NCBI RefSeq assembly: GCF_921293095.1
Contig: NC_060247.1
Span: 115,277,111-115,341,110 of the forward strand
Source of the DNA: Ischnura elegans
Taxonomy: Eukaryota; Arthropoda; Insecta; Odonata; Coenagrionidae
DNA: 64,000 nucleotides
Direction of reading: 5' to 3'
Below are positions 1-64,000 of this stretch, piece by piece (position 1 is the stretch's first letter; the number at the start of each line of letters is the position of its first letter). Below the pieces are notes generated by a model that was not told where the DNA came from, did not search any database, and saw only the letters and a list, made by a program, of their open reading frames with translations. Both the position numbers and the translations under genes were made by a program.

Positions 1-795
1 CCCTTTTTAAGCTGTTTTAGATATCCTCTCTCTCTCATATCTGTTTATTGGTTGAATAAACTAACTTGCCCTTATTTCTCCCCTTTCGAAGTTTAAATTT
101 TTGTTGACACTGGTGAGATATGTTGGGTAATTTTGACCCGTACACTGTGTTCATAACATAATTTAACCACTGCAAAGATTACCATACCTACTTACTTGAA
201 TAATACCATTTTGAAGGACCACAGGCTAAGGCAAGAGAATCAATGATAAATGTCATGTCTGACAACACAGCTGGTGAACTCACAAAATTAACAGAACACA
301 GTCTGCAAGCTCCTGAATTTCCAAGGCACCAAGCCACGCCTGCTGTCATGTGATTGGTTGGTAATGTGCTGAGAAATTCTCCTGCGCACTCCTTCCAATT
401 TGTTTTAGCTCTGCTAACTTAACCGTACAGATACTATTTGGAACCCATTTTTTTAAGAATGGAACACATTCTGCTCTATATAATTGATATAGCTGTATAA
501 ATGCCTTAGGGAAAATAATTGGTGAAATCTGTGAGTAAATGGTCAATTTTTATTGGTTATTAATGAAGGCTTAACTTTTCATTCTAGCACTGGTAACTTT
601 TAAGGAAAAGAAAAGTAGCTCTTCAATTTCTTGAAAAATTTAGTAGTAACATAATCAATGTAAAAACTAGCCATTGACTTTTAGATTTCCCTGGTGGCTG
701 GTGGGATTTGACCTGTTGTTCCGAGTAATTTCTCCAGTGGGATGGGGGTATGACTGAATTTATTCATATATGTTCTTTTTTTATTGTTTTCATAG
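1..795. other. AT-rich stretch, probable intron of the RIOX1/NO66-like gene
   Basis: This stretch lies directly upstream of the acceptor of the recognised RIOX1-type exon, so it is most simply an intron of that gene. The short reading frames in it have no recognisable domain. A T-rich tract precedes the AG acceptor at 794-795. I see no repeat, RNA gene or second exon in it. Confidence 0.5.
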
Positions 796-985
796 GTTAG
801 TGACTGAAGAGGACAGCGTTCGGGCCTACCACTGTGTGGAGAACTCGAGGGAATACCATGCTGCGGATGAGCCTCAGTTTATTGAGCTCAGTGATGACTT
901 GGCTCCTGTCCTTGAGTTCCTCATTCATTCATATCCTGCCTTTGTCTCTGTGGATGAACTACCTTTGGATGAATTGACAGTTAAG
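796..985 (+). CDS. RIOX1: Internal exon of a RIOX1/NO66-like ribosomal oxygenase
   Basis: The family are nuclear/nucleolar 2-oxoglutarate and Fe(II)-dependent JmjC oxygenases that hydroxylate a histidine of a ribosomal protein; histone demethylation has also been claimed. This exon encodes 63 whole codons from the C-terminal winged-helix region, after the JmjC domain. Recognisable family wording is VENSREYHAADEPQF followed by VLEFLIHSYPAFVSVDELP; human NO66 has the similar NSRVYHLEEP...LLGSYPEFV...LP. A T-rich tract and AG acceptor precede base 796. The exon ends in phase 0 before a GTAAAT donor at 986. The first base completes a codon split by the upstream intron. Catalytic HxD...H residues belong to earlier exons and are not in the window. 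The terminal exon, which should carry a short 'LWxKGLVLT'-like ending, was not found downstream, so the gene is partial here. Confidence 0.83.
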
Positions 986-1197
986 GTAAATATTATAATG
1001 CTGCTATCATTTAACTTGTGTCCATGTGTAAGAAATAATAAACTGAAATCATTTGCTCTTTTCCTTTGGGCTGTAACCATGTCATGTTGGAAAGTCTTGC
1101 ATATTTCAATGACCACTATAGCTGCACTGTTGGGGTGATTATCGATTACTCCTGGTTGGGACACCCATGCCAGATAGGGAAAAAGTTAAGAGGCAGA

Positions 1198-1886
1198 AAA
1201 AAGATGGTTTGTGTGATGGTAGATGGAGATGGGGACATGGAGGAGAATGGGAACAAAGAAGTGCTAGGCATGGTGGACGAGGAACCTTCTAGATGAGGTG
1301 TAGATACAGGGGATGTGGATGGAGTGAGAACTAAGGAGAGAGGGGACGTGCAAAAATATATTTAAGCGAAGAATGTTTGGTAAGCTAGGAAGGGAGAGGA
1401 AGAGAAGTATTTATGGCTATAATGAAAGGGAATAGGTAGAAATCTGTGAAAGTGGCTTTATTTTTTGCTAAAATTCATTTGTGATTTCGGTGTTAAAGAA
1501 AATCTTGGCGGTGTTATTTGCACTTTTCTATTTTTATTCTTTCTATTTAAATTTTTGCACATTTTTAGGTGTTTTATTATTTTTTGGTGCACATTTCACG
1601 ATTGCTTATACTTTTTTAAGCATTTTAAGCAAGACAAAACAAGCCAATCGACCTTGGAGTTGTGATGAGATAGATCGAATGTACGTCAGCAGCGTTAAAC
1701 AATGAAAGCTTAGGCTTTAATAGATTATGACTCATTGGAAGTGATTTTTTTGCTAATTCGCTTAAAATGCAAAATTTCGTTTTTATTTACCGATTTCACG
1801 TTATTTCGTGTTATTTCACGATATCGCATCTTGCGAATTTCACAGATCTCTTGGAATAGGCTCTTATTGCTGATCTTCCTGGAAGC
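1198..1886 (+). repeat. Dispersed repeat copy 1, split by a hAT-like insertion
   Basis: Bases 1198-1436 and 1861-1886 match, in inverted orientation, the continuous copy at about 2090-2385. Shared text includes GATGGTAGATGGAGATG, GGCATGGTGGACGAGGAA and TTTAAGCGAAGAATGTTTG. Both copies carry broken reading frames (for example GMVDEE), so a decayed transposon coding or 3' region is likely, class unknown. The copy is interrupted after GGAATAGG by a 416-bp element. Alignment of the two copies is by eye. Confidence 0.75.
1437..1852. mobile_element. Non-autonomous hAT-like element with 8-bp TSD
   Basis: The element starts TAGAAATCTGTGAAA. Its right end, reverse complemented, reads AAGAGATCTGTGAAA, a terminal inverted repeat with 13 of 15 matches. 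It is flanked by perfect 8-bp copies of GGAATAGG (1429-1436 and 1853-1860). The paralogous repeat at 2090-2385 carries one GGAATAGG (2123-2130 on the minus strand) and no insert, which serves as an empty site. The interior is AT-rich with no transposase. The 8-bp TSD and TIR style fit hAT. Confidence 0.85.
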
Positions 1887-2089
1887 CAGAAATGAGAAGG
1901 TAAAAAATGCTCTGTGGCAGAAAAATCTTAGTAATGCATTTTTTATGTCTCCCCTCTTCCCCTGACTCAATATTTTGCTGGGCTGTGGTTTCTAACAGTT
2001 CCTGCATATTCATTGAATAAGTACCACTTTCCTGTAGGAAGACTGTATTGCTAAAGACATCCTCAGCATTTATCGCTACATAGTATCTG

Positions 2090-2385
2090 CTCGAGGAAGA
2101 TCAGCAATAAAGAGGGATAAGGCCTATTCCCTTTCACTCTAGCCATAGATACATATCTCTTCCTCCCCCTTCCTCGCTTGACAAACATTCTTCGCTTAAA
2201 TATAGTTTTACGCATCCCCTCCCTCCTATGATATCTCACTCCATCCACATCCCATGTATCTATACCTCATCAATAAGTTTCCTCGTCCACCATGCCGACC
2301 ACTTCTTTGTTCCTTTTCTTCTCCATCCTCTTCACCTTCTCCATATCCACATCTCCATCTACCATCACACAAACCGTCTTTTGCC
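2090..2385 (-). repeat. Dispersed repeat copy 2 (uninterrupted paralogue of 1198-1886)
   Basis: On the minus strand this parallels the copy at 1198-1886 and runs straight through the site where copy 1 is split. The two copies face each other about 0.2 kb apart, so together they form a large imperfect inverted repeat. The short frame here (FKRRMFVKRGRGRKRY) is not a domain I recognise. Confidence 0.75.
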
Positions 2386-2571
2386 TTTGGTATTGGCAAA
2401 ATGGTTGCTCTACCCGGTGCCCCCGTGGCTAGATCTTTGGGATACTAACTAGAGGGACCAGGATTGGTCATGAACAACACCCGCCCGCCCTTTGCGGATG
2501 GGTCCCATTTGATGAGTTTCCGAGGCTCATTTGGTTGTACTCAATGTTTTCAGGGAAGAGATACAGTAAAC

Positions 2572-2640
2572 TCTTGATTTTACGAAGTCAGTGGGACCGG
2601 AAAATTGGCACTTCGTAAAATCGAGTTTCGTAATTTCAAA
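2572..2640. mobile_element. pogo/Tigger-like terminal repeat
   Basis: The text CAGTAAACTCTTGATTTTA followed by CGAAGTCAGTGGGACC resembles pogo/Tigger terminal repeats. Related text (GGGACCGCACTATCACTTCG, then TATAATCGAAAAATCC) appears inverted at about 6864-6896. An element running 2572-6896 in minus orientation would enclose the transposase remnant at 5470-5811. Assigning the ends to one element is inference. Confidence 0.5.
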
Positions 2641-3159
2641 CCTTTTTCATAAGTCACGAAAAAATGTTCGCTTTTGTTTCTTCCGCCCTTTTTTGTCTTT
2701 AGTGTTCTTATTTAAATGTTTTCGGTGGTTATTCTCGGTATTATTCATAGAAAAGGCTTTTTGTTATCGATTTATGCTGTGAAAGATCGTTAAATAACAC
2801 TGAACAACAAATTTGAGGTGAAAGTGTGTAAATTGCATGATTTTGAGTTAGTTATGTTTCTTTCAGTATAAAATGATACAAAATCATCATTTTCATAAAT
2901 ACTTAGCTCTAGTATTTCAAAAAAAGTAATCTACATTTTTGTATAAATAACTCACTAACTAAATATACATTCATGTTCCAAGATTCAGCATAATAAATTT
3001 TAAGTGAATAATTACTTTAATTCTTTTATGTGTTAAGCATTGATGAGTTTCAGTGCCATTCTGGAAGTACAAAAGTAAAATATTAAGAAAAAATGAAGAT
3101 AATATTACATGAATGAAAATACTTTGTAAGTCTACTTTGTACCAAAAATGTGTGACGCA

Positions 3160-3600
3160 CAAAATGAAATGTATAAATTAACTGGTCACAAATGTATATA
3201 AAGGATTACAAATGTTAAATGTCCATATGTACAGTATATACAATTACATATTTTGTTCAGAGATAAATTCAGAAGATGAGCATTTTCGCTTGGCTTGACG
3301 TTTATACACATACTCGGGAACATCCCTTATGACAGTCCAGCAGTAATCTGCTAAAATAGTAGGGCTCCACTTTCCGGCATACCTCTTCTCAAATGTGGCA
3401 ATATCTTGATGAAATCGCTCCCCATGTTCATCACTTACTGCACCACAATCTTTGGGGAAGAAATCAAGATGGCTATGTAAGAAATGCATTTTCAATGACA
3501 TGTTGCAACCAAGTTTTTCATAAGATGACAACATGTTATCTACAATTTCCTTATAATTTATTGCTCGGGTGTTCCCCAGAAACCATTGTAATATATGATT
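3160..3600 (-). pseudogene. Fragment of a multicopy transposon-associated protein of unknown function
   Basis: The minus frame reads ...FLGNTRAINYKEIVDNMLSS, then YEKLGCNMSLKMHFLHSHLD, FFPKDCGAVSDEHGERFHQD and ADYCWTVIRDVPEYVYKRQA before a stop near 3244. I recognise this composition from a family of hypothetical proteins found in many copies in arthropod and cnidarian genomes, apparently carried by a mobile element. I cannot name its superfamily. Conserved-looking blocks are CNMSLK, HFLHSHLDFFP, SDEHGERFHQDI and ADYCWT. Reading upstream, the frame meets a stop just before NHILQWFLGN, so the copy lacks its N-terminal part or has a lost exon junction there. It is probably not a host gene. Confidence 0.65.
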
Positions 3601-4177
3601 TTAAAGTTAACATAAAAATACGTGTATAATTATCTCACCATAATAACACAGTGTAAAATGAAAACTAGAGCTAATTTCGAATTTTCTTTGTGATATTCGA
3701 GATCAGCACATTAGAACGGATAGGAATTGGCTGCTTTCATTCGATTTACATTTTCATTGTTGAACAGTGTAATTATACCATCATAAAATTCCCATTTCTC
3801 GTTCATACTTCAACATCAGGGATCGCTTAAGAAATTCCCGACCAGTTTAGAAAACGTAATCAAATAATGAATTGCAAAGTTTATTATAAGAATTTAATGT
3901 TATAAATTTGTGGTTAGGAGCGAATGACAACTATTACGTTCGCGTAAGATATATATTTGTTTCCAGCACCCACGGAATTTCAGCGGCAACCGGCCTAACC
4001 GCCATTTATGTCGCCCTCTATCGCTCAGTGACGAGAAAAAAAAAGAAAAACGAGGGCCTCCACCCGTTTCCAAAATAACCTTCGTAAGTTAATATTTCGA
4101 GTTACTCCGTATTTTCAGTTGAATGTGCTATCTTTTCCATTAGTTATTTTCATTGAGATTCAGTTACGATCATAAAT
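3600..4177. other. AT-rich stretch without a gene
   Basis: I find no coding exon or tRNA. At about 4078-4115 there is text (CCTTCGTAAGTTAATATTTC) resembling the pogo-type terminal repeats at 2572 and 6864, possibly another end of the same decayed element. Confidence 0.35.
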
Positions 4178-4189
4178 TACGTAGGATAT

Positions 4190-4302
4190 TAAATCAAAAC
4201 TTGAAGCATTTACGTGGTGGAAGGGATCCATATAAACAATGAAAACACTTTGTTACTTCTACAAAATATTTTGTGGAAGTAACAAAGTGTTTTCATTGTT
4301 AA
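4190..4302. mobile_element. Tiny foldback insert, copy 1, with 12-bp TSD
   Basis: A 113-bp segment is flanked by perfect copies of TACGTAGGATAT (4178-4189 and 4303-4314). It contains a nearly perfect palindrome at 4235-4300: two 33-nt arms (AACAATGAAAACACTTTGTT then ACTTC..), one mismatch and no loop. The rest (AAATCAAAACTTGAAGC, then TTACGTGGTGG) matches, in inverse orientation, the insert at 62550. A 12-bp duplication suits target-primed reverse transcription rather than a cut-and-paste element. Confidence 0.8.
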
Positions 4303-4454
4303 TACGTAGGATATGATTATCTTCTGGCGAGTATTTGAAGTAAATTCTGTTTGAGTTCTCCGTCCGGCTACTGTGCTCCGTCATCTTAGCAGACATTGCT
4401 ACGAAAGACTTTATTCTTCATCAGGACCATATTCTTCATACCGGGTGTGAAGTG

Positions 4455-4985
4455 CCATGTTCATATAGTATTTCTCTCTTCTTTTATGCCGACAGGAGCA
4501 AGGTTCCAACCGGAAAACGACAGGAGAAACATCTTCCATTATCGGAGAAATAAAGAGAGAAACTTTATTATCCGCATTGATTGTTTTCCTACAAGAGATG
4601 TTTCATCATTTCTCAACGTGTGTGAAGTATTGGTTCACTTGCGTGAATTCCCAAAAATGACACGCAAAAACCTGTACATTCACCTCATTTAGTTTTCGTG
4701 CTCTTTCTCCGCCGTATTGAAAGTTATGCAAAGAATCATTGACGTAGAGAAAAGATTTTCTTAGCTTTAGCACTAAAAAATAGTCGCGACATAATCGTAA
4801 ATAAATATAGTGAGGAAAGAGCAAAGAAAATAATTTCAATTGAAACGTCAGCAGAGAAGAAGAGACACAATTATAAGCGCGGCTCCATTTCCCCGACAGT
4901 GGAAGATACTTCTTCAGCCTCTCTCCGGTTAATAACTTACCCCCGTTGCAGGTAAAGATGAACCATGCCCTTCTCCACAATCGGG
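4455..4985. mobile_element. Element with long imperfect inverted repeats
   Basis: The arm at about 4498-4590 (CAACCGGAAAACGACAGG, then ACATCTTCCATTATCGG) recurs inverted at about 4850-4933 (ATCTTCCACTGTCGGGG read on the minus strand). Weaker matching continues outward on both sides. This layout suits a foldback or MITE-like element. I could not find a target duplication, and the short frames inside are not recognisable. Confidence 0.45.
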
Positions 4986-4999
4986 GAACGTTCCCAGTG

Positions 5000-5465
5000 G
5001 GTGGGGTGAATAAGAGTGGGATGGGGATTGCCTGAGGGAAGAAGTGTGGTCAGCACAAGGACTGGTGAAGGGGGCAGGAGAAAGAAGGGTGGGGAAAGGG
5101 CCTTCAGCTCTGCCTCAGTTTACGTTTGGGGGGCATATTTTTCTACGACGCACTCAAGCTCAGTAACCTTAGGGGGGAATGAATGGGAAATGCTGGGGAA
5201 GGAGGGGTTTGGGATGCGTAAGGTGGGTGTCAGCAAGATCAGCAGAAGGCCGCGGGAGGAAGTAAACAAAGACTTTGGAAAGATAGATCTCTCGGCATGG
5301 GAAAATGGGGAGACGCGCGAGAAGAAAGTTCATGGTTAGAGTTAGAAGTGTGTCTTCATTACGAGTAGCCTGAAAAATAAGTTTGTGGTTAATAGAGCCC
5401 AATACTTAAGATATTTAAGTTGTTTACTCAGGAAGGCTATTGTATACACGAAAAGACACTACTAA
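5000..5465. other. G-rich stretch without a recognised gene
   Basis: The plus strand is rich in GGG and has a 107-codon open frame of low complexity, without a recognisable domain. There is no clear splice or repeat structure. I treat it as non-coding. Confidence 0.3.
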
Positions 5466-5469
5466 AAAA

Positions 5470-5811
5470 AACTGTTATTTTTTTCTTTTTGCCCTTCTCC
5501 ATCGCCGCTTCCACCATGGTTTCTCACTTGCATAAATGGGAATGAAATTGGGGACCTGACTCGTTAGCCAGATAAAAATATCTTAATGTTTGGAGGGCAG
5601 CGTGTACTTCTTTTTTATTTGGTGAAATTACTTCCTCACTTTCATCTTCGTCGTCACTGCTAATTCTGACCAGTCCCGGCCGCTGCTTCTTCCGACGTAT
5701 GTACCGGCGTCCCATTGTCGCAAGCCCGGAGATCATCGTCAAGGGCAATATAATCGTTTGATGTTGCGCGCTGTGCTCTTCCTGCTTTTTCCGAGAATTT
5801 TTCAAAATCAT
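5470..5811 (-). pseudogene. pogo/Tigger-type transposase C-terminal remnant
   Basis: The minus frame contains a basic RRKKQRPGLVRI segment, an acidic run (SSDDEDESEEV), then EVHAALQTLRYFYLANE and a basic tail across the in-frame stop near 5524. The order acidic linker followed by a helix of the type 'ALxTLRxF' resembles the C-terminus of Tigger/CENP-B-like DDE transposases. The DDE core and DNA-binding domain are absent. It lies between the pogo-type terminal repeats at 2572 and 6864 and could belong to them. Confidence 0.5.
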
Positions 5812-6863
5812 CTTTTAAGCCTCTAATATCCTCCGCGATTTTATCCGCTGCAGCTTCCTGAAGGTATAACGTAAAGAATCAACTATAGACGTGATATTGT
5901 AGCAGTAGAATTTCGAGTAGGCTAGTTGTATCAATTGCCAACCTCGAGAACATCCTCATGATGCGCTATCAAAGGGAATCCGGCCGATTTCCAGCAATTT
6001 GCGATTGTACTGGAGGAAATAAAGTGCGTCTTTGAACCGTGTTCCTGCAATGAAAAATGACAATTTTAACTTTTTTAATTTCAAGGTTAACTTGGCCATT
6101 TTAGCAAAGTTAACAAAATCGTTATTTCTCGTCGCAGAAACACGGTTCAGAGACGTACTTGAAAGCCTGATTGGCAGGAGTGCGATGCAAACAATTATTT
6201 TTGATGATGGCATTGATTGATAGATTTTCAAAATGCAGTCAGAGCGGTCACTTTTGGGGAGAAAGGCTCGGAGGGTCGAAGAGAGGGGCCAGCGAGGGTG
6301 AGCTCGTCGAGGAAAGGGTCCCGGATTAGGGACCCTTCGAAGTGCTTCGGCGAAAAGTAGTCAAGTAGTCTTCGAAGTACGTTCACAGCAGCTTGCCTTG
6401 CGAACGTACCAGGTACGTTCACAGCAGTGCAAAGGGTTAATTAAGAGTGTAAGAAATACCCCGCGTGACCTTCTTGACATGTTAAACTACGAATCATTGT
6501 CGATGCGATGTTTACGAATAGGCTCGTAAATAGGGGCTTTATGTCAGTCGCGATATTTTACTTAACTCCTACTTCCCCTAATTTCCCACCGTGAGGTTTT
6601 AGGCGAACCCTTTCTCTCCAAAGTTGCACTATCATTTACGATTTCACACTTTTGATGAACCACAGTTGGAAGCGCTGATTTTTTTAGCTACATACGCCGG
6701 CGTAACTAGTTTTGTTGACAAATATTTCGCCATAGTTCGTATAAACGAATACCTTTCGCTCCTGGGGACCGATCCGGGGTTCGTAAATTCAAAACATTTC
6801 GTAAAATCGAAACTTCGTATAATCGAATAGCACCATGTATTTACCATAGGCTTTTCGCCGGGA
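5812..6863. other. Decayed repeat sequence without a gene
   Basis: The stretch holds short AT-rich frames with no recognisable domain and a local direct repeat (GTACGTTCACAGCAG at about 6378 and 6412). Several tracts of the type TTCGTAAAATCGAAACTTCG at 6730-6830 look like degenerate pogo-like subterminal repeats. Confidence 0.35.
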
Positions 6864-6896
6864 CCGCACTATCACTTCGTATAATCGAAAAATCCT
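6864..6896. mobile_element. Probable opposite end of the pogo/Tigger-like element
   Basis: GGGACCGCACTATCACTTCG followed by TATAATCGAAAAATCC is an imperfect inverse of the terminal repeat at 2572. If paired, the two ends enclose about 4.3 kb including the transposase remnant at 5470-5811. Confidence 0.4.
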
Positions 6897-7334
6897 CATA
6901 TTAGCGTCTGAAGATGATTTTTGAAAAATCAGGTGCTCAGCGTAATGAAAATTGCTCAGCAAGACAGATGTTGACTGTTAACCAGGTATGTCCTTCAAAA
7001 CTACGCGTTTCTCTACGTTTGATAAGCGATTTCTATATGCAGTATAAATGCCGCGGGATGCCCACTCGTGGCAGTATATTTAGCACGCGCTCCGGAGCGA
7101 ATCACCCCGCACGATCTTTTCCATGTTCACCTCTGGGGTACCGACGTGACGGCGCAATGATTACAAGAAATTCAAACAGGAGCATTTTAAAAATACGTCA
7201 CTAAGGGAGAAACTCCCCTGCCTGCTGCTTGATTTTGACCCAGGGTTTCAGATGACTGACTCACGCTGAAAAACAAGGCCACTCAGTTCCCCCTGGACTT
7301 GCGACCGGTGAAGGGGAGGGGGGAAGATAAGAAG

Positions 7335-7412
7335 TTTGTGTAAGAGGCGCACCCCCATTTTCGGCTGCAACTTCTGGGAAAAAAGGTGTGCCTCTTACAC
7401 GCGCTTATACGG
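7335..7412. mobile_element. Short palindromic MITE with TA-type end
   Basis: TTGTGTAAGAGGCGCACC and its inverse GGTGTGCCTCTTACACG enclose about 40 bp. The right end TATACGG is followed by TA, the same ending as the MITE at 12101-12258. The left end is degraded. A Tc1/mariner or pogo-type MITE is likely. Confidence 0.5.
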
Positions 7413-7569
7413 TACCTTTCATCTGGCTCCTACCCTTCGACCTATCTGGCATGAGTGGCCCTACCAGGAGTAATTTAGAATTAATCCCACCAGTGCAGCT
7501 CTTGGAGTCATAGGAACGCACAAGCCTTTCAACAGTGGCAAGGTTGTAGCTCAAAGAAGAGGAGAAAGC

Positions 7570-7660
7570 ATATGGCAATAATTATTTCCGCCTGATCTTT
7601 TTTTCCAATCACAACCTTATTATATTCATCTGGACTACATGTAAAAAGGAGGAGATGATT
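7570..7660 (+). repeat. Dispersed repeat, copy 1
   Basis: CAATAATTATTTC..., then ACCTTATTATATTCATCTGG and ACTACATGTAAAAAG recur at 15365-15440 in the same orientation. The class is unknown; the shared block is about 80 bp. Confidence 0.65.
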
Positions 7661-10040
7661 ATATTATGAGGAAATAGCTATATTATTATAGTTAGCTTAT
7701 ATTATAGTTATAGTAAGAGTAACTGATGTGTAACAAGGGTAAGTCCTTATGCTTAAAGCATTGGGAAATGGACTCAAAGGCTCCAAGTTCAAACCTGGGC
7801 GAAGCCTTTGGACATTCCATCCATGAATTCCTCGCATTAAAGTTTGTACAGGGCAGTAGTATTTATGTTTTTGTTTCCATAATTTCCTTATTTTTAAAAT
7901 TATAATTAACTGATTCATTATTTTTCATCTTTGTGCATGGGGTGGGACGGTATTTTCCAGCTTTTGCTGTTTTCCTCCTACATATTTGTGGAATAAAACT
8001 TTGCTCTTTTTTGTAGTATAACAATTTTTGCTGGCTTACTGTCGAAAGTAGTCTTCCTCCAAATGAACCACCTTAAAATGCACCCCCTCCCAAGAGTGGA
8101 TTCAGGGGGGAGCACAGAGGTCATGCCCATCCCCCCCAAATTTTATCTAAAAGTTTCAATTTTCATAAGTTTAATGATTTTTGTATCCTTGAATATCTTA
8201 AATTGTTCAATTTAATTTTCTCAAAAGAATAAAATGAAATTTTAGGCTGCAAAATGCGTTAAAAATGTGTACGTATTTTAAAAATGTTGCACAGGAGAAG
8301 GTCCCTCTCTCGGAGAGGGTATTCCATTCTCCCAGGGCCAAGGTCATGACCCCGCCAACCCCCAAATTGGAAGATTAATGCACTCCTGACCCCTCCTATT
8401 AGAATCCTCCTTGAATATTTTTCTGGCTATTGCCTTGTCCCACAAATGTTCACCCGTTAAGTAATCACTATATAGTTGCCCTGTACATATATTTTTCAGC
8501 TTCTGTTCGTTGTTGAGCTCTGGGAAAAGGGGTTGGTGATGACTGAGCAGCCTCTCCCTCCTGATGCTGATTGAAGGTTGTCATGGGCAACTTCCGAGGT
8601 ATGGTGTGAGAGATTGGTGGATGAAACTCACAACGGAACCAGACAATTGAGCTGTTCTTAATAATGTACATAGGTTGTTCATTTAGGAATTTTGAGAATT
8701 TTTGTTAATATTGACTTTGCCCTTCACTTTTATCCTTTTAACTTCATGGAAGCCTAGTTTTTGCATCATGGATTGAAATAATTTTCATGAGGTATGGTTT
8801 TTTCCTGCTTCATTATTGTGTACAACATCTTGTAAATAATATTTTTTTTATTCTGAGACAAGTTCAGTCATCAAGTCAACTCCAAAAATTTCTATGATCT
8901 AGGACCTATGAGGTGCCATTTATAGAAATTGATTGATGTGATATGAGTGAAAGAATTAGTAGTTTAATCTGTGTGACTAAAGTAATGTTAGGGTAGTTTT
9001 TTCTCACTACAAGGAAAATGTGATTTCTATGGTCGAACTCTATGTGTCAATTTGCTCTTCTCCTGTACAGCATTTTGACTGCCTTGTTGATTTTAATACC
9101 TGTTTTATATTCCATTACTGGGTAACTGTAACAGTATTGGTCCTGATGCCTGAAATGTATTTGTTCAAAGTACCATTTAGTGCCTGTATACAGTAGCTAA
9201 GTGTATATCTAAGCACATATGTCTGCAATTTGTGGACTTCTGGTACTTGTGAACACCCCCATGTTGGCCAACTAATGGAAAAATAAATGTTTCTCCATGT
9301 TTTCACAGCTTGGCATAAAAAAAATCATTTTATATTTATTCTGTTGTGGAAGACATTGTATTTCTCCTTTTACAAAGAAACAAAAAGACAATTTCACCAG
9401 GTAAGCCAATTTGAATACATTATCACCAACTCCATTGAATTTCATGGAAAATGTTGTAGCATATACCTAGAGAGGCAAAATTGTATAATTTAGGCTAAAA
9501 AATTCTTGATTATTCTAAGGCAGAGGTGGAAATGATCATGTTTGACTTACCCATTTAGGTGACACTCGAAAGCTACCCTCCTAAGATTCACACATGTTGT
9601 ACAATAAGCATCCCTTTGATGATCTGTTAAAAAATATGAGTGATTACGGGATATTTAAAATGAATGATCTGATTTAAGAAAAAGTCATTATTGGTCTGTT
9701 ATTACAATACCCTAAGGTGAAATGGTGAAGTTGATCATATTTTTTTTTTTAAATTTCTCCCAATGAAGTCAACTTAAAAACTAATGTTTTGTCATAGTAG
9801 CTTTAAAGTCTCAAGCATATTTTTAAAGGGTGTGTCATCGGGCTTAAACATATCATTCAAGAATCTAAAGTATACATACACTCTTAACTTCTGTTGTGAA
9901 GATGCCATCTTGGAAGTATAGCTTTAAGTAGAGGTGATATGCAGGGCAAAAAAATATACTTTGAAAAATATACTGGCATTACTGATAAATTGGGAAAAAT
10001 ATACCAGTAACAGAGGAACTCGCACTTTGGGCATACTCTG
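7661..10040. other. AT-rich intergenic or intronic sequence
   Basis: No exon of either flanking gene could be identified; the missing last exon of the RIOX1-like gene could be here but was not recognised. Bases 8095-8400 contain C- and G-rich tracts around a probable decayed TIR element (GTGGATTCAGGGGGG on the left, inverse-like GGATTCTAATAGGAGGGG on the right). A T9 run occurs at about 9741. Confidence 0.35.
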
Positions 10041-10250
10041 AACAATGTATCATTGAATCCAGTGTGAAGTTCAGCAGGAACTGTTCAGTGTTTTGCCCAT
10101 TCTTCCTTACTGTGGAGAGCGATTTTGTTCGGCTCCAGCTGCGTTGCACACCTAGCTAAATCAGGTCGTCTCAATGGTGAGTTAACGCACAATTGTGATG
10201 CGGTGTTGCATTCTGCAGGATAACCTCACTGCCTTGCATACAGTCTGGCG
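10040..10250 (+). repeat. Dispersed repeat, copy 1 (partner at 13815)
   Basis: The text ATGCGGTGTTGCATTCTGC followed by GGATAACC, with the preceding segment around AGCATTTTGCC/GTGTTTTGCCC, is shared with 13815-14025. It is a two-copy decayed element of unknown class. The 124-codon frame that begins at 10266 is not recognisable as protein. Confidence 0.6.
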
Positions 10251-10667
10251 GGCGAGAGTTGTCCGATGACAGCACAAAAGGAAGGGTGGAAAACCCTGCG
10301 CCAGCACTGTTTACAGTCGATTGCTGTCTCCCAAATGCATCTCACACCCTTGCCTAGTTTTTCACACAATTTTTTTAAACGTTTTCACATGCATATGGAG
10401 CACCTAAATAAGCCTGAACCACCAAAACAAGCCCTTTCTTCGAATCACCAAAAAAGGGATTATTCCTGTGGGTCCTACATGCTCGTAGTCCCTTCCAGCT
10501 CCTTTCTTCACGGAACCTTATTGTTTACAAGTGACGTGGGCGTTTCCCTTTCTTACCTGGCAACCTTATTCCCTGCCCAGAACCCTTCTGCCTATCATCG
10601 AAAAACTTGGCGGCCGGACTGTAGGTTTTATCTCCACTAGGATCAGTGGAATATTAATTGCGCAAGC

Positions 10668-10890
10668 TTGGTTTCGTTAGTAGTAGGACCCGCCCGCCTT
10701 TGTGACGGTGCGGGATTCCTTGTCCATTCCCTTCCTTCCCTATCCTCTCCCCGGAGGCGTCGTCGGGCTCTCATCGCGGCGGCGCCTCCTTCCTTGTTCC
10801 TTCCCCTTCTGGGTGCAGAGGAGAAAAGCTAGCGCTTGCAGTCCCTGCCCCAGGAGTGTATCCTTGCGAGCCCGCCCTGGAGTCTCGTTT
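10668..10890 (-). repeat. LINE 3'-region repeat, copy 1 (partner at 51595)
   Basis: GCTTGGTTTCG, AGGACCC, a C/T-rich stretch and GGAGGCGTCGTCGGGCTC match 51600-51760. At 51840-52125 that sequence adjoins a LINE C-terminal coding remnant on the minus strand, so this is probably the 3' untranslated part of the same LINE. Confidence 0.6.
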
Positions 10891-11832
10891 CCATGGTAGG
10901 TTTTATCAACTTACGAACAAGATCTCAGAACACATCTAGTTTATATATCGAGTACTTACTGTATTCGGGAAGACATCAACCCTCAATTGCATCATGCCGA
11001 ATTCTTCTATTGAGAAATAGAAACGAATTTTCTTGTTTTCATATATTTGCAGATAATTTAGTCGTGTATATTATGCATTGTTTTTATTTCGACAATTCCT
11101 AAAAAAAGCATTCATATGAACTTCGTTAATACGAACCTCAGGTTTTTCAGTTCTGTGAACTTCGTAATAACGAAAGTCTTTTGTATAGTTAGTTTGCTGA
11201 AGAACCCAATATATGGACTCGAAAGCTGAGCACTGGTGATAGCAATGCATGACTACAAAATTGTGATGGCAAATTATATAAATATGTATATCTTTATTGG
11301 CCATTAAGACAGGTAAAAAGCAATAGAAGCCAATTCCTTTTAAAATTGTGTGAAAAAATAGAAAAATTGTCTGAATAGTGGTAAAAATAGCCGTAAACAT
11401 AATAAGTTTATCATAAGAAACAGAGGAATACAATCTTTAAATTTAATTGAAAGCACTTTTTTCACATTTTTTCGGCTTGAATTTAATTTTTTTTTAATGT
11501 ATTGAAATTGAAAGTGCATTTTCAAGGTGTCCATCTCTAGTTAGAGCAAACAAACTATGATGCGTAACCATATTATTATAGTTCATAATCTGCTGTTTAA
11601 GGTAGGTTTTACATGGAGCCCAACATTCCCAATTTAAAACTTATTATCCCCGCCAGTTCCTCCTCCAGTATTTAATTTTCCTCGTAAGGGCTCTACTTAG
11701 GGTTTGAAGTTGAACTCGCAGAGTAAACACCATTGTAAATGGTTGGTATTTTTATTTAGAAATATAGTCATTTGGTTACATGTGTTGAATCAAGAATGTT
11801 GATGGCCCTTGGGTTTAATGTTGATATTGTCT
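10891..11832. other. AT-rich sequence downstream of the MCFD2-like gene
   Basis: Includes TTCGTTAATACGAACCTC and TTCGTAATAACGAAAG (11120-11180), which look like pogo-type terminal text. The 3' untranslated region of the minus-strand MCFD2-like gene must begin just below 11833, but I could not locate a convincing poly(A) site. Confidence 0.35.
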
Positions 11833-11957
11833 TTACATCCGTCTATTCTTTTGCTCCCTCTTTATTTGATCTTTTTTCCTTCCTTTGACGTACTCTATGT
11901 AACTCAGGAAGCCATCGTTATCAAGATCGTCTTCTTCTAAAACCTTGTCAATGAGCT
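11833..11957 (-). CDS. MCFD2: MCFD2-like EF-hand protein, exon 4 (terminal)
   Basis: The exon completes a glutamate codon split by intron 3, then gives 40 residues and a TAA stop. It carries the second EF-hand: the loop DLDNDGFLSYIE has acidic residues at positions 1, 3, 5 and 12 and glycine at 6, as in a calcium-binding loop. The exit is basic (VKGRKKDQIKREQKNRRM). MCFD2 is the soluble, calcium-dependent partner of the lectin LMAN1/ERGIC-53 in ER-to-Golgi cargo export. The acceptor at 11958-11959 is a T8 tract followed by CAG. The phase (two bases of the codon) matches only a GC donor at the end of exon 3. The basic tail after the EF-hand is longer than the human ending I recall. Confidence 0.88.
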
Positions 11958-12100
11958 CTGAAAAAAAAGAAACGAATTATTTGAATTATTTTGGTGGTTT
12001 ATGCTTGAAATGCCGACCATCATGTCATAAAATTTCTCATGTGACATTGCTACTTAACCTAATAGTACTATTATATACTATTCATGAATGTATTTACGTA

Positions 12101-12258
12101 CCGTATTCTCTGAATATAGTCCCCCTCTGAATATAGTCCCCCCCCCCTAATTTTGAGGCTTCAGTTTAAGGAAAAATAAAAAAAATGCATTTGAATATTG
12201 TCCCCCCACGGGCATTTTTCGAAAAAAAGGGGGACTACATATATTCAGACATATACGG
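12101..12258. mobile_element. CCGTAT MITE with TA duplication
   Basis: The left end CCGTATTCTCTGAATATAGT and the inverse of the right end (CCGTATATGTCTGAATATAT) match. TA flanks both ends. The left end holds two copies of CTGAATATAGTCCCC. No coding capacity. TA duplication and TIRs suggest a Tc1/mariner or pogo-type MITE. Confidence 0.75.
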
Positions 12259-13575
12259 TATATTGTAAGCTCTACATTTAAATAACTGTACTAAAGAGCA
12301 GTGAGATAATCAATAGCCGCCTCGAAATGGACTTCTGTCCTAAACGCAGCCATCATCATAGTGTTACCATCGGCAGAGATGCGTGGGAAGTGATCTCTCT
12401 CGACTACTCCACAGACATTGATTGATGGTGGGTGGGACATTCAGTCATTGTTGGGCAGCGGGATCCAGTGTACAAGTTGGTTAGAATAAAGATCCGTTCG
12501 GTGAGCATTTGGACTTGTTCCCTGCTTTGTTTCCCCTGAACCCATTTTTCGGCAGAGATGTCTTACAATATTTTGTCTTGGTGATGAATGCATATCTTTT
12601 ATGAAATCTGAAGGACTTAAACTCTACATTGGGTATGCCTGATGTATATTTCTGCCTAATTTATTTTTTGAACTCACTGCTTGGTGGTGCTTCTTTTAAT
12701 GCCAATGTCCCCAGCTGTTCGATTACCATGATAAGAGGCAGTATTCCCAGTCTCCAGATAAATTATCCAGTGAACACCCCTTGAGTTAGGTGACATCATT
12801 GAGAGTTTGACGAGTCAGAGAGAAGAAAATGTGTTTCACTTGTTTATTATACTGATAGCACAACAGATGACATAGTGAATCATATCAGCATGTACTGGCA
12901 TTAAGAGCTTAAGGAGGTGGATCAAAATTTGTGTTAGAGATGTAAAAACAATGTAAATTTGAGGAAGTATCTAGCGACAATGTATATCAGATAAAAAGAT
13001 ATACAGGAACTGGTTACTCATAAGGAGATGATTAGCGACATACATACTTCCAGTGTCAAAAAATAAAATATACGACTTAAACAAAGAAATGAATCTCTTT
13101 TTTAATCAGAATATTATTTTCAATTAATTAGAGGAATACAGTTCATATTTGCAGTAAAATTGCCTCACTGTGTTCACTTGTGGGAGTGAACTGGTTGTGT
13201 TCACTATATTTATTGACTGTGTAATGAATGATCTTTAATAACTTAATTTGATTTAAAATTCAGTGACTAATTTTCATTCATTATCATCATGAGTAATAAA
13301 TGAATCAAGAAGAAGAAATCTGATGCTAGTGATAATTTCAGTTTTGCAAATCTTTATGTGGCTTTTATTAAATAACACTGATCAACAAGACAAACTTTCC
13401 TGTCCTAGACATGTTGAGGTGTTTTTTTGGTGCTGATTCCGAATATGGGCTCAGATTTTTTCTATTGAACCTTCAGAGATATGAACATTCGAAAAATTCA
13501 ATAGTGTCTGAAATTTCTTTACAGATGAACTTTGTGATGAAATGACCTTTACAGATGCCATAGTTGCGACGCATT
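12259..13575. other. AT-rich intron sequence
   Basis: No exon, RNA gene or clear repeat structure was seen. It lies inside intron 3 of the MCFD2-like gene. Confidence 0.35.
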
Positions 13576-13779
13576 GGTTGCTTTCCATTCATCGACACTC
13601 GTCGACACAAGTCAACTTGCGTCGCGGTTTTCGTGTTCCATTCTATTTGTGTCGCTGACTGTTGTGACAGAAGTCAACAAACGATTACGTGCAGGAATTG
13701 GAGAGTTAAAACAGTACCGTGACAGTACCGTAGTGAGTCGACACTAGTCGACGTGTGAGTCGCATGAATGGAAAGCACC
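13576..13779. mobile_element. MITE with GGTTGCTTTCCATTCAT ends
   Basis: The left end GGTTGCTTTCCATTCATC and the inverse of the right end (GGTGCTTTCCATTCATGC) form the terminal repeat, followed by subterminal GTCGAC-rich text on both sides (TCGACACTCGTCGACAC and GTCGACACTAGTCGACG). CATT occurs next to both ends and may be part of the target duplication. The superfamily is uncertain. Confidence 0.7.
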
Positions 13780-13814
13780 CATTGTGGTGTAAAGGGACTA
13801 GCATTTCAGGAACA

Positions 13815-14025
13815 GTCGGAACAAAGTGTCAATCGAATCCATTGTGACGTCAGTAACTGTACAGCATTTTGCCTATTTTACCTTCCCAAGGACAGCACAT
13901 TTTATTTGGCTCAATCCGCATCGGGTGTGCTGCTAGATCACTTCCTCACAATCGTGAGTTAAAGCAGTGTAATGCGGTGTTGCATTCTGCCGGATAACCA
14001 CACTTTTCGATGCCTTGCATAGATT
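13815..14025 (+). repeat. Dispersed repeat, copy 2 (partner at 10040)
   Basis: Shares ATGCGGTGTTGCATTCTGC, GGATAACC and preceding blocks with 10040-10250. It directly follows the MITE at 13576-13779. Confidence 0.6.
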
Positions 14026-14683
14026 TATCAACTTAAGAGCCTGGTGTAATTTCTCCGCATATGTAACAAAAGTCATCGGGATGGTTCTTGCACTATCTAG
14101 GCCTGATGGAAGCTTAGCCGCTTCTCAGCAATTACAATAAAATAAGCAATAATTTTATGTGAGCATCAAAATTCGCAAACCATCTTCAGAGAAAAAGCAA
14201 ATGTCTTCACGGTCCGAAAGTTGGTCACGTACTGATGTGAAGTGGCAGATGATTCAAAATTGATTTGAAAAAAAAAACAATAGGATAGTGCAAGTTTATA
14301 TGTTTTGACAGTATAAGAAGGAATGACGTAGTAGGACAACATGTTTTGGGAGGAAAGTTTTATTTTCACCTGCTCATGCTATCACGATTTATATGAATGA
14401 ATTAAATTACTACTTTCATAAAAATCAAAAACATACATTAAGCTGTCCTAAGGAAACTAGACATGATAGAAAGTGTCTAAGCACAGATTTGGAATCAGCA
14501 CAAAAAATATGTACATCGAAGATCACCCAATAATGTCTATTGTACAAAATTTATGTTGACCAGTGTAATTGGCATTTAATGAATTACAGAATTCTTTCCT
14601 TGCCTGTGGATCTATGGATTCATTGCTATGCTATACACATATTTTCAGAAATACACATCTATTACTAAAATTTAATGTGTGAC

Positions 14684-14941
14684 CCCGACTTGCAAAAAAA
14701 TTGGGGGGGGGGGGCCCAAACCGGGGATCTTGCCCCGGGAAATTTTTTAAATAGTTAGTTTTAAGTTTTTTAAGCATTTTAGAAGAGTCATATGATCAAA
14801 GTCAGAACCTTGATAACTCGAATCTCGATATCTGGACACACTGGGGAAAATTGATAAGCATGACACATTTTTTCCTCACACCCATAACGAATTTTTGAGG
14901 GGGCCCGAGCCCCCTCAAGCCCCATGGAGTCGGCGCCACTG
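14684..14941. mobile_element. Degraded hAT-like MITE with perfect 8-bp TSD
   Basis: TGTGTGAC flanks both sides exactly (14676-14683 and 14942-14949). The right end, reverse complemented, begins CAGTGGCGCCGAC. The left end begins CCCGACTTG and lacks the first eight bases of the terminal repeat. A poly-G tract (12-13 G, near 14702) lies inside. It belongs with the CAGTGG-ended elements at 25095 and 56518. Confidence 0.75.
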
Positions 14942-14949
14942 TGTGTGAC

Positions 14950-15984
14950 ATTCACATACATGTAGTTTAGTTTAAAGCGAGCTCTACCTGAAAATATTTG
15001 AATCAACAGTTGGGATGAATCACTTAAAATAGATCATGCTGTGACTGCTGTTTATTTCCACCTTATGATGTATGGGCTGTTCGTGGGTTTAATGGGTCTG
15101 TCAGGACAAGCCAGAATCCTAATGATGGTCAGATTTGTGTATAACCAATATTCTAATATGATTGATGAATAGCACACAAGAATACTTGTAATGATTAACT
15201 AAATAATACTCCTAATACCATTTATACAAGTTAAGAAAACAACATGAGAACAATATTTTACAAAAGGTACTTAGGCAGGAGAAATTTGCGAGAACTAATT
15301 GGATTCATAGTTCTTGAATATAAAATGAAACACTAAGTAGGTGAATTGATATCTATAACAATAATTATTTCGACTTGTCCTTTTTTTCAAATAATAACCT
15401 TATTATATTCATCTGGACTACATGTAAAAAGCACGAGATGATTAGCACTTCTTGGGATCTAAATTACCTTAATTTTAAAGAGGAAAATATAAAAACACTG
15501 TCGTCTTCACTCTAGATGGACAAAAGGGTTCATTATTGATGCACTTACATTTTTGTGTTTCAACATTTATTAATTTCTGCATGAATTGCCTCGGAAATTG
15601 GTTACTTTACTTCTATTATGGCATAGTAGTTTTGCAAAAAACATTTTAATGTAATTTTGATGACTTTAAGGCAGCTTGCATTTTTATCTAGAATGAAGGA
15701 GACAGTATTCACTCATTTTCTTTGGGGTGCATAATTCCTAATACGTTGATATTTATTGGTTTTTGCTTCCATACAGTTTTTGTTCACTAACAAGGCGAAA
15801 CCACGAAACTTGCTCCGCCTTTTTCAATGCCGTATTTTTTATGGCCTTCGGAATGGTGAACACATCCCTGAACTAGTAGTGGTTCCGTTGAGTGGGCCTT
15901 AGTTTGGCTGTAATTAATTAATTTTCATGTGGTACTTTTCACAAGCCGTGTATAGTTGCATGATATCGCAAAATTCAGCAGACG
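14950..15984. other. AT-rich intron sequence with a dispersed repeat
   Basis: Bases 15365-15440 repeat the block at 7570-7660. Nothing else is recognisable. Confidence 0.35.
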
Positions 15985-16045
15985 GGTCAGGTGGGGTAGT
16001 GGTAGCCTTTAAGGCTACCACCCAGGGGACCAGGGTTCGGGGCTT
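15985..16045 (+). repeat. tRNA-like SINE head
   Basis: GTGGGGTAGTGGTAGCC followed by GGACCAGGGTTCGGGGC has box A- and box B-like blocks at tRNA spacing, with an extended TAGCCTTTAAGGCTA hairpin between. It lacks a complete acceptor stem, so a SINE head is more likely than a functional tRNA. Confidence 0.5.
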
Positions 16046-16745
16046 TGTGATGGCTGTATATTTTGTTGTCTTCATTGTGATCATACGGCGTCAACTTTTT
16101 CATTAATTTTAATTGTGACAAGCATAGACATGATACTATTTTTTTTATCATCATAATGGCGTTTAGGTATTTAAGCAGTGTCATTTCCAACGTGGAGAAG
16201 TGAAGGCTCCACTTTCTACTCTCCTCAAAAACATACCGAAAGATTAACGGGGGAATTAAAGGGGGCTAAAACAGTTGCTTTTTTTTATTTCGAAGAAATG
16301 ACATTCATTGGTTAAGTGCTATCAGAGCATAAATTGAATACCTGGTAAATATAATAAAAACAAAATGAAGAGCAAATTTTCTTTTGATGCATTTTGAGGC
16401 AAGAAATAGAGCATTATTACATATTTACATTAATGGCATGAGAACTTAGGTAAGTTCTTTTCCGCCAAGGCTAAGTAGTTAAGGGAAATACTTCCTTCAA
16501 AAAGATAAAGAATAACTGCCTAGTCTATGAAGTTATATTTCTTTGCTTTAGATATTACCTCAGTTTGTCCTTAACGTTATTTTCAACGTAAATTTAAAAT
16601 TAGTCAAGAACATTAATCATTAAATTGTGATTGTTCGGGGATCAAATTGGATCCTTTTCTGTACTCCTGTTGAAAGAGTAGCCTTGAAAGCCCTTTTCTT
16701 GGCATAGAATGCCACCATTCAGGATCACCTGCATTTCTGACTTGC

Positions 16746-16939
16746 CTACAAAGTATGAGAAGTCGTCGTCCAGTCTTTCAGCTTCCTCGATGAGGTTGGC
16801 TCCAGGGACTGTCTCCTGTCCTTCCTCTGGTTTGCTACCCTCAGGCTCGCCTTGCTCCTCACTTGAGTGCATCACATGTTGAATTGCCTGCAAGATCTCC
16901 AGGCCATCCAGCTTTGTATTGTTGTCAAAGTCGTGCAGC
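16746..16939 (-). CDS. MCFD2: MCFD2-like EF-hand protein, exon 3
   Basis: The exon encodes the first EF-hand and a linker. It completes a lysine codon begun in exon 2, then gives LHDFDNNTKLDGLEILQAIQ: the loop DFDNNTKLDGLE has D1, D3, N5, D9 and E12, like the first EF-hand of human MCFD2 (DYDGNNLLDGLE). After HVMHSSEE comes a hydrophilic, glutamate- and proline-rich insert of about 28 residues (GEPEGSKPEEGQETV...) that is longer than in the human protein. The exon ends DDDFSYFV plus one base. The acceptor TCATCCTCAG is good. At the donor the sequence is TGTAG then GCAAGT, so the GC-AG class gives the only frame-consistent join to exon 4. Confidence 0.9.
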
Positions 16940-17493
16940 CTGAGGATGAATATATTAGAAATTTTGACATATTCGTGGTGTCCCAGGTTAATTTATCACT
17001 GAAATACCTTAAGCTTTTAGGTTGCTTTTGTTGATGACGATGTTTGTTGTCTATACTAGGATGTAATAAGTGACCAATTTTATGCATATTTCTGGCAAGA
17101 GTCATTTTTTAATTATGTTTATTAATTGTTTGCACCAAGCTCAAATGGTTTCTCTAGGGTATTTGCTTGCGCACATAGCAACATTTGGAATTTCATTAGA
17201 AAGTCAATTTTTGTGAATTTTATAATAAGCGACTTGATCTAAGATGCCAGACGACATAAGTTAGTGTCATCATTGCCATGAAGTTATTTCCTCGTTTTTT
17301 TTTTGTAACTTAATACGACCCCATCACTTGCGCTACCTGAGTCCAGCTGATTTGTCCTGCTTGTCGTAAATAGTGATTCGAATGTATGATAAGACTTATG
17401 CCTCATCATCGACGAGATTATTCATAAACATTATATTTTAGCTCTTAGATTTTCGTTCTTGAACGCTTAGAAACTTAATACTGTGGCACGTAC
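16940..17493 (-). other. Intron 2 of the MCFD2-like gene (554 bp)
   Basis: The minus strand begins GTACGT and ends TCATCCTCAG. No repeat or extra exon is visible. Confidence 0.75.
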
Positions 17494-17580
17494 TTGAAAT
17501 AATAGAACTCCAGTTCCTCCGGAGACATTTTCTTCGTGTCTTCTCCCGGTAGTAGGTGCTCGAGATCTTCTCGAATGTGC
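17494..17580 (-). CDS. MCFD2: MCFD2-like EF-hand protein, exon 2
   Basis: Encodes HIREDLEHLLPGEDTKKMSP followed by EELEFYYF, with split codons at both ends (E at the 5' end, K at the 3' end). Human MCFD2 has [20 protein letters not shown] followed by ELQLHYFK at the same place, just before EF-hand 1, so the assignment is strong. The acceptor is AAAAATTCACAG, the donor GTACGTG. The 87-bp length (1 + 28 codons + 2) keeps frame with both neighbouring exons. Confidence 0.9.
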
Positions 17581-17707
17581 CTGTGAATTTTTAGAATAAG
17601 AATCAGTAAAATTGGTAGTATCCCTGAACCTTGGGTGATTGAAACATTATGCGAGTATCTTGGACGAGTATTGTCGGACTTTATACCCAAAGAATAGCAA
17701 ACTCTTA

Positions 17708-17934
17708 AGGCCGTTGTACACGGGTCACGGAATTGCGCAGGTTAGAGCTGTATTAATTTATAAAATGGCCCGGAATTGCGCGAATGCATGAACGAAATTA
17801 GAACGGGCTATTTTGACTTCTCGCATGTGTTCTTCACACGACGTTCTTCATGTGATCTTTACACGACGCAATTTTGATTGCGCCTTCGAACGTACGTCAG
17901 ATTGCGCAATTCCGTAAACCGTTTAAAACGGCCT
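17708..17934. mobile_element. PIF/Harbinger-like MITE, copy 1
   Basis: Ends are AGGCCGTTGTACACGGGTCA and the inverse AGGCCGTTTTAAACGG. About 227 bp long, the same size as the copy at 24496-24721 and sharing its internal text (GGAATTGCGCA, ACGTACGTCAGATTGCGC). No coding capacity. Confidence 0.75.
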
Positions 17935-17937
17935 TTC

Positions 17938-18267
17938 TGGCCGTTTTACACGCGGGACGTCATCGCGCAATTTGACGTAGGTATATACGAAGGCGCTATC
18001 GCAATTGCGTCGTGTAAAGCGGTGAATTGCTTGATCGCATGCGAGAAGGCATTGACGTAGGATGGCAAAATAGCCCCTGTTCTTATTTCGTTCGTGCATT
18101 TGCGCAATTACGAAGGCGCAATCGAAATTACGTAGTGTAAAGCGGTGAAATGAGTGGATGTGAGACGGCAAAACAGCCACTGCTCTAATTCCAAGCTCGC
18201 ATTCTCGTGATTTCAACATTTTTTCAGAGCTAACCAGTGCAATGACGTGTCCCGTGTAAAACGGCCC
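17938..18267. mobile_element. PIF/Harbinger-like MITE, copy 2, adjoining copy 1
   Basis: Begins TGGCCGTTTTACACGCGGG three bases after copy 1 ends, and finishes CCCGTGTAAAACGGCC before CTAA. The interior carries extra repeats of GGCGCAATCGAAATTACG type. Two elements side by side may mean tandem insertion or an internal duplication. Confidence 0.7.
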
Positions 18268-18439
18268 TAAGGCAACTCAGGGAAAAATTTTTGCTTTGAA
18301 ACTGCTTTGGAACCCTTTTGAAACTGCTTTGGAACACCAAAATCTGCATTGGAACTGCTGTGAAACTCATTTCCACTCATTTGTACCAAAAATTAGAAAT
18401 ATGAAGACGTTTGTAACTCATTTGTGATCCCCTTTCGAA

Positions 18440-18990
18440 CTCCTTTGTACAGAGTGTGTTCGTGTGGAACTGCTTTCTACACATTTGGAACTCCTTTTGA
18501 ACGATTCGGCAGGATTTCCAGACGTCATCATTCGTATTGTAACTGCTGTGTACGGAAAAGATTCATTTGGAACTCCTTTTGAACGAGACGACAGGATTTC
18601 CGGTCGTCATCATTCGTATTGTAACTGTTGTGTAATGAGAAGATTCATGTGTAACGGCTTTCCATACATATGATTTTACACTTTCCCGGCGAACAACTTT
18701 AGAAAAATCTTCTCGGGATACCGCGCGGGTAAGATTATTTGAGAGCGCCCGAATAATCAACAACATATGGAGAATGAGTTGTTGGTATATTATTATTTTG
18801 GCGCTCTCAAATAATCTTACCCGCGCGGTATCCCGAGAAGATTTTTCTAAGGCTTTCCATACGTTTACAATTCTTTGTTGAACGATTCGATAGGATTTCC
18901 AGACGTCATAATTCGTATTGTAACTGCTGTATACGGAGACGATTCATGTGTTACTGCTTTCCATACGTTTGCAATAGACCTCTGGACACC
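18440..18990 (+). repeat. Subterminal tandem repeats of the THAP element
   Basis: Units of roughly 83-110 bp contain TTTGGAACTCCTTTTGAACG, GACAGGATTTCC, CGTCATCATTCGTATTGTAA and CTGCTGTGTACGG. Unit starts fall near 18484 and 18567, and a third unit is split by the foldback at 18668-18850. Such arrays near a transposon end often serve as transposase binding sites; that role is inference here. Confidence 0.7.
18668..18850. mobile_element. Foldback insert with perfect 51-bp inverted repeat
   Basis: Arms at 18699-18749 and 18800-18850 are exact reverse complements (starting TTAGAAAAATCTTCTCGGGA and including ACCGCGCGGGTAAG) around a 50-nt loop. The 12-mer GGCTTTCCATAC lies directly before 18668 and directly after 18850, and also occurs alone in another array unit as CTGCTTTCCATACG. 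The 183-bp segment is therefore probably an insertion with a 12-bp target duplication, nested in the THAP-element array. Confidence 0.8.
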
Positions 18991-19249
18991 TATCAAGGTA
19001 AAGACCTTTCTGAAAAGTACGTGTAAATATTAATCTAAATGGCGTAACACTTTGGCCGTATAATCTTGCATTTTTTTATTTCGAGCGTTTTAAATAGCTG
19101 TCACTTGCCATGCAAGAAGAACGTAATTCGCACCACTGCCATCTTGAATGACGTCAGCTCATGCAATAGTGTTGTTCGCGTCCGTGCGCATTACTGTAGA
19201 GGAGGTAAAGAATTAGTGATTTTGTGGATATCACGCCGTTTCTGTTGTC

Positions 19250-19371
19250 GTACGTATTTCGTCGATTTGTCGAAGCGCAGCTATAAGTACTGTATTGTGC
19301 CTATGTGCAGTTATACTAGTGGAAATGCCTCAAATAAGTATTTTCACACGGTCCCCCAAGACGGTGAATGA
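19250..19371 (+). pseudogene. THAP zinc-finger fragment of a transposase
   Basis: The frame reads YKYCIVPMCSYTSGNASNKY, then FHTVPQD before a stop at about 19370. The spacing CxxxxC followed by S/T-rich text and (Y/F)FHxxPxD is the start of a THAP domain, a C2CH zinc finger used for sequence-specific DNA binding. The second half of the finger (the later C and H, and AVPTIF-type box) is not in frame downstream. A GT follows the D codon (ACGGTGAAT), so a donor site is possible. It lies within the element at 18276-22093 and is probably the N-terminal part of its transposase. Confidence 0.65.
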
Positions 19372-22221
19372 CGAACTGTTGGGATGAAAAAGTGCTGACG
19401 AATTTCAGTCTCTTGATTTATTGGTACTTACTACGAAAACTCTAATATAATTAACTGAAGTAATTCTTTCTTGAAACTAGGGAAAGACTGGACAATGTTA
19501 GAGTAACTCGAATATATGCTTACAAAACCAAATGAATAAGTACCGTAGAACCCTACAGCTCATTGATAGGTAACAAATGTAATAATAATAAGCGGATAGT
19601 TTTATCTCCTATATTTTTGCTGTAGGTAAAGAATGTAAGGAACAGCAACAGAAAAAGGGGATTTTTTTTTATCCTATTAAGTTACTTAAAAGTGAAATTT
19701 TGAGCAAGTGGGCTACTTCGAAGAAGTTCCATATTATATTTTCCACACTTCAGGAAATACTAATTATTATGTCTATTAAATCGGAGATTTCACCACTTAA
19801 AAATTTCATCAGGTTGTTTTACACGAATAAATAACGGGAAAATTTGTTTTCCTTATAATGCTAAATAAAAAAGATACAATACCACTTAGAGTAAAGTCTT
19901 ACGTACCCAAACAGGCTATGCAATCCTTACACGAAAGAGTCACAACTTCGCTTTCGCCGCTCTCCTCCAAAAGACGGGCTTCAACAACATAGGCCTTCGA
20001 TCGAACCTACGAATACGATCACGGACGATGCATTCATTTTTATCACGCTTTACCACGTAACTTATAGCATCATCGCCGTATTCTTCTCGTCTGACTCTAT
20101 GTGAATAAAAGGATTTAGAAACGTTGACATCAACTAATACCCTAAGAAAATCAATTTCCACTCGTGGTGATACACTCACCTAGCCATCTTCACTCCCCGG
20201 GTCTCAGAATTTATGTAGTTACTATTAATTCAGTAGTTACTATTTATACCTATGAATGTAAACATTGAGGCAGTTGAAAATTTAGGCAAGTTTCTCGCGT
20301 CTCCCTTATCGAAACCAGGATCCATGATGCCCACGGAAGCAAAATAATATCCCCAGTAACTTTTTCACTCTTCGGAAAAGCACGTCACGGCGATATTATG
20401 TTCACTTCTCAAAGTGAAACGCTAACGAAGTGCCGATCCGTGCTGAAGATCTTGCAAATCCGCCGAACCCCCATGAATTTCATGGGACCGCCGCATGGTT
20501 GCATGAGCTGACGTCATATTTCCGTCAGCCAATGGAAATACGTATTGAGGTGGGAGTGTCTGCTGATGAGAAAAGCTTCCTTTTCTTGCCATTAAAAAAC
20601 ATTCCATGGAAAATTATTACATATAATAAACGTTTTACGTATATATTTATCCTTATTGATTTTTTAGAACATATTTGAAGGCAAATTAAAATTTTGTCCA
20701 GAGGTCTATTCTTTGTGAACAAATCCATGCGATTTATATACGTCATCATTTGTTTTGGAACTGTCTTCTACGCGCCAACATGCCATGGCCAGGTTCAGCC
20801 TGATACGTTTGGTCGGTAAACGAAAATTCTTTAATATATATGCAATAAAAATGCATAAGTGGTTTAATAAGAAATAGTCGGAAGTCGGTTAATAGAAACG
20901 GAACTCCCAAATATTCACTCGAATGAGTTTAAAAATTATTCTATTTTCCTTGTTGCTTAAATCGTATTTTTGGGTCCGATTTGAAATGCGACAAGATTAT
21001 CTTCACTGCGTACCGAGAATCTTGGTTGCGTATAATAAAGGTATTCAATAACAACTTCATAGCGCTCGCGTTTTTTTTGCGTTTCCAAGTATATTATTAT
21101 CTCAAAAACATAAATGTCTATACTTTCAAAGTATATATACTTCGCACATATAAATATTGAATTTTACGGCATTTTTGCAACCTTTTTTTTCATTGCTTCC
21201 GTTCTTTAATATTACCGGAAAAGTAGTATTTTGCATAGATTAATATACATAAAACATACCGATGTATTGTCTCCGCGATCCCTAGGAAATAATTATGTCC
21301 ACATTTGGATCCGTATTTTAGGACTGAATTTTTTCGCCATGAACCCCTCCTTCGAAAATATATTTCAATGTCGCGGTAGACAAGTTCAATTACCCCGAAA
21401 GGCCTTTTTTCGCATTTTCCATTGAATTTTCAGATATATAACATGACTGTTTTCAAGAAAAAAATATCCAGAAACGAAGGCATTCCACTTAAAAATGGAC
21501 ACTGAATGATCCACATCAACCACGTAAGATCGGAATTAAGCTCTCGGTAAGGACTTTCTTGACCACCAAAGTCACTTACCCCTCACTCCGCAACATAAAA
21601 TTATGAAACTTGTTTTAACCTTGTCGAGCTTGAAAGTCCTTCGCTTATGACTAATGCTTTGGAAAGCAATGGAATTATTGCAAGATGATGACACTGCCGC
21701 ACTTCAATTCGCAATATTCATCTTGCCTAAATGTCCGAAACAGACTAAAATAAACTTCAAGGAAATTGAATACGCCATCTTGAACTGCTACAAAGCAGGT
21801 AGCATGGTGTAGGTACAAATGAGTTCCAAATGAATGTCCAACTGGTACAAATCAGTTTCAAAACGGATGAACGGGTGGTACAAACGAGTTCCATAGCAGT
21901 TTCCAATGGAAATCCAAAGCAGTTCAAAATGTGATACAAATGAGTTGATGACATGCTAGGACGCTATGACGTCATTAACTGCTGTGTGCCGTGTTTCAAT
22001 TCCACAGCAGTTCGAAAGCACATACAGATCAGTGGTACAAAGCAAATAGATGACAGTTCCAAATGACTCACACAGCAGAAAATTTTCCCTGAGAAGGAAC
22101 CAAACTCACTAAGATTTGCGAAGTTTTCGCACTTTCGCTTGTGGCCACACTCGCGCCAACGACTGAAAAAAGTGCGCAATTTGTTAGACCACCTTTGTTA
22201 ATGTTGTTTATTCAGACTTAC

Positions 22222-22454
22222 TCCTCGTCCCTGAGGAGTTTCGTGTCCTGGGTGATCTTGGATGGTGCGCCTTGCGCGGGACGATGCAGCTGGTAGTGGC
22301 CGTGGTGCGCGGGAGAGGGCACCTCTGGGCTGCGTGGGTGGTGCGGGCCGCGCATGTTAAGCTGTTGGTGCACGCGGTGTCCGTCCACTTGGACATCGGT
22401 GCCCTGCACCCACCCGCCCGCCACAAGGAGGAGCACCACCGTGCCCCACGCCAT
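22222..22454 (-). CDS. MCFD2: MCFD2-like EF-hand protein, exon 1 (signal peptide)
   Basis: I chose the ATG at 22454 because it opens a typical signal peptide, MAWGTVVLLLVAGGWVQG, with small residues at the expected cleavage site, followed by a hydrophilic, histidine- and proline-rich segment (HHPRSPEVPSPAHHGHYQLH). The frame is open upstream to 22541, but the text TCTTTCAG just before the ATG looks like an acceptor, so a 5' untranslated exon may lie further up. The exon ends with two bases of a glutamate codon before GTAAGT. The joined four exons give 212 codons: signal peptide, variable linker, two EF-hands and a basic tail. The protein should act in the ER lumen or early secretory pathway. 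Confidence 0.85.
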
Positions 22455-23417
22455 AGGTGCCGCCGATCTGAAAGACGGAGCCGAGTGATAGCCGTCCGTT
22501 TCAAAATTAAAGCGATGCGAGTTTGAAATATCGTATCTCACAGTAAGATATTATTGTTTTAGAATAACGTCCATTGGCAGATTTTGGGGGAGGGGAACGG
22601 AAGTACGTGCTCCCCCCAAGACGATGGAAAAATACATATGCACAAACAGGTAAACCATGAGCTCTGTGATATTTCTCCACTTAACGCCGATTAAAAAAAA
22701 ATCTTTGCAGGAGAATGATATCAGATCGTTTGAATGGACTGGCTTCAATCCATCAAGACATTTTGCCAAAAGTAAACAAAAATCTGGACATCTTTAGTAG
22801 GAAACATAAGAGAAAACTGTCCTTATTATTTATTTATCTTCTTAATAGCGATAAAATGGCCACGTTAAAAATATAATTGTCAGGACCTATTTTATTATTT
22901 ATGAAACAAATGGCAGAAAAAAGTTATCTCCGATATGAGTGTATTGTCACTAGTCTGTTTGTGGGAGTAGAAAACCTGTGGTAATACTACGTAAAAAATA
23001 TTCACCTCAAAGGGCGTAAGATGGTAAATATTACGTTTTTAAACTGCGAGTTAGGTTTAGAGCTCGCGCTTTGCTTGCCGAAGGAGGAAATTACTTTAAT
23101 TTTTCATCCCTATCATCTTTTTTTCATGTAGGTTGTAGACCTTAATAGGCAGATTTTAAAATTTAACTACTTGAGAGCCTAAGGGTACGGTAACTATCTT
23201 TTTCCTATGGTGAAATGTGAAAAACTGCCTTAGTTCCTCAGCTCGAGTTTCGTTCAATTTTTACAGGCGTTTTTTTAGTGCACCAGTGTCAAACTGAGGT
23301 GTAAAGTTTGATACTTGAATCGCTTTAATTTTAAGTTGGTCGGGCGCCTTGGTTTGCTGTTTTTCTTACTCCGTGCAAATAGCTGTACTGGGCTAAAGTT
23401 GGCAACCTAAATGTATG
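22455..23417. other. Upstream region of the MCFD2-like gene
   Basis: The promoter and any 5' untranslated exon should lie here on the minus strand. GC content is raised at 22250-22500 and falls after 22550. I see no clear TATA box or initiator and no repeat with defined ends. Confidence 0.4.
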
Positions 23418-23425
23418 CTATAGAT

Positions 23426-23821
23426 CAGGGGTGTCAAACTCATTCACCTTGGCGGGCCACATTAGCCAACTCATACAGCTCGAGGGCCGCATATGTATTT
23501 CAGGACCAATAACAGGAGAATTATATAAAATACAGGAATAATTTAAGTACATAGTCGTGCCTCGACAAGTATCGCTAGATTAGGCGGCCAAGATGATAAA
23601 ATGTAGACAATTTGTGAAAGAGAGCATTTTCGGAGTAGGAATGCATGTGGATAATATGGATGAAGTGCCAGTAAGTTTTGATATTCCAACTGAGAGAGCT
23701 GTAAATCTTAAAGGAGCAAAGGAAGTGTCCATTGCGATTGAAGAAGTCTTGCTGCCGCGGGCCGCAGATTGTAAGGGAGCGGGCCGAATGCGGCCCACGG
23801 GCCGCGTGTTTGACACACCTG
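23426..23821. mobile_element. hAT-type element with captured pogo-like fragment
   Basis: The ends are CAGGGGTGTCAAACTCA and, inverted, CAGGTGTGTCAAACACG, a common hAT style. The flanks CTATAGAT (23418-23425) and TTATAGAT (23822-23829) match at 7 of 8 bases. GGGCCGC-rich text lies just inside both ends. The middle encodes a fragment resembling a pogo/Tigger DDE transposase, which is unexpected in a hAT element. Confidence 0.75.
23625..23740 (+). pseudogene. pogo/Tigger-like DDE transposase fragment
   Basis: The frame reads NMDEVPVSFDIPTERAVNLK followed by GAKEVSI. Tigger/JRK-type transposases have 'NMDETPVxFDMPxNxTVxxKGxKTV' at the position of a catalytic acidic residue (the D of MDE). The fragment is about 38 residues. 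It keeps the acidic residue but has V for the usual T (MDEV), and nothing else of the enzyme is present. It lies wholly inside the hAT-type ends at 23426 and 23821. Confidence 0.65.
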
Positions 23822-23829
23822 TTATAGAT

Positions 23830-24495
23830 AGTGTTAGTTTTCCAAATTGGTCGTTATCTCCTGTTAAAAAAATGCGTAAATTTTTTTAATGATAACTCAA
23901 AAATCGCTATTACTCATTTTCGTTGATAGTACCACACTTTTTGTAAGTAAAAAATATGACAAAATTGGGACCAAAACCTCCATATGGCGAGTAATATCAA
24001 TTTTCGTCGATCAGATGACCTAGATAACCGCAGAAGGGCATAACTTTTTTATTAATAGTGTGATATAGATTTGGACCTTTTGTTCTATTTTTGTTTTCAT
24101 GCGAATGACTCGTTTAAACATTTTTAGCAGATGATGCTTGCTGTAAATTTACCGAAATTATCATGGTAATTTCTCCCCATTTGACCATTCCCGGGGTGGA
24201 CAATGTCCACTGATCATGTATCCACTTTTTAATATTATTCATTATCCCATATTTGCATAAAATTAGTCTCCATAACCGTTTGATTCTGAAATCAGCCTGA
24301 TTTTTCGCAAAATTAAAAACTACAGAGCTCGGGCGGCAGTAGTTAATATCATCCGATTTGAAAAAAAATTGTGTGCGAGATCCTGTTATCATTTCGCAAC
24401 TTTCTCGCATAGGGCAAATTTGATCAGGAAAGAAACCTTTTTTCGGCCCACCCTAGTGGACATGGCAGAAGAGTATTCAGCACTCCTCAACTTAA
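23830..24495. other. AT-rich sequence without a gene
   Basis: No recognisable protein, RNA gene or element boundary. Confidence 0.35.
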
Positions 24496-24721
24496 AGGCC
24501 GTTTTACACGGTACACGGAATTACGCAATCTGACGTACGTGCGAGGGCGCAGTCAAAATTGCGTCGTGTAAAGCGGTGAATTGCTAGAACACATGCGTGG
24601 ATGCGAGACGGCAAAATAGCCCCTGTTCTAATTTCATTCATGCATTCGAGCAATTCCACGCCATTTTAGAAAGAAATGCTGCTCCAACCTGCACAATTCC
24701 GTGCCCCGTGTAAAACGGCCT
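24496..24721. mobile_element. PIF/Harbinger-like MITE, copy 3, with TAA TSD
   Basis: AGGCCGTTTTACACGGTACA at the left and CCGTGTAAAACGGCCT at the right form the terminal repeat. TAA lies immediately outside both ends (24493-24495 and 24722-24724), the 3-bp duplication typical of PIF/Harbinger. It is 226 bp, internally similar to 17708-17934. Confidence 0.82.
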
Positions 24722-24780
24722 TAAGATCTCCGTTGAGTACCTGAGGGTGTTTATTCAACCTGCCCTTAGGATGAATCATG

Positions 24781-25065
24781 GGTGTACCCAGCGTGGGGCA
24801 GCTGCGAAAAGATCGGAAGCGAAAATAAATTTAGTGCAAAACGAAAGTTTTGAACAAATTTTCTTTTGAAGAAAAATTATATTAGTTTAAGACATGGAAA
24901 TAAAATAAAAATCATAAATTTTCAAGCAGAAAATTTTAATAAAACTAATCAATCGCTGTAATGATATTCGTAAGATTTTGGTTTCAGTAACCTTTTATGT
25001 GCTAAAATATTACTACTTGAACGACCACGGCTTCTCCTCCCTCTTGTTTTGATCCTGGGTACGCT
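24781..25065 (+). repeat. Dispersed repeat, copy 1 (partner at 49565)
   Basis: Shared blocks are AAAACGAAAGTT, AATCGCTGTAAT, CTTGAACGACCACGGCTT and TTTTGATCCTGGGTAC. The left end holds GTGTACCCAGCG, and the right end TCCTGGGTACGCTC is its inverse, so this is probably a MITE of about 280 bp. The class is unknown. Confidence 0.6.
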
Positions 25066-25094
25066 CTTGGGTTAAATAAACGCCCTCTTGTATA

Positions 25095-25386
25095 CAGTGG
25101 CACAGCGAAGGGGGTGTTTTGAGGGATGAACCCCCACCCCCAGAGCTCAGAGACATTTTGAAGTTGAAAACATTTTACTTAATTGCTTTAATACTACTTA
25201 AAGAATAGTGTAAGGATTTATAAAATATCTCTCAGAAAGCCGTAAAACTCACTATTTATCCTAATTTTTCTCTGGTGGGGCCCCCGCACCTCCCGCTTAC
25301 CGTGGCGGGTATTCCATACCCCCAGACACCCCGCTATTAGTTGCGCTTGAAACCCCTCCCAGCCTTAATTCTTAGCTGCGCCCCTG
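25095..25386. mobile_element. hAT-type MITE, CAGTGGC family, perfect 8-bp TSD
   Basis: Starts CAGTGGCACAGCGAAGGGGG. The right end inverted starts CAGGGGCGCAGCTAAG. CTTGTATA flanks both sides exactly (25087-25094 and 25387-25394). No coding capacity. Confidence 0.88.
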
Positions 25387-25394
25387 CTTGTATA

Positions 25395-27590
25395 CAGCAC
25401 ATTCAAAATTTTAGTTAATAACTTTTCATTATAGGTCTCTTAACCGAAATTCATATTTTTGATGATATAACCTATCGAGTTAGTATCTTGTCAATGTTAT
25501 TCCTCTCGTGCGCAAATATTCCATCGCAAGTAATGGGTACAAATGGATCGCTCTGCGCTTATCGCCGCCTTGCGTACATTTTTGAAAACGAATTAAGACG
25601 GGCGTGAAGTTGCAGCATAAGTCAAGGCTCCATGGGACGGTCTGAGAAGGCCCTCTCTATGTGTTCTCCTTAGTCGGGACACTTTGGAAATATTCAGAAA
25701 ACACCGCAGTGAGCATTAGGTTCGTCTCTCTCTCTCTGTTGCATCGTTCAAATTACTTCCATTCGGGCTAACTTTTCTTCTTATGACCAAGGGGTGGTCT
25801 GGCGTGATTGCGGGGATTGATAGGGCACTCCCTCCGGGAAATTCGGGGGTCCTCCGCCGAAAAATTTTAGGAAGTTGCTACCCCGGAAATATATTTTGAC
25901 GATTTTCTGGCTCTTAAAAACTATATAAAAGTTACTCTTCCTTTCCACCCGACCCACGCGCCACTACCCCTTTTTTGAAGACAATGTAAGTACGGAAATC
26001 CAAAATCCTCTCCATGCTCTTACACCCGTATCCCATCTCTTCGACCAAACTCCGTCCCTGGCATTTCCACCCCTTGACCCTCTCCTCAGACCGTTGTTTT
26101 TTTATTTAAAAAATGATTTTGTGTGTGACCATTTATTCTCTGTCTTCTATGCATTTGTACCAGATTATGACGCACCACGTCGAAATCTAGGTCGTACATT
26201 AAATATTTATGTGGAATCACAAAGTTTTCTTTTCATTATGCATAAAAGTTAATCAAATATATCAATTTCGCAAGAAAAAAATACTACGAAAAGTGAGAAT
26301 TCCGTGGCTTATAAAATAAAAAAATACTATGGTTCTATTATCTATTTAGTGAATTTGTTTCTTGAAACTGCTCTGTAATCTGAAAAAAAAACTCTAAAAT
26401 AACATTTTCGAATAGCCCTTTTAAGAAAGAATCAGATCCTCTCTTATCTTCCGATACCTTTATTTCATTTATTATTTAAATAATTTTGGTACACAGAGTA
26501 TGTTGTAAGTAAAGAAACTAATGACAAATTATAAATTTAACTGCAAAAAAACTTTGACTTAAGTAATCTGAGAATTTTTTTAATAACTCCTCTCATATAC
26601 TCTTCACGATAGACGCGAGCGTTGTGGGCCCCCCCTAATCTCGGGGCCCTCGGCGATCACCGACCATCCGACCTGACCAGATCGTCTCTGTTATGACCCC
26701 AAGGCCAATTAGTGAGTCTCTTTGACTACAGCTCGCACCGTATATTTACCATTAAGTCGATTTTTGGGAACTTTTGAAAATTTTTATAGTATCTAAAGAC
26801 GATGCTCAAAGCCGTTGCGAGCGAGGGAGGGGTATCTAAGACGGTGGCGATTTGGTATGGGGAGGGTGGCGGCTGACCCCCCGTAATTTTTTGAAAAATT
26901 GAGGTGGTAATCTGTATGTTGGCTATCAAATAATAAAAATTTTCATTTCACCAACATAATAAAAAACGTTGGAGCAACATATATTATAATCTATTTATTT
27001 AATATAAATAACATAAACTTCTATCAATTGTCGCATTAATTTCTAAATCTGCTTTTTTAAATTTGAAGTGTATTCGTTTAAATGTTATATTGGATATTTT
27101 ATGCACTGTAAAATTAATTTTTTATACTCAGCCACTTTTGTATCTGTTGCACATCTCATCTTTTAGTATGATAAGTCTTGAACATGGAAAATAACGCTGG
27201 CTAGTATGTTTTTTCTACATGACCTACCTCAAGAGTTCATATTTAGGTGTTACGTAAATTAATTTCTCAAAGTTGCATCTGAATTATCAGATTCATTTCA
27301 CGTTCTCAATCCGTCGGCGTTACTTCGTTGTGTCGCGGTGGTAGCGGATGAGATGCAGGTGCCACGATGACAGATGGCGGACGCTCACAAGAGAGGGAGG
27401 GTGACGTCACGGCTATCAGGCAGATGCATCTGCGGCGAACGATGGACTAAGCTGACGAAAGTGTCATCGACAGGTTTAACGGATCGCATTACGAGGGAGA
27501 GTGTCACTGGACCTGTGTAGTTCACACATTCAGGGGTCAAGAATGATCGCTGCTTTTCCCGGCGAATTGTATCGTGGAAAGTCATTCGAG
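25395..27590. other. AT-rich intergenic sequence
   Basis: Contains decayed element text at 26800-26900 (GCCGTTGCGAGCGAGGGAGG) and C-rich tracts at 26630. No gene or RNA was recognised. Confidence 0.35.
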
Positions 27591-27742
27591 GTTTCCACGA
27601 GGGTCAGGTCCATCAGGGCCGACGTTTCGACGAACGAGTCGGCCCTCATCAACAAGGCATCCCTACCCATTGCTCTGATGACGATCGACGACTTTTTCAT
27701 CGAAACGTCTGCCGTGTTGGAGAACCCTACCCGGTGGAAATC
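27591..27742. repeat. Foldback pair D of the CGTTTCG module
   Basis: The left arm has GGTTTCCACGAGGGTCAGG followed after a short spacer by GGCCGACGTTTCG. The right arm, read on the minus strand, has GGATTTCCACCGGGTAGGG and then GGCAGACGTTTCG. Between them lie hairpin-forming segments; on the minus strand one reads GUUGAUGAG...GUCGAAAC, and on the plus strand another reads CUCUGAUGACG...AUCGAAAC. The pair shares layout with 29373-29635, 40044-40230 and 42911-43119. Confidence 0.65.
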
Positions 27743-27849
27743 CCGAATAACCTTCCACCATTCAGGGTTCAGCCTCTCTAGTTCCATTCTCTGAGGCACC
27801 TCGCATAGCTGAGAATTTCAGTGTGAGGTTGTTCGAAGATTTCATCTGA

Positions 27850-27925
27850 GATTTGAACATAGGACTCTCCCATGAGCAGCCAAGTGTTCTGCCCACTGGA
27901 CTACCGCACTCGCCTCCCACCCCCA
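27850..27925 (-). repeat. tRNA-like SINE head
   Basis: The minus strand has GCGGTAGTCCAGTGGGCAG (box A-like) and, at tRNA distance, TATGTTCAAATCTC (box B-like). It runs on into the foldback pair at 27591-27742. There is no proper acceptor stem, so a tRNA gene is unlikely. Confidence 0.5.
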
Positions 27926-27929
27926 AAAA

Positions 27930-29372
27930 ATGAAGGGTAGGCTAATCTAGTATGTCGGACCCCCTAATTAAAATTTACCAATTTATTATTTAAGTTGTTA
28001 TCGAAATTCATGCTGCTTATTATATTTAGCAAAAGGAATATAATGGTAAAGCTTAGAAAAAAGATTATTCAATGGAATGTGTGAATTAAAAATCTTTGGC
28101 CATATTACGTTATCATCATCATTGACCAGAATCTTGGGATTGCTTTGACACAGCTCCATTCAACATCTGTTACTCTTATCGGATGAAAAGATAGTAACAC
28201 ACTGATATCAATGCACGGCAATCAACTTTTCTGAATTCAATTGGAATATTATGGTCACAGGATCGCTAGCATACTCATTTGAAATATGAGGGTTGATATT
28301 TATCTTGTGTGGTTAAAATAATATATAGTAATAATATTCATGACAAAAATCCCTCGTTGTTCATCAAAACGAATGCTTTGATGGGTTTAATGACATTTTA
28401 TCGGGATTATCACCAGGTGATTGAGCTTTAGAAACCCATTGACCGGGAGAAAATTTCATTATTTCGATCCCCGAGGAAGGAATTAAATAATAATTAATGG
28501 AATTTTTCATTTAACTCCGGTAAGCAGGACCAAAAGTATAACATTTAAAGATCCCAGAGCTAAAGGAATTTCGGCTTTTGCTAAACGACCAAGATTGAAT
28601 TAACAAAATTTCTGATCACGTGAGGTAATTAACGGGTGCATCTGTGCATCTCTTGCTCCCCAACCCCGTAATGCTACTTTCGGTTGCGTCCTACACGTTC
28701 TTTGCATCGTTTTCTAATTACCGAACCGTGCAAATGCGCTCAGCGCCACCTAGCACCCATTCCTCGCCCTCTGCTAACTCTAACACCTCCCGATAATATC
28801 CTCATTCATTCTGCCATTTTTGAAAATCTTTGTGCGCGCTTTGTGCGAGGTGAAGGCCGATTTGGTGACTTCCAGATCCAATACGGCATTTTTTCGAAAC
28901 TTCATTTTCACAGGTAAATAAATGACCCCAAAATAACCTTGCTGTCCTTTTAACCCTTTATAACCAAATGTTGCTTCTAAGGAACATCAAAAATGTTTTA
29001 ACTATCAGCTCTATTTAGGAAGTATGTAAACTACCCATTATTTGGTAGAGTGAATTTTAATGGCGAAATATTTAGCTGCCGCGTTACTTATAATTGAGTG
29101 TTAAATTTTCGAGTTTTCAAAATGAAAAATTTTCAAATTTGATTCCTCCCATAATCAGCTCTGGGTTAGAAAGGATTAAGTGTGCTTTCCGACAAATCGT
29201 GTTTCCTCTTACGTTTTTTCATATTTTCCCATTGAGAGGTCAATATGACCATGAATTCCAAGTTTTAAGTTTCCTCTTCTCTGGGTACTATCCTTCCCGA
29301 GCAACGCCGGGTGGCCGGCTAGTTGGAAATAAAAGAAACTGAGTCAGGCGAGATGTAGCGGAATGACACCCT
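27930..29372. other. AT-rich sequence without a gene
   Basis: I saw only short frames, the largest at 28684-28917, none with a recognisable domain. Confidence 0.35.
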
Positions 29373-29635
29373 GATTTAATGAAAACGAGAGATCACAATT
29401 TTCCACGGATTTATTAACAAAGTACGACGCGTTTCGACCGTAACGTCATTCTCAAAGGCAGACGAGCATACGAGGCAGAATGACCAATGTAAGTTCACAA
29501 CTCAAGAGTAAACTCATTTGCACAAGAGCGCTCAAGGTGGCTGCATTGTACTTGAGAATGACCTTACGGTCGTAACGTGTCGTGCTTGATTAAATTAATT
29601 TGTGGAAAATTGCTATATCTCTTTTTCATTAAATC
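29373..29635. repeat. Foldback pair A of the CGTTTCG module
   Basis: The left arm runs GATTTAATGAAAACGAGAGA, then CAATTTTCCACGG and GTACGACGCGTTTCGACC. The right arm, inverted, runs GATTTAATGAAAAAGAGATA, CAATTTTCCAC and GCACGACACGTTACGACC. The arms also carry GACCTTACGGTC and its variant GACGTTACGGTC, which fold as short hairpins beside CGAAACG. No convincing target duplication was found. Confidence 0.7.
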
Positions 29636-29737
29636 TATTGGAATGGATATCCCCGTTGAAGTCAACATTCACCAATAAGGAAAAGAATCAGGATTTTAAC
29701 TCAGTATATTTACGAGTATTTCACTTGATGGAGTGTT

Positions 29738-29900
29738 TCAGGTTTTCCTGGCGGACGGTGTTGGAAAAACCTTCACGGGTTTTACACCGGGTTTAAATCT
29801 CCTTAATTGGCGGACGTTTCGTTTGATTACTTACTAAACGTCCTCAGGACTGAGGAAGATAGATGCTTATCAGCTCTGAGGACGTTAGATAAGTAGGTAT
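29738..29900. repeat. Single-arm relative E of the CGTTTCG module
   Basis: Contains GGCGGACGTTTCGTTTG followed by AAACGTCCTCAGGAC. On the minus strand this reads CCUGAGGAC, a hairpin GUUU/AAAC and GAAACGUCC, matching CUGANGA...GAAA with N = G. A second partial copy, CTGAGGACGTTAGATAAG, lies at about 29876. Confidence 0.6.
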
Positions 29901-30929
29901 ATATAGTAGTATAAAATCCTCTGCAACACGTGAATCAAAGGTCTGTGGTTCTCCCGGTCAAGGGATTTTTTTTCTCACGGCAATTTTTGTATGTTAGATA
30001 TCTAAAGAAACGTAGGAAAAAATGGATATTTTAAAACAAAAGTCCATGAAGAGAGTCATTTTCTAGTTTTTCCTTTCCCTTATCAATATTGAAGGAGGGG
30101 ATTACGGTGCTGGCCTCAGCTTTTGCCCACTGCGCAGCCACTTTGAGCTCCCTGTGTGCATGAATTTGCTCTTGAGGTGCGAACTGACATCGGTCATTCT
30201 GCCTCGTCCGGCTGTCTGTCTGCCTGCTCCCCCTCACCCCACCCCCCAAAACGATTGTTATGGCTCGCGCCGTGACGGCCCGGCATGGTGGCGTCGCCTC
30301 TCGCCGCCCGCACCAACTACTCGCACTCGAGAAAGAAACATTTGCCTTGCGGTCTGCGACGGAACGGAAAGCCTTTTGGGGGAACACCATCGAATGTCCG
30401 TGTGTGTGGCTGTGCATGCGCCCTTCCATTCGGGCCCTTTAACATCCACGGCAATTACGATCCACTAATCCCCCTCCTCCTACGCTCCCCCATTCATTGT
30501 ATCCTCCGCGCAAAAGGGGAGGGGGCGTGAATGGGGTGATGATGGGATTGCCGCGGGGGCCCTCCCCTTTTCGAAGGGCCTCGCATTGAGATTGGGGGGG
30601 GGGGGGAGGAAATGACACTTTTGTCATCTGTGATGCGTTTCACTTGCCGCCGCACCCATTGTGGTGGCCACCTGCTCCCCATCCCCACCTACCCAGACGA
30701 GAGAGTGCATTCCGTGCGAAGCGAAAACAAACGACGACCGTGTGTGCCCGGCTCCATCCGTTCTCGCTTCGTGTTGTCATCCCTTGTTGAGGGCAGGCGA
30801 GGCCGATTATTATTTATTGGCTTCTGCACGTGCCGCCGAGATTTAAATACCTCGAAATGAAGTGTGGCCCACCCTCTCCCCCCGAGTAAGTATAAACAAG
30901 AGCGTTTAAGGTGGCTTACTGAAATAGGT
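29901..30929. other. GC-rich island without a recognised gene
   Basis: Bases 30060-30880 are much richer in G and C than the surroundings, with overlapping open frames on both strands and a G12 tract at about 30595. No domain, splice pair or codon-like pattern was convincing. It could be an unannotated promoter or first exon, or an old GC-rich repeat. Confidence 0.35.
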
Positions 30930-31195
30930 CAAGAACGAAACCCACAACTTCAATATTACTATAGGAAATAGAAAAAAAGTTGACAAATGAAGCACTTATA
31001 ACGTATGGCATTATTATAGTTTTTGGTATAATTGTTTTGGTCATTTTCACGGGTAGTATCAGTAAAAATTGACTGGTTGTGAGTAAATAAGGGTAGAAGC
31101 GCTCAATTTGACTCACGAAAGCAGGCCAGCATCGAAAACCAAACTTCAGTATAATTATAGTAAATGGAAAAAAGTTTGCGGATGAAATACAAATG
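30930..31195 (-). repeat. Two-copy direct repeat, about 185-bp spacing
   Basis: ACTTCAATATTACTATAGGA with AAATAGAAAAAAAGTTG at 30950 recurs as ACTTCAGTATAATTATAGTA with AAATGGAAAAAAGTTTG at about 31145. It looks like a local duplication. The 95-codon minus frame across it is a by-product. Confidence 0.55.
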
Positions 31196-31199
31196 AATT

Positions 31200-32240
31200 T
31201 CACATAATTCCTGGTACTCCGCTAAATTCACATGCACAAATATTGAAATTTATCAAGGCATGTTCACAAACAGCATTAACCTGCAAACTGCATACGAGTT
31301 AATGTCTTATTGCATGAACGATTTTGGTGGAGCGTATGCGAATTATTAAATCGTATTAGTATTCGGTTTATTTTCTGCTCATGCGTTCATTTAAGTTGGG
31401 TGGTAACGCGGTGCATTTTGGGGCTCATTCCCGCGGTCATGCATTTAGGCATTAACTCAAACGAGTTAATGAACTATGTAAAAAGGCCTTCATAATAGGG
31501 ATTGATCTGCAGTCAAAGTAATGTTTGCTGATATCGAGAAAAACTGGTGTAAATTTAAAAAATCACTTTCCATATCGAATATACGCGTATCGGTCTCACC
31601 ATGCGGCACAACCAACCAATGGTAAAGAAGTTCAAGGATCTATTAATCACCAGTTGATCGCTTGGTGTACCCAGAAGATGAAGTGCTGCTTCGCCTCCGA
31701 AATGTCGGCCAGGTATGTGAACAGTGACAATTCGATGCGGCTTCACCACGAAGTCCGGGATAGTTCAGTGAAAAGTAAATTTACTTTATATCCTGACACT
31801 CCTCTAATTTCGCTTCGAATGAATTAGATTATAGTAAAAAATCCTATCGAAATTTACAAAAGGAGTACAATTGCTACAGGCGAAGGCAGCTAATCAGAGA
31901 ACCATTCAGGGGTCGCGTGATCTTCGATTTGGCCACTTGAACAAGTCACATTCTCAGAATCCGAAAATCGTCCTTTTTTTGATATATTTTCTCTGAGCCT
32001 CCGACCTTTCTCCGACTACTGATTGGCTTCAATTCTTAGCTTAAGAATTGGCATTATACTCGCGGAGAGTGAAAAGTGTCAGGATTTGGATACAATATTT
32101 TTATAGGCATACAGATTTTTAACTATTTCCATTCCCCATAACAATACTGAAATTGAGGGTTCAATGCTGGTGCATCTGGCAATGAGATTTTCACTTAAGA
32201 GCAAGTCTCATGTAGTCACTTGTTTCCCTCGTGACTCTTC
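31200..32240. other. AT-rich sequence without a gene
   Basis: No recognisable coding exon or element boundary. Confidence 0.35.
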
Positions 32241-32244
32241 TGTC

Positions 32245-33180
32245 TATCGGTGCGAGGAGGTGCAGTAATGGCCTCAAATAGTTGTGCCATAAGAGAGGAA
32301 TATTTTAAAAATATCTTCAATCACCTCCTGACGGCCGCGGTTTTAAACTTTTAAAGGTCTACCACCTCTCTACGTCCTCCCGCTATCTTTCGCCTCGATG
32401 GAACATCTCGTTAATACCGTGCGGTGACAAGGAATTGCAGTAATCGACCCAAATAGTTGTGCCATAATAGACGAATATTTTAACAAATCTAGAATCGCCA
32501 CCTGACATCAGCGCGTTTAAACATTTAAAGGTCTACTACCTCTCTACGTCCCACAGTGGGTTGAAATCGAAAAAAGCTAAAACCCCCAAAATGGTTATTT
32601 TGAGTACGGAAGTCGAAATTTCGCACAGTTGTTGTCAATGCATTGGTGCATTTTTGACGCAAACCGTTTTTCATAGGCGACATTTTTAAACAAATTACTT
32701 TGTCTCAAAGTTGAAAAAATTTCGCAAAAATTACCCGCATTGAATTTTTTTCGAAATTCAGCATGTTAAAACTAATGCCACAATTTCCGTAGTAATTCAA
32801 TAGCAACAAAAATTCACAATATTATTAAGCGGGATATTATTGTTAGTTCTTGACAACTTTCACGACTCAGTTGTAGTATTTGTGGCCGATACGATAAAAG
32901 ATGGCGAACGCTGTTTTTCGTCGAAATTTTGTGTTCATGTAGGATTTTAAAAACAAGGATCGTCCTCCCGCTATCTTTCGCTTCGATGGAGCATCTCGTT
33001 AATGCCGTGCGGTGACGAGGAGGTGCAGTAAACGACTCAAATCGTTGTGCCATAAGGGAGGAATATTTTTAAAATATCCTCAATCGCCACCTGACTGCCG
33101 CGCTCTTAAACATTTAAAGGTCTACCACGTCCGCCCGCTATCTCTCGCCTCGATGGAGCACCTCGTTGACGTCGCGCGGA
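32245..33180 (+). repeat. Tandem array, period about 175 bp, with an insertion
   Basis: Units share GAGGTGCAGTAA, AATAGTTGTGCCATAA, CGCCACCTGAC, CATTTAAAGGTCTAC, CTCCCGCTATCTTTCGCCTC and GGTGACGAGG. The landmark TGCAGTA falls at about 32261, 32436 and 33024. The last interval equals one unit plus a 409-bp insert. At least three units are present. Confidence 0.8.
32552..32960. mobile_element. Insertion that splits the 175-bp tandem array
   Basis: CGTCC (32547-32551 and 32961-32965) flanks about 409 bp that has no match in the array units. The insert begins CACAGTGGGTTGAAATCG and is AT-rich. No clear terminal repeat was found, so the class is unknown. Confidence 0.55.
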
Positions 33181-34193
33181 CCGCAGCATCAACTGGAGCG
33201 AAATCAATCGACTTTCCTCTCGGCCACGGCCCGGAAGTCGACCGGGCGAAAGAAAACATTTTGACCGGAGGAAGGGGGAATGCCCATTGAGGAGACACCG
33301 GTTCCCATTGATGGCAGCCGTCCGTGATGACAATGAAACAGTGCATTTAACACGGACAAAGAGGCACACCACCACCATCCACCGTCACTCCAATCCTCTA
33401 ATCCCCATCGCCGATTTCACTCAACTTGTCTCCGAGAACTCTATTACACGGGGAGGGGGGGGGGGGGGCATTTAGCATTTCGGGAGGAGGTTAGAGGGGG
33501 GGGGGGGCTGGCTTTTCGTCCCATTGTGAGGCCCCCTGATATGCTGGCACAATGGATGGAGACCCCGGTGAGGGGGGGGGGGGGACGGCCAGGGGGGCCA
33601 TATGGTTTGCCCCTCGGGCTCTCCTTCATGAAGGCACATACATACATTAACTCTTTTAGAGGGGAATGATGTCTCTTGGCGGCGCGACACCACATATGTG
33701 GAGAGAGCGAAGGGAATATGAGTGTCCTGCTGCGTGTACATCCCTCAGATATCACTTTGGATGCGTTCCCTACCACCCCCTCTCACGCTTCTGCCGAATA
33801 ATCTCTTCCGAATCTATTCCCCTCCTCCCATATGCCATCTTTGTCGCCCTTCCCCTGAGAGGGGTGGGTCGAGAGAGCAGTCACGGTCACCCACCCTTAT
33901 TTTTTAAAATATCTTTTCGGACCACTCTTTTATGCTTAAAAGCAGGGGACGAGTGCTTTTGGGAGGCCACTTGAGTGCTTGTCGTCACTTGCTTTGAAGT
34001 GGGCGCTTGACACGGCCGACGCGTGTTTGCTCCGCGCCCCTTGCGAATGTTTGCGTGTTTCCAGAAATGTGTCTATTCTTTAAAGGAGTGCGTGTCTTTA
34101 TGTCACGGCAATTAAAAGCGTGCGGTGCTGAGGCACGTGAGAAGGGGGCTGAAATATGTGTTGGAACCACAACAGCTTTTTTGGTGGTTTTCC
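33181..34193. other. GC-rich island with long G runs
   Basis: Three tracts of about 12-14 G occur at 33455-33468, 33497-33508 and 33574-33584, with further GGGG groups between. Overlapping open frames on both strands are low-complexity and lack domains. Confidence 0.5.
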
Positions 34194-34201
34194 GATGTCC
34201 T

Positions 34202-34455
34202 CAGTGGTGTCATTGTGCCGGAACGCGCCGGAACTCCCTTCTGGCACTGGTTAAAAAAAGAACATAATAGTCATCTAACACTTTTATCAATTTTGGTTCC
34301 TCAAAATTTCAAATGTATACATTTGTAAATAAAATAAAATTTTTTGTAATAAAATGTAAAGAATAACTTGTAATATAAAAAATAGTAATATTTCACTTGT
34401 AAAAAAATTAAGGAAAATGCGTTCTGGCAGTGTTAATTTTGCCATGACACCACTG
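34202..34455. mobile_element. hAT-type MITE, CAGTGGTGTCA ends
   Basis: Starts CAGTGGTGTCATTGTGCC. The right end inverted starts CAGTGGTGTCATGGC. The flanks GATGTCCT (34194-34201) and AACGTCCT (34456-34463) match at 6 of 8 bases. Non-coding. Related text occurs again at about 34660-34740. Confidence 0.75.
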
Positions 34456-34463
34456 AACGTCCT

Positions 34464-35536
34464 CAGTCTGCATTGAAAAGTAACTGAGTGACCAATTTTC
34501 ACTCCATTAGACGATATTTACATGGCAAACGTACGCAAAGAATCATTCCTCCATCTGGACCGTGGTACGGAAAAGACTCGCGTAAAACTTATGTTATCAT
34601 CTCGAAAATTTCAGGGTTGGAGTAGACCCTGTTCAAAATTAGCCTCCATCTCCAATATAAAAAAATGCATCTAAAAGAATAGTCAACTAACACTTCTATC
34701 GAATGGTAAGATTTTGAAATTTGAGATACATGCAAATGCTGAGAACAGTCTACGTTATACTCCCTGAAAATTTCAACATGATAGCAAACGTTTTTTTAAG
34801 CGAATTAATAGTTATAATATAAAATTCCAAATCTCACTAATTCACTCCCATCAATCCAAGCATCGAAAGAAACCAGACTACGCAACGAATTTCTCACGCA
34901 CGCACTTGAGGAATCGTTTAAGGATAAAACAGGAGCATCATAGAATTATTTCAAAAATCACTTAAAAAGACCGATCAAGCTGTAGATATGCGTTCTTTTA
35001 AGTGAATAAGATGGGCCTAAAAATCGAGGGTCAAAGAAACATGAGAGCTGTAGGCCTCAGAAATTATTTTCTGTAGGGAATTGTTATAAATTCGTGGTTT
35101 ACTTTTTCATGAACATTTTTACTTGTCGACATTTCGGCGTTCGTACTGACATTAGTGTAGAGAGAGATTTTACAAATCTACCTTATTTCTGTATGGCACT
35201 GAAAGGGGATCGTAGGGAAAATGTTCACTCTGGTAACTACGCGACCACAATTAATCGGGAGGAATTCAAAGTTGAAATGTAAAATTCATCAATAGATCAT
35301 GCATCGTTCGGTGTGAGAATTCATTCCATCAAGGAAAGGAACAAAAGTAAATTTGAATGCAAACGATTTTTTGGTCACGTGCTCGGGCCTAAGTGACGTT
35401 TTAGAACAGTTCGTGAACGATGAATTCTTTGCTGGAAGATTTGCGAAGGATTTTATTTCCAGGCTAATAATTATTTCAGTGCGCAAATTCATACGAAAAG
35501 ATCGCGCTTTCCGACATTCAACAGATTAATGATATA
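34464..35536. other. AT-rich sequence without a gene
   Basis: Holds a partial duplicate of the interior of the preceding MITE (AGTCAACTAACACTTCTATC) and nothing else recognisable. Confidence 0.35.
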
Positions 35537-35538
35537 TA

Positions 35539-36392
35539 CAGGGTTTGTCCGGAAAGTAATAGGACTGATTTTCTTCCGCCGCGACTGTACTTCGGAGCGT
35601 GCGCGCACGAACTGGATTCGGTAGAGGGTGTTCATAGCTAACGAACGAGCGGCTGGTCTGTTGTCTCCGAGCACCTGGAGAGTCAGGACAGACATTTTTG
35701 CCCGACGTGTTTCTGTGAGTGGTGCAAGCCGAAAATGCAGCGTTCGTTTGAGCAGAGGTACGCGATTAAATTCTGTGTGAAACTCGGTAAATCTGCTACA
35801 GAGACGTTTGATATGATCAAGCAGGCTTACCCAGATGTTGCTTTAGCAAGAAGTGGTGTGTTTCGGTGGCACCAGACCTTTTTGGAGGCCCGGGAAGAGG
35901 TCGCTGATGAAGACCGTGCTGGAAGACCTGCGACTTCGACAAACACCGACAATGTGACTCGTGTGCGCAAAGTTTTGAACTCAAACCGTCAACTAAGTAT
36001 TCGTTTAATTGCCCAGATGTTAAATTTATCAAAATCTGTGGTTTATGGTATTGTGATAGAGCATTTGAACATGCGCAAGGTGTGCGCGAAGATGGTCCCA
36101 AAAGTGCTCACTGACGACCAGAAATTGCGGCTCACATCGCCTTTCTTGTGAACAGCTACCTAACCACCTGCCCTACAGCCCAGATGTGGCCCCCCCGGAC
36201 ATTTTTTTGTTTCCTTGCCTGAAATGGCCGATGAAATGCCTTCCGTGACGCCTTCAATGCTTGGAAATTGCGCTGGCAGCAATACATCAACGCAAAAGGA
36301 GCCCATTTTGAAAGTTTCTAAAGAATTGTAACGATTAGCTCAATATTTTTTTTTAAATCGACTCAGTCCTATTACTTTCCGGACAAACCCTG
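35539..36392 (+). mobile_element. Internally deleted mariner element (854 bp)
   Basis: Perfect 30-bp inverted repeats at 35539-35568 and 36363-36392 begin CAGGGTTTGTCCGGAAAGTA and are flanked by TA on both sides. Complete mariners are about 1.3 kb, so roughly a third is missing. Intact ends mean it could in principle be mobilised by an active relative. Confidence 0.95.
35735..36151 (+). pseudogene. mariner transposase, N-terminal half
   Basis: The 138-codon frame starts MQRSFEQRYAIKFCVKLGKS and holds the paired helix-turn-helix DNA-binding region, including VFRWHQTFLEAREEVADEDR, AGRPATSTNTDNV and LSIRLIAQMLNLSKSVVYGI. It then reaches MVPKVLTDDQKL, the 'VPHxLTxxQ' block of mariners, and breaks off. 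Downstream, in other frames, PYSPDVAPPDIFLFPCLKW (the third catalytic aspartate block) and NAWKLRWQQYINAKGAHFES (C-terminus) can be read. The deletion has removed the first two catalytic aspartates, and a frameshift separates the remaining parts, so the enzyme is dead. Confidence 0.93.
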
Positions 36393-36579
36393 TATGTGTG
36401 GATTTGAAACCTCAAAACCGAAGGATTTCACTTAAAAAGCAATATTTTTTTTCTTAAAGATTAGAATAACATCTCTTTGTTCAACTTATTTTTTATCTAT
36501 CAACTCTTTAACGGAATTGTGTGAAAATGTGCGCTAGCCTAGTCATCATTTGAGCTGCGAAAGGGACACGAGTGTTGAC

Positions 36580-36736
36580 CTCTGCATTTTCTTCGAGTTC
36601 TCACCGCGTCCGTTGGCTTTTGTTGGCATAGTTTCGCTGACATTGCGGTCAACGTATTGAGGTCGAAGGTCACTGTCAGGTCGAATAAAATATTGTCAGC
36701 AAAAGACAACGGACGCGATGAGAAGAAATTGCAGAG
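36580..36736. mobile_element. Foldback/MITE with about 50-bp inverted arms
   Basis: CTCTGCATTTTCTTCGAGTT, CTCACCGCGTCCGTTGG and CTTTTGTTGGCA at the left recur inverted at the right as CTCTGCAATTTCTTCTCATC, GCGTCCGTTGTC and TTTTGCTGACA. No target duplication was resolved. Confidence 0.65.
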
Positions 36737-36739
36737 ATA

Positions 36740-38103
36740 ATCTGATCAACCCCGCGAAAATCTTCGGACGTAAGTGCCGTTTGCTTATTTATGCTGAGTG
36801 AATGTGCTTGATACATTTCACCCGCACCTTTATGTGCATTCAGTGACGTATAAATAGGGTGGTTTCCTATTATTTTTTTATTGCCTATATCGGAATATTA
36901 TTACTCCTGGAGTACGTATTTCACGCTTTTAGATTTTTAAATGACGATATCTATTTTTCACGATTAAATGAAAAGTGAAAAATTTCAAGCGCGCGAAAAC
37001 GCGACGGGTAAGGAAATCTCTCCGTGTGACGTATTTCTGGTTCCCCCTCCCGCCTTGTGAGGTGACCTTGATCGAGGCTCTGAGCGCTGATAGGACGCAG
37101 GGTGCTAGCGGGTAGCTGAGTGCCTTGCTGGATGGTAGCGCTTGGCTTAAAAAAGGTTAATTAATAGCTTATCAAACGAAGAAAACTATCCGACCTTAGC
37201 CAGTTTTAATGTGTGATTATTATGAGATGTTTCCCTGAGCTCTGTGCCTCATGCATGCATTGGTAACCTTAGACGATGCATAACTCCTATCCTCTCGTGT
37301 AGAAACTAGGTCCCTGTGACGTCACGTGGAGTGGCATCGCATGGGCGCCAATCTGGCCCTTTTCAAATGAGGATAAAAATGGACCATTGCCATTCGTCTA
37401 AACCGGTATTTCTAAAACGAAATAATTTGTATATTATGAATACAGTAATGGTGGGTAACAAATCGCAATCAATGCCTTTCGGTTTCTTTGATGAAGGAAA
37501 CTACCCTATTCGCGTGAAATGTACGCGCGTCACCTGAATTCTTCGCTGCGTGACTTTTTTTGCCGCGAGATGGGGTGCGCAGATGAATAGGACCCCTTGG
37601 GTGAGGGTGGTTGAGAGTCCTCGACAGCGAGGGGAAAACACCCCCCACGAAAGGGGGACGAGTGGACAGGGGGGGGGGGGTGCATGTCGTGGCTCCCGAA
37701 CCGATGATGTTCCCGAAGAATCCATTATCTGTTTGCCCACGTCGTGAGGGGTGGAGGATTTCCAGGTCAGCAGATGTTGTTGAGGATAATTTGAAGAGCT
37801 TTTAATAACGGTGTCCCGGTCCATTGGTGATTCAATACTTGTATGATGCTTGAGTTTTATCTTTAAACGATTCTTCAAGTACGTGCGAGAGGGCTTCGTT
37901 GCTTATCCCTGTTTATTTCGTTGCTCAGAGTGACGGGAATGAGTCAATGAGGAGATTTAGATTACAATTGTTCGTCACCTTTTACCACCAATCTGTGTCT
38001 CTCTTATTTGATCATCCTTGGGGATAAATACTGCACCAAAAAGCAACATTAACGAAATTATATCAAAAATGTATTATATAATAACGCTCAGAAAAAATAA
38101 GTT
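36740..38103. other. Sequence without a recognised gene
   Basis: A G-run of 10 or more is at about 37670. Overlapping frames on both strands at 37500-37880 are low-complexity. No repeat boundaries were identified. Confidence 0.35.
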
Positions 38104-38172
38104 CCTTAATGAGTCTCGAACCTTGATTCTTCCGATAGCCGCTCGAATGCTCTGCCAGTTACGCTTCTGGAC
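38104..38172 (-). repeat. tRNA-like SINE head
   Basis: The minus strand has GCGTAACTGGCAGAGC and, at tRNA distance, CAAGGTTCGAGACTC. The arms do not close as a clean cloverleaf, so a SINE or tRNA relic is likelier than a gene. Confidence 0.5.
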
Positions 38173-39990
38173 GCTCAGATTTACCGCGCGGCGGGGTTTG
38201 TAGTACAGAACACCCTTTTTCTGACATGCTTCGCATCCATGTCGTTACAAGACTTCCTTTTCTAATTTGTCACTTCGTTTACGATTCTTTATAATGTCTC
38301 ATAATTGGTTTCTTTGTTTTAGAATGGTCATGTCACACTACTAGCTAAATTATTAGAGTAAGTTTACTCAAGGTCCTCGCGAAAGCAAGGATATGAACGA
38401 ATACTTTGACTTAGGAGAGGGGCTGCTTGAAGAGTATCGAGAAAGAAGATAGAAGATTCTTATTGAATGCTTCCGAAAATGGGAGAATGATTAAGAAGCA
38501 TTTGATATTCGGGAATGAAGAATGTCCTATTGATTCCACCCCCAGGCTATGGTCGAAATATGTATTCCCATGTTCACGCAGCAAGTGCTCAGCATGCGCA
38601 AGTATAATATAATCCCTGGGGCGGAGGATCCTTGAATTCAAGAATAGGGGAGCGATAGGAGAGGACAGGATGCGGGATGGAAATAGCGTGGTAATTAGGG
38701 TGACGATAGGATATGAGACAGGTTATGGAAATCTATGAAGGCTTAATAGTATCCGTGCACGTTGACCAGAAAGAAATCAGTTCTTGTATTAATTTCATCC
38801 GAAATTGTGTCCCTCAAAATTTTCCCCTGGACAATGATAGCGCCGATATGGGGTGAAGGAGATTGCCAGCCTGAAGCTTCATCTTCGGACTCATTCATCG
38901 AGTTACCTTCGTTCAAATTCGAATTTTATATTCAAATGTCAGTGGCACTGGCTCATGGGGACATATTGACAAGGTTTCCTGCGTGGAGACCCTGAAGTTA
39001 TGTGTTAAAGCGATATTTTACTTCGTTTCAAAGTGTTACTCAATCAGCCACATCAGAATCATTTAGAAATAGATTGAATTCATACGTTTTTTGTTGCGAA
39101 AAAGCTATATTTTTGGTCGATAAAACTGTTGAACACATTAAATTTGACTCTGAACCCTAATTAAAAGACAATTGCGAGTGTAGGCCATTGTCTTCTGCAT
39201 TCTTTCGGCAAAGGTCAACATTATGTTGACTGCAGGAGAAAACTAGGGAATGTGGGCTTATCTTCATTAGGGTGTGCTGGAGGCATCTTTCAGTATCATT
39301 ATATAATTTAACGAGAAAATAAACTTGGAAATAAAATTGGAAACGAGAGATTAGTTGAAGGAAAATTTGAGTGGGGAGCTGCATCAGATAAATTAGAATT
39401 GCTGACCTTAGGTGAAGATGATGATCATTCATGGCAGTTACCAGAAAAAAATTCGGGGGATGTGAAGGGTTCATTTCCAGGGGTTGGGGGTATATTTTAG
39501 GGAGCGGTTCATTTGGACTGGATACAATTAAGACCGTACGTCGCGAACATTTCGGGGTGTTTTGAATCCAATGGACCCCTATACTACGGGATCATGTAGT
39601 TGTCTTAAACTGAAATTATTCGATGATACCGAAGCGAATCATGGATTAAGGATAACTTTTGCCCCTAAAATTGTTTGATCACCGCTACTCTTACGTTCCG
39701 AGCTATCAGAAATATTTTTCTGTTACGAACTTCCTATTTATGAAACGAATCTTTTTCCGCTAAGCGGCCCGGTGTCACTGGAGTACTGGACCAGAGCATA
39801 ACTTGCGTAATATATATGGTACCACGTTTAAGTAACTGTCCAACTGCCCAGTAAATTTCCAAGTGTTCTCCTATATGCTCACTATTCGTGCAGTTAGGGT
39901 CAGTTACTCAGAGGAAATGTAAACTTGAGCTCTCGAGGCTGCGTAGTTATTAAAAGCTGAAGCCATCATCATAACTGTAAACTTCAATAT
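38173..39990. other. AT-rich sequence without a gene
   Basis: I saw only short frames, the largest a 105-codon minus frame at 39157-39474, without a domain. Confidence 0.35.
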
Positions 39991-40003
39991 TATTATGTTA
40001 GTG

Positions 40004-40229
40004 TAAGTTCAACAGAGGCTTTAATTGGTGGAAGTTAGACATATTTAAATAAATAAAAGATGGTAGCACTTTTCCACAGTTTTTTTTACTGCGTACAACG
40101 CGTTTCGGCTCACAGAGCCATCATCTGGTACAAGACTTCATCCACAAGACTACATCTGGTCTTGTACCGAAACGCGTTGTACGCAGTAAAAAAATTATGG
40201 AATAGTGCCACGATCTTTTCTTTATTTAA
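40004..40229. mobile_element. Complete foldback element B with 12-bp TSD
   Basis: ATTATGTTAGTG occurs at 39992-40003 and 40230-40241, enclosing 226 bp. Within it, arms at 40044-40108 and about 40168-40230 are imperfect inverted repeats: TTTAAATAAATAAAAGATGG, GCACTTTTCCACAG and GCGTACAACGCGTTTCGG. On the minus strand the left arm reads CAGAUGA, a GGCUC/GAGCC hairpin and GAAAC, close to a hammerhead core. This is the best-delimited copy of the module also seen at 27591, 29373 and 42911. Confidence 0.8.
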
Positions 40230-40326
40230 ATTATGTTAGTGGCTTAAGGAAAGGGGGTGAGGGGCGCCCCCTTCGTATGCATACGACATGGTACTCAAAG
40301 TATAAAAATATGATAATAATAATATC

Positions 40327-40580
40327 GATGGCTAAGTTCTAACAACGCACGTATCTCAAATTCGGCCGGTTTGAGATAGGTATCTTAAACAAAGTGTTAT
40401 AACATTAAAAAATAAAATTCAAGCAAAAACCAACTCTTTGTTTGCAAATAAATGCTTTTTTTTAAGTTTTATGAACTTTTAGTTTTTAATTACAGTGTAC
40501 AAGTAAAAGAAATTAATCGTTTTTTAGCTCTCCTGAAAATTTGCTATTTTTGAGATGCGTGTTGTTAGAACTTAGCCATC
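40327..40580. mobile_element. MITE with GATGGCTAAGTTC ends
   Basis: GATGGCTAAGTTCTAACAAC plus GCACGTATCTCAAA at the left recurs inverted at the right as GATGGCTAAGTTCTAACAAC plus ACGCATCTCAAAA. About 254 bp, AT-rich interior. The flanking duplication is not clear, so the superfamily is open. Confidence 0.8.
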
Positions 40581-41864
40581 AATGTATTTTATTCCAAAAT
40601 TAAACCCATAGGTATAATCGTTTGGAGCACACTATTAATAAGGAGCTTCAGGCAACCTCAAAGATGCCGCCTGCAGAGAAACCGCCTTCCGTAACATAAA
40701 TAGTATTGCTTGCACTTGATTAAATAATTTTTTCAAAGCCAAAACAAAACTATGCGATCTCCGCATTTGACACCCAATCATGAGTTTATAGCGTTGTTGC
40801 TTTATTCCACACACCTTTCGTCATTGCACTTTCTTCAAAGTGTTATTTTGTCCATGATTTCCTCGTCATTTTTGCCTCTATCGCTAATTGGCGCTATGGG
40901 ATTCTGAAAAATCTCCGCCACAGAAAGGATTCGAACCCGACTCACACCAACCCGATAACCCATTCCCTCCCCAAAAATCGCCGTTATATAATCTTACTCT
41001 TTGAGCACAGCGAAGCCGGCGCACTGGTGCTTTCCTGCCAGCAGATTATCGGATCAGAATTTCCGACCGGATATTGTGTATCTTTACTCCCGTATTGTAC
41101 AGTAAAAATGGAGAAAAAAATCGAAAGATGTCAGTGGAATCGGGCCCTGACTGTCATCTGTCTCTGGAGTGATTTCGTGTGATAATTCCTCGTCCAACAA
41201 TGGGTCGAGCACACAATCTGTCGGCCCTGAAGGGGAATGAATATCTCCGGGCCCTGCCACACGATCCGCCTCGGTCACACACTGTGGGCTCTTTGCGCCC
41301 CGCGGCGAGGGGTTGTAGTTGCCTCGAGGACAACGTTGCCGTTTATAATAGGTATCAATAGCCATGTAATATTTGCGGCCGAGCCCTGAAGGAGCTAGGA
41401 TGCAGGTGCTGTGAGGTGTATTTGCACTTCATGATCACGAGGAGGATGTTCTCTAACTCGTGCACGTGTTTTCGTGCGATATTTTCGTTTTTTTTCGGAA
41501 TTCCACGGAGAAAATAAATTAAAAATCACTCGATGAAAATGAAAGAAAAAAAACACCACTCAAATTACCCTGAAGGGATCAGTGAGTTATTTCATGTACT
41601 TAGGTGCAAGGACGAGTAACCGTAAGTGTTCGGAATATTAAAACGATTGGAGGTTCTGCTCAATGGCTGACCCGATTTTTAACTGTCAAAAGAGTAAATA
41701 AAGTCAAAATAATGATAAAGCCGGTTGCATTTAGATTAACATTTTACATTGATTGATTTCCTCCACGAAGAACTGATGAAACCAATCGTAGTTTGAGGTC
41801 AGGAGAGTTCCTTCTCGTTTAAATAATATTTTTGCCGACCTAAATGGAAAGATCAGACATTTTA
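40581..41864. other. Sequence without a confirmed gene
   Basis: A 93-codon minus frame at 41084-41365 has mixed composition (LLDEELSHEITPETDDSQGP) and could be an exon, but I recognise no family and no paired splice sites. A weak tRNA-like box B (GGGTTCGAATCC, minus) is at about 40935. Confidence 0.35.
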
Positions 41865-41872
41865 CTGCAAAC

Positions 41873-42132
41873 CAGTAGTGTATTTATGGGGGGGGGGATG
41901 AGGGGAATAGACCCCCCCAAAGCCTCAGAGAAATAAAAAAAATATTTAAAACTATTGTCTAGTTTTGACATTTAATAACTGCGTCAGCTTAAAGTTATTT
42001 TTTAAATGTGAAAGTGATGTGAAATGTATTTCCAGGCATTTTATTTTTCAAAAATTTTTCCCAACGGGGGTAGGAGATCGCCACTCCAGGCTATCCCATC
42101 CCCCCCAAAACATAGTCCTAGTTACGCAACTG
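41873..42132. mobile_element. hAT-type MITE with perfect 8-bp TSD
   Basis: Starts CAGTAGTGTATTTATGGGGG. The right end inverted starts CAGTTGCGTAACTAGGAC. CTGCAAAC flanks both sides exactly (41865-41872 and 42133-42140). The left terminal repeat is degraded relative to the CAGTGGCGTA pattern. Non-coding. Confidence 0.85.
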
Positions 42133-42467
42133 CTGCAAACATGTCGCGACGGGGGTTTCTTTCAATTTTTTTTTCGGAAACAGTGCTAATTAGCGACTTT
42201 TAGTTTTCAACTCGGTAAATTAGAAAAAATGGTCATTAGAAATGAAAGACATTTTAGAAAAAGTTGGCAATTGCTATGTTCAAGGAGTGTGTGAAAATGA
42301 CATTTGAATTTTGATCGTATGAACAGTAGATGCATTGATAGGACAAAACATTGGTACCGACGTAAAAAAAAATCATGAGGAGCTTGCTCTGGACTGCTGG
42401 CGTCACGCACGTCATGGGTCGTGCTGCGCTCGTTCAAACCCAAGGAAATGGTTCAATGAATGAATTC

Positions 42468-42550
42468 TTCTCGGGTTTCCAACCGGGTTAGGGTGTGCAT
42501 ATTGTAGGCCGACATTTCGTCGGGAGACTATCCCAACATCTTCAGGGCTG
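42468..42550. repeat. Single-arm relative F of the CGTTTCG module
   Basis: Reads GGGTTTCCAACCGGGTTAGG, then GGCCGACATTTCGTCGGGAG and CATCTTCAGGGC. On the minus strand this gives CCUGAAGA, one U, a seven-pair hairpin GUUGGGA/UCCCGAC and GAAAUG. It directly precedes the tiny insert at 42577. Confidence 0.65.
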
Positions 42551-42576
42551 ATAATGCCGATGTCAGTAGCGTTCCG

Positions 42577-42688
42577 TTAGCAATGAAAGATACTTCGTTA
42601 CTTCCACAATTTATTAAAAAAATAAACTTCTTGAGATAACGAAGTATCTTTCACCGCTAATGTGACATGCTTCAAGTTTCGATGTAAT
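42577..42688. mobile_element. Tiny foldback insert, copy 2, with 10-bp TSD
   Basis: The flanks TAGCGTTCCG (42567-42576) and TAGTGTTCCG (42689-42698) match at 9 of 10. The 112-bp insert carries GCAATGAAAGATACTTCGTT and its inverse, then GCTTCAAGTTTCGATGTAAT, as do the inserts at 4190 and 62550. Confidence 0.7.
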
Positions 42689-42910
42689 TAGTGTTCCGGT
42701 ATATAAACCTCCTCCTTCACCTAGGTGGTCCCTGATTGGTTCAGGGACTAATCAGCGACCGCCTAGTACTGTCAAATGTTCCACAAGACCCAATCAGGGA
42801 TCATCATTCAACTCATTCACCGGGAAAGCTCAGATAGTCCAAATGATTCAATCGTTGCATGCTCAGTTTTGAGGAATTTCGTCATGATGATGGAAATGAC
42901 AACGGCTCAG

Positions 42911-43119
42911 TAATTTTCCACACAGCGTTTATTTAACCGAAAAGGTTTCGACACTCGTATGTCATCATCAAGGGTACATCAAGGAGTGTTGTTGTACCAG
43001 TTTCGACACTTAATGTGCCATTTTCTAGGGTACAGCTCCACTCCTTGTCGTGCCCTTGATAATGACACATTGAGTGTCGGAATCGGTAGCATTAAGTAAA
43101 CATTGTATGGAAAATCACT
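42911..43119. repeat. Foldback pair C of the CGTTTCG module
   Basis: The left arm is GTAATTTTCCACACAGCG, then AACCGAAAAGGTTTCGACAC. The right arm, inverted, is GTGATTTTCCATACAATG, then CCGATTCCGACACTC. Each arm carries CCCTTGATRATGACA with a UGUC partner and GAAA or GGAA, and a third partial copy lies between them at about 43005-43040. No target duplication was found. Confidence 0.7.
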
Positions 43120-43159
43120 AGATCCCTCAGAACTTACATTTGGAGTATACTTCTCTATG

Positions 43160-43565
43160 GAAATTAGAAATGGACACAGATAGAAGCGGAGAAATCAAGG
43201 GTAGAGACTTTTGAATTGTGGTGCCACAGAAGAATGACGAGGATCAAATGGACCGACTGAATTAGTAATGAGAAAGTACTTAGAAGTGTGGGAAAGAAGA
43301 GAAGCCTCATGAAAACCTCGATAAAAAGACGGAACAAACTCATCGGCCATATACTATGACATGATGGCCCGATGAAGACAATCGTCGAGGGACAAGTGGA
43401 TGGCAATAACGGAAAAGGAAGATCACGAATAGAATATGTGGAACAAGTAAAGAAGGATGTGAAGGAGGATAAATACGTAGGTGACAAAAGGTGATGAGAA
43501 AATGGAGTGGAGAGCTGCGTCATAGCAATCTTAGGATTGTTGACCAGTGATGATGATGATGATGG
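43160..43565 (+). mobile_element. LINE C-terminal and 3' end, copy 1
   Basis: The plus strand, with frameshifts and stops, gives RVETFELWCHRRMTRIKW, KRSLMKTSIKRRNKLIGHIL, MKTIVEGQVDGNNGKGRSR and a terminal CAATCTTAGGATTGTTGACC followed by a (GAT)n run. This is the 3' end of a non-LTR retrotransposon coding for endonuclease and reverse transcriptase. It is 5'-truncated and dead. The short 3' microsatellite is the kind of tail left by RTE-like elements. Confidence 0.75.
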
Positions 43566-43569
43566 AAAA

Positions 43570-45065
43570 TCACGAAGTCGTTATTACTACCGTCACCAAA
43601 GTAACTTGGTGACAATCGTATCGTTGATGGACATCTCAGGAGAAAATATAAACAGCGCGAGGTCAGTATTCCGGGTCGATGTTGCCTCAATAGCGAAGCG
43701 TGCAGAGGTGCGTTCGTAATCTGTATACGTAAATGATCGGTGGTTGGGGAGGTATTTTTACCTCGACATAGCACCCACTTGTTTACATGATCGGGTGGTT
43801 CGCGGGATCGCCGCCTGTGCGAGCGATGGCGCTGCTCGCGTCAATACGCGACCTGAGCGTCGCCTGTTTCGGGGAAATAGGGGGGTGGGGGGAAAGAGGA
43901 GGGCTCATGAGCATGCATGCATGAATCTACTCACTTTAGGTGCTCACTCACCCACTCGGAGCTCGTCTAGCCTCGACTTTCGCTGTGAACTCGGCGGCCC
44001 TTCCCTTGTCTGGATGTCGTCTTCTCCAAGGCTGGCCCTGGGCACAGCTTTCCTTCTCGATCTCTCTCTCGTCCGCTATCTCTCGAGCTCAGCTCCCAGG
44101 GGTGGCGAGGGAGGGAGACGACCACTCCACTTGGTGTGTGCATTGCGCAGGGCCGGGGCCCGATCAATTAATTCCCGTGAAAACCGAGGGGTGGCGCCGG
44201 CGTCTCATCCGCGCTCCGCAGTTTCCCGCACCCGACTCCGCGCCAATTGAACTGAGTGCGGCTCGCATGCGGCCGGCGCGAAATGTTGCCTCGCAACTGA
44301 AAATGAGAGAGGCTATTATTACGGGGGGTGGGCGGAGTGCCCGATTCCCAGCAGGTATGACGGAAAAAAATATATATTCCGCATTACGAATTATTTTAAT
44401 GAGTCATTGAACTTTTGAGAGATTTAAAAAAAATATTTTACTTTCATTTACCCCACCTTACATTGATATTTGCCTGCCCTTCCGCAAATATATTATTTAT
44501 TCATGCCTCTAGTGTGACTTTGGGAACGTAATCTTATCTTACTTGAACAGAATGTCCATATTTCAGCAAAATCGACATCATACGGAACAGATAATTAGCT
44601 CAGAGACGATATCTGTGGGGGTGAAATATTCTCAAAAGAATTTGATTGATAGAGAAATGACAGGACGAATGGATCTAACCCCGAGGCATTCATTGCTTGA
44701 TTCATATCGAAAAATTATTGCAAAGTAATTCACTCATAAAGTACAATAACATTGAACTGATCACTTTATTGTAATTCCTGTCCTCACCGGACCTGTTCGA
44801 GGCGTTTTCATTTATTACTGTTCCAAAAACGTCATTCCTGGAGCAAATTAAGCATTATATTATTATTATTATAGTAGACAATCTAAGAAACTTTCATGGG
44901 GTATTTTAGAATTACAAAAGAATCGTAACTAATTTATGAAGAGGGCAAAACAATAGTCGAATGGAGTGTAAAGTAGACGATGATATGACGATATTTCCAT
45001 CAGACATTATTATTTAAGTATTTATGCGCAGTTTTAGAAAATTACATATTAGAGGATAAGTATTT
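43570..45065. other. GC-rich island (43690-44330) and AT-rich flank
   Basis: The island has a 168-codon plus frame (43744-44250) and an overlapping 156-codon frame, but both are arginine/serine/leucine-rich text that any GC-rich DNA can give. I recognise no domain. CpG is frequent. A promoter or first exon of an unseen gene is possible. Confidence 0.4.
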
Positions 45066-45067
45066 TT

Positions 45068-45450
45068 TTATTATCATCATCATAAGTAAACAATCCTATA
45101 AAGGTTGATTTGCTGCAGGTCTCCTATCCGCTAGCCTTTTCATTTTTACTATTTTATATCCTTTATAAACTGTCCTATGAAACTCATTCGGGGCCGTCTC
45201 TTACCCTCCTTCTCTACCACCTGTCTCTCTACGATTGTTTTCGTCAGGCCATCACGCCTCATAATGTTGCCAACTAAATTGTCCTGTCTCCTCCTTAAGG
45301 TTTCTCGAAGACTTCTCTTTTCTCCCACTTTTCTTAATACTTTTCTCTTTACTTACTCGGTCGCTTTGTTTCATCATTACCATTCTTCGATAACACCACG
45401 TTTGGAATGACTCCACTCTTGGATCCCATAGATTTTTGAGCATATTAATT
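45068..45450 (-). mobile_element. LINE C-terminal and 3' end, copy 2
   Basis: The minus strand reads with frameshifts WCYRRMVMMKQSDRVSKEKS, then a basic segment and ...GRKRPRMSF-type text. Its 3' end (45068-45085, plus-strand ATTATCATCATCATAAG) is the (GAT)n tail of the same family as 43160-43565. It is a dead fragment. Confidence 0.7.
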
Positions 45451-45879
45451 CTTATTTAATTTTGATAACTCTGCACACTTCCATTGCTTATGTGCATTTG
45501 AAAATAGTGATGCTTGGAATAATAATTGGCTGAAGTGAATAAGTAAGTCCGAAGATACGAAAGTCGAATGGCAATGCGGTACCTCTCATTTTCCAGCTTT
45601 TCTATCTTCACCGGTGGAGGTGTCGTTCTACGTTTAGGATGTTCCTCGAAGCTTGGAGGCTTCTTATCGTTGTCAGTGAACTTCGGGGCTGAAGAATCGA
45701 GTCAAGAGGCTGTACTTCGTGGATTGTGGAAATAAGGTGGGTTTTCCAGCTTCGATTCTTTCTCCAGACCGAGGGCTAAACTGATATGGCATTTGGAGGA
45801 GGCGATCGGAAGCTGAGGTGATGTGCGCCATGAGGGAAGGATAGGAAAGGGTTGAGAGAAATCCAGCGTTTACATTAGC

Positions 45880-46085
45880 TTTCTAATTACGAAATGTGCC
45901 AATGGCACCACAGCTCAACGTCCCATCCGACGGATGGAGTGTTGCATTCAAAGTGCACTCCACAAAGCACTCACGCAGGCATCGGGAAGTCTCCGTGAAA
46001 TAACCACCACCGAGATTTTAACCCGAACCTACCTACAGGGTGGGTATTCAGCCCTCTACCCACCTCACCGGCCTTAAACCGTCAG
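45880..46085 (-). repeat. tRNA-headed SINE, copy 1
   Basis: The minus strand has the head GGTGAGGTGGGTAGAGGGC with GTAGGTTCGGGTTAAAATC. A body follows, ending GTCGGATGGGACGTTGAGC with TGTGGTGCCATTGGC. The body matches the SINE at 56965-57260. Pol III promoter boxes are recognisable but degraded. Confidence 0.75.
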
Positions 46086-49000
46086 GCTTAATTCTCTTTG
46101 ATGTGATTCTCCCTTGATTGAGGTTTTGTGTCATTTTCGACATGAGAAAAGGGTACAGTTCAGTTTAGTTACGCATAATACTCCAGGTGCTGCGCTTTTC
46201 TACACATTTTTCTTTGCACGCTAATTGGCGCACGAGCTACCGCAAATGAGAGCTGGGAATCGTTCATTTACATTGGGAACAGGGTATTCACAATTATTTA
46301 TTCAGCAAGGATAATTTATTCCCAGTGATATCGGCATTTGACACACAATCGTGAATTTGCAGCTTTGCCTTGCACCTCACACTTTTCGTCATTGAAATTT
46401 CTTCGATGTATGTTTTCGTCTATTAATTCCTCTTCGTTTTGGTCTCTGTTATGTTGATGTTGTATCAGTTTATGACGCTATATTGCTTTCACAGCCGGTC
46501 TAATTTTTCTATATCTTCCCCGTTTCAACGTACTGTAAAAAAATTCGAAATGCTAACACGAATTCAAATATGCCGACATGTAACCCTTAGTACCAAAAGA
46601 AAATATATGTAACTTTTTCACGATTGAATGGCATACCGTGTTGGCAATTAGAGGCTTAAAGACAGGGTCACGGCTCACAGTGATCTGGACTAGAAAAAAG
46701 TTGTCCAAAAATAGTTATTATTGTCCAGTTTTGCTGAAAATTTGGCGTAAATGTTTTGCTGGGATCCTTATCATGAATATGGAGTCAAATCTCAATTTTT
46801 GTGACAAGAAAACGGCTGAAGCTAGGTACTATGTTATGAGAACAATAAAAATCAGTACTTTCTCTGCCATGCAGGTAGTGGTAGTATCTCCGTTTTGCAT
46901 GGGCCTAATTTATCTTCTATAATGTTGTTCTCTAATTACAGTGAATATAAAAACTCAGTGGAATAGTTCTCAAGTAGGAAGTGCAAACAAAGGATCAGAA
47001 AAAAATTGATTGCTCTTAATTTGCTACTCTCAGTTTCGCTTGATTTAAATGCTACCTGAGAAGTATATATATCTGATAAATCATGAAATACCAGTACCAT
47101 TCTTTAAAGATGCGAGCGATAGCATTAGGGATTGATTGAGAGAATTACAAAGTCAAAATTAAATATTTCCGCTTGACTCAAATCCGCTGACGTTAAAAAT
47201 CACTCGTAATCGGGAGAATCATTTCCTCATCATCTTGGGTTTCCTTGTCACATTGTTCGCATAATTCTACATCATCAAGTATTTCACGACCAGGTATTAG
47301 TAAAGACCGTCACCAAGACATAGGAAGTTCTCCTGATGATTATGTAACACGATGAGAAGTCAAAAGCAGACTGTGAAACACATCAGAAATCGAGTCTATT
47401 CTTGAAATTTTCCGGTTATGTTCTTTTCTGAACCTCTTGTAATCTTACCGTCGTGATTCAAGGTTTTCCTCTGTAAGTTATTAAATTGGAAAAATTGCTT
47501 CACGTAAAACTTAAGCTCCATTAATAAAATTTTGCGGACGGAGAAGGTAGGAAGAACCAGGGGGATGATTTGATAGGTATTCCCTTCAAGCTCTAACTGT
47601 CAAATTTCTCACTGATAATGGCGTTGCGACAAGAAAATGTTATCAACACTTGTTTTTGCTCTATCCCAATGGAATTCAATTTTACCACCGCGACATGGAG
47701 AAGTTTTAGTTATTTCAGTCAATAATTTGCGACTTTATTGGTGAATGACCTCAATTGCTTTGTCTTTTTCTCTTCTTCATTCGGAACGGATTCTGCTTCC
47801 GACAAAAAAATTTTCGTGGCCGTACACGCACAAGGCCTGGGGCTAATGACGACATTAAAAGATGAGATAATGGGCATGATAAGGAAAGAAATTCAATTTC
47901 ATTATCGTAATGGATTAAGAATGTGTATTAATATCTTAAGTATCATAATTTCATGTTTCGCATATTTTCCTTCTGCATAATTTTTCACATAGATCTTCAA
48001 GACTCAAGGTATAACGTAGCTTGCCTTCTTTTGTTTTCGAATTTAGCTTGTACTGGCTTTCATCGAAAATCTATGTCATAGTTTGCGAACGAGAGACTTA
48101 TTAATTTGCGTACTGCATGGAATAGCATCTGGAAGGTTGAACGATATAATACTCTAAAAAAACTTCTATCTTTCAATGGCTTTTTCTACTGTATTTGCTA
48201 CAATTTCTGCGTATAGACGCAACGATTATCTTGTGGATGTCTTGAATTTCCTCCTTAGGTAACGTTGATGCATTTAAGTGCAACAAATTTATTTTCAAGC
48301 CGAAATCGTAACAATAAATCCTAGGGTTTGATATTAACTACTTAAAACTTCTGAACTCTTGTGAGAACGGAGATTTCTGCGGTGTTATGTGAAGTTCTAT
48401 ACATTTCCTGTTACTACCGCGTCGGTTGCTGTGGCGGTGACAACAATGTCACTGACACTATCGCCAGAGTCTTCTATTGTCATCGCCACAGAAACCACAT
48501 TGTTATGAGCACTTGATGGTTTTCATCGTAGAATTTTGATTAAGGTCGTCCGCGATGATGACACTTATCGGGAATACGACTTAACAGCATAATACTTTAA
48601 GATTTTACCCAACTTTTTCTCACCAATGTTGAGAAGCGACAGATTGTTGGAAAATAGAGAAGCAAAGCTCTTATAAAATTATATTTTTTTAAATAATTCC
48701 ACCCAACACTGACCAGACGTGGTTGGATAATTAAAACTTTCAAGAGGCCAAAACCCAAATGTTCCACATGCTGGCGCGGCGGCTGGGCGCGCGCTCACGA
48801 CCAGTCGCCTTGGACCCTCCAGGGGAAAGTAAACAAATCTCCTGGATCCGCGAGTATTGGCGTATTATTTTCAGTGGCCCCATTAATAACATCACAGTTC
48901 GCTTAATTCCTTTGATAATCCCCCACTTTACGCAGGTTTTTATGTATCTATAAACGCATAATAAGTTGATTATGAAAACTTTACTCCCCACATTAATTGT

Positions 49001-49560
49001 TGCATAACGCAAATCATATTGTTCATGGATGTAATCTAACTTCATACAGAGTTCTTAAAATCCCCAGTTATGAATTTCCGGGAAAATTTTATATGAATTG
49101 CGTTACAGTTTCGCCATAGGCATTTTTCTAAACGTATCTTTGCTACACTTCATCCTCCATTAAATTCTCTTCCGTTATTTCCCATTCGATTGATGAATAA
49201 AGTACCGATTTATACGAAAAAAATGAAGAAGAATGCTCTGGACATTTAAAATTATCTTAAGCCATAAAAAATGTGGTCAGCAAAACATTTTCTCGGGTTT
49301 TTTTGGCTAGGTTGCTCGCGATTCGTGCCAATGTGTGGCGTAAGGGTACCAGCGCGAGGGTGCGAGAAAGAGAGTGGAAAGAAACCTCGAGCGCTCCCAG
49401 ATACATTTCACGATTATTTCCGAAGTTTTCCGATAGCACGACCCCCTCTCACCTGATCCGAGTGTATGGCAGATGTCCGATAAGCCATCCACAGGATCCA
49501 CTGCAATCGGGAGGAGCGGTGATTGTGACGGTGGAGATTGGGAGATAGCTGCATTCACAC
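46086..49560. other. AT-rich intergenic sequence
   Basis: I found no gene. A short hairpin MITE-like palindrome lies at 48424-48497 (GGTTGCTGTGGCGGTGACAA against GGTTTCTGTGGCGATGACAA inverted). Frames at 46638-46922 and 47738-47980 have no recognisable domain. Confidence 0.4.
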
Positions 49561-49564
49561 CCGA

Positions 49565-49825
49565 GGCAGTAGTTTAGCCGAAGCAAAATTTAGTGTAGTT
49601 CAAAACGAAAGTTCTGAAAATATTTCTTTAAATCCAAGAAAAGTGATATTAGTATAAAAAAATGTGATTAAAATAAAAATATTTCATTTTTGAGCAAACA
49701 GTTTAAAAAAATTATAAATCGCTGTAATAATTTTCTCGAAAATTTAATTTCCTCAGCCTTTTCTGTGCTACAACTTGAACGACCACGGCTTGCCCCCCTC
49801 TAGTTTTGATCCTGGGTACAGCCTT
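49565..49825 (+). repeat. Dispersed repeat, copy 2 (partner at 24781)
   Basis: Same order of blocks as 24781-25065, ending CTTGAACGACCACGGCTTGC and TTTTGATCCTGGGTAC. It lies just upstream of a LINE fragment. Confidence 0.6.
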
Positions 49826-49866
49826 GCAGAGAGGAGCTCCTAATCCGTCCCATTGTAGCTTGATTT

Positions 49867-50385
49867 TTGTTGCAACTATGGGCGCATTCCTATATGTTAA
49901 AAAAAGAAATACTGGAGGAAACAATTTATCAGATTCATCAGAATTCATTTATCAAACAATTCTACGTATGGAGTACGTTTTTCTGCGGGAGTGAGGCTTC
50001 AGCGTTGACAGCAGCAGAGAAGTCAAGAGTGGAAGCATTCGAAATGGGGTGCTACTGTAGAATGATGGAGATAAAATGTATCGACCGAGTAAATAATTAT
50101 GAATTGCTGAGAAGAGTGGGAGAAAAGAGAAGTCTTCTAAAAATCTTAAGAAGAAGACGGAAAAACTTATTTGGCCACAATATGAGTCAAAATGACCTGA
50201 TGAAATCATTCGTAGAGGGACAGGTGGAAGGGAAGAAGGGCAAGGGACGGCCTCGAATGAGTTACATAGGACAGGTTATGAAGGATGAAATACGTCACTG
50301 TGAAAAGTCAATCAGGAGAGGGGAATGAATAGCTATGTCAAACCAATCTTAGGGTTGCTGACTAATGATGATGATGATAAGCGCG
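49867..50385 (+). mobile_element. LINE C-terminal and 3' end, copy 3 (best frame)
   Basis: A continuous frame encodes GSEASALTAAEKSRVEAFEM, then CYCRMMEIKCIDRVNNYELL, RRVGEKRSLLKILRRRRKNL and EGKKGKGRPRMSYIG. This is the C-terminal region after the reverse transcriptase domain of a non-LTR retrotransposon. The tail CCAATCTTAGGGTTGC then (GATGAT)n ends the element at about 50385. The reverse transcriptase and endonuclease domains are absent, so it is 5'-truncated. Confidence 0.82.
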
Positions 50386-51590
50386 TTGATTGGAGAGTGA
50401 TAATCCGTGTTTACTATGTAATATTTGAAAACCCGAGGATATGTTTTGAAAAGTTGTGAATTCAAAGGGTCACATTATCAAAAATATAAATTCAGGTGAA
50501 CATCCATAGTTATACCTTATTTATCCATGAAATTCGGACCGCTTCACCCGTCAGCGACGCAAGTGGTGTCTTTTGTAAACTTATATCCACAGCGCGGTGG
50601 GTGAGAACACATCTTGAGGTCGTGTGGAGTATTCTCTATTGTAATATTAGTGAGTGTAGTATTCACCCGAAGGTAAACTGTCTGATAGCTTTTAGCTACC
50701 GCAACACGCCGTCTTTTTTTCAGACAGAAGTAGGGGTTGATAGAACAGGCAAGGTGAGCTCTGCGGCCTCAATCGTGAAATAGAAAATCTGTGACAAAAT
50801 TGCGGCGAACTCTCCCGTTTCAGTAAACCAACACATTACATATTTTGTTTTGTACCTGCGGCGTGATTCTTACGTTACGGCCATTGGAGGTGCTATTCTG
50901 ATTCATAGGGGGTTGATGTTTGGTAGGGGTAGAGAGCCAATCGCCCGGCTATGTGGGCGAGCTCGACTAGCCCTTTCGCGAAAATTCCATAATACTTAAA
51001 AAAATGTTATTAATTCTTTTAGAAGAGTAAATTACTGAAAATAAAATGCAATATCTGGTAACGCAGTAAGTTTACCGTGGATTCGTGCTAAGTGTTAGAA
51101 GGTCTAGTCCATTGGCCGGGGTAACGGCCGGGCCACTGTGTTTGAGTTCGTTGAGTTGAGTTGGGTCCCAAATCTGAGGGACGAAAATACCAGGTTAACT
51201 CCACCCCGAAAAAGAGCTCCGTACGGAGATGTAAATAGACATAGATAGGCGCTGGCAGGAAAAGGCTTGGCAAACGAGTTCGCGTCTTCTTAATTCGGGC
51301 GATCCTGGTGGACCCGGAGGACACAGGCACAGGCGAGCATCGATGCTCACGGACGAGGAGGAACCGCGTTTTACATCCGTTTGCAGGCTTACGTTATAGC
51401 AATGAAGCCATACTTGAAGTCCGCTTATCAGCCAGAAATGTTTCACACTCACTCTCTCCTACGGTCACTCCAAGTCAATTTTGGGCCTCTCCAGTAAGTT
51501 GTGTCCAGACTCCTCTGTCTTCCCCCGATCCCACTGTCCCTATCTGGGAGTTTTCTTCCTCATAGGAAAATCTCCCCGGGATGGTGGTAG
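50386..51590. other. Sequence without a recognised gene
   Basis: Short frames only. The 85-codon frames at 51195-51565 on both strands are shadows of each other with no domain. Confidence 0.35.
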
Positions 51591-51594
51591 AGAA

Positions 51595-52125
51595 ATTGCG
51601 TATGCTTGGTTTCGCTGGGTAGGGCCCCCTTCGCTTCTATAGCGCTGGGGTGTTTTTCCCTCGTCCTCTCCCTTCCATTCCTATCCCTACCCTGGAGGCG
51701 TCGGCGGGCTCCGATCGCGACGGCGCCTCTATCCTTTTTCCTTCCCATCCAGCCCCTCCCCGGGTGTCCGGGCGTATAAGCCTCGGGCTTGGTTCCTGGG
51801 CCCGGTGCGTTGTACCCTTAAGAGGGTTCCCCTAGAACCCTCAGGATTCTTGTCTTCCCCCGAGTCTTCTCATGTCTTCAACCACTTGGTCATTCCATAT
51901 TAGTCTTGTTCTTCCTCGCGGACGCCAATCCTCTGGTTGACCTCTACACACTCTTCATATCATTGCATCCTTGTCCCTTCTTACACGATAAAGCCACCTA
52001 ATTCTCCTTATTCTCAGCCACAATACCTGATCTTCTGTATTGGTTCCCAAGCTCTCTGTTTTTCAGTATTTTCCATAACATTTCTTCAAATGTTGGCGCA
52101 AATATCCTGGCAGGAGTATTTTTGA
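51595..52125 (-). mobile_element. LINE C-terminal remnant with 3' region
   Basis: Bases 51840-52125 on the minus strand give, with breaks, RGQPEDWRPRGRTRLIWNDQ followed by VVEDMR, the 'RGRPRxxW' tail typical of a LINE protein. It is a different family from the copies at 43, 45, 50, 61 and 62 kb. Bases 51595-51840 are the 3' non-coding part and match 10668-10890. Confidence 0.6.
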
Positions 52126-52129
52126 CATT

Positions 52130-53520
52130 GTTTAAATACTTATGCTACCATTACTTTTGAGAATTATAAAGGTTCACACAATGTAGGTTCGATTTTCATC
52201 CTCGCGTTACCAACACACTTGAATCATCCCATTTTTACTCATCAGGGTTAAGAAATTTTTTTAAGGTACCGATTGTGTTGTTTTGTAACTTAATTTTTAA
52301 TGGAAGAACATTGTTCTTTTTGTGGTAATGGCACCTTAATAAAACCGTCCCTTCACACCAGATACCTAACCTTATTTAGCGCCAAGCCGTCATTCGCCCC
52401 ATCTCAACTCAGGATCTCTACACACAGAGATGAACTGCAGCGGGTCCCCTGCAATTATGAAAGATATTATTTTGGCAATTCATCCGTCAGGGGTGTGATT
52501 TATCGTTTATGGGTGGTTCTCGCGGCCTTTATCCGGGCAACCGACGGTGAACCATTTCATAATGGCTTCAACCAAAATACTAGCGCCTTGAAACGCCATT
52601 TCCCCTGCTAAGTAAAGATGGGATTCTTGGTATAATCCACGTAAGTCACGTTAGATATTATTCAAGTTATTATAAATGAGGTTATAAAATCGCGCAGTAA
52701 AGAAAAGCAGTTTTGGTTATCCTGGAGCTTATCTCCAAGTAAATGAAATTAAGTTGTAACTTGGTTTTCTTGGGGCAAACCTTTGCTACACTTTGGTATT
52801 ATCATCATCTCTACAATTAGTGATGGGCCGGTTGTAAGCGACCGACATGCCATATTTTGTGTGATCGATTGATGAACGGGATCACTCCGACGAAAGACGC
52901 AATCTTATTGGCCAACGCTTGCCCAAACTTGCAAACTGTTATTAATTCCTATAGAAAATCAATGCAAGGTTAGATCAATAGGAAAAGATGAGCATGCAGT
53001 GAATCATCATAGCGAGATCCGTCTTCTTTAGAGAAGGAAACATTATTTTCGAGAAGGAAGTTACTGTTATTGTTGAGGGATCCTGATACTGTTGTGGCAA
53101 CAGCGGAGGATAACTCGACTATGGTCCTTTTAAACCAAATATGGTCTATACATGTCAGCTAATTTCGCGAATCCAATGACCGATGGTGGTAGAAGCATTA
53201 TACCAGCGGACAGGTGATCGAGTAGAGTAGGCCATGTGCATTGCATGTTGGCGACTGGTGTTTTTACACGCTTTTTATTTTTTTTAAATTGCTTCTTATG
53301 TTTGTCTGTTTCATCGAAGGAATCTAGTAATCAGGTTTTAACTCACTTCCTGTTGTCGTATAGCCTTGATATTTTTAATATAAATCAAAACCAGATAAAA
53401 ATACATTCTTACACTATTCCTAGGCCTTTAGAGGCAGTATAAGCCACGATTTTCGACAATCAACACTTGAAGTGATCGCTCAGCTTCTGGGGTAATAATC
53501 ATTTCATTCTCCGTTACGTC
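52130..53520. other. AT-rich sequence without a gene
   Basis: A 103-codon frame at 52300-52611 (MEEHCSFCGNG...) has no recognisable family or splice support. Confidence 0.35.
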
Positions 53521-53527
53521 AATAGAT

Positions 53528-53602
53528 GTCATCTGGCGAAATGGTTAACGCGTCTGCCTAACGACCACAAGATTACAGTTTTGAATCCTAGTATAGTTTA
53601 TT
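53528..53602 (+). repeat. tRNA-like SINE head or tRNA relic
   Basis: TGGCGAAATGGTTAACGCG is a good box A. The box B region ACAGTTTTGAATCC is degraded (expected GGTTCGAATCC). No intact cloverleaf, so it is not called as a tRNA gene. Confidence 0.5.
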
Positions 53603-53785
53603 GTTTCATTAAATTTTCAAATAATGTCAACAAGTTAACATAACGCGTCTTGTATCGTATAAGGATTCGCTATTCGCACTTTATATGAGAAAGTTTTTGG
53701 TATCCTAATGCGCCTCACTTTTATAAATAAAATTATGAAAATAATTTTAAGTGGATTAAAACATTAATTTTATTAAAATGTATAA

Positions 53786-54238
53786 TCAAACTAAAAAAAG
53801 GAAAATAAAAATATAACAAAAAAGACTTAAAAACACGCATTTTTCAAAAACGCTATAAAGTGCACTTAATAGTATCAAAAAGCTTTTCTTCACTTGGATC
53901 TCAGATAAAAAGCGAATACCCTGACGAACCATTTCGCTTTCAAACAGTTCATATTCATCTAAGTTTTCACCGTTTTTTCTGACTCGAAGCAAGACGGGGT
54001 GCGGGAGAGAAAGAAGGGGAGTTGGTCTATGACGAGACTTCGGTGGTCTTGGATGTTCTGCATCATAAACGCCATCTATTGCGACTAAACTTGCTGCAGT
54101 ATGGTAGTGATTGAGTTTCAGTTCAAAATACCTATTGGTGATCATACCTACTGGCCCGAATACGCCACACGAGTGCAAAGCAGGTATAAACAGTGGATAG
54201 GGAGCTTGAGAGACCTTGTCATTTGCGAACCGGTTCAT
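53786..54238 (-). CDS. Unrecognised 150-codon open frame
   Basis: This is the longest open frame in a mostly AT-rich stretch. It reads MNRFANDKVSQAPYPLFIPA..., has a hydrophilic middle with DGVYDAEHPRPPKSRHRPTP and ENLDEYELFESEMVRQGIRF, and ends in a hydrophobic segment (SLFCYIFIFLFLV) that comes from AT-rich DNA. I recognise no family. It could be an exon whose end is over-read, a transposon remnant or chance. No neighbour supports a function. Confidence 0.2.
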   Translation of the reverse strand: MNRFANDKVSQAPYPLFIPALHSCGVFGPVGMITNRYFELKLNHYHTAASLVAIDGVYDAEHPRPPKSRHRPTPLLSLPHPVLLRVRKNGENLDEYELFESEMVRQGIRFLSEIQVKKSFLILLSALYSVFEKCVFLSLFCYIFIFLFLV

Positions 54239-54239
54239 T

Positions 54240-54880
54240 TCAGTGAATAGCTCGTTTTTACAGTTTGGTTCTTTTTGGCCTATCTATGGTGACCACGTCC
54301 GTACAATTTACAAGTGAAAAATTTATCTGATTCACTCCAAAACTGGCTGTGTATTTTTGTTTGCCGATGGAAAATTTGGAATACATAATTCTTAATTGGA
54401 AAAATGTATCAATATGGGGTCGATTTAGCCGCATCATTATTTAAAAATTAATTTTATTTTAATAAGAAAAACATTCAATTAGGGACATAGGTTTATGAAT
54501 TATGATGAAATTAATTACTTTTAATGAAGGTAGAAAGTTTGAATTTTCACCGGTTAACAAATAAATAAAGGTTGCGCTTCTTCACGTGCATCCATTCAAT
54601 TTTTCTTCATGTGCAGATGTTTTAATCAAATTTTGTTTCCAACTCCAGGTAGGTATAGCCTTTTTCAGCGAAAGCTAATTTTCATGTGGCAACCTTTGTA
54701 TTGGCTTTTCTTGAGATTTTGCCGTGGATCCAATGAGAGCGGTTACTGCCACCGTAGAAATGCAGTTTTTCAATGTTTTGTCATGTCCTTCGGTAGTGAG
54801 ATGCACCAAACTCTTTCCTAATGGATGAAGAAATGCTAAAATGTTGCCTTTCGGATCTCGCCTTTACTTCACCGCATTCG
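54240..54880. other. AT-rich sequence without a gene
   Basis: Nothing recognisable. Confidence 0.35.
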
Positions 54881-54884
54881 TCCT

Positions 54885-55660
54885 GCCACCGTGCGCCGGC
54901 CCTAAAGCCTATGTTTTATAAGCGAGCGCAGCCGTTTTTCCCGCCTCCCCAGCGCCACCCGCGGCGCTCTCCCGAACCTCCCTCCTTCTGTCTCCCACCT
55001 CACCGTCAACCCTCCTCCCCCACCCTATCATCCCTATCTCATCCCTTTTTATTCGCCGTGTTGCGGGCGGCTGCTTTTTCCCCTATTTCGTACCCCTACC
55101 CTCCGTCCCCGCTTCATCCCTTTCGGTGAATTTTTCAGATGGCGTGCGTGCGTGCGGCGGCCTTCATTTGCCTGCGCCTCGCAAGAGAGAATCGCTAATG
55201 CGCACGTCGCTCCACTTTTGCCTACCCCCAACCCCTCCCCTCACCTCCCTCTCCACTCTTCCCGTTCGTAAAGAGAGCTATTTACTTGAAAAAGAGCGGT
55301 GGTGGAGGAGGTTTTTAAATCGAGCGGGTGGCGGGATGGAAGGGGGGAGGGAGAGAGAGGTTATCAAAATCGCCACTTGGGGCGCCCGAGGAGGAGGAGG
55401 AGGTGGTGGAGGCGCGCTTTTGATGTGCATTGATGGATCGTCCATCGACTCTCTTTCATTCGTCCCGGCCCTCAAGGCAGACTCGTCGCGATTGGAACCT
55501 GCGCGCGCGCCACCGCTTTCATTTTTCATATTCCTCTTTTACTCCTCGCATACGTACACGCTCCAGCGCACACGTATATATTTTTAGGGGGAGGGGATTA
55601 AGGGGGGTACGCGGATTCGCCAATTTCGTGGCTCATCGACAGAGTGGCTGAAGCACCCTT
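54885..55660. other. GC-rich, C/T-rich island without a recognised gene
   Basis: The C/T-rich plus strand (54900-55130) is followed by CpG-rich and GGAGGAGGAGG-type text. Overlapping frames of 102 and 153 codons are proline- and serine-rich without domains. Candidate promoter or first exon of a gene not visible here. Confidence 0.35.
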
Positions 55661-56509
55661 CCCCCCCCAATTATGTTGTTGCCTTGCTTCGGTCTCGCGT
55701 CGTTGGCGGGCCAAACAGGGTCGGTGGTTGCAATAAAAAAAAAGGCACATGCTTGGATGGCGTTCTCTCCCCAGAGTTGCATTATCATTTATTAAGGTCA
55801 GTTACCGCGGTTGGAGGGATGGAGACTGCTATTTTTTTCCCCAAATTTACCATCGACTGATCGCGATCGAGTAATGTGTATCATTGGTCACCGATCAACC
55901 CCGCCAACGCGGGGCAGGACCCTCTCGTGGAATCCGGTTGACCATGCATGGGACCGCCCGGATCAAGCGCACGTATTGGACGTGCAACCGGGCGCAAAAG
56001 ACGGGCTGGGTGCTACGAGGTTCATATGAAAGTGTGCGGGAGATTCTGGGGGAAAAAACCGGAACGCTCACTGCTGTTCACAAATATATCCGAGGGGTTC
56101 CGATTGGCGCGACCATCTCTCGCATGATCCGATTGCGCCACTGACGTAAGAGCCGGGTCGTGTCAAGCTCCCACGATGCAATGGTGCGAGAGTTCATTTC
56201 AAATATCTTGGCGACTGAGAGGCAGGCCCAAGTTTTTAGGGGGGGGGGGGGTGAGGGCGGAGGGTACGTGACTTCCTAATAGCCAACCAAAATGTGATAG
56301 GCGGAGCCCAGCCTCCGGGAAATTCAGTCGCTTTCAGACCTCCACGGCGTAAGCTTCGTGAGTATTGCCATTCTACTGATTATAACTTCACTGAAACTGG
56401 GAATTGAAATTTAATTTTGGTTTATGGTTTGGTCAACTGTTTCTTTTACAACGAACAGCTACAACTATTTTTCGCAACAAATCAGTATCTTTTCTTTCTA
56501 TGAGTACCA
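55661..56509. other. Sequence without a recognised gene
   Basis: Holds a G12-13 tract at about 56239. An 86-codon frame at 55884-56144 has no domain I know. Confidence 0.35.
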
Positions 56510-56517
56510 TATCCATA

Positions 56518-56773
56518 CAGTGGCGTAGCGAGGGGAGAGGGTCCGGACCTCCCCGAAATATAAGAACATATACTTTTTCCTTCAAAAAAAGAAAACAAAA
56601 TACTTAAAAAATCATGAATTTACAAAATATTTATTTGAAAAATGATTTTTTCGATAGTGAAAAGTGTTGAAATTAGTTTTTAAAAACCCTCTACTTGGTA
56701 CCCTGTTTTTTAAAAAAATTCTCCCCTGGTTTTAGACCCCCCCCTCCGAACGAAATTCATGGCAACGCCACTG
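56518..56773. mobile_element. hAT-type MITE, CAGTGGCGTAGC family
   Basis: Starts CAGTGGCGTAGCGAGG. The right end inverted starts CAGTGGCGTTGCC. The flanks TATCCATA (56510-56517) and TAACCATA (56774-56781) match at 7 of 8. Non-coding, AT-rich interior. Confidence 0.85.
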
Positions 56774-56964
56774 TAACCATACATCTAATTCAGATACGAG
56801 AGACGACCTTTTGCCGTTGTCATAGCAGCAGTAATGCCAAGTTCCGACGCCAGCGGTCAGGAAAGTCGGATCGGTGGAATTTTTTGAAAATTTCTCTTGA
56901 CCTCAATTTTTAACGTTCATTAGTGTCTAGGAGTTCTGTATTTAAATATTAAATACAATATTAA

Positions 56965-57260
56965 ACCGTGATGGGGCGGTAGCTGGAGTGTTGGTTTCCT
57001 ACCCTGTTGGCCAGGGTTCATATACCGGCAGTGGGAGAGATTTTTCAGAGAATACCCGATCCCTGCTTTGAGTGCCTTGAGGAGGCCACTTCAAGTACAG
57101 CACTCCGTCTATCGGATGGGACGTTAAGCCGTGGTCCCCTTGGCGCCTTTCGTTACGAGCAGGCTAATGCCTACTCCGGGTTTCTCTCCCCAATCCCTCC
57201 CAAACCTCCCCTCGTGTCGCCTGTCACGTCACGGGGCCGTTGTGTTCCGCCCGAAATGCA
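56965..57260 (+). repeat. tRNA-headed SINE, copy 2
   Basis: The head GGGGCGGTAGCTGGAGTG, then CCAGGGTTCATATACCGGC, resembles tRNA boxes A and B. The body contains CACTCCGTCTATCGGATGGG, ACGTTAAGCCGTGGTCCC and CTTGGCGCCTTTCG and matches 45880-46085. I know this body type from other insect genomes. Confidence 0.78.
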
Positions 57261-58730
57261 AGTAATGCCGGGCCGGAACCGTTTTTTTTGGCAGCAATAT
57301 GTGAAGTTCCGACGTCAGCGGTCAGGGACGTTGGATCAGTGGTAATTTGTTTTTTTTACCTTACGCTTACAACGAAAAAAATAACAAAGAAAAAATAATG
57401 AGGGAGGGGAAACAAAATATTGAGGCATTGAAGAAAGGAAGAAATGAAGGGGGTGGAAAGAAAAAAGAGGAAGGGAATTCCCGCCTTACCTTGACCAACT
57501 TCTGCACCCCGTGTGGTGTCCGTCTTCCAGTCGACGTGAGTGAAGTTCCTCGCCCGAGCTTCGGCGAGATAAAGAAATCGTCCTCTTTGCCTTGACATTG
57601 GCGAACGAATGCCTTGGTGCAAGGGATGCAAGAACTGTTCGTGAGCTTCTAGAGCCCTCTATAGGCGAAGAGGGATGAAAGAAACAATAACCAAGGTAGG
57701 CGGGAAAAAGGAAGAAAGGAGGGAAAATTTAACTTAAAAGAATAAAAAACAATATGGCTGTTTCGGCCCGAGAAGCGCCAATGACCTGAGCTGTTGGTCG
57801 CCCTCTCCAAATCCCATACCACTCCAAACGATGTGAAATGTAGCCAATCTATGAATAATTTGGAGGAAATAGTGTGGAAATGAGGGAAGAGAGAAGAGAA
57901 AGATGGTGAAGGGGGGGACCGAAGAAGAAGTTGGCAAGTATAAGTGGACAGCGAGGAAATGGCAGGTTTTGGCGGAGGTGGAGGGATTAAGAGGAGAATG
58001 ACGTATGCATGGAAAAACCATATAAAGAAGTTGACAGCGATATGTGAGAAGGGGAGTGCAGAGAAGTTTTATTTTCAGGGTTGGAAATGTATATTTGTCA
58101 TAAAATAGTATAAACAAAAAACTTACCCAAGTTAGCGCTGAAACTAGAACGTAAACTTTCTTCAGCTCATCAATATACTATAAAAAAGTGTTGTAGTTGG
58201 GCCGGTACGGCATACCCTCTAAAATCCAAACTCGTTGTAAGCGTACCGGTTCCGTTAAACTACCTCTTTAAATCAATAAAATATAGCCCTAATGTAAATT
58301 GCCCAGTCGATTATAGATGGAAAAATGGGAAATGATTATGTACTCGTTCAGAGTTATCTCGTGGCATAACTAAGAACTAATACAAGAGTTGGAGTTTGAA
58401 ATTTCAATCGCGACCGGATGTACAATACATATTCAGCTGTTGGCAATTTTTGGGGAGTACCGCCCAATTTTTTCCCAACTACTGCACTAACTATAAAACC
58501 CACTTCCGACCGCTCACTGAATGACCCATTCACTCATGCAAGTGTTTGTGGTGAACGAGACGACATACAACAAAAAGCCATTGAATCGACCCCTTCTAAA
58601 ATCGGCTGAAACCATGGGAAAAATTATCGAAATTTTCTTTTTTTCTGCCTATGGCATTGTTACCAACTGCCTCTACGCCTCACATTTTGGGGTAAAAAAT
58701 CGATTTTTTCAAAAATTTCATTTTTTGAAC
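57261..58730. other. Sequence without a recognised gene
   Basis: Purine-rich text (57370-57480) and a 127-codon minus frame at 57734-58117, rich in S, P and F. Neither shows a domain or splice support. Confidence 0.35.
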
Positions 58731-59900
58731 TAATTTCCAGACCGATCGGAGCACTTTTAATTTTGGCCAAATCTGTGTTTGTATTCTTGTAATTTATCAG
58801 TAACTTCCTGGACTCCCAGTTTATCTCTTGTTTGAGTATTTCTTAATTTGTCCAATCTTGTGCAGCCTTTCGCTGATCTCAAAAAGTTCATTTCCGACAA
58901 TTCTCTCTACCTTAAATCATACTTTTTTAGTACCCAACATTCTGATCCGTAAAGTTCAGTTGTGACTGCCATCACTTTATAAAATTTTATATGTCTTACT
59001 TACATCACTTATTAAAATTTTATTTGTTTCTTTTCCCGTTTTTTAGAGTTCTTCTAATTTTGCCACATATTATCTGGAAAGTATAAACTTCATTTTAATA
59101 TCTTTGTCCTCGTCACATGTTATTTCGCATCTTTAGTATTGGAAAGGCGGCACTTACTCCAGGACTTGATCCTCAATAACAATTTTTGCTCGTATCGGGT
59201 TGCTTCCTAAAAATGCCAAAGTCTTTGTTTTGGTTTTTGAAATTCTCAGATTGTATAGTTTACTCAACTGGTGCAGTCTGTTTACTGCCATCGCTAGTTT
59301 GTCCTCTTTATCTTGCATCATAACCTGGTCGGCAGCAAACAGCATTGTATTTAAGTACTGAGATGGTCCCCATTCTATGCCTGGAGCTACATTATTGTTC
59401 TTCCATATTCTCAGAACGCCATCTGTTTATAGATTAACCAAGGTTGGGGATAATCTGCATACCTTTCTATCTCCTCGGTTAATGACAATTTTTGAGTGAT
59501 CTATTTCCCAGGGTCATTTACAATTCTCGTGTTCTGTATAGACTCTGGGAATATTTTATCAGATGCTTAGGAAACCGTCTTTTCTTCATACTTGACCATA
59601 ACATTCCTCTATTGACACGATCGAATGCCTTTTCAAAATCTATGAATGCCAGATGCGTTTCTAGATTAAACTCTGTTCATTTTTGAATGATTTATTCTAA
59701 AGTAAAAACATCGTCAAGATCTTCCCTTCCTAAAGCCAGCTTGCTCTTCTAATAATAAGCTATCAGAGATAGCTGGTAGCCTAGTATTGATTAGGCTACT
59801 GTATATTTCTTATGCAGGATTGAGCAGACTTATACCTCTGTAATTCTCTGGGTTATTTCTCTTTACCTTTTCAAGCAATGAAACAACCTTAGCCACACTC
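58730..59900 (-). mobile_element. LINE reverse-transcriptase region, decayed
   Basis: Reading the minus strand through many stops and shifts gives, in order: NPENYRGISLLNPA (fingers), SLINTRLPAISDSLLLEEQA with GFRKGRS, a palm segment in which FxKGIRS corresponds to AFIDFEKAFD, the block AADQVMMQDKEDKLAMAVNR with LHQLSKLYNLRISKTKTKTL (degraded from the usual catalytic motif), then TELYGSECWVLKKYDLR and FLRSAKGCTRLDKLRN. This is the order of a non-LTR retrotransposon ORF2 from reverse transcriptase to C-terminus. It is dead. The endonuclease is missing. Confidence 0.85.
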
Positions 59901-60242
59901 CATCAAGTCACCCTAATGGCGATGGAAATGATGGCGTAACAACGAAGAGTGAAAATAGGAAATGGTGTGAAAAGCGACCGAAACAGTGACGGATAAAGAG
60001 ACGGCGGAATGACCATGTGATTCAGAAAATGATGGCTCGAGGGATCGCTTTCTTTGGTCCCTTGAAAGCTATCGCTGGAGGTATCACTTAGCGGGACGGC
60101 AAAAATGATCGTGTTATCTAGGCATTATTAATTTATTCCCATACCACCGAAAACAGCTTTATACGGCCTTTTACATCGAGTTTATTAGCATATTAACACT
60201 TTAACTGAGCACAAACAACCATGCCCTGGATAGCGGTAAATT
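59901..60242. other. Sequence without a gene
   Basis: AT-rich. It includes the 3' part of the minus-strand SINE that begins at 60313. Confidence 0.35.
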
Positions 60243-60313
60243 TCGTAGGCGGGACTCGAACCCGCGATCTCCTGTTTGACAGGCGAGGACTTTACCCCAC
60301 CGCCACCGAGGAC
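60243..60313 (-). repeat. tRNA-Asp-derived SINE head
   Basis: On the minus strand TCCTCGGTGGCGGTGGGG, CTCGCCTGTCAAACAGGAGA and CGCGGGTTCGAGTCCCGCC follow the order of a tRNA-Asp (GTC in the anticodon position). The anticodon stem and acceptor stem are altered. The same family recurs at 62390-62460. Confidence 0.65.
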
Positions 60314-61050
60314 CGATTGATAAAGGAATGTTCCACGGTCGTTATGCAATCGAAATAAATTAATTACTCAAGGCCGTACTCTTTACTGGGCGAACACGGG
60401 GCAAGAGGAAGGGGAAAGGTAAGTGGGTTGAGAGGTCAGTAATGATGTCAATGGGGTGAAATACAACGGTTTAAGGATGATGGATAAAGGATGGAGAAAG
60501 GATGGACCATAGAATATACAAACGTGCAAGCTCACTATCTCACCCTGCAGTTTTGCCAGGGGAACAAGTATCCGAGTAGGTCTCAAACACAACCACTGCA
60601 TGATCCAGCTTTTGCCAACCACCCTCCGCTCTATCACGGTTGCCAGCATCGCATCCCCGCAAAGTTCTCGCTCCCGCTTCTGTATCCTCTCCTGTTGCAG
60701 ATTCCTCTCCTTTGCCAACCCGTTTATTAAAACTTCCTCGTTTCTCTTCCATCCATTTTTCGCACTACATCCCCTCCCCACCAACACCTCAAACACGTCC
60801 ATCGTTCCATTCTTGTCCTTAGCGCCCACGCTCCTGTCCCTGCGCAAAGCCCCAATACGAGGCTCTCGGCTAGGTACTCTTATCACTCACGCTCGTTCAC
60901 AACAATCCAGCTCTTCCCTGATTAGAAACGACTCTTTTACGAACGCTATTCCCTTCCCTTAACTGCTCAGGACATTATTAATGTACTGCCCAAGTAGTCA
61001 CATTGTTCCATTAAAATACACCAGGGATGAAGTTCTCCGCAAAAAATTTG
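60314..61050. other. Sequence without a confirmed gene
   Basis: A 167-codon minus frame (60383-60886) contains LAKERNLQQERIQKREREL and looks partly protein-like, yet I know no family and see no start or splice support. Frames on the plus strand overlap it. Confidence 0.3.
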
Positions 61051-61055
61051 ACTAG

Positions 61056-61122
61056 TCGATGTTCGAACCCGGATCTACCGATTGCCGGTCAGGCGTGCCA
61101 GCCAATTACACGGCCACAGAAT
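61056..61122 (-). repeat. tRNA-like SINE head
   Basis: The minus strand has GTGTAATTGGCTGGCACGCC and GATCCGGGTTCGAACATC at tRNA spacing. The acceptor stem is not paired. It is next to a LINE 3' fragment. Confidence 0.55.
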
Positions 61123-61133
61123 TTGATAATTTT

Positions 61134-61345
61134 ATTACGAATGAGTTGCATAGGACAGGTTATAAAGCACGTAATGGAGAAGATATGTGTTACTTTGAAT
61201 AGGCTAGCGGATAGGAGAGAGGAATGGAGACCTGCGTCAGCCCAATCTTAGGATTGTTTAAAAATGATGATGATTATACTTATAACTCGGAATATAGCAT
61301 TATGACGAATTTTTATCTGGGTGTCACAGAAAATAACAATGGATA
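61134..61345 (+). mobile_element. LINE 3' fragment joined to an inverted SINE-like tail, copy 4
   Basis: ACGAATGAGTTGCATAGGAC to CCAATCTTAGGATTG, then ATGATGATGATTA, is the last part of the LINE also seen at 49867-50385. It continues directly into ATAACTCGGAATATAGC and GTGTCACAG...AATGGATAT, text that also follows the LINE tail at 62290. Confidence 0.7.
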
Positions 61346-61349
61346 TATA

Positions 61350-61960
61350 TTTTTTATTTATCTTTTCAGAGCGAACTTCAGATTGGGTTTTTAACGAACG
61401 AGGTGTTAACGTCACAAGTCCACTCTTTGACACATGCGACAAAGGTCGTGGTTACTAAGCCACTCTCGGAGAAAGACCTACTTTGTCGTTAATCGGCAAC
61501 GACGGATTTCAAAGTACTGCATGAAACAAGTGACTTGGAACGCAGTCATGAGCACGGGAGCAAATTCGTATGTATGCCAAGGATGAGGTTAACCATGAAT
61601 AATTTCCCGGCTAAGCCAAATATTTTTTTTATTACGTACTTCATCCTTTTTTTGTATATAAAATTGCACCCGTGCGCGTGACTGAGTACTAAGACACTTT
61701 TTTTCGTGCAATGATTTGTTCCATTTAAGTTTTTGACGCGATCAGCGATTATTTGAGCCTGGAATTACGGATAAGTATGCAGCAAACATGGATGAACGAA
61801 TTGATGAAATTTTCGGGTTCGATTCCGCCAATGACCAGGTGTTCGAGGGCTGGAGTGAACTCTTCCTCCTTGAACATTTATTCTTTCATTAGTGGTGCAA
61901 AATCACGAGATTAGTATTGTAATATAGCCCTTTATATCTCCATTTCCATATATTTTTCCT
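61350..61960. other. AT-rich sequence without a gene
   Basis: Nothing recognisable apart from a weak box-B-like GGTTCGATTCCG at about 61817. Confidence 0.35.
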
Positions 61961-61979
61961 TGATTATTTTTATTATTTA

Positions 61980-62290
61980 CCGAGTTAGCGCTGAGAAAGT
62001 GCTCGGAAGAGTGGGAGAGGAGAGAAGTCTTCTAAAAACCTTAAGGAGAAATCGGAACAACTTGTTTGGCCACATTATGAGGCATGAAGGCCTGATGAAA
62101 ACAATTGTAGAAGGACAGATGGAAGGGAAGAAGGGCAACGGACGGCCCCGAATGAATTGCATAAGACAAATTATAAAGGATATAAATGAGAAGACGTGTG
62201 TTTTAATGAGAAGGATAGCGGATATGAAAGAGGAATGGAGGACTGCGTCTAACCAATCTTAGGATTGTATAATAATGATGATGATTACAT
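61980..62290 (+). mobile_element. LINE C-terminal and 3' end, copy 5
   Basis: The frame reads EKVLGRVGEERSLLKTLRRN, RNNLFGHIMRHEGLMKTIVE, GQMEGKKGNGRPRMNCIRQ and ends ADMKEEWRTASNQS at the tail CCAATCTTAGGATTG plus (GATGAT)n. This is the C-terminal end of the same LINE as 49867-50385, 5'-truncated. It is followed without a gap by a minus-strand SINE. Confidence 0.8.
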
Positions 62291-62462
62291 TTATCACTCC
62301 GAAAATAGAATTATGACAAATTTACACATAGGAGTCACAGCAAATAGCAATGGATATAACAAACATCTGTGCCCTAGATAAGGATAAGATATCCAGCCGG
62401 GACTTGAACCCGCGACATCAGCTTCACAGAATAGGATTGTACTCCGCCGCCACCTAGGGTGA
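62290..62462 (-). repeat. tRNA-derived SINE adjoining a LINE tail
   Basis: The head on the minus strand (62390-62460) is CCTAGGTGGCGGCGGAG with GTCGCGGGTTCAAGTCCCGG, as at 60243-60313. Its body ends ATTCTATTTTCGGAGTGATA next to the LINE microsatellite at 62286. The body also occurs after the LINE tail at 61280-61345. Confidence 0.65.
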
Positions 62463-62549
62463 CGATTTTTCCTTGCGTCTTTCTCGATAAGTCTAGAGTT
62501 TTTGTTTCTCGGTCTTCCTCAGGAGACTTTTCCGTCAATTTTCCCCATT

Positions 62550-62623
62550 AATAATGAAAAACACTTTGTTACTTCCGCAGAATTTTGTGGCCACCACGTA
62601 AAAGCTTCAAGTTTTGATTTAAT
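62550..62623. mobile_element. Tiny insert, copy 3, with 11-bp TSD
   Basis: TTTTCCCCATT occurs at 62539-62549 and 62624-62634. The 74-bp insert reads AATAATGAAAAACACTTTGT, TACTTCCGCAGAATTTTGTG and GCTTCAAGTTTTGATTTAAT, and matches the inserts at 4190-4302 (inverse) and 42577-42688. Confidence 0.8.
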
Positions 62624-62639
62624 TTTTCCCCATTTAAAA

Positions 62640-64000
62640 ATTTCGCCCCATTTTATTTCCCGAATAATTACTGCCTTCTGATTTGACCATTGCGTCTTTT
62701 CGCATGGCCCATAACCGCTGGATCTTTCTTTGGTGTACTATGTTGCTCCTAGGTTCCATTGCGTCTCCTATTCTTCGGTTCGTCTCCTAGTCTCTCATTC
62801 TATCCGTCCTTTCGATTTTCAATATCCACCTCTAGCTCCAAGTTTCGGTGACGATGACTTCCAATGGTCCATGTTTCTGATCTTCGAAATTACCTACTGT
62901 GTCCACTCCTTGGCGTTTATCCGGTTCTTTCGTCGCTGACTTAGCCGCAACTAACATTTGCCTGCCAAAAGAAGATGTGCCTCGATCAGATTACGATTGT
63001 TCCAGCAATCATTGGAACTGTCGTGCATTCACACAACGATGGTTAAAATCTGTGCGGCCCTCTAGTGTTGGCATCTAAAATGAACGAGAAATTGACGGTT
63101 AGCAAAGCTGTTGAGGCATGCAGGGTCAAGATATTACTTTGTTCAACGTGTATTTAACGAATAAATTTTCTTCCGCCCATATTCTTCCTTGCTTGGACAA
63201 ATCAATGAAAAAATAGAGCGAAGGGAGCTTTAAAAACTTTTCGTCTTTCTCTTGTCGCTTCCTCATCCGGTCTCTCAGCGCCTACCCATCGTAAAGTGGC
63301 ATCGTTCGGAACTACGGTAACTATTGTCAGGACATGCATTTAGTGCTAGTTCGGCCAACTATCGTAAGGACGATCGCTCGGAGAGTCGTAATCTGAACGT
63401 GGCAATACTTCAACAATAGAAGTAAAAGAGTCGCTAATATCTTCGCTAACTTGAGATAACGACTATTAATTGTAACTAGAATAAACGATTAGGTCAGCAG
63501 CCGGGCGAATGTGGTGAAGGACGGAGAAGCGGCTAAACACGGTTATCTGAAATACTTTAGCATGATAATCAACTCTATATCGATTCTAATTGAAACAAAG
63601 ATTATATCCATGATTTTAGCTTACATCTTGTGACGAGAATTTTGCCTTACTTTACCCTTTTAGTTGCTTCTCTTTGAGGAAGGAATCTATTGGATCTAGT
63701 CAATGGTTCTTTATAATTATGGATTGATTGCAGGTGAGTTGAATCCTTGAAAACGTATGGGGACGATGTGTACAACTTTAACACAAATTTCGTTGAATTA
63801 TTTCGGGCAAAAAAATAGATTGCAGATGTAAGTTTTTGCAGGTAATAAAATGTTGATGGAGGAAATTTCTTATTATGGAAATCTACTCTCCTTTAGGAAG
63901 TATGCAAATCAAGTGGGAGAACGGGCTAGCAATAAGATCTGCGAGAAATTTGCTGTTGGGTATCTTCAAACTGCTATTTTTGTTTTATAATCCGTGAAAT
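62640..64000. other. AT-rich sequence without a recognised gene
   Basis: I see no coding exon, tRNA or element with defined ends up to the window edge. Confidence 0.35.

Follow-up and report, generated by a model that had tools for sequence, protein, structure and literature searches.

The question raised by this locus is what kind of element produced a short foldback that lies between two copies of a 12-nucleotide direct repeat and carries a hammerhead-like motif in only one of its arms. It is located in a 64,000-nucleotide stretch of the Ischnura elegans genome (the window), which was examined by self-comparison, pattern scans and descriptor scans. The initial annotation considered the foldback to be a self-contained and complete mobile unit derived from RNA, and also mentioned Penelope-like elements (PLEs) as a lead. 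The insertion is called e1 below, and its parts and the related loci are listed in Table 1.

The two copies of ATTATGTTAGTG are located 238 nucleotides apart and enclose an interior of 226 bp (40004-40229). A match of this length is rarely produced by chance in sequence generated from the dinucleotide frequencies of the window. It was reached in 3 of 20,000 simulated pairs when 75 nucleotides before the left arm were compared with 20 nucleotides at the end of the right arm, and in 0 of 2,000 when the simulation was repeated with 70 and 20 nucleotides. Thus, the exact repeats and the simulations confirm that this is a 226-bp foldback insertion with a real target-site duplication, as originally claimed. 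The repeat begins with ATTATG and is preceded by CAATATT. The local alignment of the two arms continues 7 nucleotides into the right repeat (to 40236), which we take as chance, and therefore the right boundary of e1 rests on the repeat itself.

The arms of e1 are arranged head-to-head, wherein the same sense sequence is read outwards from the centre and both 3' ends face outward. An outer pair of segments (40043-40086 and 40188-40231) extends over 44 nucleotides with 6 mismatches, and an inner pair (40081-40108 and 40167-40194) extends over 28 nucleotides with none. The imperfect inverted arms described previously are therefore real, but they are longer than the two sequence words quoted at the time and they are not symmetrical, since the left arm starts 39-41 nucleotides inside its repeat. 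The larger value for this tail applies if the left arm is cut opposite the point where the right arm meets the repeat. On its sense (minus) strand, the tail starts with ATG and continues for 13 codons without a stop. The right arm is missing 20 nucleotides in which the greater part of the hammerhead-like core and hairpin of the left arm is located, and there is a CC dinucleotide on each side of the gap. A covariance model, R1, of 88 positions was built from five arms (e1L, e2L, e2R, e3L and e3R, where L and R denote left and right), and it also matches the right arm of e1, which is outside the training set (40152-40231, 45.6 bits, E 6.2e-8).

Table 1. Coordinates of the parts of e1 and of related loci in the window.
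Feature	Position	Strand	Basis or remark
Left target-site duplication ATTATGTTAGTG	39992..40003	+	Exact 12-nt direct repeat
Tail, left arm only	40004..40042	-	39 nt; no right-arm partner
Left arm, pLTR-like 3' part with hammerhead-like core	40043..40136	- (sense)	Inverted repeat; R1 match 40043-40131, 88.0 bits (arm used in training)
Hammerhead-like core CAGAUGA-u-GGCUC UGU GAGCC-GAAAC	40102..40127	-	Descriptor scan; left arm only
Spacer between foldback heads	40137..40158		22 nt, between 10-nt inner arm ends GTCTTGTACC
Right arm, without 20 nt of left-arm sequence, flush with right duplication	40159..40229	+ (sense)	Global arm alignment
Right target-site duplication ATTATGTTAGTG	40230..40241	+	Exact 12-nt direct repeat
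e2, related foldback with head-to-head arms at 29373-29455 / 29552-29635	29373..29635		No duplication found
e3, related foldback with head-to-head arms at 42904-42997 / 43030-43125	42890..43166		
e4, same architecture as e1, repeats 27527-27539 / 27759-27771 (12/13)	27527..27771		
e5, hammerhead-like motif CTGAAGA-T-GTTGGGA TAGTC TCCCGAC-GAAAT, e4-related	42507..42546	-	Descriptor: 1 seen versus 0.2 expected
e6, related arm without a partner at 26157-26238, flanked by TATGCAT repeats 26148-26154 / 26237-26243	26148..26243	+	

This anatomy resembles that of PLE insertions. The features that a curation guide gives for these elements include 5' truncation, inverted pseudo-LTRs (pLTRs) and short 3' extensions (PMC8969392), and an optional tail of 30-40 nucleotides on one pLTR has been described (PMC3846280, PMC11167929). 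Perhaps the closest comparison is with Pen2a of Adineta vaga, which is described as sharing with e1 an inverted pLTR, an optional tail (31 bp) on one inverted pLTR and a short target-site duplication (9 bp), and head-to-head is given there as the most frequent arrangement of rotifer Penelope insertions (PMC3846280). Pen2a differs in that it keeps an ORF and direct pLTRs, whereas e1 has only two truncated arms. When the same features are sought in the window, head-to-head arms are found in e1 and related arms at e2, e3 and e6, and on the basis of this layout all of them could be the pLTRs of a PLE. One-sided tails are present in e1 and in e4 (34 nucleotides) and are not seen in e2. Similarly, short duplications are present in e1 (12 of 12 positions) and e4 (12 of 13), and there is none in e2.

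Because the arms, tail and duplication fit those of described PLEs, and because e4 repeats the design, we consider e1 most likely to be a bodiless PLE insertion scar that is composed of two 5'-truncated pLTR ends and a 22-nucleotide spacer and nothing else. On this anatomy, we place the probability of a PLE origin at about 0.8. There are no matches to a PLE reverse transcriptase or GIY-YIG domain in the six frames of positions 27,001-57,002 (E up to 0.01), and thus the identification rests on anatomy. A bodiless scar need not contain such an ORF. Further points against a PLE origin are that e2, the closest relative of e1, is without a recognisable duplication, that the e1 tail is not seen on e2, that two arm pairs (e1L-e3R and e2L-e3R) are not significantly similar, and that the arm alignment of e1 overruns its right boundary. 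Among the leads given in the initial annotation, Penelope is the best available and appears to be supported by the layout of e1, whereas the proposed mobile unit derived from RNA fits less well than a PLE scar with one tail, inverted arms and a replicate at e4. Nor is e1 self-contained or complete, since it has no ORF of its own and its arms resemble the truncated ends of a larger element. Most likely, e1 is not an independent mobile RNA, and is another case of a known insertion type rather than the first of a new one.

Inverted repeats that are long but imperfect, a small size and the lack of a long ORF are also characteristics expected of a foldback or MITE-like DNA transposon whose terminal inverted repeats are moved by a transposase acting in trans, and a MITE-like foldback of different sequence adjoins e1 at 40315-40593. 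However, terminal inverted repeats should abut the duplication at both ends, whereas in both e1 and e4 the right arm is flush and the left arm is separated from its repeat by the tail. In addition, the solitary arm at e6 has no partner in the 260 bp upstream, and duplications of 12-13 bp are long for most DNA transposons. We therefore regard a DNA transposon as improbable.

There are five further loci in the window (e2 to e6) that carry similar motifs, and the relationships between their arms were assessed for 36 pairs with 400 shuffles each. The left arm of e1 is similar to e2L (z 12.0), e2R (z 8.7) and e3L (z 5.5), and e2 is in turn similar to e3 (e2L-e3L z 4.9, e2R-e3L z 6.2, e2R-e3R z 3.9). 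The pairs e1L-e3R (z 1.7, reached by 40 of 400 shuffles) and e2L-e3R (z 0.3, 161 of 400) are not significant. A further pair, e3L-e3M (z 10.6), was rejected as an artefact of overlapping stretches. Model R1 finds two arms outside its training set, namely e1R and e6 (29.2 bits, E 4.8e-4 for the latter), and its next match has an E-value of 0.12.

There is no significant similarity between e4 and e1 (e1L with e4L z -0.3, with e4R z 2.1). Both arms of e4 are similar to e5 (e4L z 6.7, e4R z 6.9), and these two loci form a second family. A short-core model, R2, separates this second family poorly from noise, as its matches are e6 (E 0.059), e4R (0.079), the site 48278-48298 (0.33) and e4L (0.34). 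The locus e4 repeats the e1 design in a family that is not detectably related. Its flanks, CATTCAGGGGTCA and CATTCAGGGTTCA, agree at 12 of 13 positions, which was reached in 0 of 2,000 simulations when the right copy was kept near the arm and in 1 of 600 in a wider search space. The e4 arms end at 27574 and 27758, its tail (27540-27573) is on the left, and there is no gap between its right arm and the repeat.

The remaining loci are less clear. For e3, repeats at 42890-42899 and 43157-43166 match at 9 of 10 positions (26 of 1,500 simulations), and the gap of 31 nucleotides between right arm and right repeat, with 4 nucleotides on the left, is a mirrored and weaker version of the e1 design. The length of the 7-bp repeats at e6 was reached in 75 of 5,000 simulations. 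Several search spaces were tried for each locus, and therefore the weak duplications at e3 and e6 carry little weight. The agreement between the arms of e2 ends at 29373 and 29635, no more than about 2 nucleotides from the position matching the flush end of e1, which suggests that e1 and e2 have a near-common 3' boundary. The best candidates for an e2 duplication are an exact one of 6 nucleotides and one of 9 nucleotides with one mismatch, and neither is convincing, as simulations for e2 reached such matches in 253 of 5,000, in 457 and 419 of 2,000, and in 209 of 600 cases. Homology between the e1 tail and the left flank of e2, proposed from a MAFFT alignment, was dropped because its score of 5 is below the shuffled mean of 6.6. 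The right flank of e2 also matches the tail, at a level reached by 23 of 1,000 shuffles, but this is the best of four comparisons and no weight is placed on it.

In summary, the design with one tail and two heads is found in two scars of the window (e1 and e4), and weakly in a third (e3). The window holds similar insertions that differ in length and core rather than copies of one 226-bp unit, and this is expected of scars left by one type of machinery.

A dispersed repeat of unassigned kind is located at 30095-30225 (minus strand) and again, with 84% identity, at 29470-29544 inside the e2 loop, where it may be captured host or repeat sequence. The same repeat is weakly matched (E 0.02) at 39937-39974, directly left of e1. 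About 75 bp after e1 begins the foldback at 40315-40593 (arms 40315-40360 and 40549-40593, about 85% identical, arm sequence GATGGCTAAGTTCTAACAACGCACGTATCTCAAA), which looks MITE-like. There are further palindromic or inverted-repeat stretches at 42577-42660, 17771-18112, 18699-18850, 6022-6160, 36580-36736 and 4231-4304. The single Pfam match at E up to 0.01 in the six frames of 27,001-57,002, a weak one to HTH_32 (PF13565) at 35858-36052 (E 0.0029, 18.6 bits versus a cut-off of 33.7), is, we presume, possibly a mariner-like remnant. A 153-amino acid ORF at 49867-50328 has no Pfam match at E up to 0.01, and we take it to resemble the C-terminal region of an ORF for a LINE reverse transcriptase. 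Sequences related to the DNA at about 50007-50380 are present at 45068-45421, 43179-43560 and 61997-62285.

The hammerhead-like motif of e1 has the minus-strand context GUAC-CAGAUGA-u-GGCUC-UGU-GAGCC-GAA-ACGCGU-U-GUAC. Matches of the same quality, defined after the motif had been seen as a core with at most one mismatch, 0-1 extra base, a 5-bp stem with at least four G-C pairs and an exact GAAAC, occur in 0 of 150 simulated sequences of 64 kb. The motif noticed earlier in the minus strand of one arm is therefore real and unlikely to be due to chance. If any 5-bp stem is permitted, there are 2 matches in the 64-kb window versus 0.087 expected. A looser hammerhead descriptor is not above chance, with 7 matches versus a mean of 4.56 and a maximum of 9 among 25 shuffles. 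Among seven copies of the motif, all 21 cells of stem II pair, but only one pair has changes in both partners, a result that 201 of 500 shuffles also give. These copies were chosen for having the motif, with e1R, e4L, e4R and e6 left out, and their covariation score was reached by 24 of 500 shuffles, which provides weak support for the stem.

The conserved core CUGANGA...GAAA is present only in part, as U4 is replaced by A (CAGAUGA) and GAAA is retained. The covariance search suggested in the initial annotation gave no hammerhead family for positions 39900-40340 at E up to 10, and no hammerhead reached the gathering score in an Rfam search of the whole window. PLE pLTRs are described as bearing minimal type I hammerheads that are without helix III or loop-loop contacts (PMC7761336), and a covariance search may miss such forms. 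These minimal ribozymes are reported to cleave as dimers (PMC7761336, PMC6466107 and PMC10085705, citing Lunse 2017 and Cervera 2014). The e1 motif is comparable in that stem III is short or missing. Its stem II has 5 bp, a stem I of 4 bp is possible as GUAC/GUAC on either side of the core, and the palindrome ACGCGU, which overlaps and follows the core, could form stem III only between two molecules. It differs from the minimal PLE hammerheads by the A at U4, by the extra U before stem II and by the presence of one core instead of tandem cores. In the predicted joint fold of two separate e1 copies, no hammerhead is formed, and in the predicted fold of e1 itself the GAAACGCGUUGUAC stretch pairs with the other arm.

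We conclude that the e1 ribozyme is probably a dead relic with a motif inherited from a parent element, because Rfam gives no hammerhead match up to E 10, position U4 holds an A, the core of the right arm is lost, GAAACGCGUUGUAC is predicted to pair with the other arm, and two copies are predicted to form no hammerhead pair. A comparison with the Anolis PLE (PAc, or Poseidon) gives a similar contrast. That element is described as active, with a hammerhead that overlaps the start of the ORF (PMC11167929), whereas the ATG in the e1 core meets a stop after four codons.

Two pattern scans of viral contigs gave one match each. The match to the hairpin word (L001:1389-1445, minus strand, contig IMGVR_UViG_3300025924_000032) is a probable type III hammerhead that is located directly upstream of an apparent gene start. 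It matches the Rfam type III family (RF00008) with 33.1 bits and E 9.3e-6, below the cut-off of 48.5. It shares with e1 the word CUGAUGA-u-GGCUC...GAGCC-GAAAC, including the extra U, and since it scores as type III, an additional base in front of stem II need not preclude a hammerhead. Unlike e1, L001 has a complete three-stem topology and a perfect core and lies in a viral contig, and no homology is implied. The second match (L002) is within a long ORF of a phage-like contig and is taken as chance. There are 8 matches in a scan of genome contigs, all with bacterial titles, where about 5 were expected by chance on a rough prior estimate.

The motif also brings to mind a non-LTR retrozyme. Elements of this type are non-autonomous and spread via small circular RNAs, which are cleaved by the hammerhead that they themselves carry. 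The size of e1 is inside the 150-300 bp range described for the repeats of animal retrozymes and its core is type I-like (PMC7761336), and e3 has two motif copies in the same orientation, at 42935-42972 and, oriented as its left arm, at 42994-43026. However, the published picture of animal retrozymes is one of tandem repeats that carry canonical hammerheads, whereas e1 is a single inverted pair with one degenerate core, there is no tandem copy beside it at the locus, and Rfam finds no hammerhead. A retrozyme is therefore highly improbable. We give still less credence to a microRNA-like or other regulatory hairpin locus. Both strands of e1 are predicted to fold with about -103 kcal/mol and Rfam reports MIR396 with E 2.3e-5, but the score of 34 bits is far from the cut-off of 80 and the other strand is nearly equal (32.6), which is what generic base pairing along any long hairpin would give, and such a locus would leave the target duplication unexplained. 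MIR396 and the other Rfam matches at e1 were rejected as far below their cut-offs.

How might a PLE generate one tail and two heads? The transposition mechanism of these elements is described as little known (PMC11167929). The same report on the anole element describes a protein that cuts and extends both strands and prefers ATT in AT-rich DNA, and reverse transcription that begins at two internal sites, wherein the interval between them corresponds to the tail (PMC11167929). One possibility is that the target, an AT-rich site, is cut by the PLE endonuclease in a staggered manner, with the 12-bp overlap that is evident from the duplication, and that reverse transcription is then primed at each of the two DNA ends and starts within the RNA of the element. 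The right end would use one start site, and the left end a second site 39-41 nucleotides further downstream, which would produce the asymmetry observed as the tail. Both cDNAs would end a short distance upstream of the hammerhead region, and joining of their heads would give the observed arrangement. On the right side, the polymerase would skip the stem II hairpin between the two CC dinucleotides, which could account for the 20-nucleotide deletion, and fill-in would create the target duplication. Given a PLE origin, we judge priming at both ends to have an even chance of being correct.

The main rival within a PLE origin is snap-back copying, wherein the first cDNA folds back, primes itself and is copied, and the hairpin is skipped during this copying. 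Self-priming was preferred by the authors of one study for PLE inverted repeats with junction palindromes (PMC3846280), and the inner 38 nucleotides of the e1 arms (10 + 28) are identical except for the 20-nucleotide gap. Against self-priming, the bases before the turn (CATCTG) pair poorly, in our reading, with those adjoining the copied stretch. All six substitutions between the arms are in their outer part (6 of 44 versus 0 of 38, p 0.028; versus 0 of 28, p 0.075), which also counts against it, but weakly. Moreover, copying of the left arm alone would bring the tail to the right end, unless it stopped at the boundary seen in other arms. Given a PLE origin, we hold snap-back copying to be a reasonable but less likely explanation than priming at both ends.

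Returning to priming at both ends, it is doubtful, though conceivable, that such twin priming is the standard PLE outcome, with the same RNA copied at both DNA ends, one start site per DNA end and exactly one tail per two-headed insertion. This would fit e1 and e4, which have strong duplications and arms that are not detectably related, and e3 weakly; e2 has neither duplication nor tail.

The practical result for the window is that e1 should be annotated as a PLE-type scar and that five other places have similar motifs. In very short insertions that retain a duplication, a single tail and both heads, the start sites and the join are visible with no ORF between them, and a genome rich in such scars would allow twin priming to be tested against snap-back copying. 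If twin priming is the standard outcome, the hammerhead hairpin would be close to the site at which cDNA synthesis ends and the heads join, and small bodiless scars would be end products that directly record the start sites.
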